DNA of 64,000 nucleotides from Actinacidiphila guanduensis (GTDB taxonomy: Bacteria; Actinomycetota; Actinomycetes; Streptomycetales; Streptomycetaceae), in assembly GCF_900103985.1 (NCBI RefSeq), contig NZ_FNIE01000003.1, positions 1-64,000 of the forward strand, given 5' to 3'. The notes below the pieces were generated by a model. It was not told where the DNA came from. It saw only the letters and a program-made list of their open reading frames with translations, and ran no database searches. A program made the position numbers and the translations under genes. Shown here piece by piece: positions 1 through 64,000 of the stretch. Positions within the stretch are counted from its first letter, which is position 1. Each line of letters starts with the position of its first letter.

Positions 1-2220
1 GTCGTCCTCCTCCCGTAGGCCGAAGCGGTCGTAGAGGCGGCGCAGGGGGGCGGGGGCCCACCAGATGCGTTCGCCGGCGAGTTTCATGGCGGCCGGGACG
101 AGGATTCCGCGGACGACGAAGGCGTCGAGGAGGACGGCCAGGCCGGTGCCGATGCCGAAGAACTGCAGGAAGCTGATCCTGGACAGGCCGAAGGCGAAGA
201 AGGTGACCGAGAGCAGGGCCGCGGCGGTGGTGACGATGGTGCCGGCTCGTGCCATGCCCTGCACGATCGCTTCCCGGTTGGCCAGGCCGCGCTCGTGCAG
301 TTCCTTGATGCGGCTGATGAGGAAGACCTCGTAGTCCATCATCAGCGCGAAGGCGATGACGACGAGCAGGGGCGGGATCGTGGTGGAGGTGGCGGTGGGG
401 GTGAAGTTGAGGAGCCCGGAGAGGTGGCCGCCCTGGAACACCCAGATCATGGCGCCTGTGATCGTGAACAGGGTGAGGGCGTTGAGGACGAGGGCCTTGA
501 CCGGGATCCAGATGCTGCCGGTGAACAGGAAGAGCATGACGAAGCTGGCGATCACCATGATGGCGGCGGCCCAGGGCAGGCCGCTGCCGATGGAGTGCTT
601 CTGGTCGACGAGGTCGGCTGCCCGTCCGCCGACCAGTACGGAGGTGTGGGCGGGCGTGGGTGTGTCGCGGATGTCGTGGACGAGGTCGGCGGCCTGGCCG
701 CTGGTGGCGTCGAGGGTGTTGTCGACGGTCCAGGTGACGTAGCCGTCGTGGTACCAGGACAGGGCGGGGCCGGTCTCGTGCACGGGCCGGCCGTTGCGGT
801 AGGTGCCGCCGGGGCCCTGTACCTGTTCGGCTCCGGGCAGGCGTGACAGCCGCGCGGTGTACTGCGCCCATTCCCGGGTCTGTGCGGGGGTGGGTGCGGC
901 CGGGGATCCCGCGGGTTTCGCGGTGACCGCTGTCAGTGCGCTGTTGCCGTTGCCGGCGAACCGGTCGCGCAGGGCGTCACCGACCTGGTGGGCGGCTGCG
1001 GAGGTCGGCAGGGCGCGGTCGTCGGGGGTGCTGAAGTGGACGTTGAGCAGGGGCAGTCCGATCACCACAAGGGCCAGCAGGATCGGGGCGGCGAAGGCCA
1101 GGGGGCGGTGGGTGACGGCGGTGGTGACGCGTGTCCATCCGCGGCTGCCGACTACGGCGGGGGCGCCCGGGTCCGCAGCGCGTGCGGGGCGGGGGCGTCG
1201 GAAGCTGCGCCGGCGCCTGGCGACGCGGGCGCCCATCGCGGCCAGGAGAGCGGGCAGGACCAGGAGTGCGCCGACGGCGGCGAAGAAGACGACGGCGATC
1301 CCGGCGTAGGCGAAGGACTTGAGGAAGTAGACGGGGAAGACCAGCAGCGCGGTCAGCGCGAGCGCGACGGTGACGGCGGAGAACAGCACCGTGCGGCCGG
1401 CCGATGTCGCGGTGCGGGCGAGGGCGTCCTCGGTGGCGTGTCCGTGGGCGACTTCTTCGCGGTACCGGTTGACGATGAGCAGGCCGTAGTCGACGGCCAG
1501 CCCGAGTCCGAGGGCGATGTTCAGGTCGATGGCGTAGGTGCTGACCGAGACGAAGCCGGCCAGCAGGCGCAGCTCGGCGAAGGTGCCCATGATCGCGATG
1601 GCGGCGACGCCCAGCGGCAGCAGCGAGGCGAGCAGGCCTCCGAAGACGAAGTACAGCAGCACGATCGTGATCGGCACGGCGACGATCGAGACGATGCCGA
1701 GGTCCTTGCCGATCTGCGTGGTCAGCGCGCTGTCCGCGCCGGTCTGGCCGCCACTGCGCACGGTGGCCGCAGCGCCGCCGTCCGCCTTCAGGTCCTTGAG
1801 CAGCGTGTCGACGCCGCTCTTGTGCCCGTCCTCGTCCTGGACGTGCGCCAGGACCAGGGCCGAGCGCTGGTCGGTGCTGCGCAGACCGGGCGCGTGGGTG
1901 GTGAAGTAGGACGTCACATTGTCGACCCACGGCTGTCCGTGCAGGGTGGCGGCGATCTTCGCGCCCACCGCCTGAACGGCGGGGCTGTCGACGGTGCCGG
2001 CCTTCGCGGTGACGAGGACGACGAGCCCCTGCGTTCCGCCGAAGTGATCGTCGACGAGTTGCTCGGCCTGTGTCGACGGGGCCTTCGGGTCGACCTGACC
2101 ACCCGAGCTGAGCTTTCCGAACGCGGTGATGCCGTAGACCGACAGGGCGAGGAACCCGAGCAGGGCCACCACCAGAACACGTCGATGATTTCGGGCGATG
2201 AGACGCCCCAGAGCTTCCAT
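1..2220 (-). CDS. MMPL/RND-family membrane transporter, 3' end outside window
   Basis: This gene encodes an MMPL-family inner-membrane exporter, a proton-driven RND-like pump for lipids or drugs. About 740 residues are present from the ATG at 2220, and the frame stays open to the window edge. The N-terminus begins MEALGRLIARNHRRVLVVAL and runs into a membrane helix. A central helix carries the family motif GLAVDYGLLIVNRYREE (around 1450-1515), with the acidic and Tyr residues typical of MMPL proton relay segments. The visible end, GERIWWAPAPLRRLYDRFGL, matches the cytoplasmic tail of actinobacterial MMPL proteins, so only a few residues should be missing. It is divergent from the TetR gene at 2529, with paired palindromes between them, so TetR repression is likely. 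The substrate is unknown. Confidence 0.93.
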   Translation of the reverse strand, partial: MEALGRLIARNHRRVLVVALLGFLALSVYGITAFGKLSSGGQVDPKAPSTQAEQLVDDHFGGTQGLVVLVTAKAGTVDSPAVQAVGAKIAATLHGQPWVDNVTSYFTTHAPGLRSTDQRSALVLAHVQDEDGHKSGVDTLLKDLKADGGAAATVRSGGQTGADSALTTQIGKDLGIVSIVAVPITIVLLYFVFGGLLASLLPLGVAAIAIMGTFAELRLLAGFVSVSTYAIDLNIALGLGLAVDYGLLIVNRYREEVAHGHATEDALARTATSAGRTVLFSAVTVALALTALLVFPVYFLKSFAYAGIAVVFFAAVGALLVLPALLAAMGARVARRRRSFRRPRPARAADPGAPAVVGSRGWTRVTTAVTHRPLAFAAPILLALVVIGLPLLNVHFSTPDDRALPTSAAAHQVGDALRDRFAGNGNSALTAVTAKPAGSPAAPTPAQTREWAQYTARLSRLPGAEQVQGPGGTYRNGRPVHETGPALSWYHDGYVTWTVDNTLDATSGQAADLVHDIRDTPTPAHTSVLVGGRAADLVDQKHSIGSGLPWAAAIMVIASFVMLFLFTGSIWIPVKALVLNALTLFTITGAMIWVFQGGHLSGLLNFTPTATSTTIPPLLVVIAFALMMDYEVFLISRIKELHERGLANREAIVQGMARAGTIVTTAAALLSVTFFAFGLSRISFLQFFGIGTGLAVLLDAFVVRGILVPAAMKLAGERIWWAPAPLRRLYDRFGLREEDD

Positions 2221-2415
2221 GACGGTGAACTCCTTGTCAGACCCGGTGAACGCGGGCAGTTGGGTGATCGCGGTGCGTGATGCAGGACGCCTCGACGTCG
2301 CGGCGTCGCGCCACAGCTGCCGAGCGCTGCTGATCTGCTGGAAGGGCAAGAGCATGGGAAGTGCTGCGCGGGCGGCACCCGGAGCACCGCAGTGGACGGG
2401 CGTAGCCTTTCGCAT

Positions 2416-2490
2416 GTCGTGCTACAACCGTAGTCTTACCTATGGGTGCCATCGACGTCAACACATGTACGGCTACGGCCGTAGTCTTAC
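2416..2490. promoter_or_regulatory. Twin operator between MMPL and TetR genes
   Basis: Two copies of CCGTAGTCTTAC start at 2428 and 2479, 51 bp apart. The second sits in the perfect 12-bp palindrome CTACGGCCGTAG (2473-2484), which extends as an imperfect palindrome over 2467-2490. The first is a degenerate copy, CTAC-N4-GTAG, within 2416-2439. Their place between divergent genes 2220 and 2529 fits TetR operators controlling both promoters. This is inferred from symmetry and position only. Confidence 0.7.
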
Positions 2491-2528
2491 GATGAGGTTC
2501 GGAACGACATGAGGGAGGGCGACCACGA

Positions 2529-3200
2529 ATGACGGTGACCAGGACCCCACCCAGCGGGGACCGGCCCCGCAACAAGCGAGGCGAGGGCTCGAAACTGCGC
2601 GGCGACATCCTCGACGCGGCCACGCGGCTGCTCGTGGCCGGCGGACCCGAGGCCATCACCCTGCGAGCCGTCGCCCGCGACGTCGGAATCGCCACCACCT
2701 CGATCTACAGCCACTTCGCCGACCGCGAGGAGATCCTCGACGCCATCGCCGACCAGGCATTCACGGAAATGGCCGAGGCCACCGGCCGAGCCATGACCGC
2801 GGAGCAGGACCCGGTCGGCGCACTCGTCGCCGGCTGCCGCGCATATCTGCGGTTCGCGACCGACTCACCGCAGCTCTACACCCTGCTGTTCACGACCGCG
2901 CTCGGCCCCAGCCAGAAGTCTGGGCTGCGCACCCCGAAGCCGTCCCAGTGGGAGTCGGAATCCGGTGCGAGACTCTTCCACAACCTGGTGGACGGCATCC
3001 AGGCATGCGTCGACACCGGATTTTCCGACAGCTCCGACGCCTTCACCAGCGCGCTCATGGTCTGGTCGGCCCTGCACGGCTACGCCGGGCTCCGCGCCAA
3101 CCTGCTCTCGGTCCCCTGGCCGGACGAGGAGAAAACTCTTGCACAACTCGTCGCCGACCTGGCGCATCTGCATCGCACATCAGCGATCGGGCAGTCCTGA
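2529..3200 (+). CDS. TetR/AcrR-family transcriptional repressor
   Basis: This is a 223-residue TetR-family regulator. The N-terminal helix-turn-helix lies at about residues 25-70, with the segments ILDAATRLLVAGGPEAITLR and VARDVGIATTSIYSHFADRE; the latter is the recognition helix followed by the characteristic Y-x-H-F. The remainder is the helical ligand-binding and dimerisation domain, with a C-terminus resembling the TetR_C_33/WHG group. It is transcribed away from the MMPL exporter, and the twin palindromes between the two genes suggest that it represses the exporter and itself. The inducer cannot be read from the sequence. Confidence 0.93.
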   Translation: MTVTRTPPSGDRPRNKRGEGSKLRGDILDAATRLLVAGGPEAITLRAVARDVGIATTSIYSHFADREEILDAIADQAFTEMAEATGRAMTAEQDPVGALVAGCRAYLRFATDSPQLYTLLFTTALGPSQKSGLRTPKPSQWESESGARLFHNLVDGIQACVDTGFSDSSDAFTSALMVWSALHGYAGLRANLLSVPWPDEEKTLAQLVADLAHLHRTSAIGQS

Positions 3201-3242
3201 GACCTCCGAAAGCCACGGGACGTCAGGCCTGGAAGGCAGTGG

Positions 3243-5207
3243 TCAAACGTGACGCACAACCACCACGGCTGCGTCGTCGACCTGGCCGATCTCGGCTGAA
3301 CAGCCGAGCACACGCTGCGCGATGGTCTGGGCGTCGCAGCCGTCTCGCGCCGCCCGCGCAGCAATTCCCGCCACGCGGCGTATGCCGTCATCGATACTGA
3401 GACGCGGGCCCTCGACCACTCCGTCGGTGACCAGGACCGCCGCGTCTCCCTTACCGAGATCGAATGTAGTGTCCGGGTAGCTGGCTCCTTCCAGCACCCC
3501 GAGCAGAGGACCACTCGGCAGGGTCTCTATCAGGTAGCCCGGGGCTTCGTTGCGCAGACGCACCAGAGGGACGTGCCCAGCGCTCGCTCCAGTGATCTTT
3601 GCTTTGTGGCGGTCGAATCTCAAGAGCGCACAACTCGCGAAGCTCTCGACGTTCATCGAGGTGAGGACGTCGTTGGTGTGCGCCAAAATGATCCCGGGAT
3701 CGTGTTCGTGCGCCGCGATGGCCCGGATCGACGTCCTCACCAGAGCCATGAACGCCGCCGCGTGAGCATCATGCCCTTGTGCGTCGCCGATCGCGAGGGT
3801 CAGTACTCCGTCCTTGAGGACAAAGGCGTCATACCAATCGCCACTGACACTGAGCCCGTCCTGGGCAGGCTCACATCGAGCCGCGAGTTCTATGCCGGCC
3901 AGCCGCTGGGGCATCGTCGGTTTCAGTGAATCTTCAAAGCTCGTCGCAAGATCGTCCCGAATTTTCTGCTTCCGTATACGCTGAAGTGCCTGCCCGACCA
4001 GTTCGGCAACCAGCCGGACGAGCGCGCGCTCGTCGGGGGACCAGTCATGTCGTTCGTTGTAGGTCATGACCAGCGCCCCCAGCCGGGGATCCCCACGGGT
4101 CAGGGGAAGAAGGCAAATGGAAGCGCCAGAGCCGAGACGCAACAACCTGCTCCTGCGCGGGCCCCGCCGAACGTACTCGGCTCGATCCGTGATGAACTCC
4201 GGTGATCCCGTACGCACCACAAAAGGCAGCAATTGCGGTCCTGCGACGGGCATACCGTCTATCGCTTGCGCGAGTTCGGGGTGGTCCCCGCCGTCGGATA
4301 CCACTTCCAGGGACCTGCCCCTCACCAGGGCGAGCAAAGCCCCGTCAGCCCCGAGCGTCCCCGTCGCCCGGGTGAGGACGACCTGCCGAAGCTCCTCCTC
4401 CATGGTGGCCCTGATGAGCGCGAAGGAGATGGCCTGCAGTAGATCAGCGCGTTCCTGCTCCTGCCGCCGCCTGGCCAGCAGCGCCAGGCGCCGGGTTTCC
4501 GCCTGCGTGTCATCACGCACGATCCCGATCGTCTGCTCACGCCCGCTGTACCCCAGACGGAGCCTGCGGATCTGGCACGCCAGATGTGTCCAGCCTTCGT
4601 CGTGCAAGCGCAGCCGTAGCGGAGTCCACTCGTGCGAAGCGGCTGTCCCCCGGAGAAGCCCGCGCAGAGCAGACTTGTCCTGAGTATGCACGCGCTGAAA
4701 GGCGGAACGCAGCGACAAAGAAGGCTCGGACACCAGCCCGGCCAGCCCGGCCGAGCCCCCCAGCCAGACGATGTGGTCCCCCCGCCTGCCGACCAGTGTC
4801 AGCCCTGCCGTTTTCGCCGTAATACGGAAGGGAATCAGCAGCCCGTCGTCGTCCTTGCCCGAATCCACTGCTCTGACGCGCACGAGACTCTCCCCCGGCC
4901 CGCTCGGGACCAAGGCCCCCTCCATCAGACTCGCCACCGTGGAACCGTCCGGCACCGGGAACTCGATGACGCGGAAAGAGGGCGTTCCGCTTGCCCTGAC
5001 ATGAGCAAGGAATGACGCGCCCATCTCCCGCTGATGCTCAGGGAGGAGGCTGATGAAACTTCGCCCCTCGCACTCTGCGGCGGGACGGCTGAGAAGCTGC
5101 GCCATGGACGCGTTGAGCGAACGGACGTCGCCCTTCGTAGTCACAAGGGCGAGCGGCGCCTCTTCCACCGATCCAGCCTTCTCGCCGCCTGACTTAGCAG
5201 TGTTCAT
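3243..5207 (-). CDS. PAS/GAF/SpoIIE-type PP2C serine phosphatase
   Basis: This 654-residue cytoplasmic signalling protein has a PAS-like segment at residues 15-110, beginning LALVTTKGDVRSLNASMAQL. A second PAS-like stretch lies near 135-230, a GAF domain at roughly 255-420, and a C-terminal SpoIIE/PP2C phosphatase at 430-654. Phosphatase metal-site motifs are visible: VSGDWYDAF, IGDAQGHDAHAAAFMA, LVTDGVVEG and GQVDDAAVVVV. Such proteins usually dephosphorylate STAS anti-sigma antagonists in Streptomyces stress pathways. A STAS protein is encoded at 36470, but no direct link is shown. The gene converges on the TetR gene with only 42 bp between them. Confidence 0.93.
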   Translation of the reverse strand: MNTAKSGGEKAGSVEEAPLALVTTKGDVRSLNASMAQLLSRPAAECEGRSFISLLPEHQREMGASFLAHVRASGTPSFRVIEFPVPDGSTVASLMEGALVPSGPGESLVRVRAVDSGKDDDGLLIPFRITAKTAGLTLVGRRGDHIVWLGGSAGLAGLVSEPSLSLRSAFQRVHTQDKSALRGLLRGTAASHEWTPLRLRLHDEGWTHLACQIRRLRLGYSGREQTIGIVRDDTQAETRRLALLARRRQEQERADLLQAISFALIRATMEEELRQVVLTRATGTLGADGALLALVRGRSLEVVSDGGDHPELAQAIDGMPVAGPQLLPFVVRTGSPEFITDRAEYVRRGPRRSRLLRLGSGASICLLPLTRGDPRLGALVMTYNERHDWSPDERALVRLVAELVGQALQRIRKQKIRDDLATSFEDSLKPTMPQRLAGIELAARCEPAQDGLSVSGDWYDAFVLKDGVLTLAIGDAQGHDAHAAAFMALVRTSIRAIAAHEHDPGIILAHTNDVLTSMNVESFASCALLRFDRHKAKITGASAGHVPLVRLRNEAPGYLIETLPSGPLLGVLEGASYPDTTFDLGKGDAAVLVTDGVVEGPRLSIDDGIRRVAGIAARAARDGCDAQTIAQRVLGCSAEIGQVDDAAVVVVRHV

Positions 5208-5391
5208 GCGCCACCCCAGGACTCACTCTCTCCTCAGCATAGCGAGCACGAGGCGAAAAGAACCAAATGTCCGCATTGATGTACGGGGCGGCCGGCCGTA
5301 GTGACCCGCGGCGTTGCTGACGCGTGGCGCGCAGACATGAGGTGAATGAATGAACAGGCCCGGGACGGATCGAGTCGTTGCGGTCACGTCC

Positions 5392-6748
5392 GTGGGAGTG
5401 GTGTATCGACGGCCACTCGGTGATCTCGTTGTGAGGCTATGCGGTGAGTGCGGTCGGCAGGTCCATCTTGTCGGTTTGTGACTCGTTCGGGGTGGGGCGG
5501 GTTTTGGCGAGCAGGTCGAGTCCCATGTAGCGGCGGGCTTCGGTCCATTCGTCGTTCTGCTCGGCCAGGACGGCGCCGACCAGGCGGGTGACGGCGGTGC
5601 GGTCGGGGAAGATCCCGACGACGTCGGTGCGGCGGCGGATCTCCTTGTTCAGCCGTTCCTGGGGGTTGTTGGACCAGATCTGCCGCCAGATCTCACGGGG
5701 GAACGCGGTGAAGGCCAGCAGGTCTGCCTGGGCGGTGTCGAGGTGGTCTGCGGCCTTGGGGAACTTGGTCTCCAGGGCGTCCAGGACGTGCCGCATCTGC
5801 GCGTGGACGGCGTCGGTGTCGGGCTGCTCGAAGACCGTCCGCAGGAGCGTGGCCACCCATGGCTGTGCCGATTTGGGGACCTGGGGAGAGCAGGTTGCGG
5901 GCGTAGTGGGTGCGGCACCGCTGCCAGGACGCGCCGGGCAGAACCGCTCCGATCGCGGTCACGAGGCCGGTGTGGGCGTCGGAGACGACGAGCTGGACAC
6001 CGGAAAGACCGCGGGCGGTCAGAGATCGCAGGAAGGCGAGCCAGCCGGCGCCGTCCTCGGCGGTGGCGACGTCGAGGCCGAGGATTTCGCGGTGCCCATC
6101 GGCGTTGACTCCGACCGCCACCAGCGCGTGGATGTTGATGATCCGGCCTTCCTCGCGGACCTTCTGGGTCAGGGCGTCGACCCGGACGAACGCGTACGGG
6201 CCGGCGTCCAAAGGTCGGTTGCGGAACGCGGTGACCTGCTCGTCCAGGTGCTTGGCCATCGCGCTCACCTGTGACTTCGACAGTTGGGTGACGCCGAGGG
6301 ACTGCGCGGGTTTCTCCACGCGACGGGTGGAGACGCCCAGGAGGTAGGCGGTCGCGACGACCGAGATGAGGGCCTGTTCGGCCCGGCGGCGGCGTTCCAG
6401 CAGCCAGGTCGGGAAGTAACTGCCCGACCTCAGCTTGGGGATGGCGAGTTCTACCGTGCCGGCGCGGGTGTCCCACTCGCGCGGGCGATACCCGTTGCGG
6501 TGGTTGACGCGTTCGTCGCTGACCTGCCCGTACTCGGCGTTGCAGACCGCGTCGGCCTCGGCCGACATGAGCGCGTCGGCGAAGGCTTTGACCATCGCGC
6601 GCAGCAGGTCGGGACTCGCCGTGGCGAGGTTGGACTCGGTGAGGGCGTGCAGGGGCAGACTGTCTGGTGCGGTCATCGTGCTGATCTCCTTCGAGGCTTA
6701 GACACTTCGAAGATCAGCCGGTGGCCGTCTTTCTATACGGGCACCCAC
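5392..6748. mobile_element. IS256-family insertion sequence, about 1.36 kb
   Basis: The element is delimited by imperfect terminal inverted repeats. The left end reads GTGGGAGTGG from 5392 and passes through ACGGCCACTCGGTGATCT. The right end, read inward from 6748 on the other strand, begins GTGGGTGCCC and passes through ACGGCCACCGGCTGATCT. The size and a single transposase gene fit the IS256/Mutator group. No convincing target duplication was found next to the proposed ends, so the exact termini are uncertain by a few bases. The transposase is frameshifted, so the copy is probably not self-mobile. Confidence 0.8.
5437..6676 (-). pseudogene. IS256-family (Mutator type) transposase, frameshifted
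   Basis: The gene starts at 6676 (MTAPDSLPLHALTESNLATA) and reads as a normal IS256-type transposase through two catalytic Asp regions, FVRVDALTQ and VVSDAHTGL. The frame is lost near 5880. The C-terminal third, from WVATLLRTVFEQPDTDAV to the stop at 5437, continues in another frame and carries the catalytic Glu region NPQERLNKEIRRRTD. Removing one base from the CCCC run on the coding strand (plus positions 5883-5886) restores NLLSQVPKSAQPWVATLL, the usual family sequence. A one-base insertion or sequencing error is the simplest reading, because IS256 transposases are not normally made by programmed frameshifting. Confidence 0.85.
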
Positions 6749-7238
6749 CCAGACGCCGGGACAAACCCCCGGATCGGGTCCCACCCGCTACACCACTTCC
6801 AAGGACGCAACCGTCGTTGCCCACCGATGCCGGACAGGCAGTCGGCACGGGACCACCGGGAGATCATCGAGGCGGCATCACGGATTGGCCGATGTACTGA
6901 TGCAGCGGGCAGTCCCTGTCCCGCAGTGGGCTACTCCCGAACGTATCCAGGACTGCCGCAGGGCCTCTTTCGAGCGCACCCGGCCCCGATCTTGCTGGAG
7001 CGTGAAAGCCCCCGGGGGGAATAGGACAGGGATTGTTGGCCGGAAGGGAAGTGTCACGGTCTTTGACGCGGCGGCAGAGCTTTCGCTCGGCGCATGCGGG
7101 TTACGCTCTCCGCCGCCGGCGGGTGTGTTCATGCCGCGACCTCGACTTGGCGCCGGCACCGGCACCGGCCTGCCCGCGGTACCACGATCCGCGGCCGGGG
7201 TTGCGCAACCTCGCTGGGTAAGACAACGGAGATTTGAT
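6749..7238. other. Gene-free stretch after the insertion sequence
   Basis: No reading frame with coding character was seen here. The plus-strand frame of the following gene is open from 6885, but that part has no ribosome-binding site and no recognisable protein features. The segment probably holds the promoter and leader of the lectin protein starting at 7239. Confidence 0.5.
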
Positions 7239-8147
7239 ATGGACTACTGCGAACCCTGCCGACGCCAACTGAACGGGGCCATCAGCTGTCCAGGCTGCGG
7301 AGCCGTCTACCGGATCGTGGTCGCAACCGGCGTCAATGCAGCCGGCACATCCGCAGACAGTCTCGACCAAACCGTCACCGTCCCGGAGAAGGCGCCGGCG
7401 AGGGAGATGCCGCACCGGAGCCGACGGAGAGACGAGGCCGGGCGGCATGGCTGGTGGATCGTCTGGGGTGTGGCCGGCCTGGTCGCCTGCGTGGCGGTCG
7501 CCGCAGTCGTAGTCCATCGGTCGGCCCACGGCCCCTCAAAGCCGTCCGGCGTCGTCGCAACGGCGATTGGCAAAGGGCTCCCGTTCGTTCCGCCACCGAC
7601 CCGGCTGCGAGGGACCGACGCGCGGGCTTCCCGTCCGCGGCCGACCGGTGCCGCAACGGAGTCGATTACCCATTCGCCGGCCGCGACTGGGCAGCATCTG
7701 TCACCGTCGGCAGTTGGCACGCCTTCTGGCAGAGGCCCCGCCGGCAGCACCCCTTCGCGTGCCGGTACGCCACCGCATAACGCACGCGTCTACAGCGGAA
7801 CGGTGGTCAGCGCGTCAGGACGGTGCCTGGTCCCCGGCCGGGACAACTCCCATGGCGGCACTGGACTGGGACTCGCCGCGTGCACCTCAGCCGCCGGACA
7901 GCGCTGGCAACCGGAAGCCGACGGTTCGCTGCGTAACGGTGGGCGCTGCCTGGACGTGATAAACGCGGCAGTCGACAACGACTCTCCCGTTCAGCTGTTC
8001 ACCTGCAATAGGACCCCGGCGCAGAAGTGGGCTCGGGATTCGCTCGGTGAGATCGTCAATCCGCAGTCGGGCCGTTGCCTCGACGCGAGCACGATGGCGA
8101 TCATGGTCTGCACGGGGCAGGCGAACCAGCGATGGGAGATGCCATGA
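7239..8147 (+). CDS. SCO2400-like zinc-ribbon/ricin-type lectin membrane protein
   Basis: This 302-residue protein begins MDYCEPCRRQLNGAISCPGC, a four-Cys ribbon found at the start of the SCO2400 family of Streptomyces. A single membrane helix follows at about residues 72-93 (GWWIVWGVAGLVACVAVAAV). Then comes a Pro/Ser/Thr-rich linker and a C-terminal beta-trefoil of the ricin B type from about residue 185. The trefoil shows the family Q-x-W pattern in GQRWQPE, AQKWARD and NQRWEMP. The ribbon should face the cytoplasm and the lectin the outside. The start at 7239 was preferred to the upstream ATG at 6885 because GGAG lies 7 nt before it and the homologous ribbon begins there. Confidence 0.85.
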   Translation: MDYCEPCRRQLNGAISCPGCGAVYRIVVATGVNAAGTSADSLDQTVTVPEKAPAREMPHRSRRRDEAGRHGWWIVWGVAGLVACVAVAAVVVHRSAHGPSKPSGVVATAIGKGLPFVPPPTRLRGTDARASRPRPTGAATESITHSPAATGQHLSPSAVGTPSGRGPAGSTPSRAGTPPHNARVYSGTVVSASGRCLVPGRDNSHGGTGLGLAACTSAAGQRWQPEADGSLRNGGRCLDVINAAVDNDSPVQLFTCNRTPAQKWARDSLGEIVNPQSGRCLDASTMAIMVCTGQANQRWEMP

Positions 8148-8438
8148 TCAGCGCCTACCCGGTTCGGCACCGCCGACCGGCCCCTCGGCTCACAGCCGCC
8201 CTCACACTGCCGGAACGGTTCGGCTCACCGGCCCCCTGATCGTGGTGGGCGACGGCAGCACCGTCTCGGCCGCTGGTCGGCTCGCCGCCCACGCAGGACT
8301 CGGCCCGGCCACGCGCGACTCGGGGCGCCGGCCAGGGCCACCATCCCGCCCGCCGGGCGCCCCAGTCACCAGGGAACTGTGCGGGTCCGTGCCGGTCCAT
8401 CCGCCCGTCAGGGCCTCCGATGTCCCACAATCCGCCGG

Positions 8439-9497
8439 CTAGGACTTGGTGGCGGTCTGGGGCGGACGGGTCGCGCGCTCGGCGGGGGCCTGGACGATGC
8501 CGGTCTCGATGAGGCTGGTGGCCGTGTCGACGACGGTTTCGCGCAAGGGGCGCATACTCCAGCCGAGTTCGCCATGCGCCTTCTGCGCGCTGACGCGCAC
8601 GGGGCTTCCGGCGAGGAACCGGACCTGTCGCATCTCGCTGCTGAAAGGCGCCGCCAGCCGGATCAGCCAAGCGGGCATCCTGCCGGTCGGCACACGGAAC
8701 CCCGACCCTTCGAAGTCATCGGCCAGGATCCGGGCGATGTCCTGCATCCAGACGTTGTCGCCGGCACAGATGTAGCGGTTGCCGGCAGCGCCGGGCGTCT
8801 CCATCGCAAACCGGTGCGCCACGGCGAGGTCCCGCACGTCGACCACGGCAAGCCCGATGGGCGGCGAGGCCGGTACTTCCCGCGCGAGGAGTCGACGGAC
8901 CAGGTTCGCCGATGTCCCGACCGGCGCGTGCCGGACCGGACCGAGCACGAAACCCGGGTTGACGACGGCCAATTCGAAGTTCTGCCCCTCCGGCAGAGCC
9001 GCGACGAAGTCCCACGCGGCCCTTTCGGCGAGCGTCTTGCTCTTCTCGTAGGCCGGGACCGCGTCCACCACCGACCAGTCGGCCTCGGTGAAGACGCCGT
9101 GGTCGCGGGGATGGCCCGAGGCGATGGCGGCGACCGACGAGGTCAGCACCACACGGCGGACCGTGCCGCTGTCCGCGGCGGCACGCAGCACCCGCAAGGT
9201 GCCGTCGACGGCCGGGCGGATCACATCGTCCTCGTCCTTCGGCATGGCAGCGGGGAAGGGCGAGGCGACGTGCAGGACGAAGGCGCAGCCCTCCATCGCC
9301 TCGGACCATCCGGTGTCGGAGGAAAGGTCGGCCGATACCACTTCCACGTCGCCGAGTTCGCGCAGCCGGGCGGATTTATCCGGAGCGCCGGAATTCCTGA
9401 CCGTGGTTCGCACGGAATATCCGTGGTCGAGCAGTTCCGTCACGCAGTATCCGGCGATGAAACCGGATCCACCGGTCACCAGAATGCGGTCCGCCAT
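8439..9497 (-). CDS. NAD-dependent epimerase/aldehyde reductase (extended SDR)
   Basis: This 352-residue Rossmann enzyme resembles the dihydroflavonol-reductase/aldehyde-reductase branch of extended SDRs. The nucleotide-binding motif TGGSGFIAGY is near residue 8. The conserved LHVASPFP segment is near 84, and the catalytic YxxxK appears as YEKSK near residue 155. The C-terminus is the helical substrate domain. It most likely reduces a carbonyl with NAD(P)H in the cytoplasm; the substrate is unknown. A 17-bp inverted repeat lies 40 bp upstream of the ATG. The gene sits where a lanthipeptide gene has been cut short (9525-9869), which suggests it was joined to that cluster by rearrangement. Confidence 0.88.
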   Translation of the reverse strand: MADRILVTGGSGFIAGYCVTELLDHGYSVRTTVRNSGAPDKSARLRELGDVEVVSADLSSDTGWSEAMEGCAFVLHVASPFPAAMPKDEDDVIRPAVDGTLRVLRAAADSGTVRRVVLTSSVAAIASGHPRDHGVFTEADWSVVDAVPAYEKSKTLAERAAWDFVAALPEGQNFELAVVNPGFVLGPVRHAPVGTSANLVRRLLAREVPASPPIGLAVVDVRDLAVAHRFAMETPGAAGNRYICAGDNVWMQDIARILADDFEGSGFRVPTGRMPAWLIRLAAPFSSEMRQVRFLAGSPVRVSAQKAHGELGWSMRPLRETVVDTATSLIETGIVQAPAERATRPPQTATKS

Positions 9498-9524
9498 GGC
9501 GACGGCCCCCTCACTGAGCAGAGT

Positions 9525-9869
9525 TCACCCTTTTGATGTGAACATCGTACACATTGAGAGGTCGTGCGCGGCCGTCATGGCTTCGGGCCCGCCGAACGCC
9601 TCGGTCTCCGGCTCGTAGATCCCGAGCGTGCAGGACTGCGCGGTGCCGTCGGCGACCAGGTCGTCCAGCAGGGCCGTCATGGTCAGCGAGGGGCGGTCGG
9701 CGAGGTAGCGCAGGGGCCAGGGCTGCTTGTTCATGAACCACCAGCCGTAGAGCTGCCCGTCGGCTTCAGCGGCGAGCAGTGCTGGGGCGAGGCGTTGAGT
9801 GATGGCGCGTCGTGCGGTGTCCCGGTTGGGGAAGGTGACGTTGTGCTGCTGCCAGCGGTCGGGAGGCAT
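9525..9869 (-). CDS. Truncated stand-alone lanthipeptide dehydratase C-domain (SpaB_C-like) protein
   Basis: This 114-residue protein matches the beginning of the thiopeptide-type bacteriocin biosynthesis (SpaB_C) domain, which removes glutamate from glutamylated Ser/Thr to form dehydro residues. Visible signatures are WQQHNVTFPNRD, YGWWFMNKQPWPLRYL and IYEPETEAFGGPEAM. Full stand-alone versions are about 280-300 residues and continue after AH-D-L with F-H-x-D-S. Here the reading ends ten residues after AAHDL with unrelated sequence, so roughly two thirds are missing. LanC ends 21 bp upstream and an AAGGA ribosome site precedes the ATG, so it was part of the operon. The complete LanB at 11156 carries its own C-domain, so this remnant may be dispensable. 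Confidence 0.75.
   Translation of the reverse strand: MPPDRWQQHNVTFPNRDTARRAITQRLAPALLAAEADGQLYGWWFMNKQPWPLRYLADRPSLTMTALLDDLVADGTAQSCTLGIYEPETEAFGGPEAMTAAHDLSMCTMFTSKG
9537..9553. promoter_or_regulatory. 17-bp inverted repeat upstream of the epimerase gene
   Basis: TGTGAACATCGTACACA has 7-bp arms around ATC with one mismatch. It sits 40 bp before the epimerase ATG (9497), where an operator of a dimeric regulator would be expected. It lies inside the end of the truncated C-domain gene. No matching regulator gene is adjacent. Confidence 0.4.
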
Positions 9870-9890
9870 CGGGGTGTCCTTCGTTCGGGT

Positions 9891-11159
9891 TCAGGCTGTG
9901 AGCAGGCAGGCGTCCCAGGCGGTGCAGGGTGGTTCCGCGCTGTCGGTGGCGAGCAGTCCGAGCGCGGTTCCGGCGGCTCCGTCGAGCAGGCCGGCACCCG
10001 CCTCGTCCTCCAGGAGGCGGGCGGCTGCGGTGTCCGGAGCGGTGCCGGGCGGGAGCAGCACGGTGAGAAGGGCGGGGATGGTGGCGCGGAGCTGGCCGGC
10101 GTTGGCCGGGGCGGCGTCGGCGGCAGTACGGGCGGTGATGTGGATGAGGCCGGCCAAGCCGTGGCACAGGCCGCTGTCGGTGGTGGCGCGAAGCTGCGCG
10201 GGGTCGGTGAGCGCGTCCAGCAGGGCGTTCTCGGCGTCGGCCTGGAGGCTGGTGTCGCCGAGGGCGAGCGCGGCGAGCTGCTGTGCGCGGGCCAGGCCCG
10301 CCGTGCCGTAGCACCAGCTCGGCCGCAGTGGCGCGCAGGGCGCGAGCCGCCCGGCGCGCAGTTCGTCGCGGGTGATCCAGTACGGCCAGGCGGTGCCTCG
10401 CGCGGTGGTTGTCTTCCACTGCTCCAGCCAGGCCAGGATGGTGCGCATCGCCTGGTGGTGGCCGGTGACGGTGGTGCCGCGGCGGGCGGAGAGCGCGAGC
10501 AGTGCGAGGACCGCGCCGATGCCGTGCGCCATGCCGTGGTTGGCGTGGCCGCCGGGGAATCGGTCGTCCGGGCGGCCGGACGGCCCGGTCGGCGCCCACC
10601 AGCCCGGCAGGCGCTCGTCGTCCTGGGTGACCGGCTCGGTCAGGCGCACGCAGTAGTCGAGGACGGCCCGCGTTACCGGGCCGTCCGGGTCTCGGCGCAG
10701 CAGGTGGGCGCCGTAGCCGCTCAGGCCCCGGATGGCGTCGAACTCGGCGAGCGCCGGGAGCTGCCCGGCGTCGATGCGGCGGTGCGCGGCGTCCAGTCGC
10801 CACCGGGCGTCCGCGGCCACCTGCTGGTCCAGCAGGCCGAGGCCGCGCCGGTAGGAGCCCGGGAGGTGGTCGGCGGCACAGGCCAGGGCGTGCGCGAGGG
10901 CAGGGGCTCCGTAGAAGGGGTGGCTGTCGGGGCCGCGGGTGAAGGGCTGGCGGGTCGCGGCGGCCAGCCAGTCGTGGGCGCGCTGCCAGGGGGCAAGGCC
11001 GGCCGCGGCGCGCTCGATGTGCAGCAGGGCGATGCCGGTCGGCCCGAAGGCGAGGTGCTGCCGGTTGGTGTCGGCCGTGGCCTCCGCTGGCGCCCCGTCG
11101 GGGTGGGCGAGGCGGTCGGCTACGGCGGTAGCCACAGCGTGCGCGGGGCGGTCGGTCAC
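9891..11159 (-). CDS. lanC: Lanthionine synthetase C (LanC) cyclase
   Basis: This 422-residue LanC-family enzyme adds Cys thiols to dehydroalanine or dehydrobutyrine in the lanthipeptide core, closing thioether rings in the cytoplasm. The alpha-toroid motifs are present: HPFYGAPALAHAL, GHANHGMAHGIGAVLALLAL, SWCYGTAGLARA (zinc Cys near residue 283) and GLCHGLAG (zinc Cys-His near 332-333). The GTG at 11159 was chosen because it overlaps the LanB stop by 4 bp (GTGA), indicating translational coupling. The frame is open further upstream, but that portion lies entirely inside lanB. The size is normal for stand-alone cyclases. Confidence 0.93.
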   Translation of the reverse strand: MTDRPAHAVATAVADRLAHPDGAPAEATADTNRQHLAFGPTGIALLHIERAAAGLAPWQRAHDWLAAATRQPFTRGPDSHPFYGAPALAHALACAADHLPGSYRRGLGLLDQQVAADARWRLDAAHRRIDAGQLPALAEFDAIRGLSGYGAHLLRRDPDGPVTRAVLDYCVRLTEPVTQDDERLPGWWAPTGPSGRPDDRFPGGHANHGMAHGIGAVLALLALSARRGTTVTGHHQAMRTILAWLEQWKTTTARGTAWPYWITRDELRAGRLAPCAPLRPSWCYGTAGLARAQQLAALALGDTSLQADAENALLDALTDPAQLRATTDSGLCHGLAGLIHITARTAADAAPANAGQLRATIPALLTVLLPPGTAPDTAAARLLEDEAGAGLLDGAAGTALGLLATDSAEPPCTAWDACLLTA

Positions 11160-14100
11160 GGTCGCCTCCGGGTGCGGGCGGTGAAGGCCAGGGCGGCGGC
11201 ACGCGCGAGGTACAGGCAGAGTTCTTCCTCGGGGAAGTTCACCGCGACGTGCCGGACGAAGTGGACGTGGAGCAGGGAGGTCAGCACGTCGTCTGCGGCG
11301 ATGCCGTCGGTGTGCGGTCCCGGCAGGTGCGGCCTGTAGGCGGCGAGCGCGGCGGCGCGATCGGTCCAGGCGTCCACGATCGCGGTGCCGCCCGGTGCCG
11401 ACCGCAGTGCCGCCCAGTGGCCGCTCGGGTCGGCCAGCGTGACGCTCTCGGCGAACTGCGGGCGGGGCACCGGCGCGGGCGCGGTGGGCGGGATGTGGTC
11501 GATCAGCCAGCGCGCGCCGGCCTGCGGGCTGCCGAGGAAGTCGGCGGCGATGGCGAAGAACTGGGCGGCGACCAGCGGGCGCGGGTCCGGCCGGACGGGC
11601 TGGGCGAGTTGTGCCACTACGGCCCGGGAGTCCGCGCGGAAACAGTCCTCGGCCGCCTCCCACGCCGGCCCGGAGCCCCAGCGGCCCATCTCGCGGTAGG
11701 AGGTGGGGTAGCGCAGGTCCGCCAGCAACCCGGCGGCACACAGGTCGTGCGCCCAGGCGCTGATCGTGTGGGCGGTGTCGGCGAAGTCGTCCGGGTCCGG
11801 CAGGGCGATGCGCAGCCGCAGGTGCTGCTGAGGGTCGCGGAAGCGGATGTAGCACCAGGAGGGGGAGCCCAGGCGGCGCATCAGGTCGGGCACGTGGCGG
11901 GCGAGGATCGCGTCCTGGCGCCGCGGGTCGCCGTACAGGGCGGCCAGCAGCTCCGAGGAGGCCGCCGGAGTCTGGATCTGGTCCGGGGACAGGACGCGGG
12001 AGGGGGTCGGGGCGGGCAGCGCCGGCCAGGCCGCAGGCCGGACCGCTTTGAGGGGGACCACGATCTCGTGCGCCCGGCCCCCGCTCCAGCTGTCCGCGTC
12101 CAGTGAGGCGGCTTCCGTCAGGACCGCCGCGTGGGCACGGTCGAGGTGCTGGCGCAGCAGGCTGTGGTGTCCGGCCTGGTCGAGGTCGAGCGGCAGCCGC
12201 CGGTCGTCCTGGACGAGGTGCACGTGCCGCGGAAGCCGCCTGCGCTCCCGCCAGAGCGACAGCGCGGCATCCCACTCCCGGCCGGGCCGGTGTCGGTCGG
12301 GCAAGTCGCCTGCTTCCAGCCGCCAGCGGGCCGGCGCCAGCACGATGCGGCCGTACCGCAGGCGCGGCAAGAACGGCATGACGGCGGCTGCGCCCCAGTC
12401 GAACACGGTGACCTGGGCGTTCTGGGCCCGGGACACCTCCGTGATCAGCCGGGCCAACGGCGGCGTGTGTTCGGCGAGGTTCAGCGCGTGCATCGACACG
12501 GCCTCGACCCGCAGGCTGCGGGCGGGAGCCGCCAGGTACATCCGGCGCCCGTCGCACGCGAGTGCCAGATCCGCCGGCGTGAGCACCGCAGCATCGGGGG
12601 CACGGTGTTCTTGCAGGCTGATCACCAGCGGCAGCACACGCGGAGTCCGGGTGACGTGCGTGGTGTCGGGCAGCAGCGGGGGAAAGGAGAGCTGCGCCGC
12701 CACGGTGCCCGCGTCGGCGGTGGGCAGATCCGCCAACTCACCCTGGAGCAAATCGCGTTGAGCTGGCGCCAGGACGCTGAGGAAGCGACCGCTGGACACC
12801 CCCGCCCCGCGGGACACGCTCATGATCTCCACGGTGAACTGCCCGCGGGCGGCGTCCCCGAGACTGGCCGCGTCCAGCCGCACGCCGACCTCCAGATGCG
12901 CAGGCACCCGCGGCTCCTGCGGACCCACGTCCAAGCCGGCCACGATCTCGTCGGTCAGCACGACTTCATCGCGGCCGTCGAGCGCCGCGGCCTGCGCGAG
13001 CCGGACCAGCACGTCATCCCGGGGCGACAGACGCCGACGACGCGCGCCCGCCGGGACGCCCGGATAGCCGTCGGGGTAGCCGACGCCGCTGTCCGCGACG
13101 ACCTCCAGCAGCGGCACCATCGTGCCGATGCCGTACCTCTCGTAGAACCGCTGGTGGTACTCGGTCCACGCCTCGGTGCCGTACGGGCGGGCGCAGAGCC
13201 TGGTGAGGAGCGCAGCGGCGCGCTCCACCTCGCGGGCGACCGCCTCTGGGAGCACCACGTCGGCGTCCAGGCGTAAGTCGAGGGCGAGCGGGTGGCGGCG
13301 AAGCCCCGGCACCAGGTCGCGCATACGCGCCGCCGCGGCGTCCCGCCCCTCCGCAGTGCCGCACAGTTCCAACTCGACGCGAACGGCACGCAGTTCCCGC
13401 ACCATGTGTGCGAGGAGGGGGATGGACCCGGCGCCGGCCCCGTCGAGCTGCGCGATGAGGTGGCCGAGAGCGTCGGTCTCGGTGGCCGGCACGTGGAGGC
13501 TGGTGATCAGAACGCGTCGCCGTACCAGGCCCGCCAGCAGCCCGTGGACGCGCTCGGGCGCCACGGCCGGGAACTCGGCCGCCAGCTTGTCGGCCAGTTC
13601 CCCGACCCGGACCGGCGCTCCGGCCGCGCGCAGAACAAGCCGCACCGGCGCCGAGAGATCGACGGCCGCCTCGACAGCTCGGCGCCGACCGGCCGGACCG
13701 TCGTCCTGGTAGGGCACGATGAGGCTCCCGTCGCGCTCGAAAGCCGTGTTGTTGACGACGACCGACAGAAGCGGCAGCAGCTCCCCGCTCCTCTCCAACT
13801 GCTCGATCAGCTTCGTCAGCCACTCCGCACCGGCGCGGGCAACGACCGCGTGGTCCTCGCCCCAGGCGGCCCGCGGAGCACCGAAGGAGGCTGCGGCCAC
13901 TCCGGCGAACAGCCCGAAGGGCGTGGGTCGGTGCAGCGCGCGCAACAGGTAGCGCGCCACCGACAGCCCGACGCGGCGAACGTCTCGCGGAGACGGGGCA
14001 ACGGCCCTGATCAGGGCCTCAGCCTCTTGAGCGAGGACCGGGCTGGCATGGTGCAGCGCCTGCACGAGGCTCGGGTCCCGCCAGACACTGCGAATCCAGG

Positions 14101-14248
14101 CCAGGCGCCCGGCGGTGACCTCCGCCAGTTCTTCGGTCTTGAAGGATCGGTCGTCGAAGTCCGGCCAGGGAAGCCGGGCCGCAGCCGGCCGAGCGACAGC
14201 ACGCACCAGGGCAGTCCCACCTGCCTGGAACGCTTGGGGGGTAGCCAC
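11156..14248 (-). CDS. lanB: Class I lanthipeptide dehydratase (LanB)
   Basis: This 1030-residue full-length LanB-type dehydratase glutamylates Ser/Thr of the precursor with glutamyl-tRNA and then eliminates glutamate. The N-terminal glutamylation domain fills about residues 1-650, with ARYLLRALHRPTPFGLFAGV (near 90-115) and AWTEYHQRFYERYGIGTMVP as typical segments. The C-terminal elimination domain starts near residue 740 and includes SWCYIRFRDPQQHLRLRIAL and YPTSYREMGRWG. The GTG start at 14248 is preceded by AAGGAG 4 nt away. It lies downstream of the precursor gene, separated by a strong hairpin, and overlaps lanC by 4 bp. Confidence 0.94.
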   Translation of the reverse strand: MATPQAFQAGGTALVRAVARPAAARLPWPDFDDRSFKTEELAEVTAGRLAWIRSVWRDPSLVQALHHASPVLAQEAEALIRAVAPSPRDVRRVGLSVARYLLRALHRPTPFGLFAGVAAASFGAPRAAWGEDHAVVARAGAEWLTKLIEQLERSGELLPLLSVVVNNTAFERDGSLIVPYQDDGPAGRRRAVEAAVDLSAPVRLVLRAAGAPVRVGELADKLAAEFPAVAPERVHGLLAGLVRRRVLITSLHVPATETDALGHLIAQLDGAGAGSIPLLAHMVRELRAVRVELELCGTAEGRDAAAARMRDLVPGLRRHPLALDLRLDADVVLPEAVAREVERAAALLTRLCARPYGTEAWTEYHQRFYERYGIGTMVPLLEVVADSGVGYPDGYPGVPAGARRRRLSPRDDVLVRLAQAAALDGRDEVVLTDEIVAGLDVGPQEPRVPAHLEVGVRLDAASLGDAARGQFTVEIMSVSRGAGVSSGRFLSVLAPAQRDLLQGELADLPTADAGTVAAQLSFPPLLPDTTHVTRTPRVLPLVISLQEHRAPDAAVLTPADLALACDGRRMYLAAPARSLRVEAVSMHALNLAEHTPPLARLITEVSRAQNAQVTVFDWGAAAVMPFLPRLRYGRIVLAPARWRLEAGDLPDRHRPGREWDAALSLWRERRRLPRHVHLVQDDRRLPLDLDQAGHHSLLRQHLDRAHAAVLTEAASLDADSWSGGRAHEIVVPLKAVRPAAWPALPAPTPSRVLSPDQIQTPAASSELLAALYGDPRRQDAILARHVPDLMRRLGSPSWCYIRFRDPQQHLRLRIALPDPDDFADTAHTISAWAHDLCAAGLLADLRYPTSYREMGRWGSGPAWEAAEDCFRADSRAVVAQLAQPVRPDPRPLVAAQFFAIAADFLGSPQAGARWLIDHIPPTAPAPVPRPQFAESVTLADPSGHWAALRSAPGGTAIVDAWTDRAAALAAYRPHLPGPHTDGIAADDVLTSLLHVHFVRHVAVNFPEEELCLYLARAAALAFTARTRRRP

Positions 14249-14273
14249 GTGTCTCCTTGCAACCGGGGTTGGG

Positions 14274-14318
14274 GGCGGTCGGTGCCGCCGCGCCAGCGGC
14301 GCGCTGGCACCGACCGCC
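14274..14318 (-). terminator. Hairpin between precursor and lanB (attenuator or processing site)
   Basis: A perfect 13-bp stem, GGCGGTCGGTGCC (14274-14286) with GGCACCGACCGCC (14306-14318), encloses a 19-nt loop that can fold again. There is no T-run on the coding strand. Placed after the precursor and before lanB, it fits partial termination or RNA stabilisation that gives more precursor than enzyme, as is common in lanthipeptide operons. Confidence 0.65.
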
Positions 14319-14339
14319 GTTCACAGCCAGAGGCCAAGG

Positions 14340-14513
14340 TCAGGCGACGTTGGTGGTGCAGGCGCCGCAGGTGCTGCCGCAGTTGTCGTCGGTCAGGCTG
14401 GTCAGCCCAGCCGCGTCCGAGACCTCCAGCAGGGAGACGTTCAGGTCGAACCCGTCCGACTGGCTCGTCGGCTCCTGGACCTGGGTGGCGCTCTGACTGA
14501 CGGGTGGCGTCAT
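14340..14513 (-). CDS. lanA: FxLD-family lanthipeptide precursor
   Basis: This gene encodes a 57-residue precursor peptide. The leader contains GFDLNVSLLEVSD (residues 21-33), the FxLD-type recognition motif, here with Asn (Asn25) where the name-giving Asp usually stands. The core ends LTDDNCGSTCGACTTNVA with Cys at 45, 49 and 52 and several Ser/Thr partners, so up to three thioether rings are possible. The ATG at 14513 was chosen because GGAG lies about 9 nt upstream; an ATG further out would add 19 residues with no leader character. It is the first gene of the lanA-lanB-lanC transcript and follows a short gene operon on the same strand. Confidence 0.88.
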   Translation of the reverse strand: MTPPVSQSATQVQEPTSQSDGFDLNVSLLEVSDAAGLTSLTDDNCGSTCGACTTNVA

Positions 14514-14595
14514 GACAACTCTCCAGGTGACTCGTTGGATGGTGCGGACAGGGTGGTTCTGCCAGAGCACTGACGGCCGGAGCGTAGCGACGGCA

Positions 14596-14832
14596 CTACG
14601 CTCGGGGCTCAGTCCTGGCCATCCCGGCGCGCATGATCGAGCCGGGAAGGTTGGGGGTGGAACGCCGTCCGCCGGTCCGATCCCGAGTCAGGGCCAGCGG
14701 GCGGCCATCATCAGGCCGTGGCAAGTCACCGGCCGGGGCAGCAGCTTGTGCGGCTGCCCATGCGTCTGCAGCCACAGCCGCCGGGGCTTCGAGCCACGCA
14801 AGACGGCAGAAGCGGGAGGTCAGAACGGTCAT
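14596..14832 (-). CDS. Small hypothetical protein, last of a five-gene overlapping operon
   Basis: This 78-residue protein begins MTVLTSRFCRLAWLEAPAAV. Its Ala-rich N-terminal half should be helical, and its second half is basic. The ATG at 14832 overlaps the stop of the preceding gene by 4 bp (ATGA), which supports the start and that it is translated. No known domain was recognised. It ends 82 bp before the lanthipeptide precursor on the same strand, so a role in that cluster is possible but not shown. Confidence 0.6.
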   Translation of the reverse strand: MTVLTSRFCRLAWLEAPAAVAADAWAAAQAAAPAGDLPRPDDGRPLALTRDRTGGRRSTPNLPGSIMRAGMARTEPRA

Positions 14833-15104
14833 TGCAGCCGCCTCGGTCCCGTCGGGCAGCAGTCCGCCCGCCAGCCTTCGTCCTCCGGCGCAATGGCGGC
14901 GCCGGCCCGGAAGCGGGCGCCGCAGATGACGCATCTGCCGGGGTGATCGGCACGCACCCAGTCGGACAGCGAGGCCAGCAGCGAGCTGCGTACTGGGTCA
15001 GCGTCTTCAGCCATGGTGCCCAGGCAGTGCGCGCAGCGCGCTTGCATCAAGCTGGTCAGCTCGCACACGTCCAAAGTGCCGACATCGAGTACCAGAAGGC
15101 TCAT
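14829..15104 (-). CDS. Small four-Cys zinc-ribbon-like protein
   Basis: This 91-residue protein starts MSLLVLDVGTLDVCELTSLM. It carries two Cys pairs, RCAHC (about residues 22-26) and RCVIC (about 57-61), spaced as in small zinc ribbons, and a further Cys pair near the C-terminus. A frame extension to 15230 lacks coding character. The ATG at 15104 overlaps the stop of the 35-codon gene upstream by 4 bp. It may bind zinc and act in protein-protein contacts; the function is unknown. Confidence 0.65.
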   Translation of the reverse strand: MSLLVLDVGTLDVCELTSLMQARCAHCLGTMAEDADPVRSSLLASLSDWVRADHPGRCVICGARFRAGAAIAPEDEGWRADCCPTGPRRLQ

Positions 15105-15208
15105 CGCTTCACCACCGGACGGCGCCGCCACTCGGCGGCCAGTCCAGCGTCGGCCAGCTGGCGGTCGATGTCTCGGCCCTCGTAGTGCTGGTCCGTTGCT
15201 TTGGTCAC
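15101..15208 (-). CDS. 35-residue coupled micro-protein
   Basis: A GTG at 15208 opens a 35-residue frame, MTKATDQHYEGRDIDRQLAD continuing to VVKR. It overlaps the stop of the gene before it by GTGA and the start of the gene after it by ATGA. Overlap at both ends is the main evidence that it is real. The peptide is charged, has no Cys and should be helical. No family was recognised. Confidence 0.6.
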   Translation of the reverse strand: MTKATDQHYEGRDIDRQLADAGLAAEWRRRPVVKR

Positions 15209-15648
15209 GGCAGGTCCTCCAGCAGCTCATCCAGCAGGTCGGACACGGCCATGGCGAGGCGCCGCAGGTGGCCGAGGGCTGCGGTGAAGTCCGCGGGGAA
15301 CCTCTCCGTCAGCAGTCGGAGTGACGCGTCGAAGCGGTGCTGGGACACTCCGCTTGCGGGCTGCTGCGACACGAACACGATTCGCCGGAGGGCGGCATGA
15401 AGCCTCGGCCGGATGTCGGCGATCTCGGCTGCCGTGAGGTCGCCGCCGTACTCGCCGAGAACGGCGTCCAGGTCCTCGAAGATCAGCTCAACGTTTGGAG
15501 TGCTGGGAGTCTCCAGAAGGAACCGCTGCCGAAGTCCGGCCAGCACTCGGGCCTTGGCCCGGGGGCTGTTATCCGCGACCGTGGCGAGGGGATCGGCGTA
15601 GACCTCGGTGGCAACGGTCACCTCGGGTGCCAGCGTGTTGTGGCTCAT
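15205..15648 (-). CDS. Helical regulatory-type protein (DUF6415-like)
   Basis: This 147-residue, mostly helical protein begins MSHNTLAPEVTVATEVYADP. The C-terminal segment ALGHLRRLAMAVSDLLDEL resembles the end of the Streptomyces DUF6415 group linked to natural-product loci; that match is from memory and tentative. The ATG at 15648 overlaps the ATPase stop at 15645 by 4 bp, so it is translated with it. A second frame continuing upstream to 16185 is non-coding on the ATPase region. Confidence 0.65.
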   Translation of the reverse strand: MSHNTLAPEVTVATEVYADPLATVADNSPRAKARVLAGLRQRFLLETPSTPNVELIFEDLDAVLGEYGGDLTAAEIADIRPRLHAALRRIVFVSQQPASGVSQHRFDASLRLLTERFPADFTAALGHLRRLAMAVSDLLDELLEDLP

Positions 15649-16148
15649 CGGTGCGCCCGCCCCGGTGCCGGCAGCCGAAGGAGACACCAGGTCCTCGTGC
15701 CGTCCTCGCTCACGCCCCAGGACGCAGCCAGCGCGCTGACCAGGAGCAGCCCGCGGCCGTTCAGCGCGTCGAGGCTGCTCGCCCGCAGTTGAGGCCGCTC
15801 GGGCGAGCCGTCTTCGACTTCCACCACCAGCAACTCCAGGCAGATCAGCAGGCGGAGGCAGACCACCGGCTGCGTGCCGTAACGGAATCCGTTGGTGACG
15901 AGTTCGCTGATCAGGAGCTGAGCGTCTTCCGCCAGCGCCGACAGGCCCCAGAGGGCCAGCTTCGCCCTTGCGATCTTGCGGAGTTGGCCGACTCTGACGG
16001 CTGTAGAGCTGCGAACGGCCCCGTCCTCGGTCAGGGGTTCGCGTTCGACAGTCATGGAGACGTCCTCCAGGACCTCGGGCAGAGCATCTGCCGGGCATCC
16101 GGGGTGCAGCTCCGCAAGGATCTCCCGGCCCGGTGCAGTGACAGCCAT
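15645..16148 (-). CDS. Anti-sigma-type ATP-binding (HATPase_c) protein
   Basis: This 167-residue GHKL ATPase of the small Streptomyces kind resembles SpoIIAB/RsbW. Motifs are ELVTNGFRYG (N box, near residues 85-95), VEVEDGSPERP (G1 box) and NGRGLLLVSALAASWGV (G2 box). Such proteins bind or phosphorylate anti-sigma partners or act with XRE/DUF397 regulators. The ATG at 16148 has GGAGAGG 5 nt upstream. It is the first gene of a five-gene run with 4-bp overlaps, divergent from the XRE regulator at 16424. Confidence 0.87.
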   Translation of the reverse strand: MAVTAPGREILAELHPGCPADALPEVLEDVSMTVEREPLTEDGAVRSSTAVRVGQLRKIARAKLALWGLSALAEDAQLLISELVTNGFRYGTQPVVCLRLLICLELLVVEVEDGSPERPQLRASSLDALNGRGLLLVSALAASWGVSEDGTRTWCLLRLPAPGRAHR

Positions 16149-16290
16149 GCTTACCTCTCCGCAGCTCAGAGGAGCAGCGCGGCATGAACCGGACCTAACC
16201 CGCCGGTCGCTTCTGCCGTGCTCCTGCCCTTGGTCGTGCTGGCTCAACTACCGTGGCTGGTGACCTCCGTGGCTTGCAACCGAATCGTCG

Positions 16291-16302
16291 CTGAAATTTC
16301 AG
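16291..16302. promoter_or_regulatory. 12-bp perfect palindrome between ATPase operon and XRE gene
   Basis: CTGAAATTTCAG is a perfect palindrome in the 275-bp space between the divergent genes starting at 16148 and 16424. It is AT-rich against its surroundings. It is a reasonable operator for the XRE regulator, inferred from symmetry and position. Confidence 0.45.
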
Positions 16303-16423
16303 TGAGGTCCTGAATTGGACTATGCGCGAGGTTGCACAGGGGGTATCAATGGCAGCGCAGGAGATGCGACACTCTGCGCACGGTGGTAGACAGCACGCAC
16401 AGGCGCTTGGGGGTAGTGCACAG

Positions 16424-17317
16424 ATGGCAGCGAAGCGAGGCGCCACGGGTAGGCGGCTGGAACTGGGCATCCAGCTGAGGCAACTGCGGGAGAACTGCCC
16501 ACCCATCGAGGAGGGCCGCGCCCGCGGGATGACGCGCAGAGCTGCAGTCCGGGGCCTCAAGGCTCTCTCGGAGCCAAGCCTTGCCCGGATCGAGAACGGT
16601 GAGCTGAACTTCCGCCGTAACCCCTCGGATCTGCGGACGCTCCTCAAGAGGTACAGCGTCACGGACGAGTCTCTGATCGAGCAGCTGGTCGAGCTGAACC
16701 GCGAGGGGGTGAACGACGAGTGGCTGACCCAGTACCGAAGCTTCATGCCCACCGGGATGCCGCACTACGTCGGGCTCGAAGCCGAAGCGAGGGCGATCAG
16801 CGCCTACCACCCCACGGTGGTGTACGGGTTGCTCCAGACCGAGGCGTATGCCCGTGCCCTCTTCGAGGTGCAGCGCCCGGTCGAGGACACGACGGCGGAG
16901 TTCATCAAGCGCAATGTCGAGCTGCGCATGGAACGCAAGCGCCGAGTCATGGAGCGGGAGGACCCGGTCCGTACCCACGTCATCCTCGGTGAGGCGGCAC
17001 TGAGGATTCCGGTGGGCGATGATGACGTGATGCGGGAGCAGTACCTGGAGATCATCAAGCTGGCGCGCGAGGACCACGTCTCGATCCAGGTGCTGCCCTT
17101 CAAGCGCGGCTACCGGTCGAGCAACGACTTCACGATTCTGGACCTCGGCGGCGAGCTGCCTGCCCGGGTGCAGACGGACAATGCTTGGGGCGCCGTCTCC
17201 ACGTCGGACAAGCCCCGCGAAGTGGATCGGTTCACCCGCCGGTTCGCCGCGATGGTGGGCGTGGCCCTGGGCCTCGAAGACACCATCAACTTCCTGGAAG
17301 AACTAGCGCGAAGGTAG
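16424..17317 (+). CDS. XRE-family regulator with DUF5753 (Scr1-type)
   Basis: This 297-residue regulator has an N-terminal helix-turn-helix (LELGIQLRQLRE, then LSEPSLARIENGELNFRRNP). It is followed by the large DUF5753 ligand-sensing region, marked by PTVVYGLLQTEAYARALFEV, RKRRVMEREDP, and IQVLPFKRG near the end. The family usually pairs with a small DUF397 protein, and such a gene follows 7 bp later. The ATG at 16424 was chosen by family length and a GGGGGT site 9 nt upstream. In-frame ATGs at 16322, 16349 and 16364 are alternatives. Confidence 0.85.
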   Translation: MAAKRGATGRRLELGIQLRQLRENCPPIEEGRARGMTRRAAVRGLKALSEPSLARIENGELNFRRNPSDLRTLLKRYSVTDESLIEQLVELNREGVNDEWLTQYRSFMPTGMPHYVGLEAEARAISAYHPTVVYGLLQTEAYARALFEVQRPVEDTTAEFIKRNVELRMERKRRVMEREDPVRTHVILGEAALRIPVGDDDVMREQYLEIIKLAREDHVSIQVLPFKRGYRSSNDFTILDLGGELPARVQTDNAWGAVSTSDKPREVDRFTRRFAAMVGVALGLEDTINFLEELARR

Positions 17318-17324
17318 TAGAGCT

Positions 17325-17564
17325 ATTAACACTCACGTTCCAGCCAACGAACTGCTCCCCGACGAGGCGTGGGTCAAGTCGTCGTACAGCGACGGCACCG
17401 GCAACAACTGCGTCGAGGTCGCCAGCCGTCTGTCGACGCACGGCGACATCGTCGTCCGCGACTCGAAGGACAAGACCGGGCCAGCCCTGCACTTCACCCA
17501 GAACGAGTGGAATGGGTTGCTGGCGCTGGTCCGCGCCAACGGCGCCGACTTTGGCCTGATCTGA
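17325..17564 (+). CDS. DUF397 protein with no standard start codon
   Basis: The frame reads as a DUF397 protein: LLPDEAWVKSSYSDGTGNNC, then VEVA, VRDSKDKTGPALHFT and EWNGLLALVR, which is the complete domain. An in-frame TAG lies at 17304-17306, and there is no ATG, GTG or TTG between it and the conserved W-x-K-S-S-Y-S. The best initiator is ATT at 17325 (79 residues), with GAAGG 10 nt before it; CTG at 17352 is an alternative. DUF397 proteins work with the XRE/DUF5753 regulator next door. Translation may depend on coupling to that gene, whose stop is 7 bp upstream. Confidence 0.75.
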   Translation: MNTHVPANELLPDEAWVKSSYSDGTGNNCVEVASRLSTHGDIVVRDSKDKTGPALHFTQNEWNGLLALVRANGADFGLI

Positions 17565-17585
17565 GAAGGACCGCAGCACAACCGT

Positions 17586-17624
17586 AGCGCCGTACCCCTC
17601 AGCCCTATTGAGGGGTACGGCGCT
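17586..17624. terminator. Strong 16-bp stem-loop after the DUF397 gene
   Basis: AGCGCCGTACCCCTCA (17586-17601) pairs perfectly with TGAGGGGTACGGCGCT (17609-17624) around a 7-nt loop. It lies 21 bp after the DUF397 stop and between convergent genes, so it probably terminates transcription in both directions although no clear T-run follows. Confidence 0.8.
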
Positions 17625-17810
17625 CGTCTCTGCCCGGCGCGACGCTCGCCCCCGCTGGCGTCGCGCACTTTCAGTGTAGGTTTCAGCCGCATCTGCGGAC
17701 TGCGTTTCCAACTTTGGTCGGGACGACGCTGATGGCGCTGTGGGTGGCCGATCATCCAAGCTGACGCGTCCCTTGCGAAACGGACCTTCGGGCAACGTCC
17801 CAGTGATTGA

Positions 17811-18494
17811 TCACAGTGCGCCGGGCGGATACACCTCCACCTGGCGGACCGCCGAGTTCCAGACCCATATCTCGCTCTGCAACCACAGACGCGGGAGATC
17901 CGTCTTTTCCTGGCAGAAGGGATCGTTGCATCCTCCGCACAGCTCTCCCTGGTCCATGTGCATGAACAATCCTGTGCGAACCTCAGTCGGACGCCAGTTG
18001 GGGTTTCCGACCAGCACGGCCCTCAGGTTGTACAACTGCAGACCATCGGCACCGTCTGGAGCAGGGACCCGCCATTCGCGCTCGTGCATCCAGGCGGAGC
18101 CAGCGCTGGTTCGCACCGCCCAGTGCTCCAGCCCAGCTGTACGGAACGCTTCGTAGACTTCGTCCGGCACGTAGGCGACCGTGCCTCCGCCGGCGGCGAG
18201 CAAGCCGTCCCGGGTGGCCACGATGCCCCATGGCTCGAACCCCCTGTCCCCGATGAGATGGGCGAGGTGGGTGGGAGGACTCTCGGAGAAGCAGACGCAC
18301 GCGCGGGCTACGCCGTACGGGGCAAAGGAGCGTAGGGTCTCACTGCCAAGTATCGAGTCCAGCCGCTGGCTGGCGGTCATTGCCCGGACGTCCGGCGGCG
18401 CACCCGGTCCGGGCTCTCTGCCCCTGCTGGTGAAGTGCACCAGCTCGTCGCTCTGCGCGGGCCCCACCGCGCCGAGGAGAGGTATCTCGATCAT
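17811..18494 (-). CDS. Orphan protein resembling AbiGi/DUF2971-type phage-resistance factors
   Basis: This 227-residue soluble protein has the layout of the AbiGi/DUF2971 group: LVHFTSRG near the N-terminus, VCFSESPPTHLAHLI around residues 65-80, GIVATRDGL, and a MHEREWRVPAP segment near 140. It also has a Cys cluster near the end (ELCGGCNDPFCQ) that might bind metal. AbiGi itself is half of a Lactococcus abortive-infection pair. No obvious partner toxin is adjacent here, though the gene neighbours an NLR-like ATPase. GAGGGA precedes the ATG. Family placement rests on motif order only. Confidence 0.55.
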   Translation of the reverse strand: MIEIPLLGAVGPAQSDELVHFTSRGREPGPGAPPDVRAMTASQRLDSILGSETLRSFAPYGVARACVCFSESPPTHLAHLIGDRGFEPWGIVATRDGLLAAGGGTVAYVPDEVYEAFRTAGLEHWAVRTSAGSAWMHEREWRVPAPDGADGLQLYNLRAVLVGNPNWRPTEVRTGLFMHMDQGELCGGCNDPFCQEKTDLPRLWLQSEIWVWNSAVRQVEVYPPGAL

Positions 18495-18516
18495 CGTCCC
18501 TCGCCTTTCGACTACG

Positions 18517-18536
18517 TGAGGTGCACTTGTACCTCA
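18517..18536. promoter_or_regulatory. Imperfect 20-bp inverted repeat upstream of the AbiGi-like gene
   Basis: TGAGGTGCACTTGTACCTCA has outer arms TGAGGT and ACCTCA, 23 bp before the ATG at 18494. It could be an operator or part of the promoter. The remaining bases between here and 18761 show no gene. Confidence 0.35.
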
Positions 18537-18761
18537 GGCATTTGGCCGGGCCGCGGCCCGAAGGCGGTGAAGACCTTCTCGCAGCCAGCCGCGCGGTGCG
18601 CGTCCTGCCGGGCTTCGGGATGCTGATCGCGGGTGCTGACCCGGGCGACGCCGATTTCATCTCCCCGGCCGTGTCGAAAACAGGTGTTGACGTCACATAG
18701 GTCCGTGCAGGGGAGGCGCGACAGTCGCGACCTGCGGGGACGTCATGTTGATCTTCGTGTG

Positions 18762-20954
18762 TCACGAACGATCGTACGCGCGGACCGCGTCTGCGATCCG
18801 GAGCACCTCCTGCGGGTAAATTAGTGCCAACACTGGCAGAGGCGTCAGCCACGACCCCAGTGCGAATGCCTCACCCAACAAGTGACTGGCCCGCGGCAGA
18901 CCGACTACCGATGCCACCCGGGTCAGTGCATGCGCCTGCTGGTCCGGGTTGGTGAGGGTGCGGGCGATCTCCTCGGCCCGCTGATGGTTGTCGGCCCCGG
19001 CCACCACCTGTGCCAGCTCGGTCAGTGCCTCCGCCTGCTGGGCCGGGTTGGTGATGGCGCGGGCCATCTGCTCGGCCTGTTCGTGGTCGCCGGCCTCGGC
19101 CACCACCCGGACCAGCTCGGACAGTGCCCACGCCTGCTGGTCCGGGTCGGTGATGGCGCGGGCCATCTGCTCGGCCTCGGCGGCCAGCCCGACAGCCCGC
19201 TCGTGGTCACCGGCCCCGGCCACCACCTGTGCCAGCCCGGTCAGTGCCCGCGACTGCTGGTACGGGTGGGTGATGGTGCGGGCGATCTGCTCGGCCTCGG
19301 TGGCCAGCTCTGCAGCCCGCTGATGGTCACCGACCCCGGCCACCACCCGGACCAGCCCAGTCAGTGCCTCCGCCCGCTGGGCCGGGTTGGTGAGGGTGCG
19401 GGCGATCTGCTCGGCCCGCTCGTGGTCACCGACCCCGGCCACCACCCGGACCAGCCCGGTCAGTGCCCCCGCCTGCTGGTACGCGTCGGTGAGGGTGCGG
19501 GCGAGTGCTTCGGCCCGGTTGGGTTGGCCTAGGGCGGCCCACACGGCTGGGAGACGGATAGGGATGTGGGTGTTGCGGGATTCGAGCTGGCCGCGGTGGT
19601 GGGACAGCCTGGCCAGGGCGTACAGGTCCGGCTCCGGGCCGTCCAGGAGCAGGTCCTGGCAGGTTGTGATTTCGGTGAGGGCGGCCGTGTCGCCGCCGGA
19701 CAGGTCGAGCATCCGGTCGTGGCGTGCCGGGTCGAGGGCCAGGGTGGCCAGGCGGCTGGTGTCACCGGTGGTGGCCAGCATGCGGGGATAGCCGGTCAGC
19801 AGGTACTCGGGGGTGTGCGGCGGCCACGCCGGCCGGCCGCCGGTGGGCGTGCGGTAGCTGTCAGCCCAGATGTGCAGCCGGTTGCGGTAGTGGGCCAGGC
19901 GGTCGTTCCCGAGGTAGTGAGCGGATGCGTTGTGGAGTTCCTCGTGGCCGAGCAGGTACACCTGCTGGCCGTCGTCCGGTGACCAGGCGGCGGGCCGGCG
20001 GGTGAAGGTGCGCCCGGCCACGGTGTGCAGTATCTCCTCGACGGTCACCAGGTCCGCACCGGTCAGCTCACGCAGGTCGGTGCCGGACAGGCCGCCGCGG
20101 GCGGCGGTCAGCAGGCCCAGCAGATCCTGCTCGACGGGGCTGCCGGTGAGCAGGCGTTTGAGTTCTGACTGGCCGAGCCGTTGCACATCCCGGGCGTGCG
20201 GGGAGTCGCCGAGCAGGCGGGCGATGCCCGGGTCGCGCAGCGGATGCCAGTCGGGCACGTCGTCGGGGATCGGCGGGTTGGGCCGGCCGGCGACGATGAT
20301 GCGCATCCCGGCCGGTGGGCGGCCGGGCAGCAGCCCGGCGATGCTGTGCGCCCCCGGCCCGGTGGTCACCCCACGGTCTTCGTCCAGCCCGTCGACGACC
20401 AGTACCAGTCGGCCACCCGCGTGCCGGCACGCCTCTGCAGCCGAAACGAGCAGGTCCAACAGGGCCGCTTCCCGGGTCCCCTCGTCGCCGCCGGTCGGCA
20501 GGTCCACGGCGAGCAAGCCGCACAATTGCTCGGTGAGCGCGGTGGTGAACGGCTCCCGTGTGTCCTGCGAGGCGAGCCGGGCGGTGACGAAGAACGACAC
20601 CAGCCGCACCCCGCTGGCGGCGAGACGGTCAGGCGGGTTGAGGACGAAGGTGGACAGCAGTGCGGACTTCCCCGCCCATGGCCCGGCCCGCCACCACACG
20701 TAGGGACCACGGTGATCGTCCAGGCAGAAGCCGGTCAGCTCGGCCAGCTCGGCGTCCCGGTCCAGCAGCTCGGGTGGGGCGATCCGCTCCACCTGCCGCC
20801 GGTACGCCGAGCGCACCGGCCGCGCCACGGCAGACGCCTCGTAGTGGTGAACCGCGACGTTCCCGGCGACGTGCCCGAAGCTGGTCCCGGCGGCGTGCCC
20901 GGGTGACGGGCCGACGGAATCATACGGTGACCGCGGCGCCGCGGTACCGGCCAT
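18762..20954 (-). CDS. STAND/NACHT-type (NLR-like) ATPase with C-terminal repeat array
   Basis: This 730-residue signal-transduction ATPase has a short N-terminal motif, FGHVAGNV at residues 26-33, ahead of the nucleotide domain. Walker A is AGPWAGKS (90-97) and Walker B VVDGLDED (186-193), followed by the sensor region IIVAGRPNPPIP and winged-helix segments. The C-terminus holds at least five 33- to 40-residue helical repeats (about 480-680) with the core P-x-Q-Q-A-x-A-L-x-x-L-x-x-V-V-A-x-x-x-D-H-x-x-A. Such proteins oligomerise on sensing a trigger and activate an effector. The gene 23 bp upstream ends in a closely similar FGQVAGDV motif, which suggests effector recruitment by motif self-assembly. 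Confidence 0.85.
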   Translation of the reverse strand: MAGTAAPRSPYDSVGPSPGHAAGTSFGHVAGNVAVHHYEASAVARPVRSAYRRQVERIAPPELLDRDAELAELTGFCLDDHRGPYVWWRAGPWAGKSALLSTFVLNPPDRLAASGVRLVSFFVTARLASQDTREPFTTALTEQLCGLLAVDLPTGGDEGTREAALLDLLVSAAEACRHAGGRLVLVVDGLDEDRGVTTGPGAHSIAGLLPGRPPAGMRIIVAGRPNPPIPDDVPDWHPLRDPGIARLLGDSPHARDVQRLGQSELKRLLTGSPVEQDLLGLLTAARGGLSGTDLRELTGADLVTVEEILHTVAGRTFTRRPAAWSPDDGQQVYLLGHEELHNASAHYLGNDRLAHYRNRLHIWADSYRTPTGGRPAWPPHTPEYLLTGYPRMLATTGDTSRLATLALDPARHDRMLDLSGGDTAALTEITTCQDLLLDGPEPDLYALARLSHHRGQLESRNTHIPIRLPAVWAALGQPNRAEALARTLTDAYQQAGALTGLVRVVAGVGDHERAEQIARTLTNPAQRAEALTGLVRVVAGVGDHQRAAELATEAEQIARTITHPYQQSRALTGLAQVVAGAGDHERAVGLAAEAEQMARAITDPDQQAWALSELVRVVAEAGDHEQAEQMARAITNPAQQAEALTELAQVVAGADNHQRAEEIARTLTNPDQQAHALTRVASVVGLPRASHLLGEAFALGSWLTPLPVLALIYPQEVLRIADAVRAYDRS
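18914..19514 (-). repeat. Tandem near-identical coding repeats in the STAND ATPase
   Basis: Five or six copies of a 99-bp unit, two of them with a 21-bp insertion, encode the C-terminal helical array. The units are similar at DNA level, with shared runs such as GGTCAGTGCC and GGCCACCACC, which suggests recent duplication or gene conversion. Variable positions cluster around the residues after the conserved proline (AYQQAG, AQRAEA, YQQSRA, DQQAWA, AQQAEA). Boundaries are approximate. Confidence 0.8.
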
Positions 20955-20977
20955 GCCACCGGATGCTCCGGGTACGG

Positions 20978-21481
20978 TCAGGGGCGTGACCGGCCCGGCT
21001 CGGTAGGGTCCAGCCGCTGCCCGCCGACAGGACCGCGGTCCAGGTGCACGTCCCCAGCGACCTGTCCGAACGCGATCCCCTTACCGCTGGCCTGGGCCTG
21101 GGCGTCTCCGGTGAACACCGCCGACCCGGCACCGGCCACCACCGAGATGCCGCCGGCCTGCTCAGCGGCCTGCAGTTGGGCCACCAGCTCGGTGACCGTC
21201 TGGCCGAACTCGTCGTCTCTGCGCGCTGCGGCGGTGACGGCCAGTTCCACCTGCTGGCGGGTCAACTCGCTGACCTGGCCGTCACCGGTGGCGGCCTCCT
21301 CGGCCAGATCATCCAGTGCGGGATGCGCGCCGAGCTTGACGACCACCACCGTGTGCAGCTTGTCCAACCCGGCATCGATGACCGCATCGGCCTCGGCATC
21401 CAGACGGCCGGCCGCCCGATGGGCCTTGCGTACCGCCCAGGCGATCACGTACCCGGCCGCTACCCCGGCCTCGATCACCAC
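20978..21481 (-). CDS. Small helical protein with C-terminal FGQVAGDV motif, putative NLR-linked effector or adaptor
   Basis: This 167-residue protein has a weakly hydrophobic N-terminal stretch (VIEAGVAAGYVIAWAV). A helical domain follows at about residues 20-110 with conserved-looking ADAVIDAGLDKLHTVVVVKL. A low-complexity glycine-rich tail then reads GSAVFTGDAQAQ and AFGQVAGDVHLDRG (137-150). The tail motif aligns with the start of the ATPase encoded 23 bp downstream (FGHVAGNV). This order, effector first with the motif at its end and STAND protein second with the motif at its start, matches amyloid-signalling pairs known in filamentous bacteria. The helical domain would be the effector; its activity, perhaps on membranes, is inference. 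The start is GTG at 21481 or 21478. Confidence 0.7.
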   Translation of the reverse strand: MVIEAGVAAGYVIAWAVRKAHRAAGRLDAEADAVIDAGLDKLHTVVVVKLGAHPALDDLAEEAATGDGQVSELTRQQVELAVTAAARRDDEFGQTVTELVAQLQAAEQAGGISVVAGAGSAVFTGDAQAQASGKGIAFGQVAGDVHLDRGPVGGQRLDPTEPGRSRP

Positions 21482-21738
21482 GCGACTCGCCCCCTTCGCC
21501 CGTAGCGGTCACCCCGCTACATCCCCGCCCGGCGCCCATGGCCGGCCCCACCCAGCACACGGGCGGACACTGCCGTCCGGACCGGTGTATTTCATCGAGT
21601 ACCCCGGTCCACCCGGGGCCGCACATGCCACCATCAATACCGGACCACGCCGCAAAAGAAGGCAGGAATCCCCGAACTGGCCCCACTCCAAGACGCCCCA
21701 CCCACGAGGGGCGCCGCCCGGGGCCGTCCGCGGCCGCC

Positions 21739-21813
21739 TTCACCGAGCTGCTGCAGGACCAGCGTCGCGTGCTGGGCACCGACCACCCCCACACCCTAAA
21801 GGCCCGCGAGGCC
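21739..21813 (+). pseudogene. Remnant of a tetratricopeptide (NB-ARC/TPR type) protein
   Basis: About 25 codons on the plus strand read FTELLQDQRRVLGTDHPHTL, followed by KAREA. This is the unmistakable core of the kinesin-light-chain-like TPR found in many Streptomyces NB-ARC proteins (L-x-D-x-x-R-V-L-G-x-D-H-P-x-T-L). No matching sequence surrounds it, and a larger frame around it (21538-21864) has no coding character. It looks like the last trace of a deleted gene. The rest of 21482-21938 holds nothing else recognised. Confidence 0.6.
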
Positions 21814-21938
21814 CCGGCACTGTGGCGGAAACGCAGCAGCGAAAGCTCGGACATCAACGGCTGACAGCACCCTCTCATCCCGTGAAGCCATGCGCCTCAC
21901 CGCGCCGAGGAATAGCCGCCCACCTGAAGGTTCGACCG

Positions 21939-22667
21939 CTATCCCTTGCTGCTTCGCGTCACGGTGAGGTCGGCGATGGCGTCGAGGAGTTCGTCGGCGT
22001 GCACGAGGCTGTCCAGAACGCGGTCCGCTCCTGCACGAGCCAGATCATCGCGGGGTGTGGTTCCAGAGGCTACGGCGATCACGGCTGCTCCGCCTTCGAT
22101 ACCGGTCCGCACGTCTTCCAGGGAGTCCCCCACGATCACGGTGTTCGACCGGTCGAAGGTTCCGCCGTAGCGTGCGGCAGCTCGTCCTTGGGCAATGCCG
22201 ACGAGGGCAGGCCGGTGGGCGTCGTCGGAGGAGAATCCTCCGACGGATACGTCCACGTATTGGTCGAGGTCGAAGGCCCGGAGCTTGATCTCTGCGGACG
22301 GCTGCAGGTTGCCGGTGACCACCGTGGGCAGGAGACGCTCGCTGGCGCGGACTGCCTGGAGCGCCTCGGTGGCACCGTCCATAAGTTGACCTTCATCCCG
22401 CAGTTCCTGGAGTCTCTCAGTGAGGAGATGTGGGAGGAGGCTCACCATCTGCTCGGCGAGTGGCTCGATGTCGTGGTGGTCGACGCCGTTCGTCGCAAGC
22501 AGTTCCCGTACGGCCAGGGGCACCGTACGGCCGGTACCCCGAGCTGGAAGCTGGGTCGCCTCGCGGCCCGTCAGCTGGCGAAACGCGGCCCTGTAGACGG
22601 CGCGGTCGATCTGGCCGACATACATCAGGGTGCGGTCGATGTCCCATAGGACGAGGACGTCGGTCAC
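21939..22667 (-). CDS. HAD-superfamily hydrolase
   Basis: This 242-residue haloacid-dehalogenase-type phosphatase shows motif I as LWDIDRT (nucleophile Asp near residue 9). Motif II is VVTGN, the catalytic Lys follows in the EIKLRAFDL region, and motifs III/IV are VIVGDSLEDV. A helical cap lies between motifs I and II. The size and motifs fit a phosphoglycolate-phosphatase-like enzyme; the substrate is unknown. The GTG start at 22667 overlaps the stop of the XRE regulator by 4 bp, so the two are translated together. Confidence 0.88.
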   Translation of the reverse strand: MTDVLVLWDIDRTLMYVGQIDRAVYRAAFRQLTGREATQLPARGTGRTVPLAVRELLATNGVDHHDIEPLAEQMVSLLPHLLTERLQELRDEGQLMDGATEALQAVRASERLLPTVVTGNLQPSAEIKLRAFDLDQYVDVSVGGFSSDDAHRPALVGIAQGRAAARYGGTFDRSNTVIVGDSLEDVRTGIEGGAAVIAVASGTTPRDDLARAGADRVLDSLVHADELLDAIADLTVTRSSKG

Positions 22668-24184
22668 TGCTGGCTCTCCGCGGTTGCAATTACCTGTCGT
22701 GTTCGTTCCGTCAGGTCTTTCGACCGCGGATCGTGCGTGCGCTGAAAGTACCCCGCGGTGGTGGTGAGGTGGTCGGCGAGTCTCGCGGAGTGGACACTGC
22801 CCGCAAGGCGTAGGGCGGTGTCTGCTGCTTCGAAGCCGCCGTCGCGATCGCCGGCGAGCAGATGCGCGGTAGCAGCGCGCGAGGCGAACAGGGCCTGCGT
22901 GCGCACTTCACGCGGGTTCGCTGCCGAGGCTGCTCGGGCGAAGTACGACGCCGCGGCCTTGTGCTCGCCCAGGTCGAGGTAGCAACTGGCGGTCTGGCCC
23001 AGGATTTCCCCGTCGTTCATCCAGTAGAGCCAGTGCGGGTCCAGTTCTGCGGGGTCGTGTCCGGCGAGGTCTGCGGCCCGGCCGAGGGCGCTCCGTGCAA
23101 GGTTGTCCTCTCCGAGTTTGGCGTGCCCGCGGGCCTGGCGGGTCAGGAGCATCGCCTCCAGGTGCAGGGTGGGAAGTGAGCGGATCTCCTTCCGGGCGGC
23201 CTGCATGGCGGTGACGGCATCGCGGGGGTCGCCGACCGAGTAGCTCTGGATGGCCAGGAAGGACAAGGCGGCTGCGCCGAATCGCGGGTCGCCGGACGCT
23301 TTCGCCGCACGCAGGGCTGCAAGGAGGGCGCCTTGGGCCAGGTCCTGGTATCCGGCGTCGAAGTAGGACCACCCGAGCTGAGCGGCGGTATCGGCTGCGA
23401 TGCCGGCCAGACGGCGGCCCGTTTCCTCGTTGTAGCTGCCGGACTTCAACGCCTCGTGGACGACGCGGAGATGGGCCCGCGCCAAGCCGGCCACCGGGGC
23501 GCCGCCGGAGCTGGCGTCCATGGTCCGCAGATGGTCGATGGTCCCTTGCAGGCTTTCGACCAGTTCCGGGGTTACCCGGGCTCCGGACAAGGCTCGGTGC
23601 AGCGGCTCGGCCTCTGCGATTCCCCACTGATGGATGTAGGCGGTGAGGGCAATGCCCGTCAGAAGGAACTGGCGGCGGTTCGGGCGCATGGCGTCGGACT
23701 CCCCTCGCGTCGCATCGTATAGCGCCGCCACCATACGGTCCGTCGTCCACGGAGCGGCGGCCTCGCCCTGTTCTGAGCGTGAACCGGGGCTACGGCGAGG
23801 CGACTTGGTGGTTGTTGCTCCCACGTATCGGAGAGGGATTCCTACCAAACCGGCGGGAGTTCCGACGGCGTCCAGGAACTCGATGATCCTGTCGATGTGG
23901 GTCAGCCGTACCTTGCCGGCTTCCAGCCTGGACAAGTACCCCTGTGTCAGTCCGACCAGGTGGGCGAGGTCGTCCTGCCGTAGCGGAACGATTTCCCGCA
24001 GCCGCTTGCTGAGCCTGCCGAAATCCAGCTCGCGGAGGCTCTCCTGCACCACCACATCACGCCACACCCTGTCGGGTACGACTGATGCCTCGGCAGCGGT
24101 TCGTTGGCAGGGCCCGCAGAGACTTCCGTCGTCGTTGTATTCGCTGAGCCTGCAGCCACAGCGGTCACACCGCCGTGTGTCCAT
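22664..24184 (-). CDS. XRE-family regulator with N-terminal zinc ribbon and helical repeats
   Basis: This 506-residue regulator opens with MDTRRCDRCGCRLSEYNDDG and a second Cys pair (CGPC), a small zinc ribbon. An XRE helix-turn-helix follows (LRQDDLAHLVGLTQGYLSRL, near residues 70-110). The central RRPQFL-like stretch, here NRRQFLLTGIALTAYI, precedes a long TPR-like helical region to the C-terminus. Proteins of this shape are common in Streptomyces and couple a ligand-binding helical domain to DNA binding. The ATG at 24184 has AGAGAGG about 6 nt upstream and begins at the zinc ribbon; an in-frame ATG at 24268 is less likely. It forms an operon with the HAD gene. Confidence 0.87.
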   Translation of the reverse strand: MDTRRCDRCGCRLSEYNDDGSLCGPCQRTAAEASVVPDRVWRDVVVQESLRELDFGRLSKRLREIVPLRQDDLAHLVGLTQGYLSRLEAGKVRLTHIDRIIEFLDAVGTPAGLVGIPLRYVGATTTKSPRRSPGSRSEQGEAAAPWTTDRMVAALYDATRGESDAMRPNRRQFLLTGIALTAYIHQWGIAEAEPLHRALSGARVTPELVESLQGTIDHLRTMDASSGGAPVAGLARAHLRVVHEALKSGSYNEETGRRLAGIAADTAAQLGWSYFDAGYQDLAQGALLAALRAAKASGDPRFGAAALSFLAIQSYSVGDPRDAVTAMQAARKEIRSLPTLHLEAMLLTRQARGHAKLGEDNLARSALGRAADLAGHDPAELDPHWLYWMNDGEILGQTASCYLDLGEHKAAASYFARAASAANPREVRTQALFASRAATAHLLAGDRDGGFEAADTALRLAGSVHSARLADHLTTTAGYFQRTHDPRSKDLTERTRQVIATAESQQ

Positions 24185-24869
24185 AGCGGCCTCTCTGTGA
24201 TGGGAGCTCCACCTGTGGACAACCAGTGACTCGTATTTCTCCGCGAATATGCCTACGCGAATGGTCACTGGCGGCCACTCTCAGCCACCCTACTGCGACC
24301 GGCAGTTGCTCGGGGGTTCGCGCTCACATCGGCCTCTGGCACACGCCGCCTCGCACTTGCCGCGACCTTCACCGCTCCCGCGCACTCGCAGACCAACAGC
24401 CGACCGCCTCCGAGGAATGTGATGTCCCGTTCTCGACCTGCCAGCCACCGACTGCCGCGCGGCCGTGCTGGCGATGCTGCGGCGGGGGTCGCGCCTGCGG
24501 TGCGTTGCGGTCGCGCCGTCGGGAGCGTGGACGCGGTCGCCGCAGACCGGTTCGAGGGCGTCTTGGCGAAGATCCCAGCGATCCGAGCAGCACCCCGACC
24601 ACTGGGCCCACCGACGTATCCGCCCCGGCCCCGGCAGTCTTCTGATCCCCTGCCCGGCCGCCACCGACCCCGTCGCCCAGTCCGCCCCCGTCGGAATGGG
24701 CGGCGGACCCCGCCTCATCGTCTTGATCCCCGGTCCACGGCCCTGCCGCGCGGGCGGCCATGACGCTCGGGGGTCGGTCGACATGTCCCCCGACCGGCCC
24801 CCGAGCCCACAGTGCGCCTGAACTGCCCCGCTTGCGATGCCGACCCTCTTCGTTCGTCCGGAGATCTCC
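24185..24869. other. Intergenic stretch ahead of the element operon
   Basis: No gene could be supported in these 685 bp. Frames at 24419-24763 and 24465-24821 are open but overlap each other and lack a convincing start or family match. The right half holds the first copy of a recurring hairpin (24680-24708). The promoter of the operon starting at 24870 must lie here. Confidence 0.45.
24680..24708. repeat. Recurring GC hairpin, copy 1
   Basis: GTCCGCC (24680-24686) pairs with GGCGGAC (24702-24708), with further pairing inside if one base is bulged. The same core with GGGCGGCGGAC recurs at 25995-26034 and 27643-27685, each time ahead of a gene of the 24.9-32.5 kb operon. Confidence 0.6.
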
Positions 24870-26075
24870 ATGACCGTCCGCACCGTCGGCGCCCCTGTGC
24901 GCTCGCGCCGCGAGGCCGCACGCGCCGACATACGCCGAGCGACCGGCGTGTCCGAGCGCGTGGAGCGTGCGCAAGCCCCTGCGGATTCGCAGCCAGCTAG
25001 CGGCCCGATACGCCCTGCTTCGAAGGCGGGCTCGGGTGAGGCCACGCAAGTATCCGCCTGCGTGCGGTTGAGCGAGGAGGCGCGCGCGTTGAGCCTGCCG
25101 CACTATCCCGCGGGCACCACGCTCGAAGGCGAGGAGCGCGCGCAATTCATCGCGGTGCTCATCAAGGCATATAAGAGGCCCGGCCGCCCCAGTCTGCGGC
25201 TGCTCGCCGAGGCAACCGGTATCGCGCGCACGCGCGTGCGCAGCCTGCTCCTGGAAGGCGGCGTGGAGCTGCGCCCCGTCGGCCGACCGGCCGCACCGCG
25301 GGCACCGCATGGGCCGCGCACTGAAGTCGACTGCCCGACTGGTAGCCCTGCTGGTTCGGGCGGCGGATCCCGCGCATCCGGCGGCCCCGGGTTGATCGCT
25401 GGGGCTCTGCCCTCGGCACCCGCTGGCGGGGGTGCCGGCCGGTCCTTCAGCGAGAGCCTTGGCGCACCGCCGGACGGACCACACGGCGATGCAGTAGATG
25501 CCATGGGGTTGCTGACGCCGGTTCAGGCCGAGGTGCTCCAGCTGATCGCCATGGGCCGGAGCGTCACGGAGGTCGGCCTCAGCCTCCGCCTGTCCTACGC
25601 CATGGTCACCCACCACCTCATCGGCGCAGGCCGCCGGCTCGGCAGGTACAGCGATGCCAGCCGGGTGGATGCCGCCCTGTCCACCGGGCAGATCACGCCT
25701 CTCGAACCGGTGCCGCCACCTCCCGCGCTCGACGAGACCGACCTGGCCCTCGTCCACGCCCTTCGGTGTCTGCCGGAGCGCGGCCGGATCGCGGCTCACA
25801 CCGGCCTCGCCGAGGATCTGGTCCCCGGAGCCATCGATGCGCTGCTGGCCAAGGCGGGTGCGAGGACCCCGGCGCACCTGGTCGCTCTGGTCCACACCTG
25901 GCGCCTGCGCGCGCTGTCCCTGGCCGCCCGGACCGCTGGATCCGGTCGGGCCGACCCCGGCCGTGCGCTGCTTGGACCGAGCAGCGTCCAAGGCTCCGCC
26001 GCCCGACCCGTCGCCCCTCGGGACGGGCGGCGGACCCCACCCATCTCGTGCTCTTGCTCCCCGGAGTCCCGATGA
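24870..26075 (+). CDS. Regulator-like protein with one tandem-type HTH module and a LuxR-like HTH
   Basis: This 401-residue protein has a first module near residues 70-140: LPHYPAGTTL, then AYKRPGRPSLRLLAEATGIA, RTRVRSLL and ELRPVGRP. The same module occurs three times in the next gene. A proline/glycine-rich linker follows. Then comes LLTPVQAEVLQLIAMGRSVT, with EVGLSLRLSYAMVTHHLIGA, a LuxR-like helix-turn-helix, and a second HTH-like stretch, ERGRIAAHTGLAEDLV. The ATG at 24870 has GGAG 6 nt upstream; an in-frame ATG at 24837 is weaker. The stop overlaps the next start by ATGA. The protein probably binds DNA; nothing identifies its target. Confidence 0.72.
   Translation: MTVRTVGAPVRSRREAARADIRRATGVSERVERAQAPADSQPASGPIRPASKAGSGEATQVSACVRLSEEARALSLPHYPAGTTLEGEERAQFIAVLIKAYKRPGRPSLRLLAEATGIARTRVRSLLLEGGVELRPVGRPAAPRAPHGPRTEVDCPTGSPAGSGGGSRASGGPGLIAGALPSAPAGGGAGRSFSESLGAPPDGPHGDAVDAMGLLTPVQAEVLQLIAMGRSVTEVGLSLRLSYAMVTHHLIGAGRRLGRYSDASRVDAALSTGQITPLEPVPPPPALDETDLALVHALRCLPERGRIAAHTGLAEDLVPGAIDALLAKAGARTPAHLVALVHTWRLRALSLAARTAGSGRADPGRALLGPSSVQGSAARPVAPRDGRRTPPISCSCSPESR
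25995..26034. repeat. Recurring GC hairpin, copy 2
   Basis: TCCGCCGCCCG (25995-26005) pairs perfectly with CGGGCGGCGGA (26024-26034). It lies within the last codons of the gene ending at 26075 and 37 bp before the next start at 26072. Its position inside coding sequence suggests it acts in RNA, perhaps in coupling or partial termination. Confidence 0.65.
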
Positions 26076-27052
26076 CCGCCCCTACGACCCCCCGCACTCA
26101 CATCTCCGGCCCCGGCTCTCCTCGCCGCGATACGGCACCGGACTGCGCCGCCCCCTCCGGCAACACCGGCCGGCGCGGTGCACCGTCACCCGCTGCGACC
26201 GTGCCGGCCGCCGGCTCGGTGCCCTCGCCCGGGGCTCGGGGCCGCGGCTCGAAGGAGCGGCCGCAGTCGGCGATGCGGAAGGAGGCCGCGGAATTAGGAC
26301 TGCCCTGGTGCCCTGAACCACTGCACGGCCACCGGCTGGAGGAGTTCACCAAGCAGATCGCAGCCGCCTACCAGGGACCTGGTAAGCCCGGGATCCGGCT
26401 CCTGTCCGAGGCGACCGGGAAATCCCGCTCGCGCGTCCACAGGCTGCTGAAAGCGGCCGGGGTGACGCTGCGTCCTCCCGTCGGCGGTCCGGGCTGGACA
26501 GCGCCCCCGGGATGGGCTCCGCCGCGCCGCCAGCCGCGGGTGTGGACCGCCGAGGAAATCGCGGAGTTGAAGCTGCCGCGCTACGCCCCGGGCACACGGC
26601 TGAGCAGCCAGGACCGCGCACGCCTTGCCGAACAGGTCGCCGCTGCCTACCTCGGGCCCCTCAACCCGGGCCTTGGCCTGCTCGCCCAGGCGACCGGGCT
26701 GTCGCGTTCGACCATGTACAACCTGCTCCTGGAAGCCGGGGTCTGCCTGCGGCCGGCCGGGCGCGAGCCCCGCACGCCGGCACCCCACCGCCAGGGGCAG
26801 CCTGCGGCCGACAGGATCAAGGAGCTGAAGCTGCCGCGCTACGCGCCGGGCACGCGCCTGACCGGCAGGAAGCGGGCCCGCTTCAGGCGCCGGATCGCCG
26901 CCGCGTACCAGGGGCCCAGCCAGCCGAGCATCAGACTCATCGCCCTGGCCAGCGGCATCCCGCCCTCGACAATCCGCAACCTGCTCGCCGAAGCCCACGT
27001 GGAGCTACGTCCCGCAGGACGCCACCCACGCAGCCGGCCTGCCACCCCCTAG
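26072..27052 (+). CDS. Protein with three tandem HTH modules
   Basis: This 326-residue protein is built from three copies of an approximately 65-residue module after a disordered, Pro/Ala-rich N-terminus. Each copy has an LPRYAPGTRL-like lead, a basic helix, an AAYxGPxxPxIRLLAxATG segment and a LLxEAGVxLRPxGR end. Examples are AAYQGPGKPGIRLLSEATGK, AAYLGPLNPGLGLLAQATGL and AAYQGPSQPSIRLIALASGI. The last segment of each is a helix-turn-helix of the kind seen singly in small Streptomyces proteins. Three in a row could read an extended or repeated DNA site. The ATG at 26072 has GGAG 6 nt before it and overlaps the previous stop. Confidence 0.78.
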   Translation: MTAPTTPRTHISGPGSPRRDTAPDCAAPSGNTGRRGAPSPAATVPAAGSVPSPGARGRGSKERPQSAMRKEAAELGLPWCPEPLHGHRLEEFTKQIAAAYQGPGKPGIRLLSEATGKSRSRVHRLLKAAGVTLRPPVGGPGWTAPPGWAPPRRQPRVWTAEEIAELKLPRYAPGTRLSSQDRARLAEQVAAAYLGPLNPGLGLLAQATGLSRSTMYNLLLEAGVCLRPAGREPRTPAPHRQGQPAADRIKELKLPRYAPGTRLTGRKRARFRRRIAAAYQGPSQPSIRLIALASGIPPSTIRNLLAEAHVELRPAGRHPRSRPATP

Positions 27053-27156
27053 CCCGGCCAAGCCGCACCGCTGCGGGCACTTCCCACCCGGCGCACCCCG
27101 CTGACCCCCCGTGCCGCCCCCACCGGGGCCGCCACTACACCCGACCGGAGATCCCG

Positions 27157-27636
27157 TTGCCCAGCCACCCCGTCCCTGCCGCCCCCGCAGTCTGTCCGCC
27201 GCCCCGGCCGCCGGTCCTCGAACTCGCCCTCGAAAGCGGAACCCTGACCGTGGCATGGCTGCACGCCGTGCGCGCGGCCGCAGCCGCCGGAGTCCACGAC
27301 CTGGTCCTCACCGGCCCGCGCCCGGACCGCCACCCCGCCTCCCAGGCCCTGTGGGAATGCGGCACCGGACTCGGCATGCACGTCCGCTTCGCCCCGACAC
27401 CGCCCACCACCGCGGCCGGCGACCACCGCGCACGCATCCGCCTCGCCTCCGACACGATCCCCCGGCTGATCATCCCCGACGGCATCCCCGTGCGCGACCT
27501 GCACACCCTCGGCCCCGCACTCCCCTCGGCCGTCGACCCCCAGCTCCTCCGAGCACTGGAAGACGCCGCCCGCGAAGGCACCGGCGAAGGCACCGGCGGC
27601 TTCCCCTCCCCGAACGCTCCTGCGGCACTGCCGTAA
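27157..27636 (+). CDS. Hypothetical alpha/beta protein of the element operon
   Basis: This 159-residue protein starts from TTG at 27157, with GGAG 6 nt upstream in the same arrangement as its neighbours. After a proline-rich N-terminus it reads LELALESGTLTVAWLHAVRA, then DLVLTGPRPDRHPASQALWE, and later LIIPDGIPVRDLHTLGPAL. The second stretch resembles the TGGEP-x-x-HP loop of radical SAM proteins, but there is no CxxxCxxC cluster, so any relationship would be to a non-enzymatic derivative. This is a weak resemblance. It sits between the three-module HTH gene and the XRE regulator on the same strand. Confidence 0.6.
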   Translation: MPSHPVPAAPAVCPPPRPPVLELALESGTLTVAWLHAVRAAAAAGVHDLVLTGPRPDRHPASQALWECGTGLGMHVRFAPTPPTTAAGDHRARIRLASDTIPRLIIPDGIPVRDLHTLGPALPSAVDPQLLRALEDAAREGTGEGTGGFPSPNAPAALP

Positions 27637-27642
27637 GGAGCC

Positions 27643-27685
27643 GGTCCGCCGCCCGACCCGCCCCCGTCGGGACGGGCGGCGGACC
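27643..27685. repeat. Recurring GC hairpin, copy 3 (best formed)
   Basis: GGTCCGCCGCCCG (27643-27655) pairs perfectly over 13 bp with CGGGCGGCGGACC (27673-27685). It lies 7 bp after the stop at 27636 and 48 bp before the TTG start at 27733. It could be an attenuator, as there is no T-run. Confidence 0.7.
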
Positions 27686-27732
27686 ACCCCGACCACTCCC
27701 GCCCCTACACGCCCTGGTTCCAGGAGTCAGCG

Positions 27733-28635
27733 TTGACCACCCGCCAGCCCCGCCCGAAGACCGGCGGCCACACACTCGACCCGTCCGCCTCACCGCGCGC
27801 CCTCTACGGCGCCGAACTGCGCCACCACCGCGAGCGTAAAGGGCTCAGCCAGGCGGAGCTGGCCCGTCGCCTCTTCATCACGACCTCGCACCTGGCGAAC
27901 CTGGAGTCCGGCCGCCGGCGCATCCACATCGAGCTGGCCCGGGAGGTCGACCGCATCCTGGAGACCGGCGACTTCTTCGTGCGGAACATCGACTTCGGCC
28001 GCGAGCCCTCCTCACCCGCATCGGTGGTCCCCATGGGCACGCTGGAACCGCAGGCCGTGGTCATCCGCGACTGGGACGCCCAGTTCCTGCCCGGCCTTCT
28101 CCAAACACGCCCCTACGCCCAAGCACTCACCGACACGCACAACGTCCCGAAAACATCGCCCAACGGCCGGGAGCAGCACGGCGCCACGAGGGTCCGCACC
28201 ACGCCCCTGCATCCGGGCGCCACGACACCCAGCTACCACGTGATCCTCAGCGAGAGCGCCATCCGCCGCCCGGTCGGCACCGCCAAGGTGATGGCCGACC
28301 AGCTGCAGCTCCTCCTGCTGCTCGCCAGCGGCGGTCGCATCGACATACGCGTCCTGCCGCTGGGCGCAGAGCCCCAAAGCGCCCTGGCCAGTGCCCTGCG
28401 GATCATGACCCTCCAGGACGGCACGATCCTCGCCCACCTGCAAAGCCACCAGGCCGTCACCCGCTCCAGCGACCCCGCCGTCCTCGCGACCGCCTGGATC
28501 ACCCGGGACTTCCTCCACACCGCCGCCCTGCCCCCCGACCCCTCCCTGACCCTGATCGCCACCGCCCGCAACGAATACGCCAAAGCCGCCCAGGCCAAAA
28601 CCCGCCAGGCCCCGACCGCGACGGAGGCACGATGA
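27733..28635 (+). CDS. XRE-family regulator with DUF5753
   Basis: This 300-residue regulator carries an XRE helix-turn-helix at about residues 28-80 (LRHHRERKGLSQAELARRLF, HLANLESGRRRI). The DUF5753 region follows, with VVIRDWDAQFLPGLLQTRPY, SESAIRRPVG and DIRVLPLGAEPQ. The start is TTG, with GGAG 6 nt upstream. Unlike the regulator at 16424 it has no adjacent DUF397 gene. Instead, its stop overlaps the start of an EEP-fold gene by 4 bp, which suggests that the regulator and that enzyme are made together. Confidence 0.88.
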   Translation: MTTRQPRPKTGGHTLDPSASPRALYGAELRHHRERKGLSQAELARRLFITTSHLANLESGRRRIHIELAREVDRILETGDFFVRNIDFGREPSSPASVVPMGTLEPQAVVIRDWDAQFLPGLLQTRPYAQALTDTHNVPKTSPNGREQHGATRVRTTPLHPGATTPSYHVILSESAIRRPVGTAKVMADQLQLLLLLASGGRIDIRVLPLGAEPQSALASALRIMTLQDGTILAHLQSHQAVTRSSDPAVLATAWITRDFLHTAALPPDPSLTLIATARNEYAKAAQAKTRQAPTATEAR

Positions 28636-29615
28636 ACCCTTCGACCACAGCAGCGCCCCAGGAGGACCCGGCCCAAGCCGCCGAACCAGGTACCCCCGAC
28701 GACGGGGACGACCTCGTCGGGGTCGCCACGTTCAATTTCGAATTGAACGGCCGCGGCAAGCCCGCCCTCCGGCAGGCTGCCTATGAACTCCTCGCCGGCC
28801 GCGGCATCCACCTGCTGTTCCGGCAGGAGATGCCCGGCGCCGACCAGGCCCAGCACGCCGTGATGTACGAAATGGAAGAAGCCCTCGGCCCGACCATGCG
28901 CGGCTGGCTCGGCGAGCGCTCCTGCACCGCCGTCTTCGCCGACACCCGCGTTTTCCGCCCCCTGGGCCACTGGGACAACCCCTGGGACGGCTTCAAGCTC
29001 CCGCCGACCGCCGTCACCCTGCAGTTGCGCGACGCCGGCGAGGACTCCACACCCATCATCGCCACCTCAGCTCATCTCAACTACGCCAGCGCGCTCCTGA
29101 GGGAGATCGAAGCCGGCTGGTGGTCCACCTTCAACGACAAGCGACTCACCCTGCCCAGCGGGCGCTGCTGCCACGCGGTGATGATCGGCGGCGTCGACCG
29201 CAACTCCTACCCCCACCGCATCCACAACGGACCGCCGCTACCGGAGCTGGGCAAGATCCCGGACCACCCGCACCGGGCCCACCGCTCCCGCCTCCACCCG
29301 GACGGCACCAGGGTCATGGACCAGGTCCCCGACGACCTCCTCCACACCGCCGGCCTGCTCGACATCACCGCCCACCTCTCCACGCGAGACGGGCACCGGC
29401 GCGAGCCAACGATGCTCGCCTACCCCACCCACGGCCCCGACGCCGCCGTCGACGCCCTCTACGCCAGCCGGCATCTACTCGCCCACCCGGACCTGGTCGC
29501 CTCCGTGGAAGTCATCGACGCACAGGAGATCTCCGACCACCAGATCGTCATCGCCCACCTCCGCCGCAGCGCCCTGGCGGCGGCCCTCGCCGGCCTCGAC
29601 ATCACCGCAGCCTGA
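28632..29615 (+). CDS. Endonuclease/exonuclease/phosphatase (EEP)-fold protein
   Basis: This 327-residue protein has the ordered motifs of the EEP superfamily (DNase I/AP endonuclease fold): GVATFNFELNG near residue 30, LLFRQEMPG for the metal-binding Glu, IATSAHLNYASALL, MIGGVDRNSYP in place of the usual G-D-x-N, and EISDHQIVIAHL at the end for the final Asp-His. It is therefore probably a Mg-dependent nuclease or phosphoesterase, though the G-V-D-R-N variant deserves checking. No signal peptide is seen, so it acts in the cytoplasm. Its ATG overlaps the XRE gene stop. This is an unusual cargo for a Streptomyces integrative element. Confidence 0.78.
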   Translation: MNPSTTAAPQEDPAQAAEPGTPDDGDDLVGVATFNFELNGRGKPALRQAAYELLAGRGIHLLFRQEMPGADQAQHAVMYEMEEALGPTMRGWLGERSCTAVFADTRVFRPLGHWDNPWDGFKLPPTAVTLQLRDAGEDSTPIIATSAHLNYASALLREIEAGWWSTFNDKRLTLPSGRCCHAVMIGGVDRNSYPHRIHNGPPLPELGKIPDHPHRAHRSRLHPDGTRVMDQVPDDLLHTAGLLDITAHLSTRDGHRREPTMLAYPTHGPDAAVDALYASRHLLAHPDLVASVEVIDAQEISDHQIVIAHLRRSALAAALAGLDITAA

Positions 29616-29685
29616 CCCACCCCGACTCCGACCAGGCCGCGACCCGGCTCGACTCGACCGAGACATCACCCAGGACACCGCACCC

Positions 29686-30396
29686 ATGCCTGACCTCGTC
29701 CCTTACATCACCCTCCGCGACGGCGAGCAGGACACCAGCGACGCCGCTCTCACCGTCCAGCTAGTGGGCGGCGCGCCCGCCCTCGGCATCCCGCCCCGGC
29801 ACAAACTCACGTACCTGGACGAGGCCGCCGAGGACCGCGACCCCCACGGCATCCTCCTCTCCCGCCACACCCAAAACCCCCTCGACGCCGGCGGACAGCC
29901 CACCGGCAAACCCTTCTGGAAGGCGGTCAACGCCGCCCGCCAACGCGAATGCATGGCCGCCTTGCTCTGCCACGTCTGCAAAGGCGAAGCCTCCAAGACC
30001 GACTCGGGTCTCCTCTTCCTCGACATCGCCGACGACGAAGCCCGCACCAAGCCCCGCTGGCCTCAAGGCTGGTCCACCACCCAGCCGCCGCTGTGCCTCC
30101 CCCACGCCAAGGCAGCCGCCGACCAATGCCCCCACGGCAAGCGGAACAACGGCTTCACCGCCCTACGCGTCGGACGGCCCCTCCTTGCCGGCATCCTCGG
30201 CACCCTCTACCGACCCAGCTCCATCCACCCCGGAGGCATCACACCTGTAAAGACCAACGGCGTCGAGGAAATGGTCTCCCTCCCCTTCAACCACCCCCAC
30301 ATCCCCATGCTCCTCGGCGTGCAATACCAAGTCGCCCTGCACAACGTCACCGAGGTCGACCTCAACGAAGAACTCGCCGCCGCCGGACTCGCCTGA
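29686..30396 (+). CDS. Cys/His-containing hypothetical protein
   Basis: This 236-residue soluble protein was not recognised. It has a CHVCKGEASKTDSG segment near residue 95 and CLPHAKAAADQCPHG near 130, spaced as possible metal ligands of a treble-clef or HNH-like fold. The segment between (LLFLDIADDEARTKPRWPQG) contains acidic residues. The C-terminus has a hydrophobic patch (HIPMLLGVQYQVALHNV). It follows the EEP gene by 70 bp and precedes the excisionase-like gene, so it belongs to the element cargo. Confidence 0.7.
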   Translation: MPDLVPYITLRDGEQDTSDAALTVQLVGGAPALGIPPRHKLTYLDEAAEDRDPHGILLSRHTQNPLDAGGQPTGKPFWKAVNAARQRECMAALLCHVCKGEASKTDSGLLFLDIADDEARTKPRWPQGWSTTQPPLCLPHAKAAADQCPHGKRNNGFTALRVGRPLLAGILGTLYRPSSIHPGGITPVKTNGVEEMVSLPFNHPHIPMLLGVQYQVALHNVTEVDLNEELAAAGLA

Positions 30397-30678
30397 AAGC
30401 CCCGTCCGCTCTCTGTCCGGCGCCTCGAAGGGGCACAAACCAGCTTGCGCCCTGCGACGTCGCCCGGGACCTCCTCGAACCCGCGACGGGCCCCTTCACC
30501 AACCAAGTGAGCGAACCATGGGTGTCCGCCCGCTCAGCACCGCTCGTTATCGATCGATCGCAAGATTCACGGCCCACTTCGGACCCTTCGAGCGCACTAC
30601 CACAGATCCCCGGAACTCCCAAGGCGAGGAATATGCGGATCATCGCTGTCCAACCGCGCGGAGAACCGGAGGATCGCA

Positions 30679-30936
30679 GTGGGCAGCAAATTTCAGAGCC
30701 AAGGGCCCGCCTTCTTCACGTTGCCCCAGGCTGCCGCATACCTGGGAATCTCGCCGAACACCCTCTACGTGTGGCGCCACAGGAGGCAGGGTCCGCCCAG
30801 CTTCCGCATGGGGGGACGCGTCATGTATCGCATCTCGGCACTCGACGAGTGGATTGTCCAGCAGGAACGAGCTGACTCCCGATCGAATCAGGCGCTCAAC
30901 CCACTGAATCGCAAGCCCCAACGCCGCGCACGGTGA
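30679..30936 (+). CDS. Excisionase-like helix-turn-helix protein
   Basis: This 85-residue MerR/excisionase-type DNA-binding protein contains FTLPQAAAYLGISPNTLYVW and GRVMYRISALDEWIVQQ, the classic winged-helix motif with Y-R at the wing. The GTG start at 30679 has GGAGG 6 nt upstream. It precedes the integrase by 140 bp, the normal order for Xis-Int modules of actinobacterial integrative elements, and should direct excision. Confidence 0.87.
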   Translation: MGSKFQSQGPAFFTLPQAAAYLGISPNTLYVWRHRRQGPPSFRMGGRVMYRISALDEWIVQQERADSRSNQALNPLNRKPQRRAR

Positions 30937-31076
30937 CAAGGGAGACCGCACCCAGCAACGACATCCAATCGACATCAGACCTGCCGTACACACCGGGATA
31001 TGCATCGGGCCGAAGAAGCGTTCCGAACACCGTCCAGGAACCACTCGACGACCCGTGACCGGAGGATCTCAACCAG

Positions 31077-32513
31077 ATGGCGGGATACATAGAAGACCGG
31101 TGGCTCAAGAAGAGGCCGAACAAGGCTACGGGGCAGCGCGATCGCACAGCCCTGTGGGGCAAGGGCATGCGCTACCGCGTCAAGGGCATACCCGGCGTGC
31201 AGGACAGGTCCTTCGAGACTCAGGCGGACGCCAAGCTCTGGCTGTCCACTGCCACGACGGACAGCAGGCGAGGAGAATTTGTCGACCCGCGCGACGGCGA
31301 CATCACGCTCACCGAGTACATCGAGGAGCACTGGTGGCCGAGCAGGACCGATGAGCCGTCGACAGCAAACCCCATGCGCAGCCGCATTTGGAAACACATC
31401 ATCCCGCTCCTGGGCTCCTACGCCCTTCGGGACATCGACGCCTCAGCACTGCGCACGTTCAAGGCGGAACTGCTCTCCCGGGTGGACGTCTCGACCGCGG
31501 AGATCATCTGGATCCACATGACCACGATCTTCAACGCCGCGGTCGACGACAAGCGTCTTCTCAAAAGCCCGGCGAAAGTGCACCGCACGGTCAAGAGGCC
31601 CAAGCCGGCCAAGAGCAAGGCCAAGGCGTGGAGCCGCGGCACCGTCGATTCCGTGCGGAATGGGCTGCAGGACCGCTATCACCTCGCCATCGACCTCGGA
31701 CTCGGTCTGGGCCTCCGCCAAGGCGAGGCATTCGCGCTCGCCGAGGAGGACTTCGACTTCAAGGCCAGCCTTGTGCACGTACGGCGCCAGCTCCGATGGG
31801 ACGCCAAGGGCCGCCCCTATTTCTGCCTCCCCAAGGGACAGAAGACCCGGGACGTCCCCCTCTCTCCCGCCCTGGCACAGCGCGTCCGCGCGCATTTCCG
31901 GCGATTCCCAAGCGTTGAGTGCACTCTCCCGTGGCGGAACCCCGATGAGCCCACCACCCGTCTTGAAGAGCGTCAGCGGCGGCCGATCACCGTCAAGCTC
32001 GTCCTGACCACCTCGCATGGGCTGAGGATCAACTACAAGACCTGGAACGAGCGGAGTTGGAAGCCCGCGCTCGCAGCGGCCGGGATCCTCCGGACAGCCG
32101 GCGAGAAGGTGGAGACGCACGGCGGGCGCATCCGGCGACACCCGGTCTTCGAGCTCTCCCGGTCCGACATGTTCCACGTCCTGCGCCACACGTACGCCAG
32201 CGTCCAACTGGAAGCCGGCGAGTCCATCGTCAGCCTGTCCGCGTGGCTCGGGCACTCATCGCCGAAGATCACCCTCGATCACTACGCCCACTTCATGCCC
32301 GGTGCGGGCAGGCACGGCCTCGCCGCGATGGACGGATGGCTGGCTGAAGATCAACAACCGGAAGTCCCTGAGAAGTCCCTGCCATGGTCACAGATCGCCC
32401 AAACAGCAACGAGTCCGCAGGTCAGCGCGGTATTTCGTAAACCGGCCCACATGAAGGTCAAGTACAAGGAGACCGCCCGCGGCGGCCTCGCGGTGAACGT
32501 CATCGAATGCTGA
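31077..32513 (+). CDS. Tyrosine-type site-specific integrase
   Basis: This 478-residue phage-type integrase has an N-terminal arm-binding and SAM-like core region (residues 1-190), followed by the catalytic domain. Catalytic residues are visible: Arg in LGLGLRQGEAFAL, His-x-x-Arg in FHVLRHTYASVQLE, and His plus the Tyr nucleophile in GHSSPKITLDHYAHFM. The length and N-terminus (MAGYIEDRWLKKRP) resemble integrases of AICE and prophage-like elements in Streptomyces. A GGAGG site lies about 11 nt before the ATG. The gene ends the eight-gene collinear set that starts at 24870, so the attachment site should lie just beyond it. Confidence 0.93.
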   Translation: MAGYIEDRWLKKRPNKATGQRDRTALWGKGMRYRVKGIPGVQDRSFETQADAKLWLSTATTDSRRGEFVDPRDGDITLTEYIEEHWWPSRTDEPSTANPMRSRIWKHIIPLLGSYALRDIDASALRTFKAELLSRVDVSTAEIIWIHMTTIFNAAVDDKRLLKSPAKVHRTVKRPKPAKSKAKAWSRGTVDSVRNGLQDRYHLAIDLGLGLGLRQGEAFALAEEDFDFKASLVHVRRQLRWDAKGRPYFCLPKGQKTRDVPLSPALAQRVRAHFRRFPSVECTLPWRNPDEPTTRLEERQRRPITVKLVLTTSHGLRINYKTWNERSWKPALAAAGILRTAGEKVETHGGRIRRHPVFELSRSDMFHVLRHTYASVQLEAGESIVSLSAWLGHSSPKITLDHYAHFMPGAGRHGLAAMDGWLAEDQQPEVPEKSLPWSQIAQTATSPQVSAVFRKPAHMKVKYKETARGGLAVNVIEC

Positions 32514-32887
32514 CCCCGTAGAGCCCCTGATCCCATGATCAGAGGACTCGCGGCCGGCCGACCGGTACCGCCTCGTGTTGCCTGGTCAGAAGACGTCCGA
32601 AGGCGTCCGGCCACCGGCCGGCCCCCGAAGGCGTTCCGTGTCCCCCGGCACTACTCGCCAAGGCTTTGTCGGAGCCCCACAGACCAGAGGCACGGGCCTC
32701 GTTCCGCCCCGCCGGTCCAGCCCTTACCGCTTCAAGGCTCCAGAAGCAGGCGATCCCTGCACTTCGCTGCCACCAGTCCGCGAACTGTGCTCGGATGCCG
32801 TGGGGCATGACCTGTCGCGGATGACCGGCTCGCCCTGGAAGCCGCCGCTCCAAGCTGCCGACTCGCCATGGCCGTGACCCACGGCGG
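32514..32887. other. Gene-free stretch after the integrase, probable attachment region
   Basis: No gene or tRNA could be identified. A short hairpin, CTGATC-CCAT-GATCAG (32527-32542), follows the integrase stop by 14 bp. The element boundary (att site) is expected in this interval, but the matching repeat at the other end was not found by eye. Confidence 0.4.
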
Positions 32888-33772
32888 CTATGCGTCGGTG
32901 AACATGCCGGCGCGGAGCTTGGCCAGGATGCGGGCGAGCAGCCGGGACACGTGCATTTGCGACAGGCCGAGCCGACCGCCGATCTCGGACTGCGTGAGTT
33001 CCTGGCCGAAGCGCATCCGGAGGATCCGGCGCTCGCGGTCGTCCAGCGTGTCGAGCAGGGGGCCGAGCGTGTGGAGGTTCTCGAAGAGGCCCAGAGCGGG
33101 GTCGGCGGCGCCGATGGTCTCGGCGTAGGAGAGGAAGCCGCGTTCCCCGCTGCCGTCGCCGGTCGGCAAATCGAGGGAGCCGGCAGTGCAGCCGTTGGCG
33201 GCCAGCATGCCATCGACGACTTCGTCCTCGTCGATCCCCAGGCTCGTGGCGATCTGCGCCACGGTGGGCGCCGCGTCCAGCACCGTGGTCAGGTGGTCGC
33301 GCGCCTTGGCCAGTTCGAGCCGCAGCTCCTGCAGGCGGCGCGGTACGTGGACGGCCCAGGAGGTGTCACGGAAGAAGCGCTTGGTCTCGCCGACGATGTA
33401 CGGGATGGCGAAGGTGGTGAACTCCGTCTCGCGGGACAGGTCGAAGCGGTCTATCGCCTTGATCAGCCCGACCGTGCCGACCTGGACAATGTCCTCCCAC
33501 TCCTGCGGGCCGCGGCTGCGGAAGCGCCGGGCGGCGAAGCGTACCAGCGACATGTTCATCTCGATCAGCGTGCCGCGTACGCGGCTGAACTCCGCGGTCC
33601 CCTCCTCCAGAGTCCGGAGGCGGTCGAAGAACAGCTTCGACAGCTCCCGGGCGTCCTTCGGCGTGACCTTCGCCGGGTACGGGATGTGCGGCAGGCCGCC
33701 CCTAACCGGAACATCCTGGACCACCCGCGCCGGCGCTGTGGTCGTTCCCGTTGCGTGCGCGGCTACCGCCAT
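32888..33772 (-). CDS. SigB/SigF-type RNA polymerase sigma factor
   Basis: This 294-residue group 3 sigma factor has region 2 with FAARRFRSRGPQEWEDIVQV and GTVGLIKAIDRFDLSRETEF. Region 3 is around VPRRLQELRLELAKARDHL. Region 4 has LDDRERRILRMRFGQELTQS, followed by the helix-turn-helix GRLGLSQMHVSRLLARIL. Streptomyces have many paralogues of this class, used in osmotic, envelope and sporulation stress and controlled by RsbW-type kinases and STAS antagonists. The ATG at 33772 is preferred because the conserved body begins shortly after; the frame remains open to 34021. No anti-sigma gene is adjacent. Confidence 0.9.
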   Translation of the reverse strand: MAVAAHATGTTTAPARVVQDVPVRGGLPHIPYPAKVTPKDARELSKLFFDRLRTLEEGTAEFSRVRGTLIEMNMSLVRFAARRFRSRGPQEWEDIVQVGTVGLIKAIDRFDLSRETEFTTFAIPYIVGETKRFFRDTSWAVHVPRRLQELRLELAKARDHLTTVLDAAPTVAQIATSLGIDEDEVVDGMLAANGCTAGSLDLPTGDGSGERGFLSYAETIGAADPALGLFENLHTLGPLLDTLDDRERRILRMRFGQELTQSEIGGRLGLSQMHVSRLLARILAKLRAGMFTDA

Positions 33773-34393
33773 GTGGAGTCCCAACGTTGTCAGTCGTGTC
33801 GCGGGTCGGTGACCTGCTGCCAGGCGTGCCGCGCGGGTCGCATTCCCGGACGCCGACGCCGTCAGGGGCCCCGCACCGGTGACGAGGACGATCGGGACGA
33901 CCGCAGCTGTCATGTCCGTGCGCCGATCGGACGGCGGGGGGCCTGGCCTCCCTCGGAGTCCCAGAACCGATTCTCCGGCGGCGGTGCGGTCCGCCTCGTG
34001 CCTACCGCCTGCTTCGTCCACCAGGTCGCAGGGGGCCGAGGTCCGCAGCGGATCGGTCGCGGCATGAAGCTGCGGCCCGAACCGGCCGGGACCAGGGACG
34101 ACCGCAGTGGCCGCGCAACGGAGGGCACTGCCTCGGGAGCCGCGGGAACGTCAGGAAGGCCGCGGACGCATCCGCGCGCCCTTGGCGTGTCGCCGTTCGT
34201 CGCAGTCATGACGCGAACCTCACCCCGGACCGGGGTCGACCGGACCGGTGGTCGTCGATCGCCGAAAACGACACGGGCGCGGGATGCGGGTGCACGGAGA
34301 ACTCTCGGTGTCCCGACCCTACTCCCGTGCGGTCCCCGGCGGAGTACCCGCTCCGCCGGGGCCGCCGCCGGGCAGGAGTCCGTGGGGTGGGGG
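33773..34393. other. 621-bp stretch without a clear gene
   Basis: Several frames are open on both strands because of the high GC, but none has a good start, ribosome site or recognisable sequence. The upstream extension of the sigma-factor frame to 34021 cannot be excluded. The interval should include the sigma-factor promoter. Confidence 0.4.
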
Positions 34394-34936
34394 TCAGTGG
34401 GTGGGCAGGCGGCTCCACACCTCCGGCGCGGGCGCGTCCGAAGCCACGCCGGACACGCCGAGTCCCGTCCACGACCACGACCGGAACGCCGCCCGGGCGG
34501 GGGCGTTCCCGGGATCCACGAGTGCGATCGTCCGCGCGGCATCACTGCGGGCCAGCAGGTGGTCCACGAGGCGCGTCGCCACGTGCCGGCGCCTGCACGA
34601 AGGGAGGACCATCACCTCCGCGAGGGCGAAGACCTGTCCGGAGGCGGTGAGTTCCTCAAGATGGGAGGAGAGCGCCTGGTCAACGCCCCGCCACCACTCG
34701 CCCGAGCGGGAGACGCGGAACCCGTAGGCGCACCCCACCAGTTCCTCGGCCGCAGCCACCGCGAACTCGAAGTCGGGCTGCTGGACATGCCCTTCGAACC
34801 GGCGCAGGAAGTCCTGGCGGTCGCGGAACTCCTCGCCGGCCACGCCTACGTACGCCTCCACGTAGAGATCCGCCAACGACTCGCGCTGCTTCTCGGCCTG
34901 CCAACGCGTCAGCCTTCGCAGGAACAACTCCGCCAT
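34394..34936 (-). CDS. GNAT-family N-acetyltransferase
   Basis: This 180-residue protein begins MAELFLRRLTRWQAEKQRES. The acetyl-CoA-binding beta-4/alpha-3 region reads FALAEVMVLPSCRRRHVATR, with R-R-R-H-V-A in place of the usual Q-x-x-G-x-G/A, followed by LVDHLLARSDAARTIALVDP and APARAAFRSWSWTGLG, which is typical of the GNAT C-terminus. The substrate is unknown. The ATG at 34936 was chosen for the AGGAGGGG site directly upstream. It lies between the sigma factor and the desaturase on the same strand. Confidence 0.85.
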   Translation of the reverse strand: MAELFLRRLTRWQAEKQRESLADLYVEAYVGVAGEEFRDRQDFLRRFEGHVQQPDFEFAVAAAEELVGCAYGFRVSRSGEWWRGVDQALSSHLEELTASGQVFALAEVMVLPSCRRRHVATRLVDHLLARSDAARTIALVDPGNAPARAAFRSWSWTGLGVSGVASDAPAPEVWSRLPTH

Positions 34937-35015
34937 GTCCCCTCCTGTTCTCCCACGCCTTCGTGCGTCATTCCCCGGCCCGAGGCGGTCCTGTGACCGG
35001 GCCGGGCGGCCGGCG

Positions 35016-36056
35016 TCAGGACGCCGTGTGCGTTCCACGCAGCGGGGCCCCGGCGCGGTGGAGGGAGGCGAGGGCCTGCCGGTACGAGGTAATCAGACCG
35101 GTTTCGAGATAGGCCACGCCCAGCTCCTCGCAGTACCGCCTGACGAGGATCTGTGCCTTGCGCAGGTGGGGGCTGGGCATGCTGGGGAACAGGTGGTGCT
35201 CGATCTGGTGGTTCAGCCCGCCGAGCGCGAGGTCGGTGAACCATCCGCCGCGCACATTGCGGGAGGTGAGCACCTGCCGGCGCAGGAAGTCCGGGCGGTC
35301 CTTCCCGGTCAGGATCGGCATGCCCTTGTGGTTGGGGGCGAAGATCGAGCCGAGATAGACACCGAACAGGCACTGGTGGACGGCGAGGAACGCGACCGCC
35401 ATGCCCGGCGGAAGCACCAGGAACAGCACGGCGGCGTACACCGCGAAGTGCGCGATGAGCAGCGTGCCCTCCAGCGCGCGCTTCTTCAGCGAGCGGTCGC
35501 CCAGCGCCCGTACCCCGGCGACGTGCAGGTTGAAGCCCTCCAGCGTGAGCAACGGGACGTACAGGTACGCCTGCGAGCGTCCGATGAACCGGGGCAGGCC
35601 CCTGGCGGCGCGAGCCTGGTCCTGGGACCAGACCAGCAGGTCGGGTGCGACGTCCGGGTCGAGGTCCTCGTGATTGGGGTTGGCGTGGTGGCGGGTGTGC
35701 TTGTCCTGCCACCAGCCGTAGCCCATGCCGATACCGGCGTTTCCGGCGATCCGCCCGGTCACCTCGGTCGCCCTGCGCAGCCGGAACACCTGCCGATGGG
35801 CCACGTCGTGAGCGAGCAGCGCGACCTGCCCGTAGACCACCGCGAGGAACGCGGCCACCGCCAGCGTCCACCAGCTGGAGCCGGCCAGCGCGAAAGCGGT
35901 CCAGCCACCGGCGTACAGCACGGCGACAGCCACGAAACGCAGGGCGTAGTAGCCGGGGCGGCGGGCCATCAGGCCGGTCTCGGCGATCATCCGCGACAAC
36001 CGGGCGAAGTCACTGCCGACGGCAGGTGAGGGAGGTGCGGAGATATCCGCGGACAC
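35016..36056 (-). CDS. Membrane fatty-acid desaturase
   Basis: This 346-residue diiron acyl-lipid desaturase has the three His boxes: HDVAH (near residue 88), HTRHH (near 124) and HQIEHH (near 285). Hydrophobic pairs of membrane helices lie between them. It inserts a double bond in membrane acyl chains, adjusting fluidity, and fits with a stress sigma factor nearby. The GTG at 36056 has AAAGGG 8 nt upstream; the frame stays open to 36131, so a longer form is possible. A 20-bp GC palindrome lies about 80 bp upstream. Confidence 0.92.
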   Translation of the reverse strand: MSADISAPPSPAVGSDFARLSRMIAETGLMARRPGYYALRFVAVAVLYAGGWTAFALAGSSWWTLAVAAFLAVVYGQVALLAHDVAHRQVFRLRRATEVTGRIAGNAGIGMGYGWWQDKHTRHHANPNHEDLDPDVAPDLLVWSQDQARAARGLPRFIGRSQAYLYVPLLTLEGFNLHVAGVRALGDRSLKKRALEGTLLIAHFAVYAAVLFLVLPPGMAVAFLAVHQCLFGVYLGSIFAPNHKGMPILTGKDRPDFLRRQVLTSRNVRGGWFTDLALGGLNHQIEHHLFPSMPSPHLRKAQILVRRYCEELGVAYLETGLITSYRQALASLHRAGAPLRGTHTAS

Positions 36057-36469
36057 GGTGGCAACCCTTTCGGTGGACGTCACCCGGGCCGATGCCGCGG
36101 GGTCGCTCCACGCAGCCGGTGGCGGGGTCACGGCCGAACGCGCCCCCAGGGGCGCGTCTCAAGGTTGCGAGAGACTTCCAGAGTACCCCCTATGCCGGTT
36201 TCCACCGGGGCCTACCGCCGTATTCAGCCGCGGGAAGGCGGATTCGCGGAGCCGTGCGGACGTACGGCAGGCGCGGATTGCCCGGGTGTAGGCTCACACT
36301 GCGTCCCAGACCCCGGCGTGGCCGGCCCGGTTGATCCTCTGACCACCGCTCGAGCGGACCAGACCTCACACCGGCGCCGGCCTGTCCGACAGGCTCCGCC
36401 CACAGTCCGATCGCGACCGAGGGGACCCACCCGTGGGTCCGCCCGTCGCGGACAGCCGGGGATCGAGGC
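36057..36469. other. Divergent promoter region with a 20-bp palindrome
   Basis: No gene is supported between the divergent desaturase and STAS genes. ACGCGCCCCCAGGGGCGCGT (36138-36157) has perfect 9-bp arms around CA and lies in the desaturase leader; it may fold in RNA or bind a regulator. The rest shows no recognisable element. Confidence 0.45.
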
Positions 36470-36871
36470 ATGACTGTCATGCGTACGCTGACCGCCCATC
36501 AGAGCGACAACCGCGCGACGATCTTCCTTGAGGGAGAGATCGACCTGGACACCGCCGCCAACGTGACCGCCGCCGTCCGGAACTGCCTCAGCCACGGAGT
36601 CGTCCACGTGGACGTCGACCTGGCCCGGCTCACCTTCTGCGACCTCAGCGGTCTGAATGCCTTCCTGACCGCCTCATGGGCCCTCGACGCGGGCGGCGGC
36701 CGGCTGCGGCTGCGGCATCCGTCGCCCGCCGTCCACCGAATCTTCGACCTCACCAACACCGTCTTCCTCTTCGACCACGCCGGCGCCGGGCCGCTCCGCT
36801 CCCTCCAGCCGAAGGGAGACGAGCCCCCGCCGCCCACTCCGAGGGGGGCGGCGGCGTCCGGTGGTCAGTGA
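36470..36871 (+). CDS. STAS-domain anti-sigma-factor antagonist
   Basis: This 133-residue STAS protein begins MTVMRTLTAHQSDNRATIFL. The signature LARLTFCDLSGLNAFL holds the phosphorylatable Ser (in DLSGL, near residue 61). Such proteins sequester RsbW-type anti-sigma kinases when unphosphorylated and are reactivated by SpoIIE phosphatases like the one at 3243. The C-terminal 25 residues are Pro/Gly-rich and overlap the start of the GAF-ANTAR gene, so the two are translated together. Confidence 0.92.
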   Translation: MTVMRTLTAHQSDNRATIFLEGEIDLDTAANVTAAVRNCLSHGVVHVDVDLARLTFCDLSGLNAFLTASWALDAGGGRLRLRHPSPAVHRIFDLTNTVFLFDHAGAGPLRSLQPKGDEPPPPTPRGAAASGGQ

Positions 36872-37589
36872 CCGCATGGCCGAGGTGGTGCACCTGCTGC
36901 GGGAACGCCCCGGGGTCGGCGGCACGGTGCGCCGCGCCGCCGCAGCCCTGGACGTGGACGGGGTCGCCGTCTCCGTCGCCGCGAGGACGAGTGGCGGCGA
37001 GATCCTCTGGTGCTCCGGCGACACTTCCCAGCGGTTCGAGGATCTCCAGAGGGTCCTCGGCGAGGGCCCGGGCCCGGACTGCCTGGCCGACGGCACAACG
37101 GTACGGGTGGACGATCTGGCGCGCGTGCGCCCCGAGCGGTGGCCGGCTCTGGCCGCGGAGGTGCCGGGCCAGGCAGTACGGGCGGTGTTCTGCTTCCCGC
37201 TGCGGATCGGCGCGATCGCGCTCGGCGTCCTGACCGCCGTACGGCGTGCCCCGGGTGGGCTGACCGACGAGCAGAGCGACGACGCCCTCGCCCTGGCGGC
37301 CGGGCTGACGACGTGTCTGCTGGAGCGCGGCGACCCGGCCCTGCTGCCCCGGGACGACTCGGACCCGCTGCCCTTCCTGCAGCACGCCGAGGTCCACCAG
37401 GCGACCGGGATGGTCAGCGTCCAGCTCGCCGTACCCTTGGCCGAAGCCCTGCTGCGCCTGCGTGCCCACGCCTACAGCAGCGGGCGCACCCTCACCGACA
37501 CCGCGCGCGACATCGTGGCCAGGCGACTGCGACTTGCTCCCGACACCGACCCCCCGCCACCCGCCGCAGACAAGGACCGGACGCCATGA
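36861..37589 (+). CDS. GAF-ANTAR regulator, first of a pair
   Basis: This 242-residue protein has a GAF sensor (about residues 15-165) with GEGPGPDCLADG and VFCFPLRIGAIALGVLTAVR. A C-terminal ANTAR domain follows (FLQHAEVHQATGMVSVQLAV, then EALLRLRAHAYSSGRTLTDT). ANTAR domains bind paired RNA hairpins and prevent termination. The GTG at 36861 overlaps the STAS gene; ATG 36876 is possible. It overlaps the second GAF-ANTAR gene by ATGA. The usual ANTAR core A-x-G-x-(I/V) is kept as ATGMVS. Confidence 0.9.
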   Translation: MVSDRMAEVVHLLRERPGVGGTVRRAAAALDVDGVAVSVAARTSGGEILWCSGDTSQRFEDLQRVLGEGPGPDCLADGTTVRVDDLARVRPERWPALAAEVPGQAVRAVFCFPLRIGAIALGVLTAVRRAPGGLTDEQSDDALALAAGLTTCLLERGDPALLPRDDSDPLPFLQHAEVHQATGMVSVQLAVPLAEALLRLRAHAYSSGRTLTDTARDIVARRLRLAPDTDPPPPAADKDRTP

Positions 37590-38362
37590 CCAGCCGCGAA
37601 CAGCAGGTGACCGAGGTCTTCGTGGAGGTCGCCGAGTCCCTGATCGCCGACTTCGACGCCATCGACTTCCTGCAGCGGCTGTCCGTGCGCTGCAGGGAGA
37701 TCCTGGACGCCGCCGCCGTGGGCATCCTGCTCGCGGACGAGAACGGCCTCCTGCACGTGCTCGCCGCCTCCGACGAAGACACCCGGCTGCTGGAGGTGTT
37801 CGCCCTTCAGCACGACCAGGGCCCCTGCGTCGAGTGCTACCGCAGCGGCCGGGCACGCACCCACATCGACCTCACCGACGAGGAAGTGAGCGTGAGCTGG
37901 CCGGAGTTCGCCGCCGTGGCCCGGGACATCGGCTTCGTGTCCACCAACGCCCTGCCGCTCCGCCTGCGCGGCCGGGTCATCGGCGCGCTCGGCCTGTTCC
38001 AGACCGATCCCGAACCCCTCGCCCCCGCCGACCTCGTTCTGGCGCAGGCCCTGGCCGACGTGGCGACCATCGCGATCCTCCAGCAGCGCACACGGGCCCA
38101 CACCGAGGCAGAACGCGACCAGCTCCAGTACGCCCTCAACAGCCGCATCGTCATCGAACAGGCCAAGGGCATCCTCGCCGAACGCTGGCAGCTCCCCGTC
38201 GACGAGGCCCTGAGCGTCCTGCGCGGCTATGCCCGCGCGCACCACCGCAAGCTCTCCGAACTGGCCCGGGAGATCACCGAGGGCACCGTCGACACGGCTC
38301 GGATCAGAAGCGCCCCCGTGCCTCCGCCGCCCGTCTCGCCGCCGTCCCCGACGACGCCGTGA
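37586..38362 (+). CDS. GAF-ANTAR regulator, second of a pair
   Basis: This 258-residue paralogue of the preceding gene has a GAF domain (residues 15-170) with GILLADENGLLHVLAASDED and HDQGPCVECYRSG, and a coiled region QRTRAHTEAERDQLQYALNS. The ANTAR domain reads VIEQAKGILAERWQLPVDEA, then LSVLRGYARAHHRKLSELAR. The two adjacent ANTAR proteins may form homo- or heterodimers. The ATG at 37586 overlaps the preceding stop. The Pro-rich end is probably disordered. Confidence 0.92.
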   Translation: MTSREQQVTEVFVEVAESLIADFDAIDFLQRLSVRCREILDAAAVGILLADENGLLHVLAASDEDTRLLEVFALQHDQGPCVECYRSGRARTHIDLTDEEVSVSWPEFAAVARDIGFVSTNALPLRLRGRVIGALGLFQTDPEPLAPADLVLAQALADVATIAILQQRTRAHTEAERDQLQYALNSRIVIEQAKGILAERWQLPVDEALSVLRGYARAHHRKLSELAREITEGTVDTARIRSAPVPPPPVSPPSPTTP

Positions 38363-38568
38363 CGCCGGCCGGTGCCGTTGCCGATTGCGGTCCCCGGGAT
38401 GGGAGAAGGCGGGCCGTGAACTGGCAGAGGCCGCGGATCCGGGAGAGGGGAAGAGGAAGCGATCGCAGAGTACGGTCGCGATGAGGGGATGCCGCCCGGG
38501 GCCGATCCCTGCCCGCACCGCTTCCGCCCCCTCCCCGCTCCCTCCCCGCGACCGTCCCCGGTGACCGG

Positions 38569-39396
38569 TTACCGCTTCCGCGTCCGGGCCCGGCGTACGA
38601 GCTCCTCGTGCGCCAGACGGCCGACCAGGGCGCCACCGAAGACGACCACACCGACCCCCACCAGCCATGACTCCAGGACCAGGACCGTCCCGATCGGGCC
38701 ATAGGCGACCGTGTTGGAGGCGATCAGGGGGGAGAAGACCAGCGCGGAGAAGACCCGCAGCCCCAACAGCCCCAGCACGGTGGCGACCGCGCCCGGCAGC
38801 AGCGCCCGCCAGCGGACCCTGCCCGTAAGCAGCATGTGCTGGGACCACCACAGGAACACCACGGCGCTCAGGACCGTACCGAGCCCGCCGACCGGCGACC
38901 TGCGCGGCAGCGTGGTCGTGGCGACGACGAAGAGGAAACCGGTGAGGACGGCGAGCCACAGCACGTGCCGCCACCGGGCCCACCAGCGGGCCGCGGGCAG
39001 GCTCCAGACCCTCTCGTAGCCGGTCTGCACCGCCGCCCCGAGCGACAGCCCGAAAACGGCCAGGGCCGCGAGGCCGAAGCCGGTGGTGGACCGCAGCGCC
39101 TGGCCGGGCTGATTGAACAGCTTCTCGACCTGGCCCCGGGCCTCCGCCGACACCCCCAACCCCTCCACCAGCCACTGGGCGAACCCCCGCCCGCGGCCGG
39201 GGTCGGCCGAGGCGACGATGATCAGCAGCGGCACCAGCGTGAGCAGCCCCAGCGCCGCGAAGCCCAGGGCCCGCTGACCCAGCTGCAGGTCGGCCCCCCG
39301 CCTCCACCCCCGCCCCACGGCCGAGCGGCGCACCGTACGCCGCAGCCGCGAGATCAGGGAGTCGCCCCCCGCGGCATCGGAGGGACGCATCGGCAT
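38569..39396 (-). CDS. YihY/BrkB-family inner-membrane protein
   Basis: This 275-residue polytopic membrane protein of the YihY/UPF0761 (BrkB) family has about six hydrophobic helices: ALGFAALGLLTLVPLLIIVA, LAALAVFGLSLGAAVQTGYE, HVLWLAVLTGFLFVVATTTL, VLSAVVFLWWSQHMLLTGRV, LLPGAVATVLGLLGLRVFSA and LVLESWLVGVGVVVFGGALV. The family was once misannotated as RNase BN; its real function is unclear. It is convergent with the GAF-ANTAR genes. Confidence 0.9.
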   Translation of the reverse strand: MPMRPSDAAGGDSLISRLRRTVRRSAVGRGWRRGADLQLGQRALGFAALGLLTLVPLLIIVASADPGRGRGFAQWLVEGLGVSAEARGQVEKLFNQPGQALRSTTGFGLAALAVFGLSLGAAVQTGYERVWSLPAARWWARWRHVLWLAVLTGFLFVVATTTLPRRSPVGGLGTVLSAVVFLWWSQHMLLTGRVRWRALLPGAVATVLGLLGLRVFSALVFSPLIASNTVAYGPIGTVLVLESWLVGVGVVVFGGALVGRLAHEELVRRARTRKR

Positions 39397-39726
39397 GCAC
39401 GTGGACTACCACGGCCGGCTGCCCCGCCCCCGGCACCGGCCCCGGAGCCCCGGCCCCCGTCACACCGCCGGCCGAACTCGGCACGGCGCGCCGGACAGCA
39501 GGAGCATCCCCGGCCGGGCAGGGAGAACTGGGACCAGCTCGCCGAGTTCGCGAAGTACGGCGGAGCACCGAGCACCTGACCCGCCGCTGCTTCGAGTGCG
39601 AGAAGCGGCCCGGTGCGGTCGGTGATCCGATCGGCGGCGGACGCTCATGGGTGGTCGCCTCATCGGGGCACGTGCGGATCGCGGGTCGGGTGGCTCCGCA
39701 GGACCGGTGCGTGGGGCGACCGGTGG
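39397..39726. other. 330-bp stretch without an identified gene
   Basis: No gene is supported. One plus-strand frame ends NWDQLAEFAKYGGAPST at 39579, which reads like protein, but its upstream part is antisense to the YihY gene and has no start signal. It may be a worn gene end or chance. Confidence 0.35.
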
Positions 39727-40773
39727 TCAGATGACGGGAACCGGCGGGGGGTCGAGCAGGGTGCGGTCGCCGTCGAGGCCGTGGCTCAGCGCTGCCGCGA
39801 CATCCTCGTGCGGGGCTCCCCATCGCACCGCGCTCGCCTCGTCCAGGTGTCGGTAGTGCTCGTCGCCGAGTTCGAGGCCGAGGGAAGCGAGGTATCCCGC
39901 CAGGTGCTTCGGGGTGCGGGGGCCGACGATCGGGATCAACGCCGTCTGCGCGAGCGCGGCCCGGCGCCGCAGCCAGGCCAGGCTGACCTCCGCCGCGCCG
40001 GCGCCGACTTCGTCCGCGATCGCCAGCACGGCGTCCACGACGGCGGTGCGCTGCTGCGTGCCCTCGATCGCGTCGCCCCTGGCGCTGAGCCGGCCCGTCG
40101 CACCCTGCCGGTACTTGCCGGTGAGCAGCCCTCCGGCCAACGGGGAGTAGCAGAGCACGCCCAGGCCGTGCGCCTGCGCCATCGGCAGCAGTTCCCGTTC
40201 GGCCGATCGTTCGGCGAGGCTGTATTCGGTCTGGACCCCGGCCAGAGTGGCCAGGCCGCGCAGGTCGGCCCGGACCGCGGCGCCGGCCACGCGCCAGGCC
40301 GGGAAGTTCGACAGCGCACCGTGCAGGATCTTGCCCGAGCGGACCAGGTCGTCGAACCCGGCCAGGATCTCCTCGACCGGAGTGGTCCCGTCGGGGAAGT
40401 GCGGCATGAAGACGTCGACGTAGTCGGTCCGCAGACGGCGCAGGCTCGCTTCCAGCGAACGGACCATGACCTTGCGGCTGTTCCCCGTCGTGCCGGGGCG
40501 CGGCCGGGCCTGCCTGGTCCCGCTGTACTTGGTGATCACCACGAAGTCGTCGCGGCGGCCGGCGAGGAGCCCGCCCAGCACGGTTTCCGCCTGCCCGTCC
40601 TGGTAGATGTCGGACGTGTCGAACGTCGTGCCGCCCGCGTCGACGAACGCCTCGAAGATCTGCCGCGAGCCCTCAGCGCCCGCGCCGGCGTCCGAGGTGG
40701 CGAAGTTCGCCGTCCCCAGCACGTACTCCGACACGCGCAGTCCGGTCCGCCGGCCGAAGGTCTGGTAACGCAA
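39727..40773 (-). CDS. Aldo/keto reductase
   Basis: This 348-residue TIM-barrel NADPH oxidoreductase has the catalytic Asp and Tyr in TTFDTSDIYQDGQAETVLGG. Lys is in FVVITKYSG, and His in DVFMPHFPDG takes the usual D-x-x-x-x-H position. The NADPH-binding C-terminus has ALIPIVGPRTPKHLAGYLAS. It reduces carbonyl compounds in the cytoplasm. It is divergent from the TetR gene at 40848, with an A/T-rich palindrome in the 74 bp between them, so induction by an electrophile through that repressor is plausible. Confidence 0.93.
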   Translation of the reverse strand: MRYQTFGRRTGLRVSEYVLGTANFATSDAGAGAEGSRQIFEAFVDAGGTTFDTSDIYQDGQAETVLGGLLAGRRDDFVVITKYSGTRQARPRPGTTGNSRKVMVRSLEASLRRLRTDYVDVFMPHFPDGTTPVEEILAGFDDLVRSGKILHGALSNFPAWRVAGAAVRADLRGLATLAGVQTEYSLAERSAERELLPMAQAHGLGVLCYSPLAGGLLTGKYRQGATGRLSARGDAIEGTQQRTAVVDAVLAIADEVGAGAAEVSLAWLRRRAALAQTALIPIVGPRTPKHLAGYLASLGLELGDEHYRHLDEASAVRWGAPHEDVAAALSHGLDGDRTLLDPPPVPVI

Positions 40774-40820
40774 GGCGTCTCCTGGAGGGTGGGGTGCGAG
40801 GTAGGCTCGATCACCGTAAC

Positions 40821-40847
40821 AAAAAAAGCGAAGGGTCGCTCTTTTTT
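40821..40847. promoter_or_regulatory. A/T-rich operator directly before the TetR start
   Basis: AAAAAAAGCGA (40821-40831) and TCGCTCTTTTTT (40836-40847) form an inverted repeat that abuts the TetR ATG and overlaps its likely ribosome site (AAGGG). In a 70% GC genome the A and T tracts stand out. It probably binds the TetR product and shuts both divergent genes. Confidence 0.65.
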
Positions 40848-41450
40848 ATGCCCAAGGTCAGCCAGGCACACCTCGACGCCCGCCGTCAGCAGATCCTCGA
40901 CGCCGCCCGCGCCCGGTTCGCCGGTCACGGCTTCGCCCACACGTCCATGGCCGACATCGTCGCCGAGTCCGGGCTCTCCATCGGGGCCATCTACCGGTAC
41001 TTCACCAGCAAGGAGGAGATCGTCGTCGGCGTCTGCGAGCAGGCGGGCGGAGCCCTGCCGCAGTCCCTCACCGCCGAGACCGTCAGCGGCTTCCTGGAAC
41101 ACGTGCGCGCGATGGCGCGCGAGAAGGGCCACGCCCGGCTGGTGGCCCAGATCTACGCGGAAGCAGCCCTGTCACCGTCGCTGGCGACCGTCGTCCGGCA
41201 GCAACTCGCTGCCCAGCGGGCCGCGGTGGCCGCCTTGGTACCCGATCACCGGCGGGGGGATGCCGAGCAGATCGCCGAGGCGTTCGTGGCGCTGTGCAGC
41301 AGCTACAGCCAGCAGCTGGCGATCCGCGGCGATGTGGACCCCGCGCCCTTCACCGCGGCCCTGATGGCGATCGTCGAGGGACAGCCGGCCCCGCCTGAGA
41401 GCAGGCGGACGGTGGACCGGCGCCGGCCCGGCTCACCGGACTCTCCCTGA
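40848..41450 (+). CDS. TetR/AcrR-family regulator
   Basis: This 200-residue regulator begins MPKVSQAHLDARRQQILDAA. The helix-turn-helix reads GFAHTSMADIVAESGLSIGA, followed by IYRYFTSKEEIV. The C-terminal helical domain is of the YfiR type. The ATG at 40848 follows the palindrome directly; an in-frame ATG at 40794 would run the protein through the operator and is less likely. It probably represses the aldo/keto reductase gene. Confidence 0.92.
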   Translation: MPKVSQAHLDARRQQILDAARARFAGHGFAHTSMADIVAESGLSIGAIYRYFTSKEEIVVGVCEQAGGALPQSLTAETVSGFLEHVRAMAREKGHARLVAQIYAEAALSPSLATVVRQQLAAQRAAVAALVPDHRRGDAEQIAEAFVALCSSYSQQLAIRGDVDPAPFTAALMAIVEGQPAPPESRRTVDRRRPGSPDSP

Positions 41451-41664
41451 TCGCCACCTCGGCCGGCGCCCGGGTGGACGACTCCACGGGGTGAGGCCCA
41501 GGCAACAGAGCGTTCACCATGCCCGAACCCGGCCGGAACGGGCGGCACTTACGGTCTCGGGACACCCCCAAGGCCCACGACCTCCCCCGGACGCCGCCGA
41601 CGTCGGCCGGGATGTCGCACGATCGCTCACCCGCCAGGTACCCCCACACCGCGAAGGGCTGACC

Positions 41665-43320
41665 ATGAGCGCCATCGAACCCCCCGAGACAGCGGAAGTA
41701 CCGGGCTCCGGCACGGAGCAGGTGACGAAGGAGACCCTGGAGGACTACACCCTCCGGTTCGCACCGCGCAGCTACCGCCGCTGGACGCCGATGGTCGTGG
41801 CGACCACGGCCCTCGGCGGCATCGCCTACATGGCGGACTTCTCGATCGGGGCCGGCATCGGCCTCGCCCACGGCACCGGCAACGCGCTCCTCGCCATCGC
41901 GGTCGCCGCCGTCGTCATCTTCGTGACCGGCTTTCCGCTCGCCTACTACGGCGCCCGCTACAACATCGATCTGGACCTGATCACGCGGGGCTCCGGCTTC
42001 GGCTACTACGGTTCGGTCCTCACCAGCGTCATCTTCGCCAGCTTCACCTTCATCTTCTTCGCCCTCGAAGGCTCGATCATGGCCCAGGGGCTCAAACTGG
42101 GGCTCGGGCTGCCGCTCTGGCTCGGCTACCTGGTCTCCACGTTCATGGTCATCCCGCTGGTGATCTACGGCATGAAGGCGCTCAGCAAACTCCAGGTGTG
42201 GACGACGCCGATCTGGCTGCTGCTCATGGTCGGGCCGCTGGTCTACCTGATCGCCTCCGACCCGGGCACCGTCGACCGCTTCCTCGGGTATGCCGGCACC
42301 GGCGGCGACGGCGCCGTGGACACCGCGTCCGTGCTGCTCGGCGCCGGCGTGTGCCTCTCGCTCATCGCGCAGATCGGCGAGCAGATCGACTACCTGCGGT
42401 TCATGCCGCCCAGGACGCGGGCCAACCGGCGGGCCTGGTGGACGGGGGTGCTGGTGGCGGGACCGGGCTGGGTGGTGCTCGGCGCCCTGAAGCAGACCAT
42501 CGGCGCGTTCCTCGCCGTGTACGTCATCGCCAAGGTCGGCTCCTCGGCGGCACCCGAGCCGATCCAGCAGTTCAAGGGCGCCTTCGACGCCATGATGCCC
42601 TCGTGGCTGGTGATCCCGCTGGCCGTCGCCCTCGTCGTCATCAGCCAGATCAAGATCAACGTCACCAACGCCTATTCGGGCTCGCTCGCCTGGACGAACT
42701 CCTTCACCCGGGTCACCAGGCACTACCCCGGCCGCATGGTCTTCGTCCTGGTCAACCTGGGATTCGCGCTGGCGCTGATGGAGGCCGACATGTTCAGCTT
42801 CCTGAACAGCATCCTCGGCTTCTACTCCAACTGCGCCATCGCCTGGGTCGTCACGGTGGCCACCGACATCGGCGTCAACAAGTACGTACTGAAGATCTCC
42901 CCGCTCCAGCCGGAGTTCCGCCGCGGCATGCTGTACGCGGTCAATCCGGTCGGTGTCGTCTCCTTCGTCGCCGCGTCGGGGCTGTCGATCGCGCTGTACT
43001 TCCACGCCCTGGGCGACACCCTCCAGCCGTACTCCCCGGTGGCCGCCGCCCTGCTCGCCTTCGTCCTCACCCCCGTCATGGCCGTCGCCACCAAGGGCCG
43101 GTACTACCTGCGCCGCACCGACGACGGCATGACGGAACCGCTGCTGGACGCCGACGGCAACCCCAGCGCCCTCACCCTCGACTGCCACGTCTGCCGGCAG
43201 CCCTACGAGCGGCCGGACCTGGCAGCCTGCGTGACCCACGCGTCGGTGGTCTGCTCCCTGTGCCTGAGCACCGACAAGGTCGGCGACCACGTCCTGCCCG
43301 CGGTGCCCACGGCCGGCTGA
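41665..43320 (+). CDS. NCS1-family (purine/cytosine permease-like) transporter with Cys-rich tail
   Basis: This 551-residue protein has about twelve membrane helices and NCS1 signatures: LEDYTLRFAPRSYRRWTPMV ahead of helix 1, a GSGFGYYGSVLTSVIFASFT helix, and SQIKINVTNAYSGSLAWTNS near helix 8. It should import a nucleobase or related compound with H+ or Na+. The last 60 residues form an unusual cytoplasmic tail with DCHVCRQPYERPDL, then AACVTH and VVCSLCLS, a C-x2-C ... C-x2-C pattern that could bind zinc. Ordinary family members lack this. GAAGGG precedes the ATG. Confidence 0.9.
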   Translation: MSAIEPPETAEVPGSGTEQVTKETLEDYTLRFAPRSYRRWTPMVVATTALGGIAYMADFSIGAGIGLAHGTGNALLAIAVAAVVIFVTGFPLAYYGARYNIDLDLITRGSGFGYYGSVLTSVIFASFTFIFFALEGSIMAQGLKLGLGLPLWLGYLVSTFMVIPLVIYGMKALSKLQVWTTPIWLLLMVGPLVYLIASDPGTVDRFLGYAGTGGDGAVDTASVLLGAGVCLSLIAQIGEQIDYLRFMPPRTRANRRAWWTGVLVAGPGWVVLGALKQTIGAFLAVYVIAKVGSSAAPEPIQQFKGAFDAMMPSWLVIPLAVALVVISQIKINVTNAYSGSLAWTNSFTRVTRHYPGRMVFVLVNLGFALALMEADMFSFLNSILGFYSNCAIAWVVTVATDIGVNKYVLKISPLQPEFRRGMLYAVNPVGVVSFVAASGLSIALYFHALGDTLQPYSPVAAALLAFVLTPVMAVATKGRYYLRRTDDGMTEPLLDADGNPSALTLDCHVCRQPYERPDLAACVTHASVVCSLCLSTDKVGDHVLPAVPTAG

Positions 43321-43372
43321 AGCACGCGCCGCCCGCGAGGCGAGGCAGTCACCGCGGACGCGGCAATGCCGG

Positions 43373-44833
43373 TCACTTGCGGCCCGCGTTGGCCGGGTGC
43401 GCCGCGGTGCTGCCGACCGGCCGCGCGACCGGCTCGACGGCGGCCCGCGGCTTGAGCGCCAGCGCGAGGGCGGCGCCGACCGCCATGATGACCACGGTGA
43501 TCCACACGGCGTTGCCGTACCCGCGGGCCTGGGCGTCGGCGAGGCTGCCGCCGGTCAGTCCGCCGGTGTTCCGGCCGGCGACGGCGACGAGGACCGCCAG
43601 GCCGATGGCGTTGCCCAGGCTGAGGGTCGTGGTGGCCATGCCGTTGGCCACTCCCTGCTCCTGGGGGCTGACGCCGGTGGCGGCCGCGATCCACATGGCC
43701 GTCCAGACCACGCCCTGGCCGAGCCCCGAGACGACGAGGCCGGGCAGGAGCGCGGCGTAGCCGGAGTGGTGGTGGAAGCCCAGGGTCATCACCGCTGTGC
43801 CCACCGCCCCGACGAGCAGACCGGCGATCAGGGCGGTACGGGCACCGATCCGGTTGCTCAGGCGCTCGCCGAGTTGGGTACCGGTGGCGATGGCGACGGA
43901 GGGCACCAGGAAGGCCAGTCCCGTCTGCAGGGCGTCCATGCCGTGCACGCCCTGCAGGAGGTTGGTCAGGAAGTAGGGCAGGGTGCCGAAGGAGGCCATG
44001 TAGAGGAAGGTGATGGTGACCGCGACGACCAGGGAGCGGTTGCCGAGCAGGGCGGGGGGCATCAGCGGGTCGGAGGAGCGGGTCTCGATGACGGCGAAGG
44101 CCGCCAGCAGGGCCGCGGCCAGGACGAACGCGGTGATGTCGGATGCCGAGCCCCATCCGTTGACCGGTCCCTCGACCAGCCCGAAGACCAGCAGGGTGGC
44201 GCCGCCGGTGACGGTGAGCGCGCCCGGCAGGTCGAAGCGGCGGCGGGACCGGGCCGATGTGTCGGCCGGGATGTAGACGAGGGCGCCGGTGATCGCGACT
44301 GCCGCGAGGGGCACGTTGACGAAGAAGACGGCCGGCCAGCCCAGGTTCTGGGTGAGGATGCCGCCGAGCAGGGCGCCCACGGTCAGGCCGGAGGCGCCTG
44401 CCCCGCCCCACACCGCCAGCGCCCGATTGCGTTTGGGCCCCTCCTCGAAGAGCGTGCTGATCAGGGACAACGTCGCCGGCAGCAGCAGCGCGCCGCCGAT
44501 GCCCTGGACGGCGCGCGCGACGATGATCACCGAGGTGGTGGAGGCCAGGCCGCCGGCGAGGGAGGAGACCCCGTAGACGCTCAGGGCGGTGATGAAGGTG
44601 CGCCGCCGGCCGAGCAGGTCGGCGGCGCGTCCACCGAGCAGCAGGAAGCCGCCGGAGAAGACGGTGTAGGCGCCGATGACCCACTGCTGGGTCTGGTCGG
44701 TGAAGCCCAGGTGGCTGCTGATGTCGGGCAGTGCGACGAAGACGATGTTGATGTCGAGGGAGAAGATCAGCTGAGCCAGGGCCAAGGTGGCGAGGATCAG
44801 CCCGGTGTGACGGTGGACGGGTCCGATGGACAT
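43373..44833 (-). CDS. MFS (DHA2-type) multidrug exporter
   Basis: This 486-residue transporter has 14 predicted membrane helices. It shows the DHA2 motifs FSLDINIVFVALPDISSHLG in helix 1, GGRAADLLGRRRTFITAL in loop 2-3 (motif A), and AVQGIGGALLLPATLSLIST (motif C region). It is probably a drug/H+ antiporter. A 14-bp site, CTGTACGAGTACAT, lies 32 bp upstream of the ATG, in the space shared with the divergent ArsR-like gene. The same site occurs before the monooxygenase operon at 49252, so the exporter may remove a substrate or product of that operon. Confidence 0.93.
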   Translation of the reverse strand: MSIGPVHRHTGLILATLALAQLIFSLDINIVFVALPDISSHLGFTDQTQQWVIGAYTVFSGGFLLLGGRAADLLGRRRTFITALSVYGVSSLAGGLASTTSVIIVARAVQGIGGALLLPATLSLISTLFEEGPKRNRALAVWGGAGASGLTVGALLGGILTQNLGWPAVFFVNVPLAAVAITGALVYIPADTSARSRRRFDLPGALTVTGGATLLVFGLVEGPVNGWGSASDITAFVLAAALLAAFAVIETRSSDPLMPPALLGNRSLVVAVTITFLYMASFGTLPYFLTNLLQGVHGMDALQTGLAFLVPSVAIATGTQLGERLSNRIGARTALIAGLLVGAVGTAVMTLGFHHHSGYAALLPGLVVSGLGQGVVWTAMWIAAATGVSPQEQGVANGMATTTLSLGNAIGLAVLVAVAGRNTGGLTGGSLADAQARGYGNAVWITVVIMAVGAALALALKPRAAVEPVARPVGSTAAHPANAGRK

Positions 44834-44864
44834 GGGCGGGCCTTCCGGAGCACAGACGCTATGA

Positions 44865-44884
44865 CTGTACGAGTACATTGGTAC
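44865..44884. promoter_or_regulatory. Operator shared with the monooxygenase operon, copy 1
   Basis: CTGTACGAGTACAT (44865-44878) followed after two bases by GTAC lies between the MFS and ArsR-like genes. TGTAC-GA-GTACA is an inverted repeat. The identical 14 bp followed by GTAC recurs at 49281-49300. A further perfect palindrome, AGTACGTACT, is at 44946-44955 nearer the ArsR-like start. Confidence 0.75.
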
Positions 44885-44974
44885 TTTAGCGGGGTCGGGC
44901 TCGCCTCGCCTCTCCCGAAAGAGGGAAAGTTCGACCGTACTGGCAAGTACGTACTGTTCGACTATCATGGCGGC

Positions 44975-45316
44975 ATGCGCGCCCATCACCCCACGCTCGA
45001 CCAGATGCGGCTGGAGAATGTGCTGGCCGCCCTCTCCAACCCGATGCGGCTGACCGTGGTCAGAAGGCTCGCCGAGGGTGGGCAGCATCCTTGCGGCTCG
45101 GTGCTGTCCGGGGTGTCGAAGTCGACGCTGACCCACCACTGGCGGGTCCTGCGGGACGCCGGGGTGATCTGGCAGCAGCCCTCGGGGCGGGAGAACCTGC
45201 TCTCCCTGCGCCGTGAGGATCTCGACGCGCGGTTCCCGGGGCTGCTCGACGCGGTCCTGGCCAACCTCACCGCGGAAGAGGCCGAGCCCGGCGCCGCGCC
45301 CGGCGGCCGCGACTAG
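44975..45316 (+). CDS. ArsR-like winged-helix repressor
   Basis: This 113-residue regulator reads RLENVLAALSNPMRLTVVRR in its first helices, then SVLSGVSKSTLTHHWRVLRD as recognition helix and AGVIWQQPSGRENLLSLRRE as wing, the standard ArsR-family order. The metal-site Cys pairs of ArsR/SmtB are absent, with only one Cys in GGQHPCGS, so it probably senses an organic ligand or redox state. It is divergent from the MFS exporter. The repeated GTAC-type operator before both the exporter and the monooxygenase operon makes it the likely repressor of both. Confidence 0.88.
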   Translation: MRAHHPTLDQMRLENVLAALSNPMRLTVVRRLAEGGQHPCGSVLSGVSKSTLTHHWRVLRDAGVIWQQPSGRENLLSLRREDLDARFPGLLDAVLANLTAEEAEPGAAPGGRD

Positions 45317-45347
45317 CCCGGCCCCTCCGTTCCGCCGGCCGCCGGCG

Positions 45348-46217
45348 TCAGTCGTCCGGCCCGATCAGACGGTCGGCCAGCTCGGCACAGCGCAGGATGT
45401 CCGCCGCCCGCGGCAGTACGCTCCCGGCGCCGCGGAGTTCGCCCACGAAGGCGTGCACGGCGTCGGCGGCGGCCGGGGCGGGTCCGCGGTGCACGGTGCG
45501 CGGCCCCGAACTCCCGTTGACGAGGGTGAGTTCACCGCGGTCGACCACCGCGCGTCCGTGGCTGCCGTCCATCGCGACGCGCAGGCCGCCGGGCCGTGAG
45601 GTCCACCCGGTGTGCAGCGTCACCAGCGCGGGCCCCCAGCGCAGCAGCGCGGATCCCGCCACCACCGGTCCGGCGCGAGCGGACCGGGTCCTGTCCGCCG
45701 CGCACACCGTCAGCGGCCAGTCGGGTCGTATCCACAGCAGCACGTCCAGCAGGTGGACGGCCAGATCGGCCAGGGCGCCGCCGGGCGCCTGCTCCTCGTC
45801 GCCCATCCAGGCCGCGGCGCCCGTGAACACGCCGTCCCACCAGCCCGGATGGCTGAAATCGGCGTGTACGGCCGCGATGTCGCCCAGCGTGCCGGCCGCC
45901 ACCGCGTGCCGGAGCGCGGCGAACACCGGGCTGCAGCGCAGGAACATCGCCGTGGTGAGGTGCCCCTGCCACCGCCGCAACAGGGCGGCGGTGGCGTCGG
46001 CGGACCTGGCGAGGGGCTTCTCCGCGAGTACGGGCAGGTGGACATCGGTCATCTCGGCGAGCAGCCGTTCGCGGTCCGCCGGGGAACCGCCCAGGATCAC
46101 CGCGTCCGCCTGCGGCAGACCGGCGGCGCGGGACAGGCCGGGGCGGTCCAGGGCGGCGAGGTGGTCGGCGAGATGGACGTGCGAGGTGCCGAGCAGGGCG
46201 ATGCGCAGGGGCTTCAC
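45348..46217 (-). CDS. Gfo/Idh/MocA-like oxidoreductase
   Basis: This 289-residue protein begins MKPLRIALLGTSHVHLADHL. It keeps a Rossmann-like N-terminus and the family EKP motif (LAEKPLARS, near residue 90), with a C-terminal alpha/beta domain (GGALADLAVHLLDVLLWIRP) matching GFO_IDH_MocA_C. The dinucleotide loop is GTSHVH instead of the usual G-x-G-x-x-G, so cofactor binding may differ. The GTG at 46217 overlaps the flavin-reductase stop by 4 bp. It is the last gene of the monooxygenase operon. Confidence 0.82.
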   Translation of the reverse strand: MKPLRIALLGTSHVHLADHLAALDRPGLSRAAGLPQADAVILGGSPADRERLLAEMTDVHLPVLAEKPLARSADATAALLRRWQGHLTTAMFLRCSPVFAALRHAVAAGTLGDIAAVHADFSHPGWWDGVFTGAAAWMGDEEQAPGGALADLAVHLLDVLLWIRPDWPLTVCAADRTRSARAGPVVAGSALLRWGPALVTLHTGWTSRPGGLRVAMDGSHGRAVVDRGELTLVNGSSGPRTVHRGPAPAAADAVHAFVGELRGAGSVLPRAADILRCAELADRLIGPDD

Positions 46218-46702
46218 ACCACGCTCGGTTCCTGCGCGATGCGGGTGAACGACCGGTTGCAGGAGACGAGCGGCGCTTCGCCGGTGAGCGTGGCCTGCTC
46301 CACCCGTCCCACGACGATGGAGTGGTCCCCTCCGTCCATGACGCAGTACAGGGTGCACGACAACCGGGCGGTGGCTTCGGGCAGTCCGGGCAGCTGCGAC
46401 TCGCAGGGGGACATGTCGCCGGCCGCGAAGCGGTCGATGCCGGATGTGGCGAAGCGGCGGGCCACCTCGGCCTGCCCGGCCGAGAGCACGTTGACCAGGA
46501 AACGGTCGCAGGTGGTGAACGCGGCGTGGGTCGAGGCGCCTTTGCCGAGGCAGATGAGGATCAGCGGCGGGTCGGCGGACAGCGAGGTGAACGAGCTTCC
46601 GGTGAAGCCCCATCGTCTTCCGGAGGCGTCGACGGTGGTGGCGACCGCGACCGGTGACGGGACGGTGGCCATGGCGTTGAAGAACTCGGGCAGTACGGAC
46701 AT
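46214..46702 (-). CDS. Flavin reductase (HpaC/FMN_red-like)
   Basis: This 162-residue flavin reductase begins MSVLPEFFNAMATVPSPVAV. Typical segments are TGSSFTSLSADPPLILICLG (flavin phosphate loop), FLVNVLSAGQAEVARRFA and DGGDHSIVVGRVEQAT. It reduces free FMN or FAD with NAD(P)H and passes it to an oxygenase. The acyl-CoA-dehydrogenase-like protein at 48059 in the same operon is the obvious partner, making a two-component monooxygenase. Confidence 0.9.
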   Translation of the reverse strand: MSVLPEFFNAMATVPSPVAVATTVDASGRRWGFTGSSFTSLSADPPLILICLGKGASTHAAFTTCDRFLVNVLSAGQAEVARRFATSGIDRFAAGDMSPCESQLPGLPEATARLSCTLYCVMDGGDHSIVVGRVEQATLTGEAPLVSCNRSFTRIAQEPSVV

Positions 46703-46828
46703 GGGTTCGCGGGTCCTCTCGCGGTGGGACGGCGCGGCCGGTCCGGCCGGAGGGGCCGAGGTGCCCGCCCCGCCCCGGGGGGAGCGGTCGGGTCGGCGGG
46801 CGGGCACCTCGGCCCGGCAGGGGATCCG

Positions 46829-47947
46829 TCAGCGGAAGTCGATGACGGTCTTCATGTGGTGGGTGGAGCGGTAGCTGCGCAGGATCTCGACGAGCTGGGT
46901 GTAGTCGTCGAAGGGGCAGACCTGCGTCTGCAGCGCGCCGGCGTCGACGATGCCGGACCGGATCATGTGCATGGCGGACGCGATGACGTTGGCCGTGCGG
47001 TGCATGGGGAAGGAGTGGACGTCGAACGGCGCGGCGGTGATGTTGATGCCCTTGGCGAGCATCAGCCAGGTGTCGAACTTCTGCATCTCCTGCGAGGCGC
47101 CGTACAGCACGTACTTGCCGCGCGGCGCCAGCTTGCGCATGGCCACCCGCCTCGGGTCCTGGTCCTCGTCGTCGACCTTGACCGTCGGCAGGGTGTCGAA
47201 GACGTAGTCGATGCTGTTGAGCGGCACCGTCTCCTCGAACTCCTCGGGCACGTAGGCGTGGTCGGCGAACTGGCCCTTGGCGAAGACGTTGCGGTGCTTG
47301 TTGAGGTCGACGCAGACGACCTCGTGCGGGGCGAACAGCCGCTTGATGACCGATCCGGCGATGACGGCGATGGGGCCGGCGCCCAGGATGGCGACGCGGT
47401 CGCCGGGGGCGGGCGGGTTGGTCAGCAAGGAGCGCAGCGCGCCGGTGGTGGGCTCGATGAGGGAGGCGTGCAGGTCGTCGAGGTCGTCGGGGACCTTGAC
47501 GGCCGAGGCCATGCGGTCGTCGTGGAAGTAGCGGTCGGCCCAGTACACGTCCGACTTGGTCTCGCCGGAGAAGATGGGCCGCACCGAGCGGTATTCGGCG
47601 AAGCCGCCGAAGTCGGTCTGCCCCCAGTAGACGACGCGGTCGCCGATGGCGATGGGGGTGGAGCTGTCGAAGTCGGGGCCGATCTGGACGACTTCGCCGA
47701 GGTACTCGTGCCCGAGGATGACCGGGTAGACGTCCGGGAAGAGGTGTCCCTCGAAGTACGAGATGTCGGTCGAGCAGATGGAGACGCAGCGCGTCTTCAG
47801 CAGCAGGCCGTCGGCCGGAACACCGGGGACCGGCAGTGTCGACAGCGCCGGTGTCAGGGGAGCGAGGAGCTCGACGGCTTTCATCGTGGCCGGTACCGCG
47901 GGTTCCGCGGGCGAGGCCAGGTCGTCCAGCATGGTGCTGATGCTCAT
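46829..47947 (-). CDS. Zinc-type alcohol dehydrogenase (MDR family)
   Basis: This 372-residue medium-chain dehydrogenase has the catalytic zinc site in CVSICSTDISYF and ILGHEYLGEVVQIG, with the later Glu in LIEPTTGA. The cofactor loop is VAILGAGPIAVIAGSV. The four-Cys structural zinc loop appears to be missing. It oxidises an alcohol or reduces a ketone in a pathway with the surrounding monooxygenase and reductase genes. It is the second gene of the operon, 111 bp after the monooxygenase gene. Confidence 0.9.
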   Translation of the reverse strand: MSISTMLDDLASPAEPAVPATMKAVELLAPLTPALSTLPVPGVPADGLLLKTRCVSICSTDISYFEGHLFPDVYPVILGHEYLGEVVQIGPDFDSSTPIAIGDRVVYWGQTDFGGFAEYRSVRPIFSGETKSDVYWADRYFHDDRMASAVKVPDDLDDLHASLIEPTTGALRSLLTNPPAPGDRVAILGAGPIAVIAGSVIKRLFAPHEVVCVDLNKHRNVFAKGQFADHAYVPEEFEETVPLNSIDYVFDTLPTVKVDDEDQDPRRVAMRKLAPRGKYVLYGASQEMQKFDTWLMLAKGINITAAPFDVHSFPMHRTANVIASAMHMIRSGIVDAGALQTQVCPFDDYTQLVEILRSYRSTHHMKTVIDFR

Positions 47948-48058
47948 GGAAACGGATGCCCTTTCGTAGGCGTCGTCCAGCCACCGCCGTGCACCGGGTG
48001 GGTCGCGGGCGGGGCGTGGAGCAGCGGACGTGCGAAGGCGCTTCCTTGCTCGGTGGTC

Positions 48059-49252
48059 CTACCGGCGGGCGCGCAGGGCGCCGCCGAGCAGGTACTCGCC
48101 GACCATCTCGTAGTTGGCCGGGGCGAGAGTGATGTGCTTCACGGCGGTGTGGACGTCGCGGAAGCAGCGCTCCAGCGGGTGCGAGCGGTAGGTGGAGGTC
48201 GCGCCGGCCATCTCGTACACCGCGTCCACGGCCTCTGTGGCGCTCTGCGCGGCGAACGTGCAGGCCAGCCGTACCAGGGCGGACAGTTCGTCGCCCCCGG
48301 TGTCCCCGTGGTGCTCCGCGTGCCACGCGGCGTCGTCGACCAGGGTGTGCGCCGCGCGTACCGACGCCCGGGCCCTGGCCAGCCGGTCCTGCACGGTGTG
48401 GCTGTTCTTGAGGGTGACCTTGCCCTCCGAGGGGACCTTGGAGGCGGCGAGTTCGGTGAAGGTGTCCAGGGCCAGGTCCGCGATGCCCAGGACGGTCGCG
48501 GCAGCGGTGAAGGGACCGAAGTCGTAGTAGCCGATGCCGTAGCCGCGCGACGCGCGGGGGGCCGCGGGACGGGTCATGTCGGCGCCGTCCACCGTGTGGT
48601 CCTCGGGCACGAACACGTCGTGGATCGCGTAGTCGTGCGACCCGGTGGCGGCCAGCCCGGTGGTGTACCAGGTGTCCAGCATGGTGACGTCGGCGATCGG
48701 CGTGAACAGCATCCGCACCTCGCCGGTGGGAGCGCCGCCCTCGGTGACCCGGGCCGCGGACACGATCCAGGCCGCGCCCGCGGAGCCGGAGGCGAAGCCC
48801 CACCTGCCCGACAGCCGGAAGCCGCCGGCGACCCGTTCGGCGGTGCCGGTGGGATGGACCGATCCCACCACGAGCTTGTCGTGCGTGGAGAAGATGGTGC
48901 GGGCGGCATCCTCAGGGAGGTAATCGGAGATCCTCCCGATGGCTCCTTGAACACCGACTTGCCAGGAAACCGAGGCGTCGTGGCGGGAAATCAGCTGGAT
49001 GACCGCGATACCCGCGGACAGTGTTGCCCCGCCTCCGCCCAGGGCGCGGGAAACCCACATCCGGTGCAGGCCGGCCTCGGACAATTCGGCGAAGACTTGC
49101 GGTGATGAGGCCCGGTTCACCTCGGCCTTGTCGCGGTCCGCGTCGACCGCTCCCAGTACCGCCGCGGCCCGGTCCAGCCAGTACGCGGTGTCCGGCGTAC
49201 GCGGTGGTCGGGCCGGCAGTGCCGGCGCGCCTACCGATGGCTGCGCATCCAT
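48059..49252 (-). CDS. Acyl-CoA-dehydrogenase-fold flavin monooxygenase
   Basis: This 397-residue protein has the acyl-CoA dehydrogenase fold of group D flavin monooxygenases (HpaB/HsaA/DszC-like): VFAELSEAGLHRMWVSRALG at the start, SGRWGFASGSAGAAWIVSAA in the beta domain, and DVHTAVKHITLAPANYEMVG at the C-terminus. The usual catalytic Glu of true acyl-CoA dehydrogenases is not evident. With a flavin reductase two genes downstream, hydroxylation or oxidative cleavage of a small aromatic or heterocyclic compound is likely. The shared operator lies 29 bp upstream of the ATG. Confidence 0.88.
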   Translation of the reverse strand: MDAQPSVGAPALPARPPRTPDTAYWLDRAAAVLGAVDADRDKAEVNRASSPQVFAELSEAGLHRMWVSRALGGGGATLSAGIAVIQLISRHDASVSWQVGVQGAIGRISDYLPEDAARTIFSTHDKLVVGSVHPTGTAERVAGGFRLSGRWGFASGSAGAAWIVSAARVTEGGAPTGEVRMLFTPIADVTMLDTWYTTGLAATGSHDYAIHDVFVPEDHTVDGADMTRPAAPRASRGYGIGYYDFGPFTAAATVLGIADLALDTFTELAASKVPSEGKVTLKNSHTVQDRLARARASVRAAHTLVDDAAWHAEHHGDTGGDELSALVRLACTFAAQSATEAVDAVYEMAGATSTYRSHPLERCFRDVHTAVKHITLAPANYEMVGEYLLGGALRARR

Positions 49253-49280
49253 GAAACCCCCATGTCACATCAGAGTACGT

Positions 49281-49300
49281 CTGTACGAGTACATGCGTAC
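49281..49300. promoter_or_regulatory. Operator shared with the MFS/ArsR region, copy 2
   Basis: CTGTACGAGTACAT (49281-49294) followed after two bases by GTAC matches the copy at 44865-44884 base for base over 14 bp. It sits 29 bp before the monooxygenase start, in the right place for repression of the operon. A neighbouring half-site, AGTACGT, is at 49274-49280. Confidence 0.75.
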
Positions 49301-49486
49301 GAACATCGCAATGGTAAGCACGAGGTAGCCGGTCGCGTACCCACCGAGAGTGGCGGCGGGCTCTTTTGGACAACCGCGCCGATTGCATCCGCGGGAGATC
49401 GACCAGGACCGAACCCGCAGGGTGGGACCCGATCGCAGAGATTCGTTGAGTAATCAATTGAAAACGGTCCACCGGCCGCCGATACC

Positions 49487-49553
49487 GGGCAATGTCCCGA
49501 ACGTTTCCGGGGATTCCCCTGCCGTTTCCGGCACGGCTGGGCATTGTCCCGAA
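49487..49553. repeat. Two 15-bp direct repeats 52 bp apart
   Basis: GGGCAATGTCCCGAA (49487-49501) and GGGCATTGTCCCGAA (49539-49553) differ at one base. Each contains the small inverted repeat GGGCA..TGTCCC. CGTTTCCGG occurs twice between them. They may be operator copies or a worn repeat; no gene starts close by. Confidence 0.45.
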
Positions 49554-49843
49554 AATTCCGGTCTGCAACGGCGAAGGCATGCCTGGTTTACGGCCACGTT
49601 CGGAAAAGGTTTCCACGCGGCATCCGGGCGGCCCGGGGACGATCCGCCGCAGAACATGGCCGGAACCGTCGACCTGTCGGGCGGCAACGGCGGAGGGGGG
49701 CGCCGCACAAGGCCGGCCGGGAGGGGTACGGGAGGCCCGAAGGCCGGGCGTGCGGCCGGGTACGCACGCCGGGCGGGCCGCGCGAGGAGCCGTTGGCCGG
49801 CGCCACGCACGTCAACCGTGCCTCGCCGCCCTCGTGGGGGCTG

Positions 49844-50485
49844 CTACCGGCCGGGCTCTTCCGCCACGGCACCGGTGTCGGCCGCGCCGGTCCTGGCGCG
49901 CAGGGCGGACTTCTTCGCCAGGTTCCCGCAGGTGTTCATGGAGCACCAACGGCGGCGGCCGGGCCGGGAGTTGTCGATGAACAGCGCCCCGCAGCCCGAG
50001 TTGGCGCACGCGCGCACCCGGTCGATGTCCGGTGAGGCCGCCAAGTCGAGGGCGTCGCGGGCGACGAGTGCCAGCACCGCGAGCACCGGGTCGGCGGCGG
50101 AGAACCGCAGTCTTCCCGAGGCGTCCAGCCATGGGGCCGGTACCGGCGACCGGGCGGCGGTGTTGACGGTCTCGCGTGCGCCGGCCGGGCAGCCCGCCGG
50201 CCCCTCGGGCCCGCGGGCGGCGGCGATCAGCAGGTGCACCGCCTCACGGAGGGTCCGGGCCCGCTCGTCGTACGGCACGCCGCCGGCGCCGTCCGGCCAG
50301 GCCTCACGGTCCGCCGGCTCCAGTCCGGGCGGGCCGAAGCGCTCCACCCAGGCGGCCAACTGCCGCAGCCCGGGCAGCTCCTCCACGGCTTCCGCGCTGT
50401 CCCGGTGGCGCAGCGTCCGGATGAAGTCCAGGCACAGCCGCCCGGCTCCCGAACGGAAGGCGGGGACCTCGGCGGCGACTGGCAT
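49844..50485 (-). CDS. ABATE/CGNR zinc-finger regulator
   Basis: This 213-residue protein has an N-terminal ABATE-like helical domain (GRLCLDFIRTLRHRDSAEAV) and a C-terminal CGNR zinc finger: RVRACANSGCGALFIDNSRP, then WCSMNTCGNLAKK. The four Cys are kept, but the signature CGNR reads CGNL. The family binds DNA and often regulates neighbouring transporters. It is divergent from an MFS gene, with a perfect 17-bp inverted repeat between them. Confidence 0.88.
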   Translation of the reverse strand: MPVAAEVPAFRSGAGRLCLDFIRTLRHRDSAEAVEELPGLRQLAAWVERFGPPGLEPADREAWPDGAGGVPYDERARTLREAVHLLIAAARGPEGPAGCPAGARETVNTAARSPVPAPWLDASGRLRFSAADPVLAVLALVARDALDLAASPDIDRVRACANSGCGALFIDNSRPGRRRWCSMNTCGNLAKKSALRARTGAADTGAVAEEPGR

Positions 50486-50531
50486 GGCCCCACATTACTG
50501 CCCGGCGAACCGGTCGGACTGGTACCGTCAG

Positions 50532-50548
50532 AACCGGTAAAACCGGTT
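50532..50548. promoter_or_regulatory. Perfect 17-bp inverted repeat between CGNR and MFS genes
   Basis: AACCGGTAAAACCGGTT has 7-bp perfect arms around AAA. A related half, GAACCGGTCGGACTGGTACC, lies about 25 bp to the left. It is well placed to control both divergent promoters, probably by the CGNR protein. Confidence 0.6.
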
Positions 50549-50581
50549 CCCGCTGACACGCGACTCCACGAGGTGCTCCTG

Positions 50582-51847
50582 GTGAACGATCGCCGATTAG
50601 TCCGGCCCGCCGACGAGTCCCCCACCGGCCCGAAACGGTCGCTCGTCATGACGCTCGCGCTCGCCTGCGGCGTGGGCGTCGCCAACATCTACTTCCCGCA
50701 GGCCATCACCCCGCTCATCGCCCACGGCCTTCGGGTGCGCACCGGCCTGGCGGCAGCGGCGGTGACGGCGGCCCAGTTCGGTTACGCGGTCGGCATCTTC
50801 TTCCTCGTGCCACTCGGCGACCGGCTGGTGCACCGCAAGCTGATCCCCGCGCTGCTCGGTATCACCGGCCTCGGCCTGATCGGTGCCGGTACGGCTCCGG
50901 ACCTGGCCGTACTGGTCGTCGCCAGCGCGGTCGTCGGCGCCGTCACCGTGGTGCCGCAGATCATCATCCCGATGGCGGCCGGCCTGGTGGCGGCCGACCG
51001 GCGGGGCGCTGTCACCGGCACGCTGCTCAGCGGCCTGATCGGCGGCATCCTGCTGGCCCGCACCTTCAGCGGGGTGCTCGGCCAGTGGCTGGGCTGGCGA
51101 GCGCCCTATCTGGTGGCCGCCGCCCTGATCCTGATCCTCGCGGCCGTCATGACCGCCGTGTTGCCCGCCACCGTCCCGACCTCCCAGGAGCGCTACCCGC
51201 GCCTGGTCACCGCCTCGCTGCGGCTGCTGCGCGAGGAGCCCGACCTGCGGCGCTCGTGCGTGTACCAGGCCACCGTCTTCGCCGGCTTCAGCGCCGCCTG
51301 GACCAGCCTCACGCTCTACGTCACCGGCCCGGCGTACCACTTGGGCGCCTCGGCGGTGGGCCTGATCGCGCTCGTCGGCGCGGCCAGCATGTTCTGCACC
51401 CCGATCGCCGGCCGCCGCACCGACCGCGACGGCCCCGACGCGATCAATCTGGTCTGCATCCTGGGCGCGCTGCTCGCCTCTGGCATCCTTGCCTTCGGAT
51501 CGGCCGGAGGCGCCTTCGGCATCGTGGTGCTGACCGTCGGCATGCTGGTACTGGACGTCTCCATGCAGAGCGGTCAGGTCGCCAACCAGGCCCGCATCTT
51601 CGTCCTGCGCCCCGAGGCACGCGGCCGCCTCAACACCGCCTACATGACCTGTGCCTTCCTGGGCGGCAGCGCGGGCTCATGGCTGGGAGTCCGCGCGTAC
51701 GACCTGCTGGGCTGGCCAGGCGTCTGCGAACTGCTCGCCGTCCTGCCGGCGCTCGCCCTGGCCCGCCACGTGGTCCACCTTGCGGCCCGCAGCCGCGCCA
51801 CACCGCAGGACACCCCGGCCGAGAGCGCGGACAAGGTGGCGCTCTGA
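50582..51847 (+). CDS. MFS transporter
   Basis: This 421-residue 12-helix transporter has LALACGVGVANIYFPQAITP in helix 1, FFLVPLGDRLVHRKLIPALL with motif A, and GLIGGILLARTFSGVLGQWL in helix 5. It resembles the YnfM/arabinose-efflux-like branch common in actinomycetes. The GTG at 50582 has GAGG 9 nt upstream; ATG 50648 is an alternative. Its divergent CGNR neighbour is the probable regulator. The exported substrate is unknown. Confidence 0.9.
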   Translation: MNDRRLVRPADESPTGPKRSLVMTLALACGVGVANIYFPQAITPLIAHGLRVRTGLAAAAVTAAQFGYAVGIFFLVPLGDRLVHRKLIPALLGITGLGLIGAGTAPDLAVLVVASAVVGAVTVVPQIIIPMAAGLVAADRRGAVTGTLLSGLIGGILLARTFSGVLGQWLGWRAPYLVAAALILILAAVMTAVLPATVPTSQERYPRLVTASLRLLREEPDLRRSCVYQATVFAGFSAAWTSLTLYVTGPAYHLGASAVGLIALVGAASMFCTPIAGRRTDRDGPDAINLVCILGALLASGILAFGSAGGAFGIVVLTVGMLVLDVSMQSGQVANQARIFVLRPEARGRLNTAYMTCAFLGGSAGSWLGVRAYDLLGWPGVCELLAVLPALALARHVVHLAARSRATPQDTPAESADKVAL

Positions 51848-51991
51848 TCGACACCGCGCAGGGGGTGGTTGCTTCCTGGGCGGCCGACTGCGCCGACTGC
51901 TCTTGGGGGCTCCCCGCCCGACCCCCCGGCAGGGCATCGCCGGTCCGGCCCTTGAGCGCGAGCGGCGCTCGTCCGTGGGCGGTCCCGGGGG

Positions 51992-52591
51992 TCAGGGGTG
52001 GAGCAGCGTGGCGGGGTTCACCGTGGCCAGGTGGGTGGCGAGTTCGGCGGCGGCCTGCCTGATGCGGGTCGGCAGGTCGGCATCGTCCGGCCGGTCGGTC
52101 CAGCGCTCCAGGGCGGTGCGGAAGACGGCGACGCCGGCCTCCGCCAGCAGCGTCGCCTCCGACGCGGCGCAGCCCCGGTCCCGCAGCGCGTCCGCCACCG
52201 CCTCCGTCGCGGCGGCGAACTTGGTCCGGCCCCGTTCCTGCAGCTCCGGGCTGGCCCGGACGACCGCGCGGCGCTGCGCGGCGAGGGGGGCCTGGTCGGT
52301 CAGGGCGCCGGCGGCGTCCACGAGCGCGGCCAGAAGGGCCTCGAAGGGAGGGAGGGTGTCGTCGGCGGCCCGGACGGACCGGGCGAGGTCGGCCGGGAGC
52401 CGGTCGGACCCGGCGAACAGCACGTCCCGCTTGTCCGCGAAGTAGCGGGAGAACGAGCGGCGGGTCAGCCCGGCCCGCTCGGTGATCTCCGCGACGGTGA
52501 CGTTCTCGTAGCCGCGTTCGAGGAACAGCTCCAGTGCTGCGTCGCGGAGCCGGTCCTCGGCGTTCGGGTCCCATCGCGGCATGGTCACCAC
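51992..52591 (-). CDS. TetR/AcrR-family regulator
   Basis: This 199-residue regulator has a helix-turn-helix in the first 55 residues: LELFLERGYENVTVAEITER, then AGLTRRSFSRYFADKRDVLF. The C-terminal helical domain is of the MftR type. The start is GTG 52591 or ATG 52582. It is divergent from the SDR gene, and the twin palindromes between them (52600-52653) suggest autoregulation and control of the SDR. Confidence 0.92.
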   Translation of the reverse strand: MVTMPRWDPNAEDRLRDAALELFLERGYENVTVAEITERAGLTRRSFSRYFADKRDVLFAGSDRLPADLARSVRAADDTLPPFEALLAALVDAAGALTDQAPLAAQRRAVVRASPELQERGRTKFAAATEAVADALRDRGCAASEATLLAEAGVAVFRTALERWTDRPDDADLPTRIRQAAAELATHLATVNPATLLHP

Positions 52592-52599
52592 TTTAGCAG

Positions 52600-52653
52600 T
52601 GATGTCTCAGTGTGTCGTCATGGGTGCTAGGGTGACGACTCAGTGAGTCATCA
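52600..52653. promoter_or_regulatory. Twin operators between TetR and SDR genes
   Basis: Two 21-bp sites, 52600-52620 and 52633-52653, share the pattern TGA-x-G-x-CTCAGTG-x-GTC-x-TCA. The second contains GACTCAGTGAGTC, an imperfect palindrome. Both lie in the 88 bp between the divergent genes, one near each start, as for TetR repressors binding as two dimers. Confidence 0.7.
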
Positions 52654-52679
52654 CCGTTCGAGGAGCAGGAGTGGGCACC

Positions 52680-53405
52680 ATGGATCTTTCCGGGCAGCGC
52701 ATCGTCGTCATCGGCGGCAGTTCGGGGATGGGACTGGCCACGGCCCGCGCCGCGGCAGCGGCAGGAGCGGCGGTCACGATCGCGTCGAGCAACCAGGGGC
52801 GCCTGGAGGCCGCGCTCGCGCAGCTGCCGGACGCCTGCGACGGGACCGTCGTCAACACCCGCAACGAGGCGGAGGTGGCCGCCCTGTTCGACCGCGTCGG
52901 CGAACTCGATCACGTGGTCTACACCGCCGGGGACACGGTGCGCCCGCAGCCGCTGGCGGACGTACCCCTGGAGGCCGCACGGGAGTTGCTCGAGGTCCGC
53001 TTCTGGGGGGCCGTCGCGGCGGTCAAGCACGCGGCGGGGCGCATCCGTTCGGGCGGCTCGATCGTGCTGACGTCCGGAACGGTGGCCGTCCGCCCCGCAC
53101 CCGGCACGGCGCTCGCGGCCGGCGCCGCCGCGGCCATGGAGGGCCTGACCCGGGGGCTGGCCGCCGAACTCGCCCCGATCCGCGTCAACGCGGTCCGGCC
53201 GGGAGCCGTCCGCACCCCGCTGTGGGACGCGGTCCCCGAGCCGCAGCGTACGGCGCTGTTCGGGGCCCTCGCCGGCAGGACGCTCACCAAGTCGATCGGC
53301 GAGGCCGGCCAGATCGCCGCGGCGCACCTCTACCTGATGGAGAACCGCTTCGTCACCGGAACCGTACTCACCGTCGACGGAGGCGCCCTCCTCGCCGGCG
53401 CCTAG
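52680..53405 (+). CDS. SDR-family protein lacking the catalytic Tyr/Lys
   Basis: This 241-residue short-chain dehydrogenase has a good cofactor loop, VVIGGSSGMGLATARAAAAA, and the family end FVTGTVLTVDGGALL. The region after the catalytic Ser (IVLTSGTVAV) reads APGTALAAGAAAAMEGLTRG, where Y-x-x-x-K would normally stand, so the usual catalytic Tyr and Lys are absent. It may be a non-classical reductase or a binding protein. The ATG at 52680 has CAGGAG upstream; GTG 52671 is also possible. It is controlled with the divergent TetR. Confidence 0.88.
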   Translation: MDLSGQRIVVIGGSSGMGLATARAAAAAGAAVTIASSNQGRLEAALAQLPDACDGTVVNTRNEAEVAALFDRVGELDHVVYTAGDTVRPQPLADVPLEAARELLEVRFWGAVAAVKHAAGRIRSGGSIVLTSGTVAVRPAPGTALAAGAAAAMEGLTRGLAAELAPIRVNAVRPGAVRTPLWDAVPEPQRTALFGALAGRTLTKSIGEAGQIAAAHLYLMENRFVTGTVLTVDGGALLAGA

Positions 53406-53558
53406 GCCGACAGGTCCCGCCTGGCCGCCGGGCCCCGGAACGCACGCCCGCCGCACGGTCGGACCGAAAGCGTCGCTGTGTGACGCAGGTCTCAAGCCGC
53501 GCGTGCAGCAAATGAGGGCGCTACGGAGTCAGTGGGGGGACAGGAAGGGAGGAGCGGT

Positions 53559-54161
53559 GTGGCTCCGGCTGGGAAATGGAATCCGCTGCGCGGTCGTTCC
53601 GGAACGGAATCGGCCGAAGCGGGAACGGCGAAGGCGGTGGAGGATTTCCACTCCTTCGTCGAGACCCGATCGGCCGCTTTGTTCCGCGCGGCCCTGGTCC
53701 TGACCGGCAGCCGCGAGGCCGCCGAGGAACTGGTCCAGGAAACCCTGGAACGCACCTGCCGCCGTTGGCGCACCATCGCCGCGAAAGACGCTCCGGACGC
53801 CTATGTGCGGCGGATCATGGTGAATCTCGCCAACGACCGGTGGCAGCGGTTCCGCCGTGTCGTACCCCAGCAGGACACCGGTGACGACCGGCCCGCGCCG
53901 GGGGACGACTACGGACGCGTCGATGCCCGGGACGAACTGGTCCGTGCGCTGCAACGCCTGCCGATGGGCATGCGGACCGTCGTGGTACTGCGCTATTTCC
54001 ACGACCTCTCGGACGCCGAGATCGCCGAGGACCTGCGGATATCACCGAGTTCCGTACGGTCCCAGCTCACCCGGGGGCTGGAAAGGCTCCGGGCCCAGTT
54101 TCCCGCACTCTCCGAAACTTCGACGCCATCGCGGCCCCGGAAAGGAGCCAGTACCGGATGA
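53559..54161 (+). CDS. ECF sigma factor, SigE-family group
   Basis: This 200-residue ECF sigma factor has region 2 in FRAALVLTGSREAAEELVQE and APDAYVRRIMVNLANDRWQR. Region 4 reads LPMGMRTVVVLRYFHDLSDA, then EIAEDLRISPSSVRSQLTRG. It belongs to the so-called SigE-family (ECF41/42-unlike, short) sigma factors abundant in Streptomyces. The GTG at 53559 was chosen for GGGAGGAG just upstream; an in-frame GTG at 53532 would add nine residues. The stop overlaps the next start by ATGA, so its partner is the membrane protein that follows. Confidence 0.9.
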   Translation: MAPAGKWNPLRGRSGTESAEAGTAKAVEDFHSFVETRSAALFRAALVLTGSREAAEELVQETLERTCRRWRTIAAKDAPDAYVRRIMVNLANDRWQRFRRVVPQQDTGDDRPAPGDDYGRVDARDELVRALQRLPMGMRTVVVLRYFHDLSDAEIAEDLRISPSSVRSQLTRGLERLRAQFPALSETSTPSRPRKGASTG

Positions 54162-54661
54162 CCGGCTACGTTTCCCCGCCTTCCGACGGCCGCGAGGGTG
54201 ACGCCCACCTCGCATTCTTCGAACAGGAACTGGTAACCGCCATGAACGAGTTCGCCCGTACCGCCCCCGTGCCGCACTTCGACGCCGCGGGCATCAAGAG
54301 CCGCACCCGCCGCCGGCGGGCCGGCTTCGTCGCCGCGGCCGCCGCGGTCCTCATCGCGGCCGGCGGCGGCACCGCCCTGGCCACCGTAGGCACCGGCTCG
54401 CACACCGCGCGGCCCGCCGCCACCACGACCACCCCGGCCAAGGGCAACGTCACCACCGTGCCCTACGTCAAGCCGTTCGACATCGGCGGCATGGACCTGG
54501 CCGACGCCACGCAGGCGCTGGGCCAGGCGGGCCTGAAGCCCGGCACGATCACCCACGCGGCGGTCGACAACTGCAAGCCGGGCTCGGTCATCGCCGTCTC
54601 CCCGCTCGCACCGGCGGTCGTCCACGCCGGCGACCACGTCGACCTCACCCTCTGCGGCTGA
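54158..54661 (+). CDS. Single-pass membrane protein with PASTA domain
   Basis: This 167-residue protein has a cytoplasmic N-terminus (residues 1-55), one membrane helix (RAGFVAAAAAVLIAAGGGTA), and an external part that ends in a PASTA-like domain: VPYVKPFDIGGMDLADATQA, then LGQAGLKPGTITHAAVDNCK. PASTA domains bind peptidoglycan fragments. Coupled by 4 bp to the sigma factor, it probably acts as its anti-sigma factor or sensor, linking cell-wall state to transcription; that role is inference. Two Cys near the end may form a disulfide. Confidence 0.82.
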   Translation: MTGYVSPPSDGREGDAHLAFFEQELVTAMNEFARTAPVPHFDAAGIKSRTRRRRAGFVAAAAAVLIAAGGGTALATVGTGSHTARPAATTTTPAKGNVTTVPYVKPFDIGGMDLADATQALGQAGLKPGTITHAAVDNCKPGSVIAVSPLAPAVVHAGDHVDLTLCG

Positions 54662-54670
54662 CCACCCCGA

Positions 54671-54716
54671 GCCGAGCGGCGCCCCCTCCCCCAGGGGCCG
54701 CCGCTCGGCCTTTTCC
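54671..54716 (+). terminator. Intrinsic terminator after the PASTA gene
   Basis: GCCGAGCGGCG (54671-54681) pairs with CGCCGCTCGGC (54699-54709) around a C-rich loop that can also pair, followed by CTTTTCC. The stem with T-run lies 9 bp after the stop codon. Confidence 0.85.
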
Positions 54717-54954
54717 ACCACGGTCCACCAGGCTCCGCCACAGCCGGAACACAGAACGGTCATGGGCGAGTTGCCGGACGCAGGCCCCAAAAGCCGTGAT
54801 CAGCGCATTGGTTGACCGCCGCGGGGGTGGCGTGAGGGGGATCACAGGGGTGGGCCGGGTGGGGGCGCAGCGGGAAGGAGGGCCGGGGGCGTCTGGAGGA
54901 TGGGCGGGGTTGAGCCTCGCGCCCATGGGACAGACGTGACAGAGGAGTTACCCG

Positions 54955-55830
54955 TTGCAGCAGCAGACCCCACCGCCGCTCGGCCGGCAGGCCGCAGAGA
55001 CGTACGACGGCACCCGCGGCGGTACCGGCAACGGCACGGGCAACGGCCTGCGCGCCGACACGCCGGCCACGGGCCGCCGCAGGCGCCCGCTCCTCCTGCT
55101 CACCCTCCTCGGCGTGGTCGCCGCCGTGGGCGTCGCCGTCCTGCACCACCCGGGCGGCGGCGCCACCGGCGCCAAGGCCCCCGCGCCGACCGCCACGCAC
55201 ACCGCTCCCCGCCCCTCCGCCACGCAGCCGGCCACCGAGGCGCCCCCCGGGGACGGGCTCCCCGAGTCCGGCCCCGGCACCTTCGTCACCGCGCGGGCGA
55301 GCGGCAAGGTCGTCGGCCGCGGCCCCAAGCCGCTGCGCTACATGGTCCAGGTCGAGAAGGGCATCGACATCTCCCCCGACCGGGCGGCGCAGGAGATCGC
55401 GGGCATACTCGCCGCCCCGCGCGGCTGGACCCACGACGGCACCTCCTCCTTCCAGCTGGTCAGCTCGGGCCGCTACGACCTCAAGGTGCGCATCGCCACC
55501 CCGAAGACGACCGACGACCTGTGCTGGGCGGGCATCCACCAGGACACCGGCGGCCAGTACGACTGCGAGGTGCCCGGCGGCGTGGTGGTGAACCTGCGGC
55601 GCTGGGTCGAGGGCTCCCCCACCTTCGACGGCCCGATCCACGACTACCGCGCGCTGATCATCAACCACGAGATGGGCCACTTCCTCGGCCACCAGCACGT
55701 GACGTGCCCGGGCCCCGGAAAGCTCGCCCCGGTGATGATGCAGCAGATCAAGGGCCTGAAGGGCTGCGTCGCCAACGCCTGGCCCTACGACACGCACGGC
55801 CACTACGTCACCGGGCCGCCCGAGCGCTGA
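54955..55830 (+). CDS. DUF3152 zinc metallopeptidase-like membrane protein
   Basis: This 291-residue protein has a short cytoplasmic Gln/Pro-rich N-terminus, one membrane helix (RPLLLLTLLGVVAAVGVAVL, about residues 42-62), an Ala/Pro-rich stalk and a DUF3152 domain. The zinc motif HExxHxxxxxH appears as NHEMGHFLGHQHV near residue 240, preceded by YRALI. Three Cys may form disulfides. It is an extracytoplasmic putative protease of unknown substrate. The TTG start at 54955 has GAGGAG 8 nt upstream, and the frame contains no better start. Confidence 0.87.
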   Translation: MQQQTPPPLGRQAAETYDGTRGGTGNGTGNGLRADTPATGRRRRPLLLLTLLGVVAAVGVAVLHHPGGGATGAKAPAPTATHTAPRPSATQPATEAPPGDGLPESGPGTFVTARASGKVVGRGPKPLRYMVQVEKGIDISPDRAAQEIAGILAAPRGWTHDGTSSFQLVSSGRYDLKVRIATPKTTDDLCWAGIHQDTGGQYDCEVPGGVVVNLRRWVEGSPTFDGPIHDYRALIINHEMGHFLGHQHVTCPGPGKLAPVMMQQIKGLKGCVANAWPYDTHGHYVTGPPER

Positions 55831-55998
55831 GGCGTCGCCGCCCCGAGGTCTGCGCGCGGCCCGGCCCGGGGCCGCGACGGCGATCGCCGAGCAGTCCCTT
55901 CCCCCCGGGGTCTGCGTGCGCCCTCCCGGCGCGGGCAGGCGAAGGGCGTGCGCCTACGCCCTGCCGGCCGGCCGCCGGCAGCGAAGGAAGGGAGCGGC

Positions 55999-57816
55999 AT
56001 GTCCGAGAAGGTGTCCGATTACGTACTGCAGCGCCTGCGCGAGTGGGATGTCGAGCGCGTCTTCGCCTACGCCGGGGACGGCATCAACGGCCTGCTCGCC
56101 GCGTGGGGCCGCGCCGACAACACACCGGAGTTCGTCCAGGCCCGGCACGAGGAGATGGCCGCCTTCGAGGCGGTCGGCTACGCGAAGTTCTCCGGAAAGG
56201 TCGGCGTGTGCGCCGCGACCTCGGGGCCCGGCGCGATCCACCTGCTCAACGGCCTGTACGACGCCAAGCTCGACCACGTGCCCGTGGTCGCGATCGTCGG
56301 CCAGACCAACCGCAGCGCGATGGGCGGCAGCTACCAGCAGGAGGTGGACCTGCTCAGCCTCTACAAGGACGTGGCAGCCGACTTCTGCGAGATGGTCACC
56401 GTGCCCGAGCAGCTGCCCAACGTCCTGGACCGGGCGATCCGCACCGCGTACGCCAAGCGCACCGTGACCGCCCTGATCATCCCCGCCGACGTGCAGGAGC
56501 TGCCGTACTCCGCGCCCTCGCACGCCTTCAAGATGGTGCCCTCCAGCCTCGGCATGTCGCACTCCGCGCCGCAGCCGGCGCCGCAGGACATCGCGCGGGC
56601 CGCCGAAGTGCTCAACGCGGGCGAGAAGGTCGCGATCCTCGTCGGGCAGGGCGCGCGGGCCGCCCGCGCGCAGGTCGAGCAGGCCGCGGACGCGCTGGGG
56701 GCAGGTGTGGCCAAGGCGCTGCTCGGCAAGGACGTGCTCCCGGACGACCTGCCCTACGTCACCGGCTCCATCGGCCTGCTGGGCACCCGGCCCTCGTACG
56801 AGATGATGCGCGACTGCGACACCCTGCTGGTCATCGGGTCGAGCTTCCCTTACACGCAGTTCCTGCCCGAGTTCGGGCAGGCGCGGGCGGTGCAGATCGA
56901 CATCGACCCCTTCATGGTGGGGCTGCGCTACCCCTTCGAGGTCAACCTCGTCGGGGACGCCGAGGAGACGCTCAAGGCGCTGCTGCCGCACCTGAAGCGG
57001 CGCAGGCACGGGGCGTGGCGGGCGAAGATCGAGAAGGACACCGCCCGCTGGTGGGAGGTCATGCAGCGGCGGGCCGCGGTGGACGCCGACCCGGTCAACC
57101 CGGAGTACGTCGTGCACGCGCTGGACGCCCTGCTGCCCGACGACGTGATGCTCTCGGCGGACTCCGGCTCCTCGGCCAACTGGTACGCCCGCCACCTGCG
57201 CATCCGCGGCGCCATGCGCGGCTCGCTGTCGGGGACGCTGGCCACCATGGGCCCGGGGGTGCCGTACGCGATCGGCGCGAAGTTCGCCCACCCGGACCGG
57301 CCGGCGATCGCGCTGGTCGGCGACGGCGCCATGCAGATGAACGGCATGGCCGAGCTGATCACGGCGGCGAAGTACCGGGACCGCTGGCAGGACCCGCGCC
57401 TGGTGGTCGCGGTGCTCAACAACCGGGACCTCAACCAGGTGACGTGGGAGATGCGGGCCATGGCCGGCGCCCCGCAGTTCCTGCCCTCGCAGGCCATCCC
57501 CGATGTGCCGTACGCGGACTTCGCCCGCTCGATCGGCCTGGACGGGGTGCGGGTGGAGGAGCCGGGTGGTGTGGTGGACGCCTGGCAGCGGGCGCTGGCC
57601 GCCGACCGGCCGTTCGTGATCGACTTCCGCACCGACCCGGCCGTACCGCCGATCCCGCCGCACGCCGACCTGGATCAGATCGAGGCCGCCGCATCCTCGG
57701 TGCTGCAGGGCGACAGCGACCGGGCGGGCATGGTCCGGCAGGGCTTCAAGGCCAAGGTCCAGGAGATGCTGCCCGGCCGCCGGCACCGCGAGGACCGGCC
57801 GGGGGCTGAGGAGTGA
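55999..57816 (+). CDS. ThDP-dependent enzyme, pyruvate oxidase/dehydrogenase (PoxB)-like
   Basis: This 605-residue protein has the three ThDP-enzyme domains. The N-terminal Pyr domain has the catalytic Glu in ARHEEMAAFEAVGYAKFSGK and the GVCAATSGPGAIHLLNGLYD segment. The central domain is around residues 195-330. The PP domain carries the ThDP motif ALVGDGAMQMNGMAELITAA with NNRDLNQVTWE. It decarboxylates a 2-oxo acid, most likely pyruvate, at the cytoplasm or membrane surface. The ATG at 55999 has AGGGAG upstream. A frame open from 55948 is not preceded by a site. Confidence 0.9.
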   Translation: MSEKVSDYVLQRLREWDVERVFAYAGDGINGLLAAWGRADNTPEFVQARHEEMAAFEAVGYAKFSGKVGVCAATSGPGAIHLLNGLYDAKLDHVPVVAIVGQTNRSAMGGSYQQEVDLLSLYKDVAADFCEMVTVPEQLPNVLDRAIRTAYAKRTVTALIIPADVQELPYSAPSHAFKMVPSSLGMSHSAPQPAPQDIARAAEVLNAGEKVAILVGQGARAARAQVEQAADALGAGVAKALLGKDVLPDDLPYVTGSIGLLGTRPSYEMMRDCDTLLVIGSSFPYTQFLPEFGQARAVQIDIDPFMVGLRYPFEVNLVGDAEETLKALLPHLKRRRHGAWRAKIEKDTARWWEVMQRRAAVDADPVNPEYVVHALDALLPDDVMLSADSGSSANWYARHLRIRGAMRGSLSGTLATMGPGVPYAIGAKFAHPDRPAIALVGDGAMQMNGMAELITAAKYRDRWQDPRLVVAVLNNRDLNQVTWEMRAMAGAPQFLPSQAIPDVPYADFARSIGLDGVRVEEPGGVVDAWQRALAADRPFVIDFRTDPAVPPIPPHADLDQIEAAASSVLQGDSDRAGMVRQGFKAKVQEMLPGRRHREDRPGAEE

Positions 57817-58303
57817 CCGAGGACTGACCGAGGACTGGCCGGGGGCCACGTGGTGATCAGGGACTGACCGCGGGCTGAACCCGCAGCCGGCCGGGGCGCG
57901 CGAGTGCCCCGGCCGACGCATGCCCGGCGCCGCCCGAGGGGCACGGACGCGAGGGCGAATTACCCCTTGTGTGCCGGGGGTTGCGCAGCGTGCCCCGTGG
58001 GCTCACACTGCATCGTCGGCGTCGAGAGGGGCTGGTCGGTGTGGTGGTGCGGATGTGCGTGGAGAAGCGGGCCGCGGGTACGACGGCCCTGTTCGCTGAC
58101 GCATTCCTTGTTGTCATGAGCCTGACACACGCGCGTTACACCGCCGCCCTTCCGGCGGACTCCGCCGCGGCCGGGACGCCGCCGGCGCCCCGCGTCGCCC
58201 TCCCCTGAAACGCGGCCGCCCGAGGCGTGCCCCTCTCGGGGGAGGGGGCGCGGGCGGGCGGTCGAGGTCGAGAAACCCTCGGTCACCTACCAAGGAGAGT
58301 CCT
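57817..58303. other. 487-bp stretch without a supported gene
   Basis: A short tandem repeat (TGACCGAGGAC, twice directly after the ThDP gene stop) begins the interval. No frame has coding character. The last part should hold the promoter and leader of the S53 peptidase; AAGGAG lies 7 nt before its ATG. Confidence 0.45.
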
Positions 58304-59509
58304 ATGCACCTGCGCGCACGGCTGTCCGCTTTGGGCATCGCGGCACTGGCGGCGATCCCGCTCACCGTGCTCGGCCCGGCGGCGGCCTCGCACGCCGCGG
58401 CCTCGCCGGCCAAGGCGGTCCGCTCCTGCACCACCGCCAAGGCCGGGTACGCCTCCTGTCAGGCGCTCGTCCGCACCGACGTCACCGGCACGGTTGCCCC
58501 CGCCGGCGCCAAGCCGGATGCCGCCACCCCCTCCGGCTTCGGCCCCGCCGACCTGCAGTCGGCGTACAACCTGCCCTCGGCCACCGCGGGTTCGGGCCGC
58601 ACGGTCGCGATCGTCGACGCCTACGACGACCCGACCGCGGAGGCCGACCTCGGCGTCTACCGCAGCCAGTTCGGGCTGCCCGCCTGCACCACCGCCAACG
58701 GCTGCTTCAAGAAGGTCGACCAGAACGGCGGCACGAGCTACCCGCGCAAGGACGGCGGCTGGGCCCAGGAGATCTCACTCGACCTCGACATGGTCTCGGC
58801 GATCTGCCCCAACTGCCACATCCTGCTGGTGGAAGCGAGCAGTTCGTCCTTCGCCAACCTCGGCGCGGCGGTCAACCGCGCGGCGGCCACTCCCGGTGTC
58901 GTCGCGATCAGCAACAGCTACGGCGGCTCCGACGCCTCCGACGCCACCTACGGCTCCTACTACAACCACCCGGGCATCGCGGTGACCGCCAGCTCCGGTG
59001 ACAACGGCTACGGCGCGAGCTACCCGGCGTCCTCGCACTACGTCACCGCGGTCGGCGGCACCTCGCTGAGCAAGGCGTCCACCTCGCGCGGCTGGAGCGA
59101 GACCGCGTGGAGCGGGGCGGGCAGCGGCTGCTCGGCCTACAACACCGCGCTCAGCGGCCAGGCGTCCTTCGGCACCGGCTGCGCCAAGCGGGCCGAGGCC
59201 GACGTCTCGGCGGTCGCCAACCCCTCGACGGGCGTCGCCGTCTACGACAGCACGGCCTACCAGGGCTACGTCGGCTGGATGGTCTTCGGCGGCACCAGCG
59301 TCTCCTCGCCGGTCATCGCCTCGGTCTACGCCCTGGCCGGCAACACCGGCTCGATCGACAACAACTACCCCTACACGCACTCCTCGTCGCTGAACGACGT
59401 CACCTCGGGCAGCAACGGCAGCTGCACGACCAGCCAATGGTGCACCGCGCGCACCGGCTGGGACGGCCCGACCGGCCTCGGCACGCCGAACGGAGTCGGG
59501 GCGTTCTGA
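58304..59509 (+). CDS. Secreted S53 (sedolisin-like) serine-carboxyl peptidase
   Basis: This 401-residue secreted protease begins with a signal peptide (MHLRARLSALGIAALAAIPL, cleavage near ASHA-AAS). A short linker and the catalytic domain from about residue 80 follow. Catalytic Glu and Asp are in WAQEISLDLDMVSAICPNC, the oxyanion Asp is in TASSGDNGYGASYPAS, and the nucleophile Ser is in VFGGTSVSSPVIASVYAL. The large pro-domain of classical sedolisins is missing, as in many short Streptomyces relatives. Six Cys may form disulfides. It is made as a monocistronic unit ending at a strong terminator. Confidence 0.92.
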   Translation: MHLRARLSALGIAALAAIPLTVLGPAAASHAAASPAKAVRSCTTAKAGYASCQALVRTDVTGTVAPAGAKPDAATPSGFGPADLQSAYNLPSATAGSGRTVAIVDAYDDPTAEADLGVYRSQFGLPACTTANGCFKKVDQNGGTSYPRKDGGWAQEISLDLDMVSAICPNCHILLVEASSSSFANLGAAVNRAAATPGVVAISNSYGGSDASDATYGSYYNHPGIAVTASSGDNGYGASYPASSHYVTAVGGTSLSKASTSRGWSETAWSGAGSGCSAYNTALSGQASFGTGCAKRAEADVSAVANPSTGVAVYDSTAYQGYVGWMVFGGTSVSSPVIASVYALAGNTGSIDNNYPYTHSSSLNDVTSGSNGSCTTSQWCTARTGWDGPTGLGTPNGVGAF

Positions 59510-59565
59510 GCGGACCGCCCCGCACGCGGCACGTCCACAGCACGTCCGGGGCAGCGTGACCCCCA

Positions 59566-59601
59566 CCGCGGGGCCGGAAGGAACTCCTTCCGGCCCCGCG
59601 G
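59566..59601. terminator. Strong hairpin after the S53 peptidase
   Basis: CCGCGGGGCCGGAAGGA (59566-59582) pairs perfectly over 17 bp with TCCTTCCGGCCCCGCGG (59585-59601). The top pairs will open to form a loop. It is 56 bp after the stop and between convergent genes, so it can serve both. Confidence 0.85.
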
Positions 59602-59702
59602 CCGTTGCTGCGGGGCGCGGCCGCGGGTGACGGGGTGCGGGTTGCGTACGGGCAGGTGCCGGGGGGCGGAGTGCGGATGCGCGGTGCTGGGCCGATTGCC
59701 GC

Positions 59703-61115
59703 TCAGGGGCGGGTGATACCCGGCTTCGGTCCCGACGGGGGCTTCGTGGCCGGGGACTTCGTCACCGGCGCCTTCACCACGGGCGCCGTCGTGGAAGTCG
59801 GGTCCGCCGTGGGGGACTTGGCGGGCGGTGTCCGGACCGCGGACGGTGTCGCGGGGGCCTGCTCCGCGGTGGGGCTGTCCGCAGGGGCGGAGGAGGAGCC
59901 GCCCGCCGCCGGGTGGGCGGGGTGCGAAGGGTGAGCGGGGTGCGCGGGGTGGCTGGGATGGGCGGGGGGCGAGGCGGGGGGTGAGGCGGTCTGCTCGGCG
60001 CAGTAGTCCGCGATGCGGTCCGTACCGCCGGCTGCCACGGCCAGTTCGGCGGCCACCGGGGCCGCCGGGCTCCTGCCGTGGTCCACGGCCGTCAGATACG
60101 CCTGACACAGCCCCTTCACGCCCGGCGGAACCGCCCGGCCGGTCGAGGGCGCGCCGGCCGAGGGCGACGGCGGGACCGTACCGACGGGCGTGCCGGTGCC
60201 CGCGGACGAAGGGGTGGGCGAGCCCGAACCGCCCCGAGGGCTCGCGCTGTTGCCCGCCGCGGCCGAGCCGGAGGAGGGCGGCGCCACGGTGCCGGAGCCG
60301 AACGGGTGCGGCAGGTGGCCCTGTTGGGCCGCGACGGCGACCCCGCCGAGCGCGAGGACGGCGACCACACCGCCGGCCAGCGCCCCGCGTCTGCACCGCC
60401 GCCTCGCCGTCCGGGCCACGGCACGCCCGCCGCGGCCGGCCGAGGGGCGGGCGGCGACCGCGTCCCGGAAGGCGTCGAGCACGGCCTGCTCGTCGCCGGG
60501 CCGCCCGGGCAGCGGCTCGGCGGCGGCGGCCAGCAGCCGTGCGAGGGGCGCGAGACGGTCGTCGGAGGGATCGGCCCCGTCGGCCGCCACCCCGCCCCGC
60601 AGCAACCGCTCCACGTCCTCGGGCCCGATCTCTCCCCCGGCGGCGCCCGGCCCGGCCTCCCTGCGCCCACTCCCTGCGTCCGCACCGAACTCCCCCGCGG
60701 ACGGGGCCGATTCGCCGCCTCCGGACGACGCCTCGCGCGGCAGTCCGGGCCCTTCGCGACCGGACTCCGCCTCGGAGGCCGCCGCTCCGGCACCCTCCGC
60801 CGGCACCTCGCCGGCCCCGGCGCCCCCAACGGGCACCGCCGGTCCGCCGGCATCCTGCCGAACCCCGCCGGATGCCTCGCCCGCGCCCTCGCCGCCCGGC
60901 CCGCTGGACACCCGCGGCGCCGCGGCCGGTCCGGTGCCCTCCGCCGACGGCTCCGGCCGTGCCCGGCTCGGGGCCGCTTCGGCGGGTGCGTCCGGCACCC
61001 CGGGCACGAAGCCGCCCTGCGGCGGGGCGCCGTCCTCCCCCGCGGGGACCCGCGGGGCGGCGGGGCCGGGGGGCCGTGGCGCGGCGCGGTGGTCGCCGTC
61101 TCGGCTCTGGCTCAT
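59703..61115 (-). CDS. Pro/Ala-rich single-pass membrane protein, putative anti-sigma partner
   Basis: This 470-residue protein has a very long disordered Pro/Ala/Gly/Glu N-terminus. A folded cytoplasmic segment follows (GEIGPEDVERLLRGGVAADG to DAFRDAVAARPSAG), then one membrane helix (RRGALAGGVVAVLALGGVAV, about residues 240-262). The external domain includes GVKGLCQAYLTAVDHGRSPA and DRIADYCAEQ. The tail has a His-Pro repeat (AHPSHPAHPAHP). It starts 3 bp after the sigma-factor stop, so it is probably that factor's membrane regulator. The two conserved Cys are typical of this Streptomyces family. Confidence 0.78.
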   Translation of the reverse strand: MSQSRDGDHRAAPRPPGPAAPRVPAGEDGAPPQGGFVPGVPDAPAEAAPSRARPEPSAEGTGPAAAPRVSSGPGGEGAGEASGGVRQDAGGPAVPVGGAGAGEVPAEGAGAAASEAESGREGPGLPREASSGGGESAPSAGEFGADAGSGRREAGPGAAGGEIGPEDVERLLRGGVAADGADPSDDRLAPLARLLAAAAEPLPGRPGDEQAVLDAFRDAVAARPSAGRGGRAVARTARRRCRRGALAGGVVAVLALGGVAVAAQQGHLPHPFGSGTVAPPSSGSAAAGNSASPRGGSGSPTPSSAGTGTPVGTVPPSPSAGAPSTGRAVPPGVKGLCQAYLTAVDHGRSPAAPVAAELAVAAGGTDRIADYCAEQTASPPASPPAHPSHPAHPAHPSHPAHPAAGGSSSAPADSPTAEQAPATPSAVRTPPAKSPTADPTSTTAPVVKAPVTKSPATKPPSGPKPGITRP

Positions 61116-61118
61116 CGG

Positions 61119-61703
61119 TTACTTCTCCTCGGCGCCGCGCAGGCGCTCCGACAGACGTTTCAGGCCGCGGTGTGCGGCGGTGCGGACGGCGCCGGGGCGC
61201 TTGCCCAGCACCTCCGCGGCCATCGGGCCGTTCAGGCCCAGCACCACTCGCAGCAGCACGGCCTCCGCCTGGTCCTGCGGGAGTTCGGCGATGAGCGCGA
61301 GCGCCCGCTCGGTGGACAGGTTGTCCAGGGCCAGGCCCTCGGAGTCGGGTCCGGTGGTGCGTTCGGCGACGCCCTCGTCCAGCTCCGTGGTGCGCGGGCG
61401 GACCTTGGTGCGCCGCATGTGGTCCAGCGCCCGGTGCCGCGCGATGGTCGCCGCCCAGCTGCGGAAGGAGATCCCGTCGCCGTGGAAGCGGCCGAGGTCG
61501 CGGACGATGTCGTGCCAGGTCTCGGAGGCGATGTCGTCCGCGTCGTCGCCGACGAGTCCGCGCAGGTATCCCAGCAGCATGGGGTGGACGTCCCGGTAGA
61601 CGCGGCCGAAGGCGGTGTGGTCGCCGTGCTGGGCCAGGGCGACGGCCTCGGACAGCTCGGCCTCGTCCATCCTGCGGTGCCGACGCAGCTCCGCTTTCCC
61701 CAC
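61119..61703 (-). CDS. Sigma-70 family (ECF-type) sigma factor
   Basis: This 194-residue sigma factor has region 2 with RVYRDVHPMLLGYLRGLVGD and DIASETWHDIVRDLGRFHGD, and region 4 with LIAELPQDQAEAVLLRVVLG, then LNGPMAAEVLGKRPGAVRTA. It is the kind paired with a Pro-rich membrane protein in Streptomyces. The GTG at 61703 has GAGGG about 5 nt upstream; ATG 61670 lies just before the conserved body and is an alternative. It forms an operon with the gene at 59703. Confidence 0.88.
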   Translation of the reverse strand: MGKAELRRHRRMDEAELSEAVALAQHGDHTAFGRVYRDVHPMLLGYLRGLVGDDADDIASETWHDIVRDLGRFHGDGISFRSWAATIARHRALDHMRRTKVRPRTTELDEGVAERTTGPDSEGLALDNLSTERALALIAELPQDQAEAVLLRVVLGLNGPMAAEVLGKRPGAVRTAAHRGLKRLSERLRGAEEK

Positions 61704-61790
61704 CACGCCCTCTTCGTACTCGCCGGTCAGCTGCGGTGGCCGGTGCGCGCGCACCGGCGCGGGGTCCTGCGAGCACCCCGCCGGCCCGGC

Positions 61791-62222
61791 TCACACCAGC
61801 GCCTGTCCCGCCACCGAGAGGTAGAACAGCCGCAGGCTGTCCTCGGCACCGTTCCGGTACCGCTTCACCGCCTTGCCGAGCGGGTTCCACACGCGGCCGT
61901 CCCGCGTGCGGATTCCGAACGGCTGACCGAAGATATCGCGCTGAGCGGGGTCGAAGTCCACCCACTGCGCCCCGATACCGCGGACGAGCACCTGCCCGGT
62001 GTAGGCGCCGAAGCCGGTGAGGAAGGGCAGCAGCGCCTCTTCGGGCGGCCCCTCGCGGCGGATGCCGTCGATGATGCGGTCCACCAGCGCGAGGCTGGCG
62101 GGCGTGTAGTCCAGCCGGATCCGGGCCCCTTCCCGCACCGTGGCGACCGCGTCCGCGGCCATCCGGGGCCCGCGGACCTCTGCCCGCGGAACGCTCGGAG
62201 CATGCGCGACCTGCTGGTCCAT
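61791..62222 (-). CDS. Hypothetical alpha/beta protein (DUF3806-like)
   Basis: This 143-residue soluble protein begins MDQQVAHAPSVPRAEVRGPR. The body reads LDYTPASLALVDRIIDGIRR, ALLPFLTGFGAYTGQVLVRG, GAQWVDFDP and FGIRTRDGRVWNPLGKAVKR. The W-x-D and G-x-x-x-N-P-L-x-K features resemble DUF3806-type small proteins, but this assignment is uncertain. The ATG at 62222 has GGAAGGG 8 nt upstream; the frame runs open to 62312 without a better start. Confidence 0.7.
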   Translation of the reverse strand: MDQQVAHAPSVPRAEVRGPRMAADAVATVREGARIRLDYTPASLALVDRIIDGIRREGPPEEALLPFLTGFGAYTGQVLVRGIGAQWVDFDPAQRDIFGQPFGIRTRDGRVWNPLGKAVKRYRNGAEDSLRLFYLSVAGQALV

Positions 62223-62524
62223 AGACGCGTCCCTTCCGGTTGTCCAGGCGAGGCCGTCCCCCGCGGGTGGGACGGCAACCAACGCAAGCGCAGCGACCAC
62301 GGAAAACGTCACACCCCGGGTGCCGGCGGCCTTTTCCGGCGCCTTGTACGCGTCCTCGCCGGAGGTTCGCAGCGGCCCTCAAGTTCAGCCCGTGACGGCC
62401 GGGTCGTACGACGCCGGAGGCGTCCGGCACCCGCTGCCGAAGCCGCCCGCGCGGCGGCCCGCGTCACCGGCGGCCCGCACGTCCGCGCGCGCGGGCCGTC
62501 GTGGGGGCCGGGGCGGGGAACGGC

Positions 62525-62565
62525 GAGCGGCGCCGGTACGGTCGGGGACCGTACCGGCGCCGCTC
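62525..62565 (-). terminator. Very strong hairpin after the cell-wall-anchored protein gene
   Basis: GAGCGGCGCCGGTACGGTC (62525-62543) pairs perfectly over 19 bp with GACCGTACCGGCGCCGCTC (62547-62565) around GGG. It lies 21 bp past the stop at 62587 on the minus strand. The 300 bp to its left, up to 62222, hold no gene. Confidence 0.88.
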
Positions 62566-62586
62566 GTACCGGCCGGGGCCGTGGGA

Positions 62587-63339
62587 TCAGAGGTGCCGCT
62601 GGGCGCCCTTGCGGCGGAAGCGGATCACGACGCCGCCGGCGAGCAGGAGGACGGCCGCGATGCTGATGCCGGTCACCGAGGCGCCGGTGGAGGCGAGGCT
62701 GCCGCCGCCGGAGGTGCCGGAGCCGGACGACGCGGCGGCCGCGGCGCTCGCGGAGGACGAGGCGCCGCCGCTCTGCGCGGGCGCCGTGCTCGCGCCGCCG
62801 GAGGACGAACCGGCGCTCGTGGTGCCGCCGTTGTCACCGGTTCCGCCGGACGTGCCCGCGCTGGTGCCGCCGTTGTCGCCCGAGCCACCGGTGGTGCCCG
62901 CGGTGCCGCCCGAGGCGCCGCCGGTGCCGCTCTGGTCGCCGCAGTCGGTCCAGAAGACCTTGTGCTTGGCGGCGCCGTGCTCCCCGTCGAAGTTCCACTC
63001 CAGCTTGTAGTGGCCGTCGGGCAGGGTCATGTCGGCGGTGCGGCCGTGGCCCTGGGCGTCCAGGGTGATGGAGCCCTGCGTGATGTCGTTCTTGGACCCG
63101 GTGGGCGGTATCCCGACGATCTTGTACGAGGCGGCCTGGCTGCCGTCGAAGTAGAAGGCGTCGAGGTAGAACGTGCACACGTGCGGCTCGTTGCGGACCA
63201 GCTCCTCGCCGGTCTTCGCGTCATGGATCTTGATGGTGCCGTTGTCGCCCGGGGCGTTGTTCGCCGCGGCGAGAGGTGCGAACAGAGCGGTGGCGGCGAC
63301 GGCGACTGCCGTGGCGCCGACCGCGGGGAGGACACGCAT
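62587..63339 (-). CDS. Secreted LASTG-anchored surface protein
   Basis: This 250-residue protein has a signal peptide (MRVLPAVGATAVAVAATALF, cleaved near AAANN). A folded domain at 30-125 follows, with GTIKIHDAKTGEELVRNEPH and CTFYLDAFYFDGSQA, two Cys and a beta-rich pattern. Then comes a long Gly/Ser/Thr linker, and a sorting signal LASTG, hydrophobic helix and basic tail (VIRFRRKGAQRHL). Sortase would link it to the cell wall, possibly sortase E, which prefers LAxTG. The ATG at 63339 is where the signal peptide begins. Confidence 0.88.
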   Translation of the reverse strand: MRVLPAVGATAVAVAATALFAPLAAANNAPGDNGTIKIHDAKTGEELVRNEPHVCTFYLDAFYFDGSQAASYKIVGIPPTGSKNDITQGSITLDAQGHGRTADMTLPDGHYKLEWNFDGEHGAAKHKVFWTDCGDQSGTGGASGGTAGTTGGSGDNGGTSAGTSGGTGDNGGTTSAGSSSGGASTAPAQSGGASSSASAAAAASSGSGTSGGGSLASTGASVTGISIAAVLLLAGGVVIRFRRKGAQRHL

Positions 63340-63479
63340 GGACCTACCAACCTGCTGGAATCGGGCGGGGGGAGGCGCCAAGACTTCCCAGAGCGCCGCA
63401 GATCCCGTCAAGTCGGTTGGCATAGCGGGGCAATTCCCCCATCCCCGGCGGCACTCGGCACTCTGCCGCCCCACCGCCC

Positions 63480-63563
63480 TCAGCCGTCGGTGACCAGCCG
63501 CCGCTCCACGTCGGGGGAGATCGGGCCGCCGGGCTCCCGGCGGCCGTCGGCGGATGTCGTCAT
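63480..63563 (-). CDS. Possible 27-residue coupled micro-protein
   Basis: An ATG at 63563 overlaps the permease stop by ATGA and opens 27 codons, MTTSADGRREPGGPISPDVE to LVTDG. The overlap suggests it may be translated, but there is no other evidence and it could be chance. Confidence 0.35.
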   Translation of the reverse strand: MTTSADGRREPGGPISPDVERRLVTDG

Positions 63564-64000
63564 ACGACGCCTTCCGCGTACTCCGCGAGTTCGGCGTCGT
63601 CGGCCAGCGCGGGCGACTCGTAGTCGCGCCGCCCCGCCACCACCCACCAGATGCTCGCCAGCAGCAGCACCACGACGAGCGCGATCGGCGCGTAGTTGAA
63701 CGACGAGACGGTCACCAGGTGGTGGGTCGGGCGGGTCTGCGGCAGGCAGAACAGCACGGTGACGAAGAGCACCCAGGCCACGGCGGTCCAGCCGATCAGG
63801 GTGCTCCAGCGGCCCAGGTGCCAGGGGCCGCGCTGGAAGCGGCGGCCGGCCCGCAGCCGCAGGTAGATCGGGATGGCGTAGGCGGGGGTGATGCCGATGA
63901 CGTTGATCGCGGTGACGGCGCCGTAGGCGACCGTGCTGTAGAGGGCCGGCAGGGCGAGGACGGCGGCGACGGCGACGGCGAGCCACACCGCGCGGGTCGG
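63560..64000 (-). CDS. Amino-acid permease (APC family), C-terminal part
   Basis: The last 146 residues of an amino-acid/polyamine permease are present, and the start lies beyond the window. Four membrane helices are visible: LAVAVAAVLALPALYSTVAY, AVTAINVIGITPAYAIPIYL, TLIGWTAVAWVLFVTVLFCL and APIALVVVLLLASIWWVVAG. The loop LRLRAGRRFQRGPWHLGRWS matches the GABA-permease-like APC group in actinomycetes, as does the end segment GRRDYESPALADDAEL. Confidence 0.9.
   Translation of the reverse strand, partial: PTRAVWLAVAVAAVLALPALYSTVAYGAVTAINVIGITPAYAIPIYLRLRAGRRFQRGPWHLGRWSTLIGWTAVAWVLFVTVLFCLPQTRPTHHLVTVSSFNYAPIALVVVLLLASIWWVVAGRRDYESPALADDAELAEYAEGVV

Follow-up and report, generated by a model that had tools for sequence, protein, structure and literature searches.

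A common FxLD lanthipeptide precursor beside a lanSA gene that is split in a draft Actinacidiphila genome

We analyzed a stretch of 64,000 nucleotides from Actinacidiphila guanduensis (hereafter the window). The peptide encoded at positions 14340–14513 is a real and ordinary member of a common streptomycete family, and the only surprise is a strain-specific broken tailoring gene: the special feature of the locus is the broken lanSA, which lies outside 14340–14513. We judge it probable that lanSA is cut in two near position 9557 in the draft assembly by a genome rearrangement, and that maturation halts after no more than one dehydration, giving glutamylated intermediates but neither isoaspartate nor a normal product. 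Judged from its genes alone, the locus is by descent a coi-type class I lanthipeptide cluster (lanA-lanB-lanC-lanSA).

The precursor and its neighbor genes

The minus-strand frame at 14340–14513 translates into the 57-residue product MTPPVSQSATQVQEPTSQSDGFDLNVSLLEVSDAAGLTSLTDDNCGSTCGACTTNVA, which the profile TIGR04363 matches end to end (profile positions 1–37 of 37; score 43.7 bits, curated cut-off 30, E 2e-11). Asn rather than Asp stands at the fourth position of the name-giving motif, but TIGR04363 does not require Asp at this place, and membership by profile therefore holds. The translation also gives the three Cys of the core in C-x3-C-x2-C spacing. On these points the original prediction, namely a 57-residue FxLD-class precursor with FDLN and this Cys spacing, was correct, and the peptide does not fall outside the family profile. 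Separate LanB and LanC genes adjoin the precursor, as in class I systems, and the core contains the T-x-D-x-C pattern of coi-type and lanthimiditide clusters in the form TDDNC. A search of solved structures with the precursor (E up to 10) returned three matches only, all xanthine-dehydrogenase-like (E 0.24–0.84), and yielded no convincing relative and no ring template. The features of the locus are summarized in Table 1.

Table 1. Features of the lanthipeptide locus, in window coordinates
Feature	Position	Strand	Basis
lanA, 57-aa FxLD-family precursor, leader FDLN, core LTDDNCGSTCGACTTNVA	14340..14513	(-)	translation; TIGR04363 match
lanA upstream stretch, GGAG-like ribosome site ahead of ATG	14514..14710	(-)	alignable to sisters; homology ends 14659-14710, sister-dependent
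lanB, full-length dehydratase, 1030 aa	11156..14248	(-)	PF04738 + C-terminal glutamyl lyase PF14028/TIGR03891
lanC, LanC-like cyclase	9891..11159	(-)	PF05147 over residues 27-410 of tested stretch 9894-11132; WCYG, GLCHG motifs
5' fragment of lanSA, ~104 codons	9558..9869	(-)	TIGR03891 1-109 of 263, PF14028 1-107; sisters collinear to 9557
rearrangement junction within lanSA (placed to ~1 base)	9556..9558	.	alignment to sisters + contig C5 piece
NAD-dependent epimerase/SDR-like gene, now abutting junction	8439..9497	(-)	PF01370; 86% identical paralogue at G000:C5:57739-58871

LanB possesses both the glutamylation and the lyase domain, the latter with HLRLR and SLLH motifs. The start of lanC is uncertain; by frame arithmetic, a candidate Val codon would overlap the lanB stop. 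For lanB and lanC, dN/dS values of 0.24–0.39 were obtained against the same five relatives (L151, L101, L160, L176 and L125). Because homology to the FDLN sisters ends by 14710, the HTH/DUF5753 regulator with HATPase and DUF6415 frames beside lanA (16322–17317 and 15205–16247) lies outside the conserved cluster. Elsewhere in the window, 18762–20954 encodes a 730-aa protein with NPHP3-like NTPase and TPR matches, and an IS256-family element with a truncated transposase frame (5693–6676) occupies 5380–6813; copies of this element at 78–95% identity are found in many genomes of the genus.

Prevalence of FxLD precursors and sampled loci

Within the window's genus, 25 of 35 genomes have a match to TIGR04363; of 297 genomes sampled from the family, 109 do. 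The window's own genome contains two precursors above the cut-off. Among 72,556 plasmid records, 28 had a match, three of them covering at least 80% of the query; the annotation of the four best names an FxLD family lanthipeptide and fxlM. For comparison we used 146 loci including the window. One hundred stretches (L066–L165), 99 chosen for a precursor and one for a methyltransferase, were picked among the matches listed; a further 45 named loci (L176–L220) were taken for their similarity to the window LanB, and this second set is biased toward close relatives and includes some genomes already present in the first. From 142 of these loci 145 precursor rows were obtained, and none came from L109, L217, L218 or L220. 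A methyltransferase was scored as adjacent when a methyltransferase-like frame reaching 150 bits lay on the precursor's strand, with midpoints within 3 kb upstream or 7.5 kb downstream. One locus, L077 (G023:C2:4943000-4962900), has two different FxLD precursors and several methyltransferase-like frames within about 10 kb.

The core and its expected rings

The 18-residue core of the window peptide is identical in 31 of the 145 rows, the window included and some genomes counted twice, and 28 of these 31 rows have FDLD in the leader, including the precursors of S. iakyrus, S. cyaneus and S. albus. T-x-D-x-C is present in 143 of the 145 rows, and the residue after the core Asp gives DDN in 55 and DDG in 41. 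We considered whether Asn at this place, where Gly is often found, is tied to methyltransferase loss, and dropped the idea, given the 55 DDN and 41 DDG rows and an adjacent methyltransferase absent in three only. The rings of the CoiA1 product are described as T43-C47, T50-C55 and C51-T57 (PMC9486935, PMC9011353). By spacing, we would place those of the window peptide at T41-C45, T48-C52 and a reversed C49-T54.

The leader asparagine and its dehydratase clade

The fourth motif residue is Asp in 127 of the 145 rows, Asn in 14, Ser in two and Thr in one; one further row, L164, was misread at the motif (it reads LDLD and was counted as V). The Asn rows comprise six FDLN rows of the window lineage (the window, L101, L151, L159, L160 and L162), four FTLN rows (L176, L177, L189 and L219), three rows of a different subtype (L095, L120 and L123) and one LDLN row (L165). 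Five rows (L095, L120, L121, L123 and L124) belong to another FxLD subtype in which the motif Asp is replaced by Asn, Thr or Ser. In a LanB tree of 130 rows, built after removal of LanBs scoring below 300 bits, of identical proteins and of three rows whose motif could not be parsed, the ten FDLN and FTLN rows form one clade with 100% SH-aLRT support, and the Asn label requires four changes over the whole tree. In addition, Table 2 of PMC3930743 gives FDLN for epilancin K7. Because Asn occurs in 14 of the 145 rows, marks one supported ten-row LanB clade and is found as FDLN in epilancin K7 as well, the leader Asn is a tolerated, clade-fixed variant of one dehydratase-leader clade and not the mark of a new class. 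A leader letter that looks rare thus turns ordinary once relatives are counted.

Set against 53 other LanBs (scores above 830 bits), the ten of the FxLN clade have 32 clade-specific positions, 10 of which fall within residues 150–229, a stretch that is no more variable overall (24 of 80 columns versus 275 of 950) and that, by comparison with NisB, is probably the leader-binding (RRE) region. When any 80-residue stretch was allowed, 119 of 20000 shuffles reached this clustering, in a test that was post hoc. By sub-clade, 15 of 55 specific positions of the six FDLN rows and, weakly, 14 of 107 of the four FTLN rows lie in the same stretch; control Asp clades had 7, 2 and 0 specific positions, none of them in 150–229, numbers too few for a strong control. 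The predicted structure of LanB residues 135–265 (pLDDT 45.8) was too poor for a structure search. The clustering is a lead for possible co-adaptation of leader and LanB. Extended further, it would mean that the FxLN leader and LanB shifted their recognition together while the core stayed unchanged, FDLN and FDLD being natural orthogonal pairs, and that the strain is a natural lanSA knock-out yielding, if expressed, a partly dehydrated, isoAsp-free shunt peptide; we regard this combination as unlikely. In any case, the reading of the leader box could be tested with FDLN and FDLD pairs whose cores are identical.

The lanSA gene is split between two contigs

A methyltransferase gene is adjacent to the precursor in 142 of the 145 rows, the exceptions being L075 and L146, which lie at contig ends, and the window. 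In all nine other members of the clade (five FDLN sisters and four FTLN relatives), lanSA follows directly after lanC; in L160, for example, the gene at this place encodes 687 aa, with an N-terminal TIGR03891 match (1–263) and a C-terminal FxLD-system methyltransferase (TIGR04364, 437 bits). In the window there is no intact LanSA. The alignment to the sisters runs from 14659–14710 down to 9557 and then ends, and what remains behind lanC is the N-terminal part of a syn-type glutamyl lyase domain with its conserved Lys (K48 of the fragment), in a frame that runs through about 10 foreign codons past the junction to a stop near 9525. The original prediction did not mention this broken gene.

The missing part was found on another contig of the same genome (G000:C5), in which an open frame of 587 aa, with a TTG at the junction and its end at 50367, contains lyase positions 108–263 and TIGR04364 1–394 (436 bits). 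Both pieces align to the same base of the intact gene in four genomes (G039, G011, G281 and G143), and neither loss nor duplication exceeds about one base. In comparisons with the five relatives, dN/dS was 0.32–0.66 for the 5' piece and 0.25–0.40 for the 3' piece, the former being higher in all five comparisons, which may reflect the short stretch or beginning decay. The absence of clear decay in either half makes the split look recent, although the values for the short 5' piece are slightly higher. A literature search by titles and the beginnings of abstracts for disrupted or rearranged lanthipeptide methyltransferase clusters gave none on point.

On the 3' side of the C5 junction lies a match (about 74–77% identity) to the region behind lanSA in G039, G281 and G143. 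The intact lanSA of G011 is followed, after about 700 bases, by an AAA-ATPase gene and a 600-aa frame to which no Pfam family matched; their 89% match in the window's genome stands 3.2 kb past the C5 junction, with its relative orientation reversed. This arrangement suggests an inversion or a translocation rather than a simple insertion. On the window side, the junction is abutted by the SDR-like gene, which was not found beside lanSA in the sisters compared; its similarity to the C5 paralogue (86–87%) reaches the junction and continues 11–12 bases past it, and slight microhomology at the junction is possible. At the end of C5 there is an 88% paralogue of the TetR-type gene at 2504–3169 of the window. 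No repeat common to both junction regions was found in the strain's own genome. Positions 1–2327 of the window, which begins at the contig start, are 100% identical to G000:C3:62106-64432.

Alternative explanations

Two alternatives concern the peptide itself. That lanA is a spurious open reading frame might be argued from its shortness, from the many frames that overlap here and from its dN/dS against four of the five relatives (0.53, 0.60, 0.97 and 0.61 against L101, L160, L176 and L125, respectively; 171 bases only, and noisy). Against the nearest homologue, L151, the value from the same short and noisy stretch is 0.15, the profile score exceeds the cut-off, and homologues with FDLN stand before lanB at five other loci of the same lineage and with FTLN at four more. 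Since the start codon, the ribosome site and the place before lanB are kept at these nine loci, the frame is not a chance one, and we find the spurious-frame explanation scarcely credible. The original prediction went further and read the peptide as a new precursor whose ring pattern and activity would be new information; in its strongest form this would be a novel FxLD subclass defined by Asn. Asn is indeed fixed in a ten-member clade whose LanBs have clade-specific residues clustered at 150–229, but the core is that of FDLD precursors from named Streptomyces, Asn, Ser and Thr occupy the same position in other subtypes, and the FDLN box exists in epilancin K7. We therefore consider such a subclass highly improbable. 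What stood of the proposal is a class I FxLD precursor with dehydratase and cyclase beside it; the novelty of the Asn (14 of 145 rows) did not hold, nor did that of the core, for which the proposed search for same-core precursors gave 31 of 145 rows, window included, and ring patterns of related products, mCoiA1 and mOlvA, had already been published.

Two others concern the split and its effect. Were the split an artefact of assembly, lanSA would be intact in the living strain and the cluster an ordinary coi-type one. The draft consists of 33 contigs, contig ends are no more than about 9.6 and 12.1 kb from the two junctions, the first 2327 bases of the window recur exactly on C3, and the arms past both junctions carry diverged SDR (86%) and TetR (88%) paralogues, with SDR similarity extending to the window junction itself. 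However, both junctions are internal to their contigs, and in the sisters' gene they coincide at a single base. The window junction region finds its best match elsewhere in the SDR paralogue, which lies 7.4 kb away from the C5 junction; for the C5 junction region, the genome offers nothing more than a 71% match over about 146 bases at another place on C5. The genes that follow lanSA in G011 also lie beyond the C5 junction as an inversion could leave them, and we hold an artefact to be quite improbable. Somewhat less improbable, though still doubtful, is that the pathway works in spite of a real split, with elimination and methylation supplied in trans by LanB's own lyase, the C5 half and/or enzymes encoded on contig C24. 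The C5 half retains a whole methyltransferase domain, lanB and lanC show no clear decay, and C24 carries a second FxLD cluster (L066, G000:C24:520000-539900), whose FxLD-system methyltransferase is intact (498 bits) and whose stand-alone lyase bears the syn-type Lys motif. Nevertheless, the C24 enzymes serve a different core type (TSDNCTSTCASACSNSTC), the C5 half no longer stands behind lanC, the syn-lyase domain is severed between its Lys and the remainder, and in the published homologue the CoiSA elimination domain is required for full processing (PMC9486935, PMC9011353). We thus prefer the reading of a lanSA gene broken by rearrangement.

Consequences for the product

We infer the chemistry of LanB, LanC and LanSA from published homologues, while genes, homology and conservation were computed. 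In the proposed pathway, LanB would bind the FDLN leader, glutamylate core Ser/Thr and eliminate the glutamate, the syn-type lyase of LanSA would dehydrate the last Thr, LanC would close three rings by analogy with mCoiA1, and the methyltransferase would convert D43 of T-x-D-x-C to aspartimide/isoaspartate. In the coi system, CoiA1 with CoiB and CoiC alone is described as undergoing a single dehydration at most, with glutamylated forms in addition, and the CoiSA elimination domain is needed; with it CoiA1 has three dehydrations (PMC9486935, PMC9011353). A Lys is reported as the mark of syn-lyases such as CoiSA and SptBb, and CoiSA K46 as important for function (PMC9486935, PMC9011353). Among LanSA rows from 30 chosen loci, 28 of 31 have Lys in the lyase part where most LanB rows have Phe or Tyr; of the remaining rows, two were unaligned there and the third is the C5 piece, which does not contain that stretch.

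With lanSA split, LanA in the window strain should be glutamylated, at most singly dehydrated and without isoAsp. Because lanSA is split and CoiB and CoiC stall without CoiSA in coi, the three-thioether product is probably not made in this strain unless rescued in trans, and a mass-spectrometric search for a three-thioether peptide there would probably fail for the same broken gene. A strain in which only the methyltransferase–lyase gene is broken, set against relatives that have the same core but an unbroken gene, offers a ready-made comparison of the contribution of this enzyme.

Comparison with known systems

The nearest described system is coi of Streptomyces coelicolor A3(2) (CoiA1, CoiB, CoiC and CoiSA), with which the window locus has in common a class I lanA, a full-length lanB, a lanC and a fusion of methyltransferase and syn-type glutamyl lyase (PMC9486935, PMC9011353). 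It differs in that lanSA is split in the window strain, that the window leader has Asn and that one precursor was found, whereas three are described for coi. The Thr and Cys positions of the window peptide are compatible with the published three-ring pattern of CoiA1, and its core has one residue fewer between the second and third Cys, in a comparison made through the residue numbers of the paper only (PMC9486935, PMC9011353). A search of the L209 genome for FxLD precursors (E up to 0.1) gave a single one and did not recover CoiA1. According to the 2022 coi paper, products of coi or olv had not been reported from their native producers (PMC9486935).

To the FxLD systems defined by TIGR04363 and TIGR04364 (fxlM), the window locus is linked by a full-profile match and adjoining LanB and LanC, but it has Asn at the fourth motif place and no intact methyltransferase gene beside lanA. 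The FDLN recognition box is shared with the leader of epilancin K7 (PMC3930743), which is another lantibiotic; the comparison covers the leader stretch only, and a common box need not mean common ancestry. Finally, methyltransferases of the LanSA class convert a core Asp to aspartimide/isoAsp, as described for OlvA (PMC13001092, PMC7268733, PMC10787088), and the window core has the same conserved Asp as the substrates of LanSA enzymes in olv (OlvA(BCSA)) and the lanthimiditides (PMC13001092, PMC9486935), with Asn after it, which a review lists as observed (PMC13001092). In olv, however, there is no fused lyase and OlvA has an extra ring, whereas in the window strain the methyltransferase is displaced.
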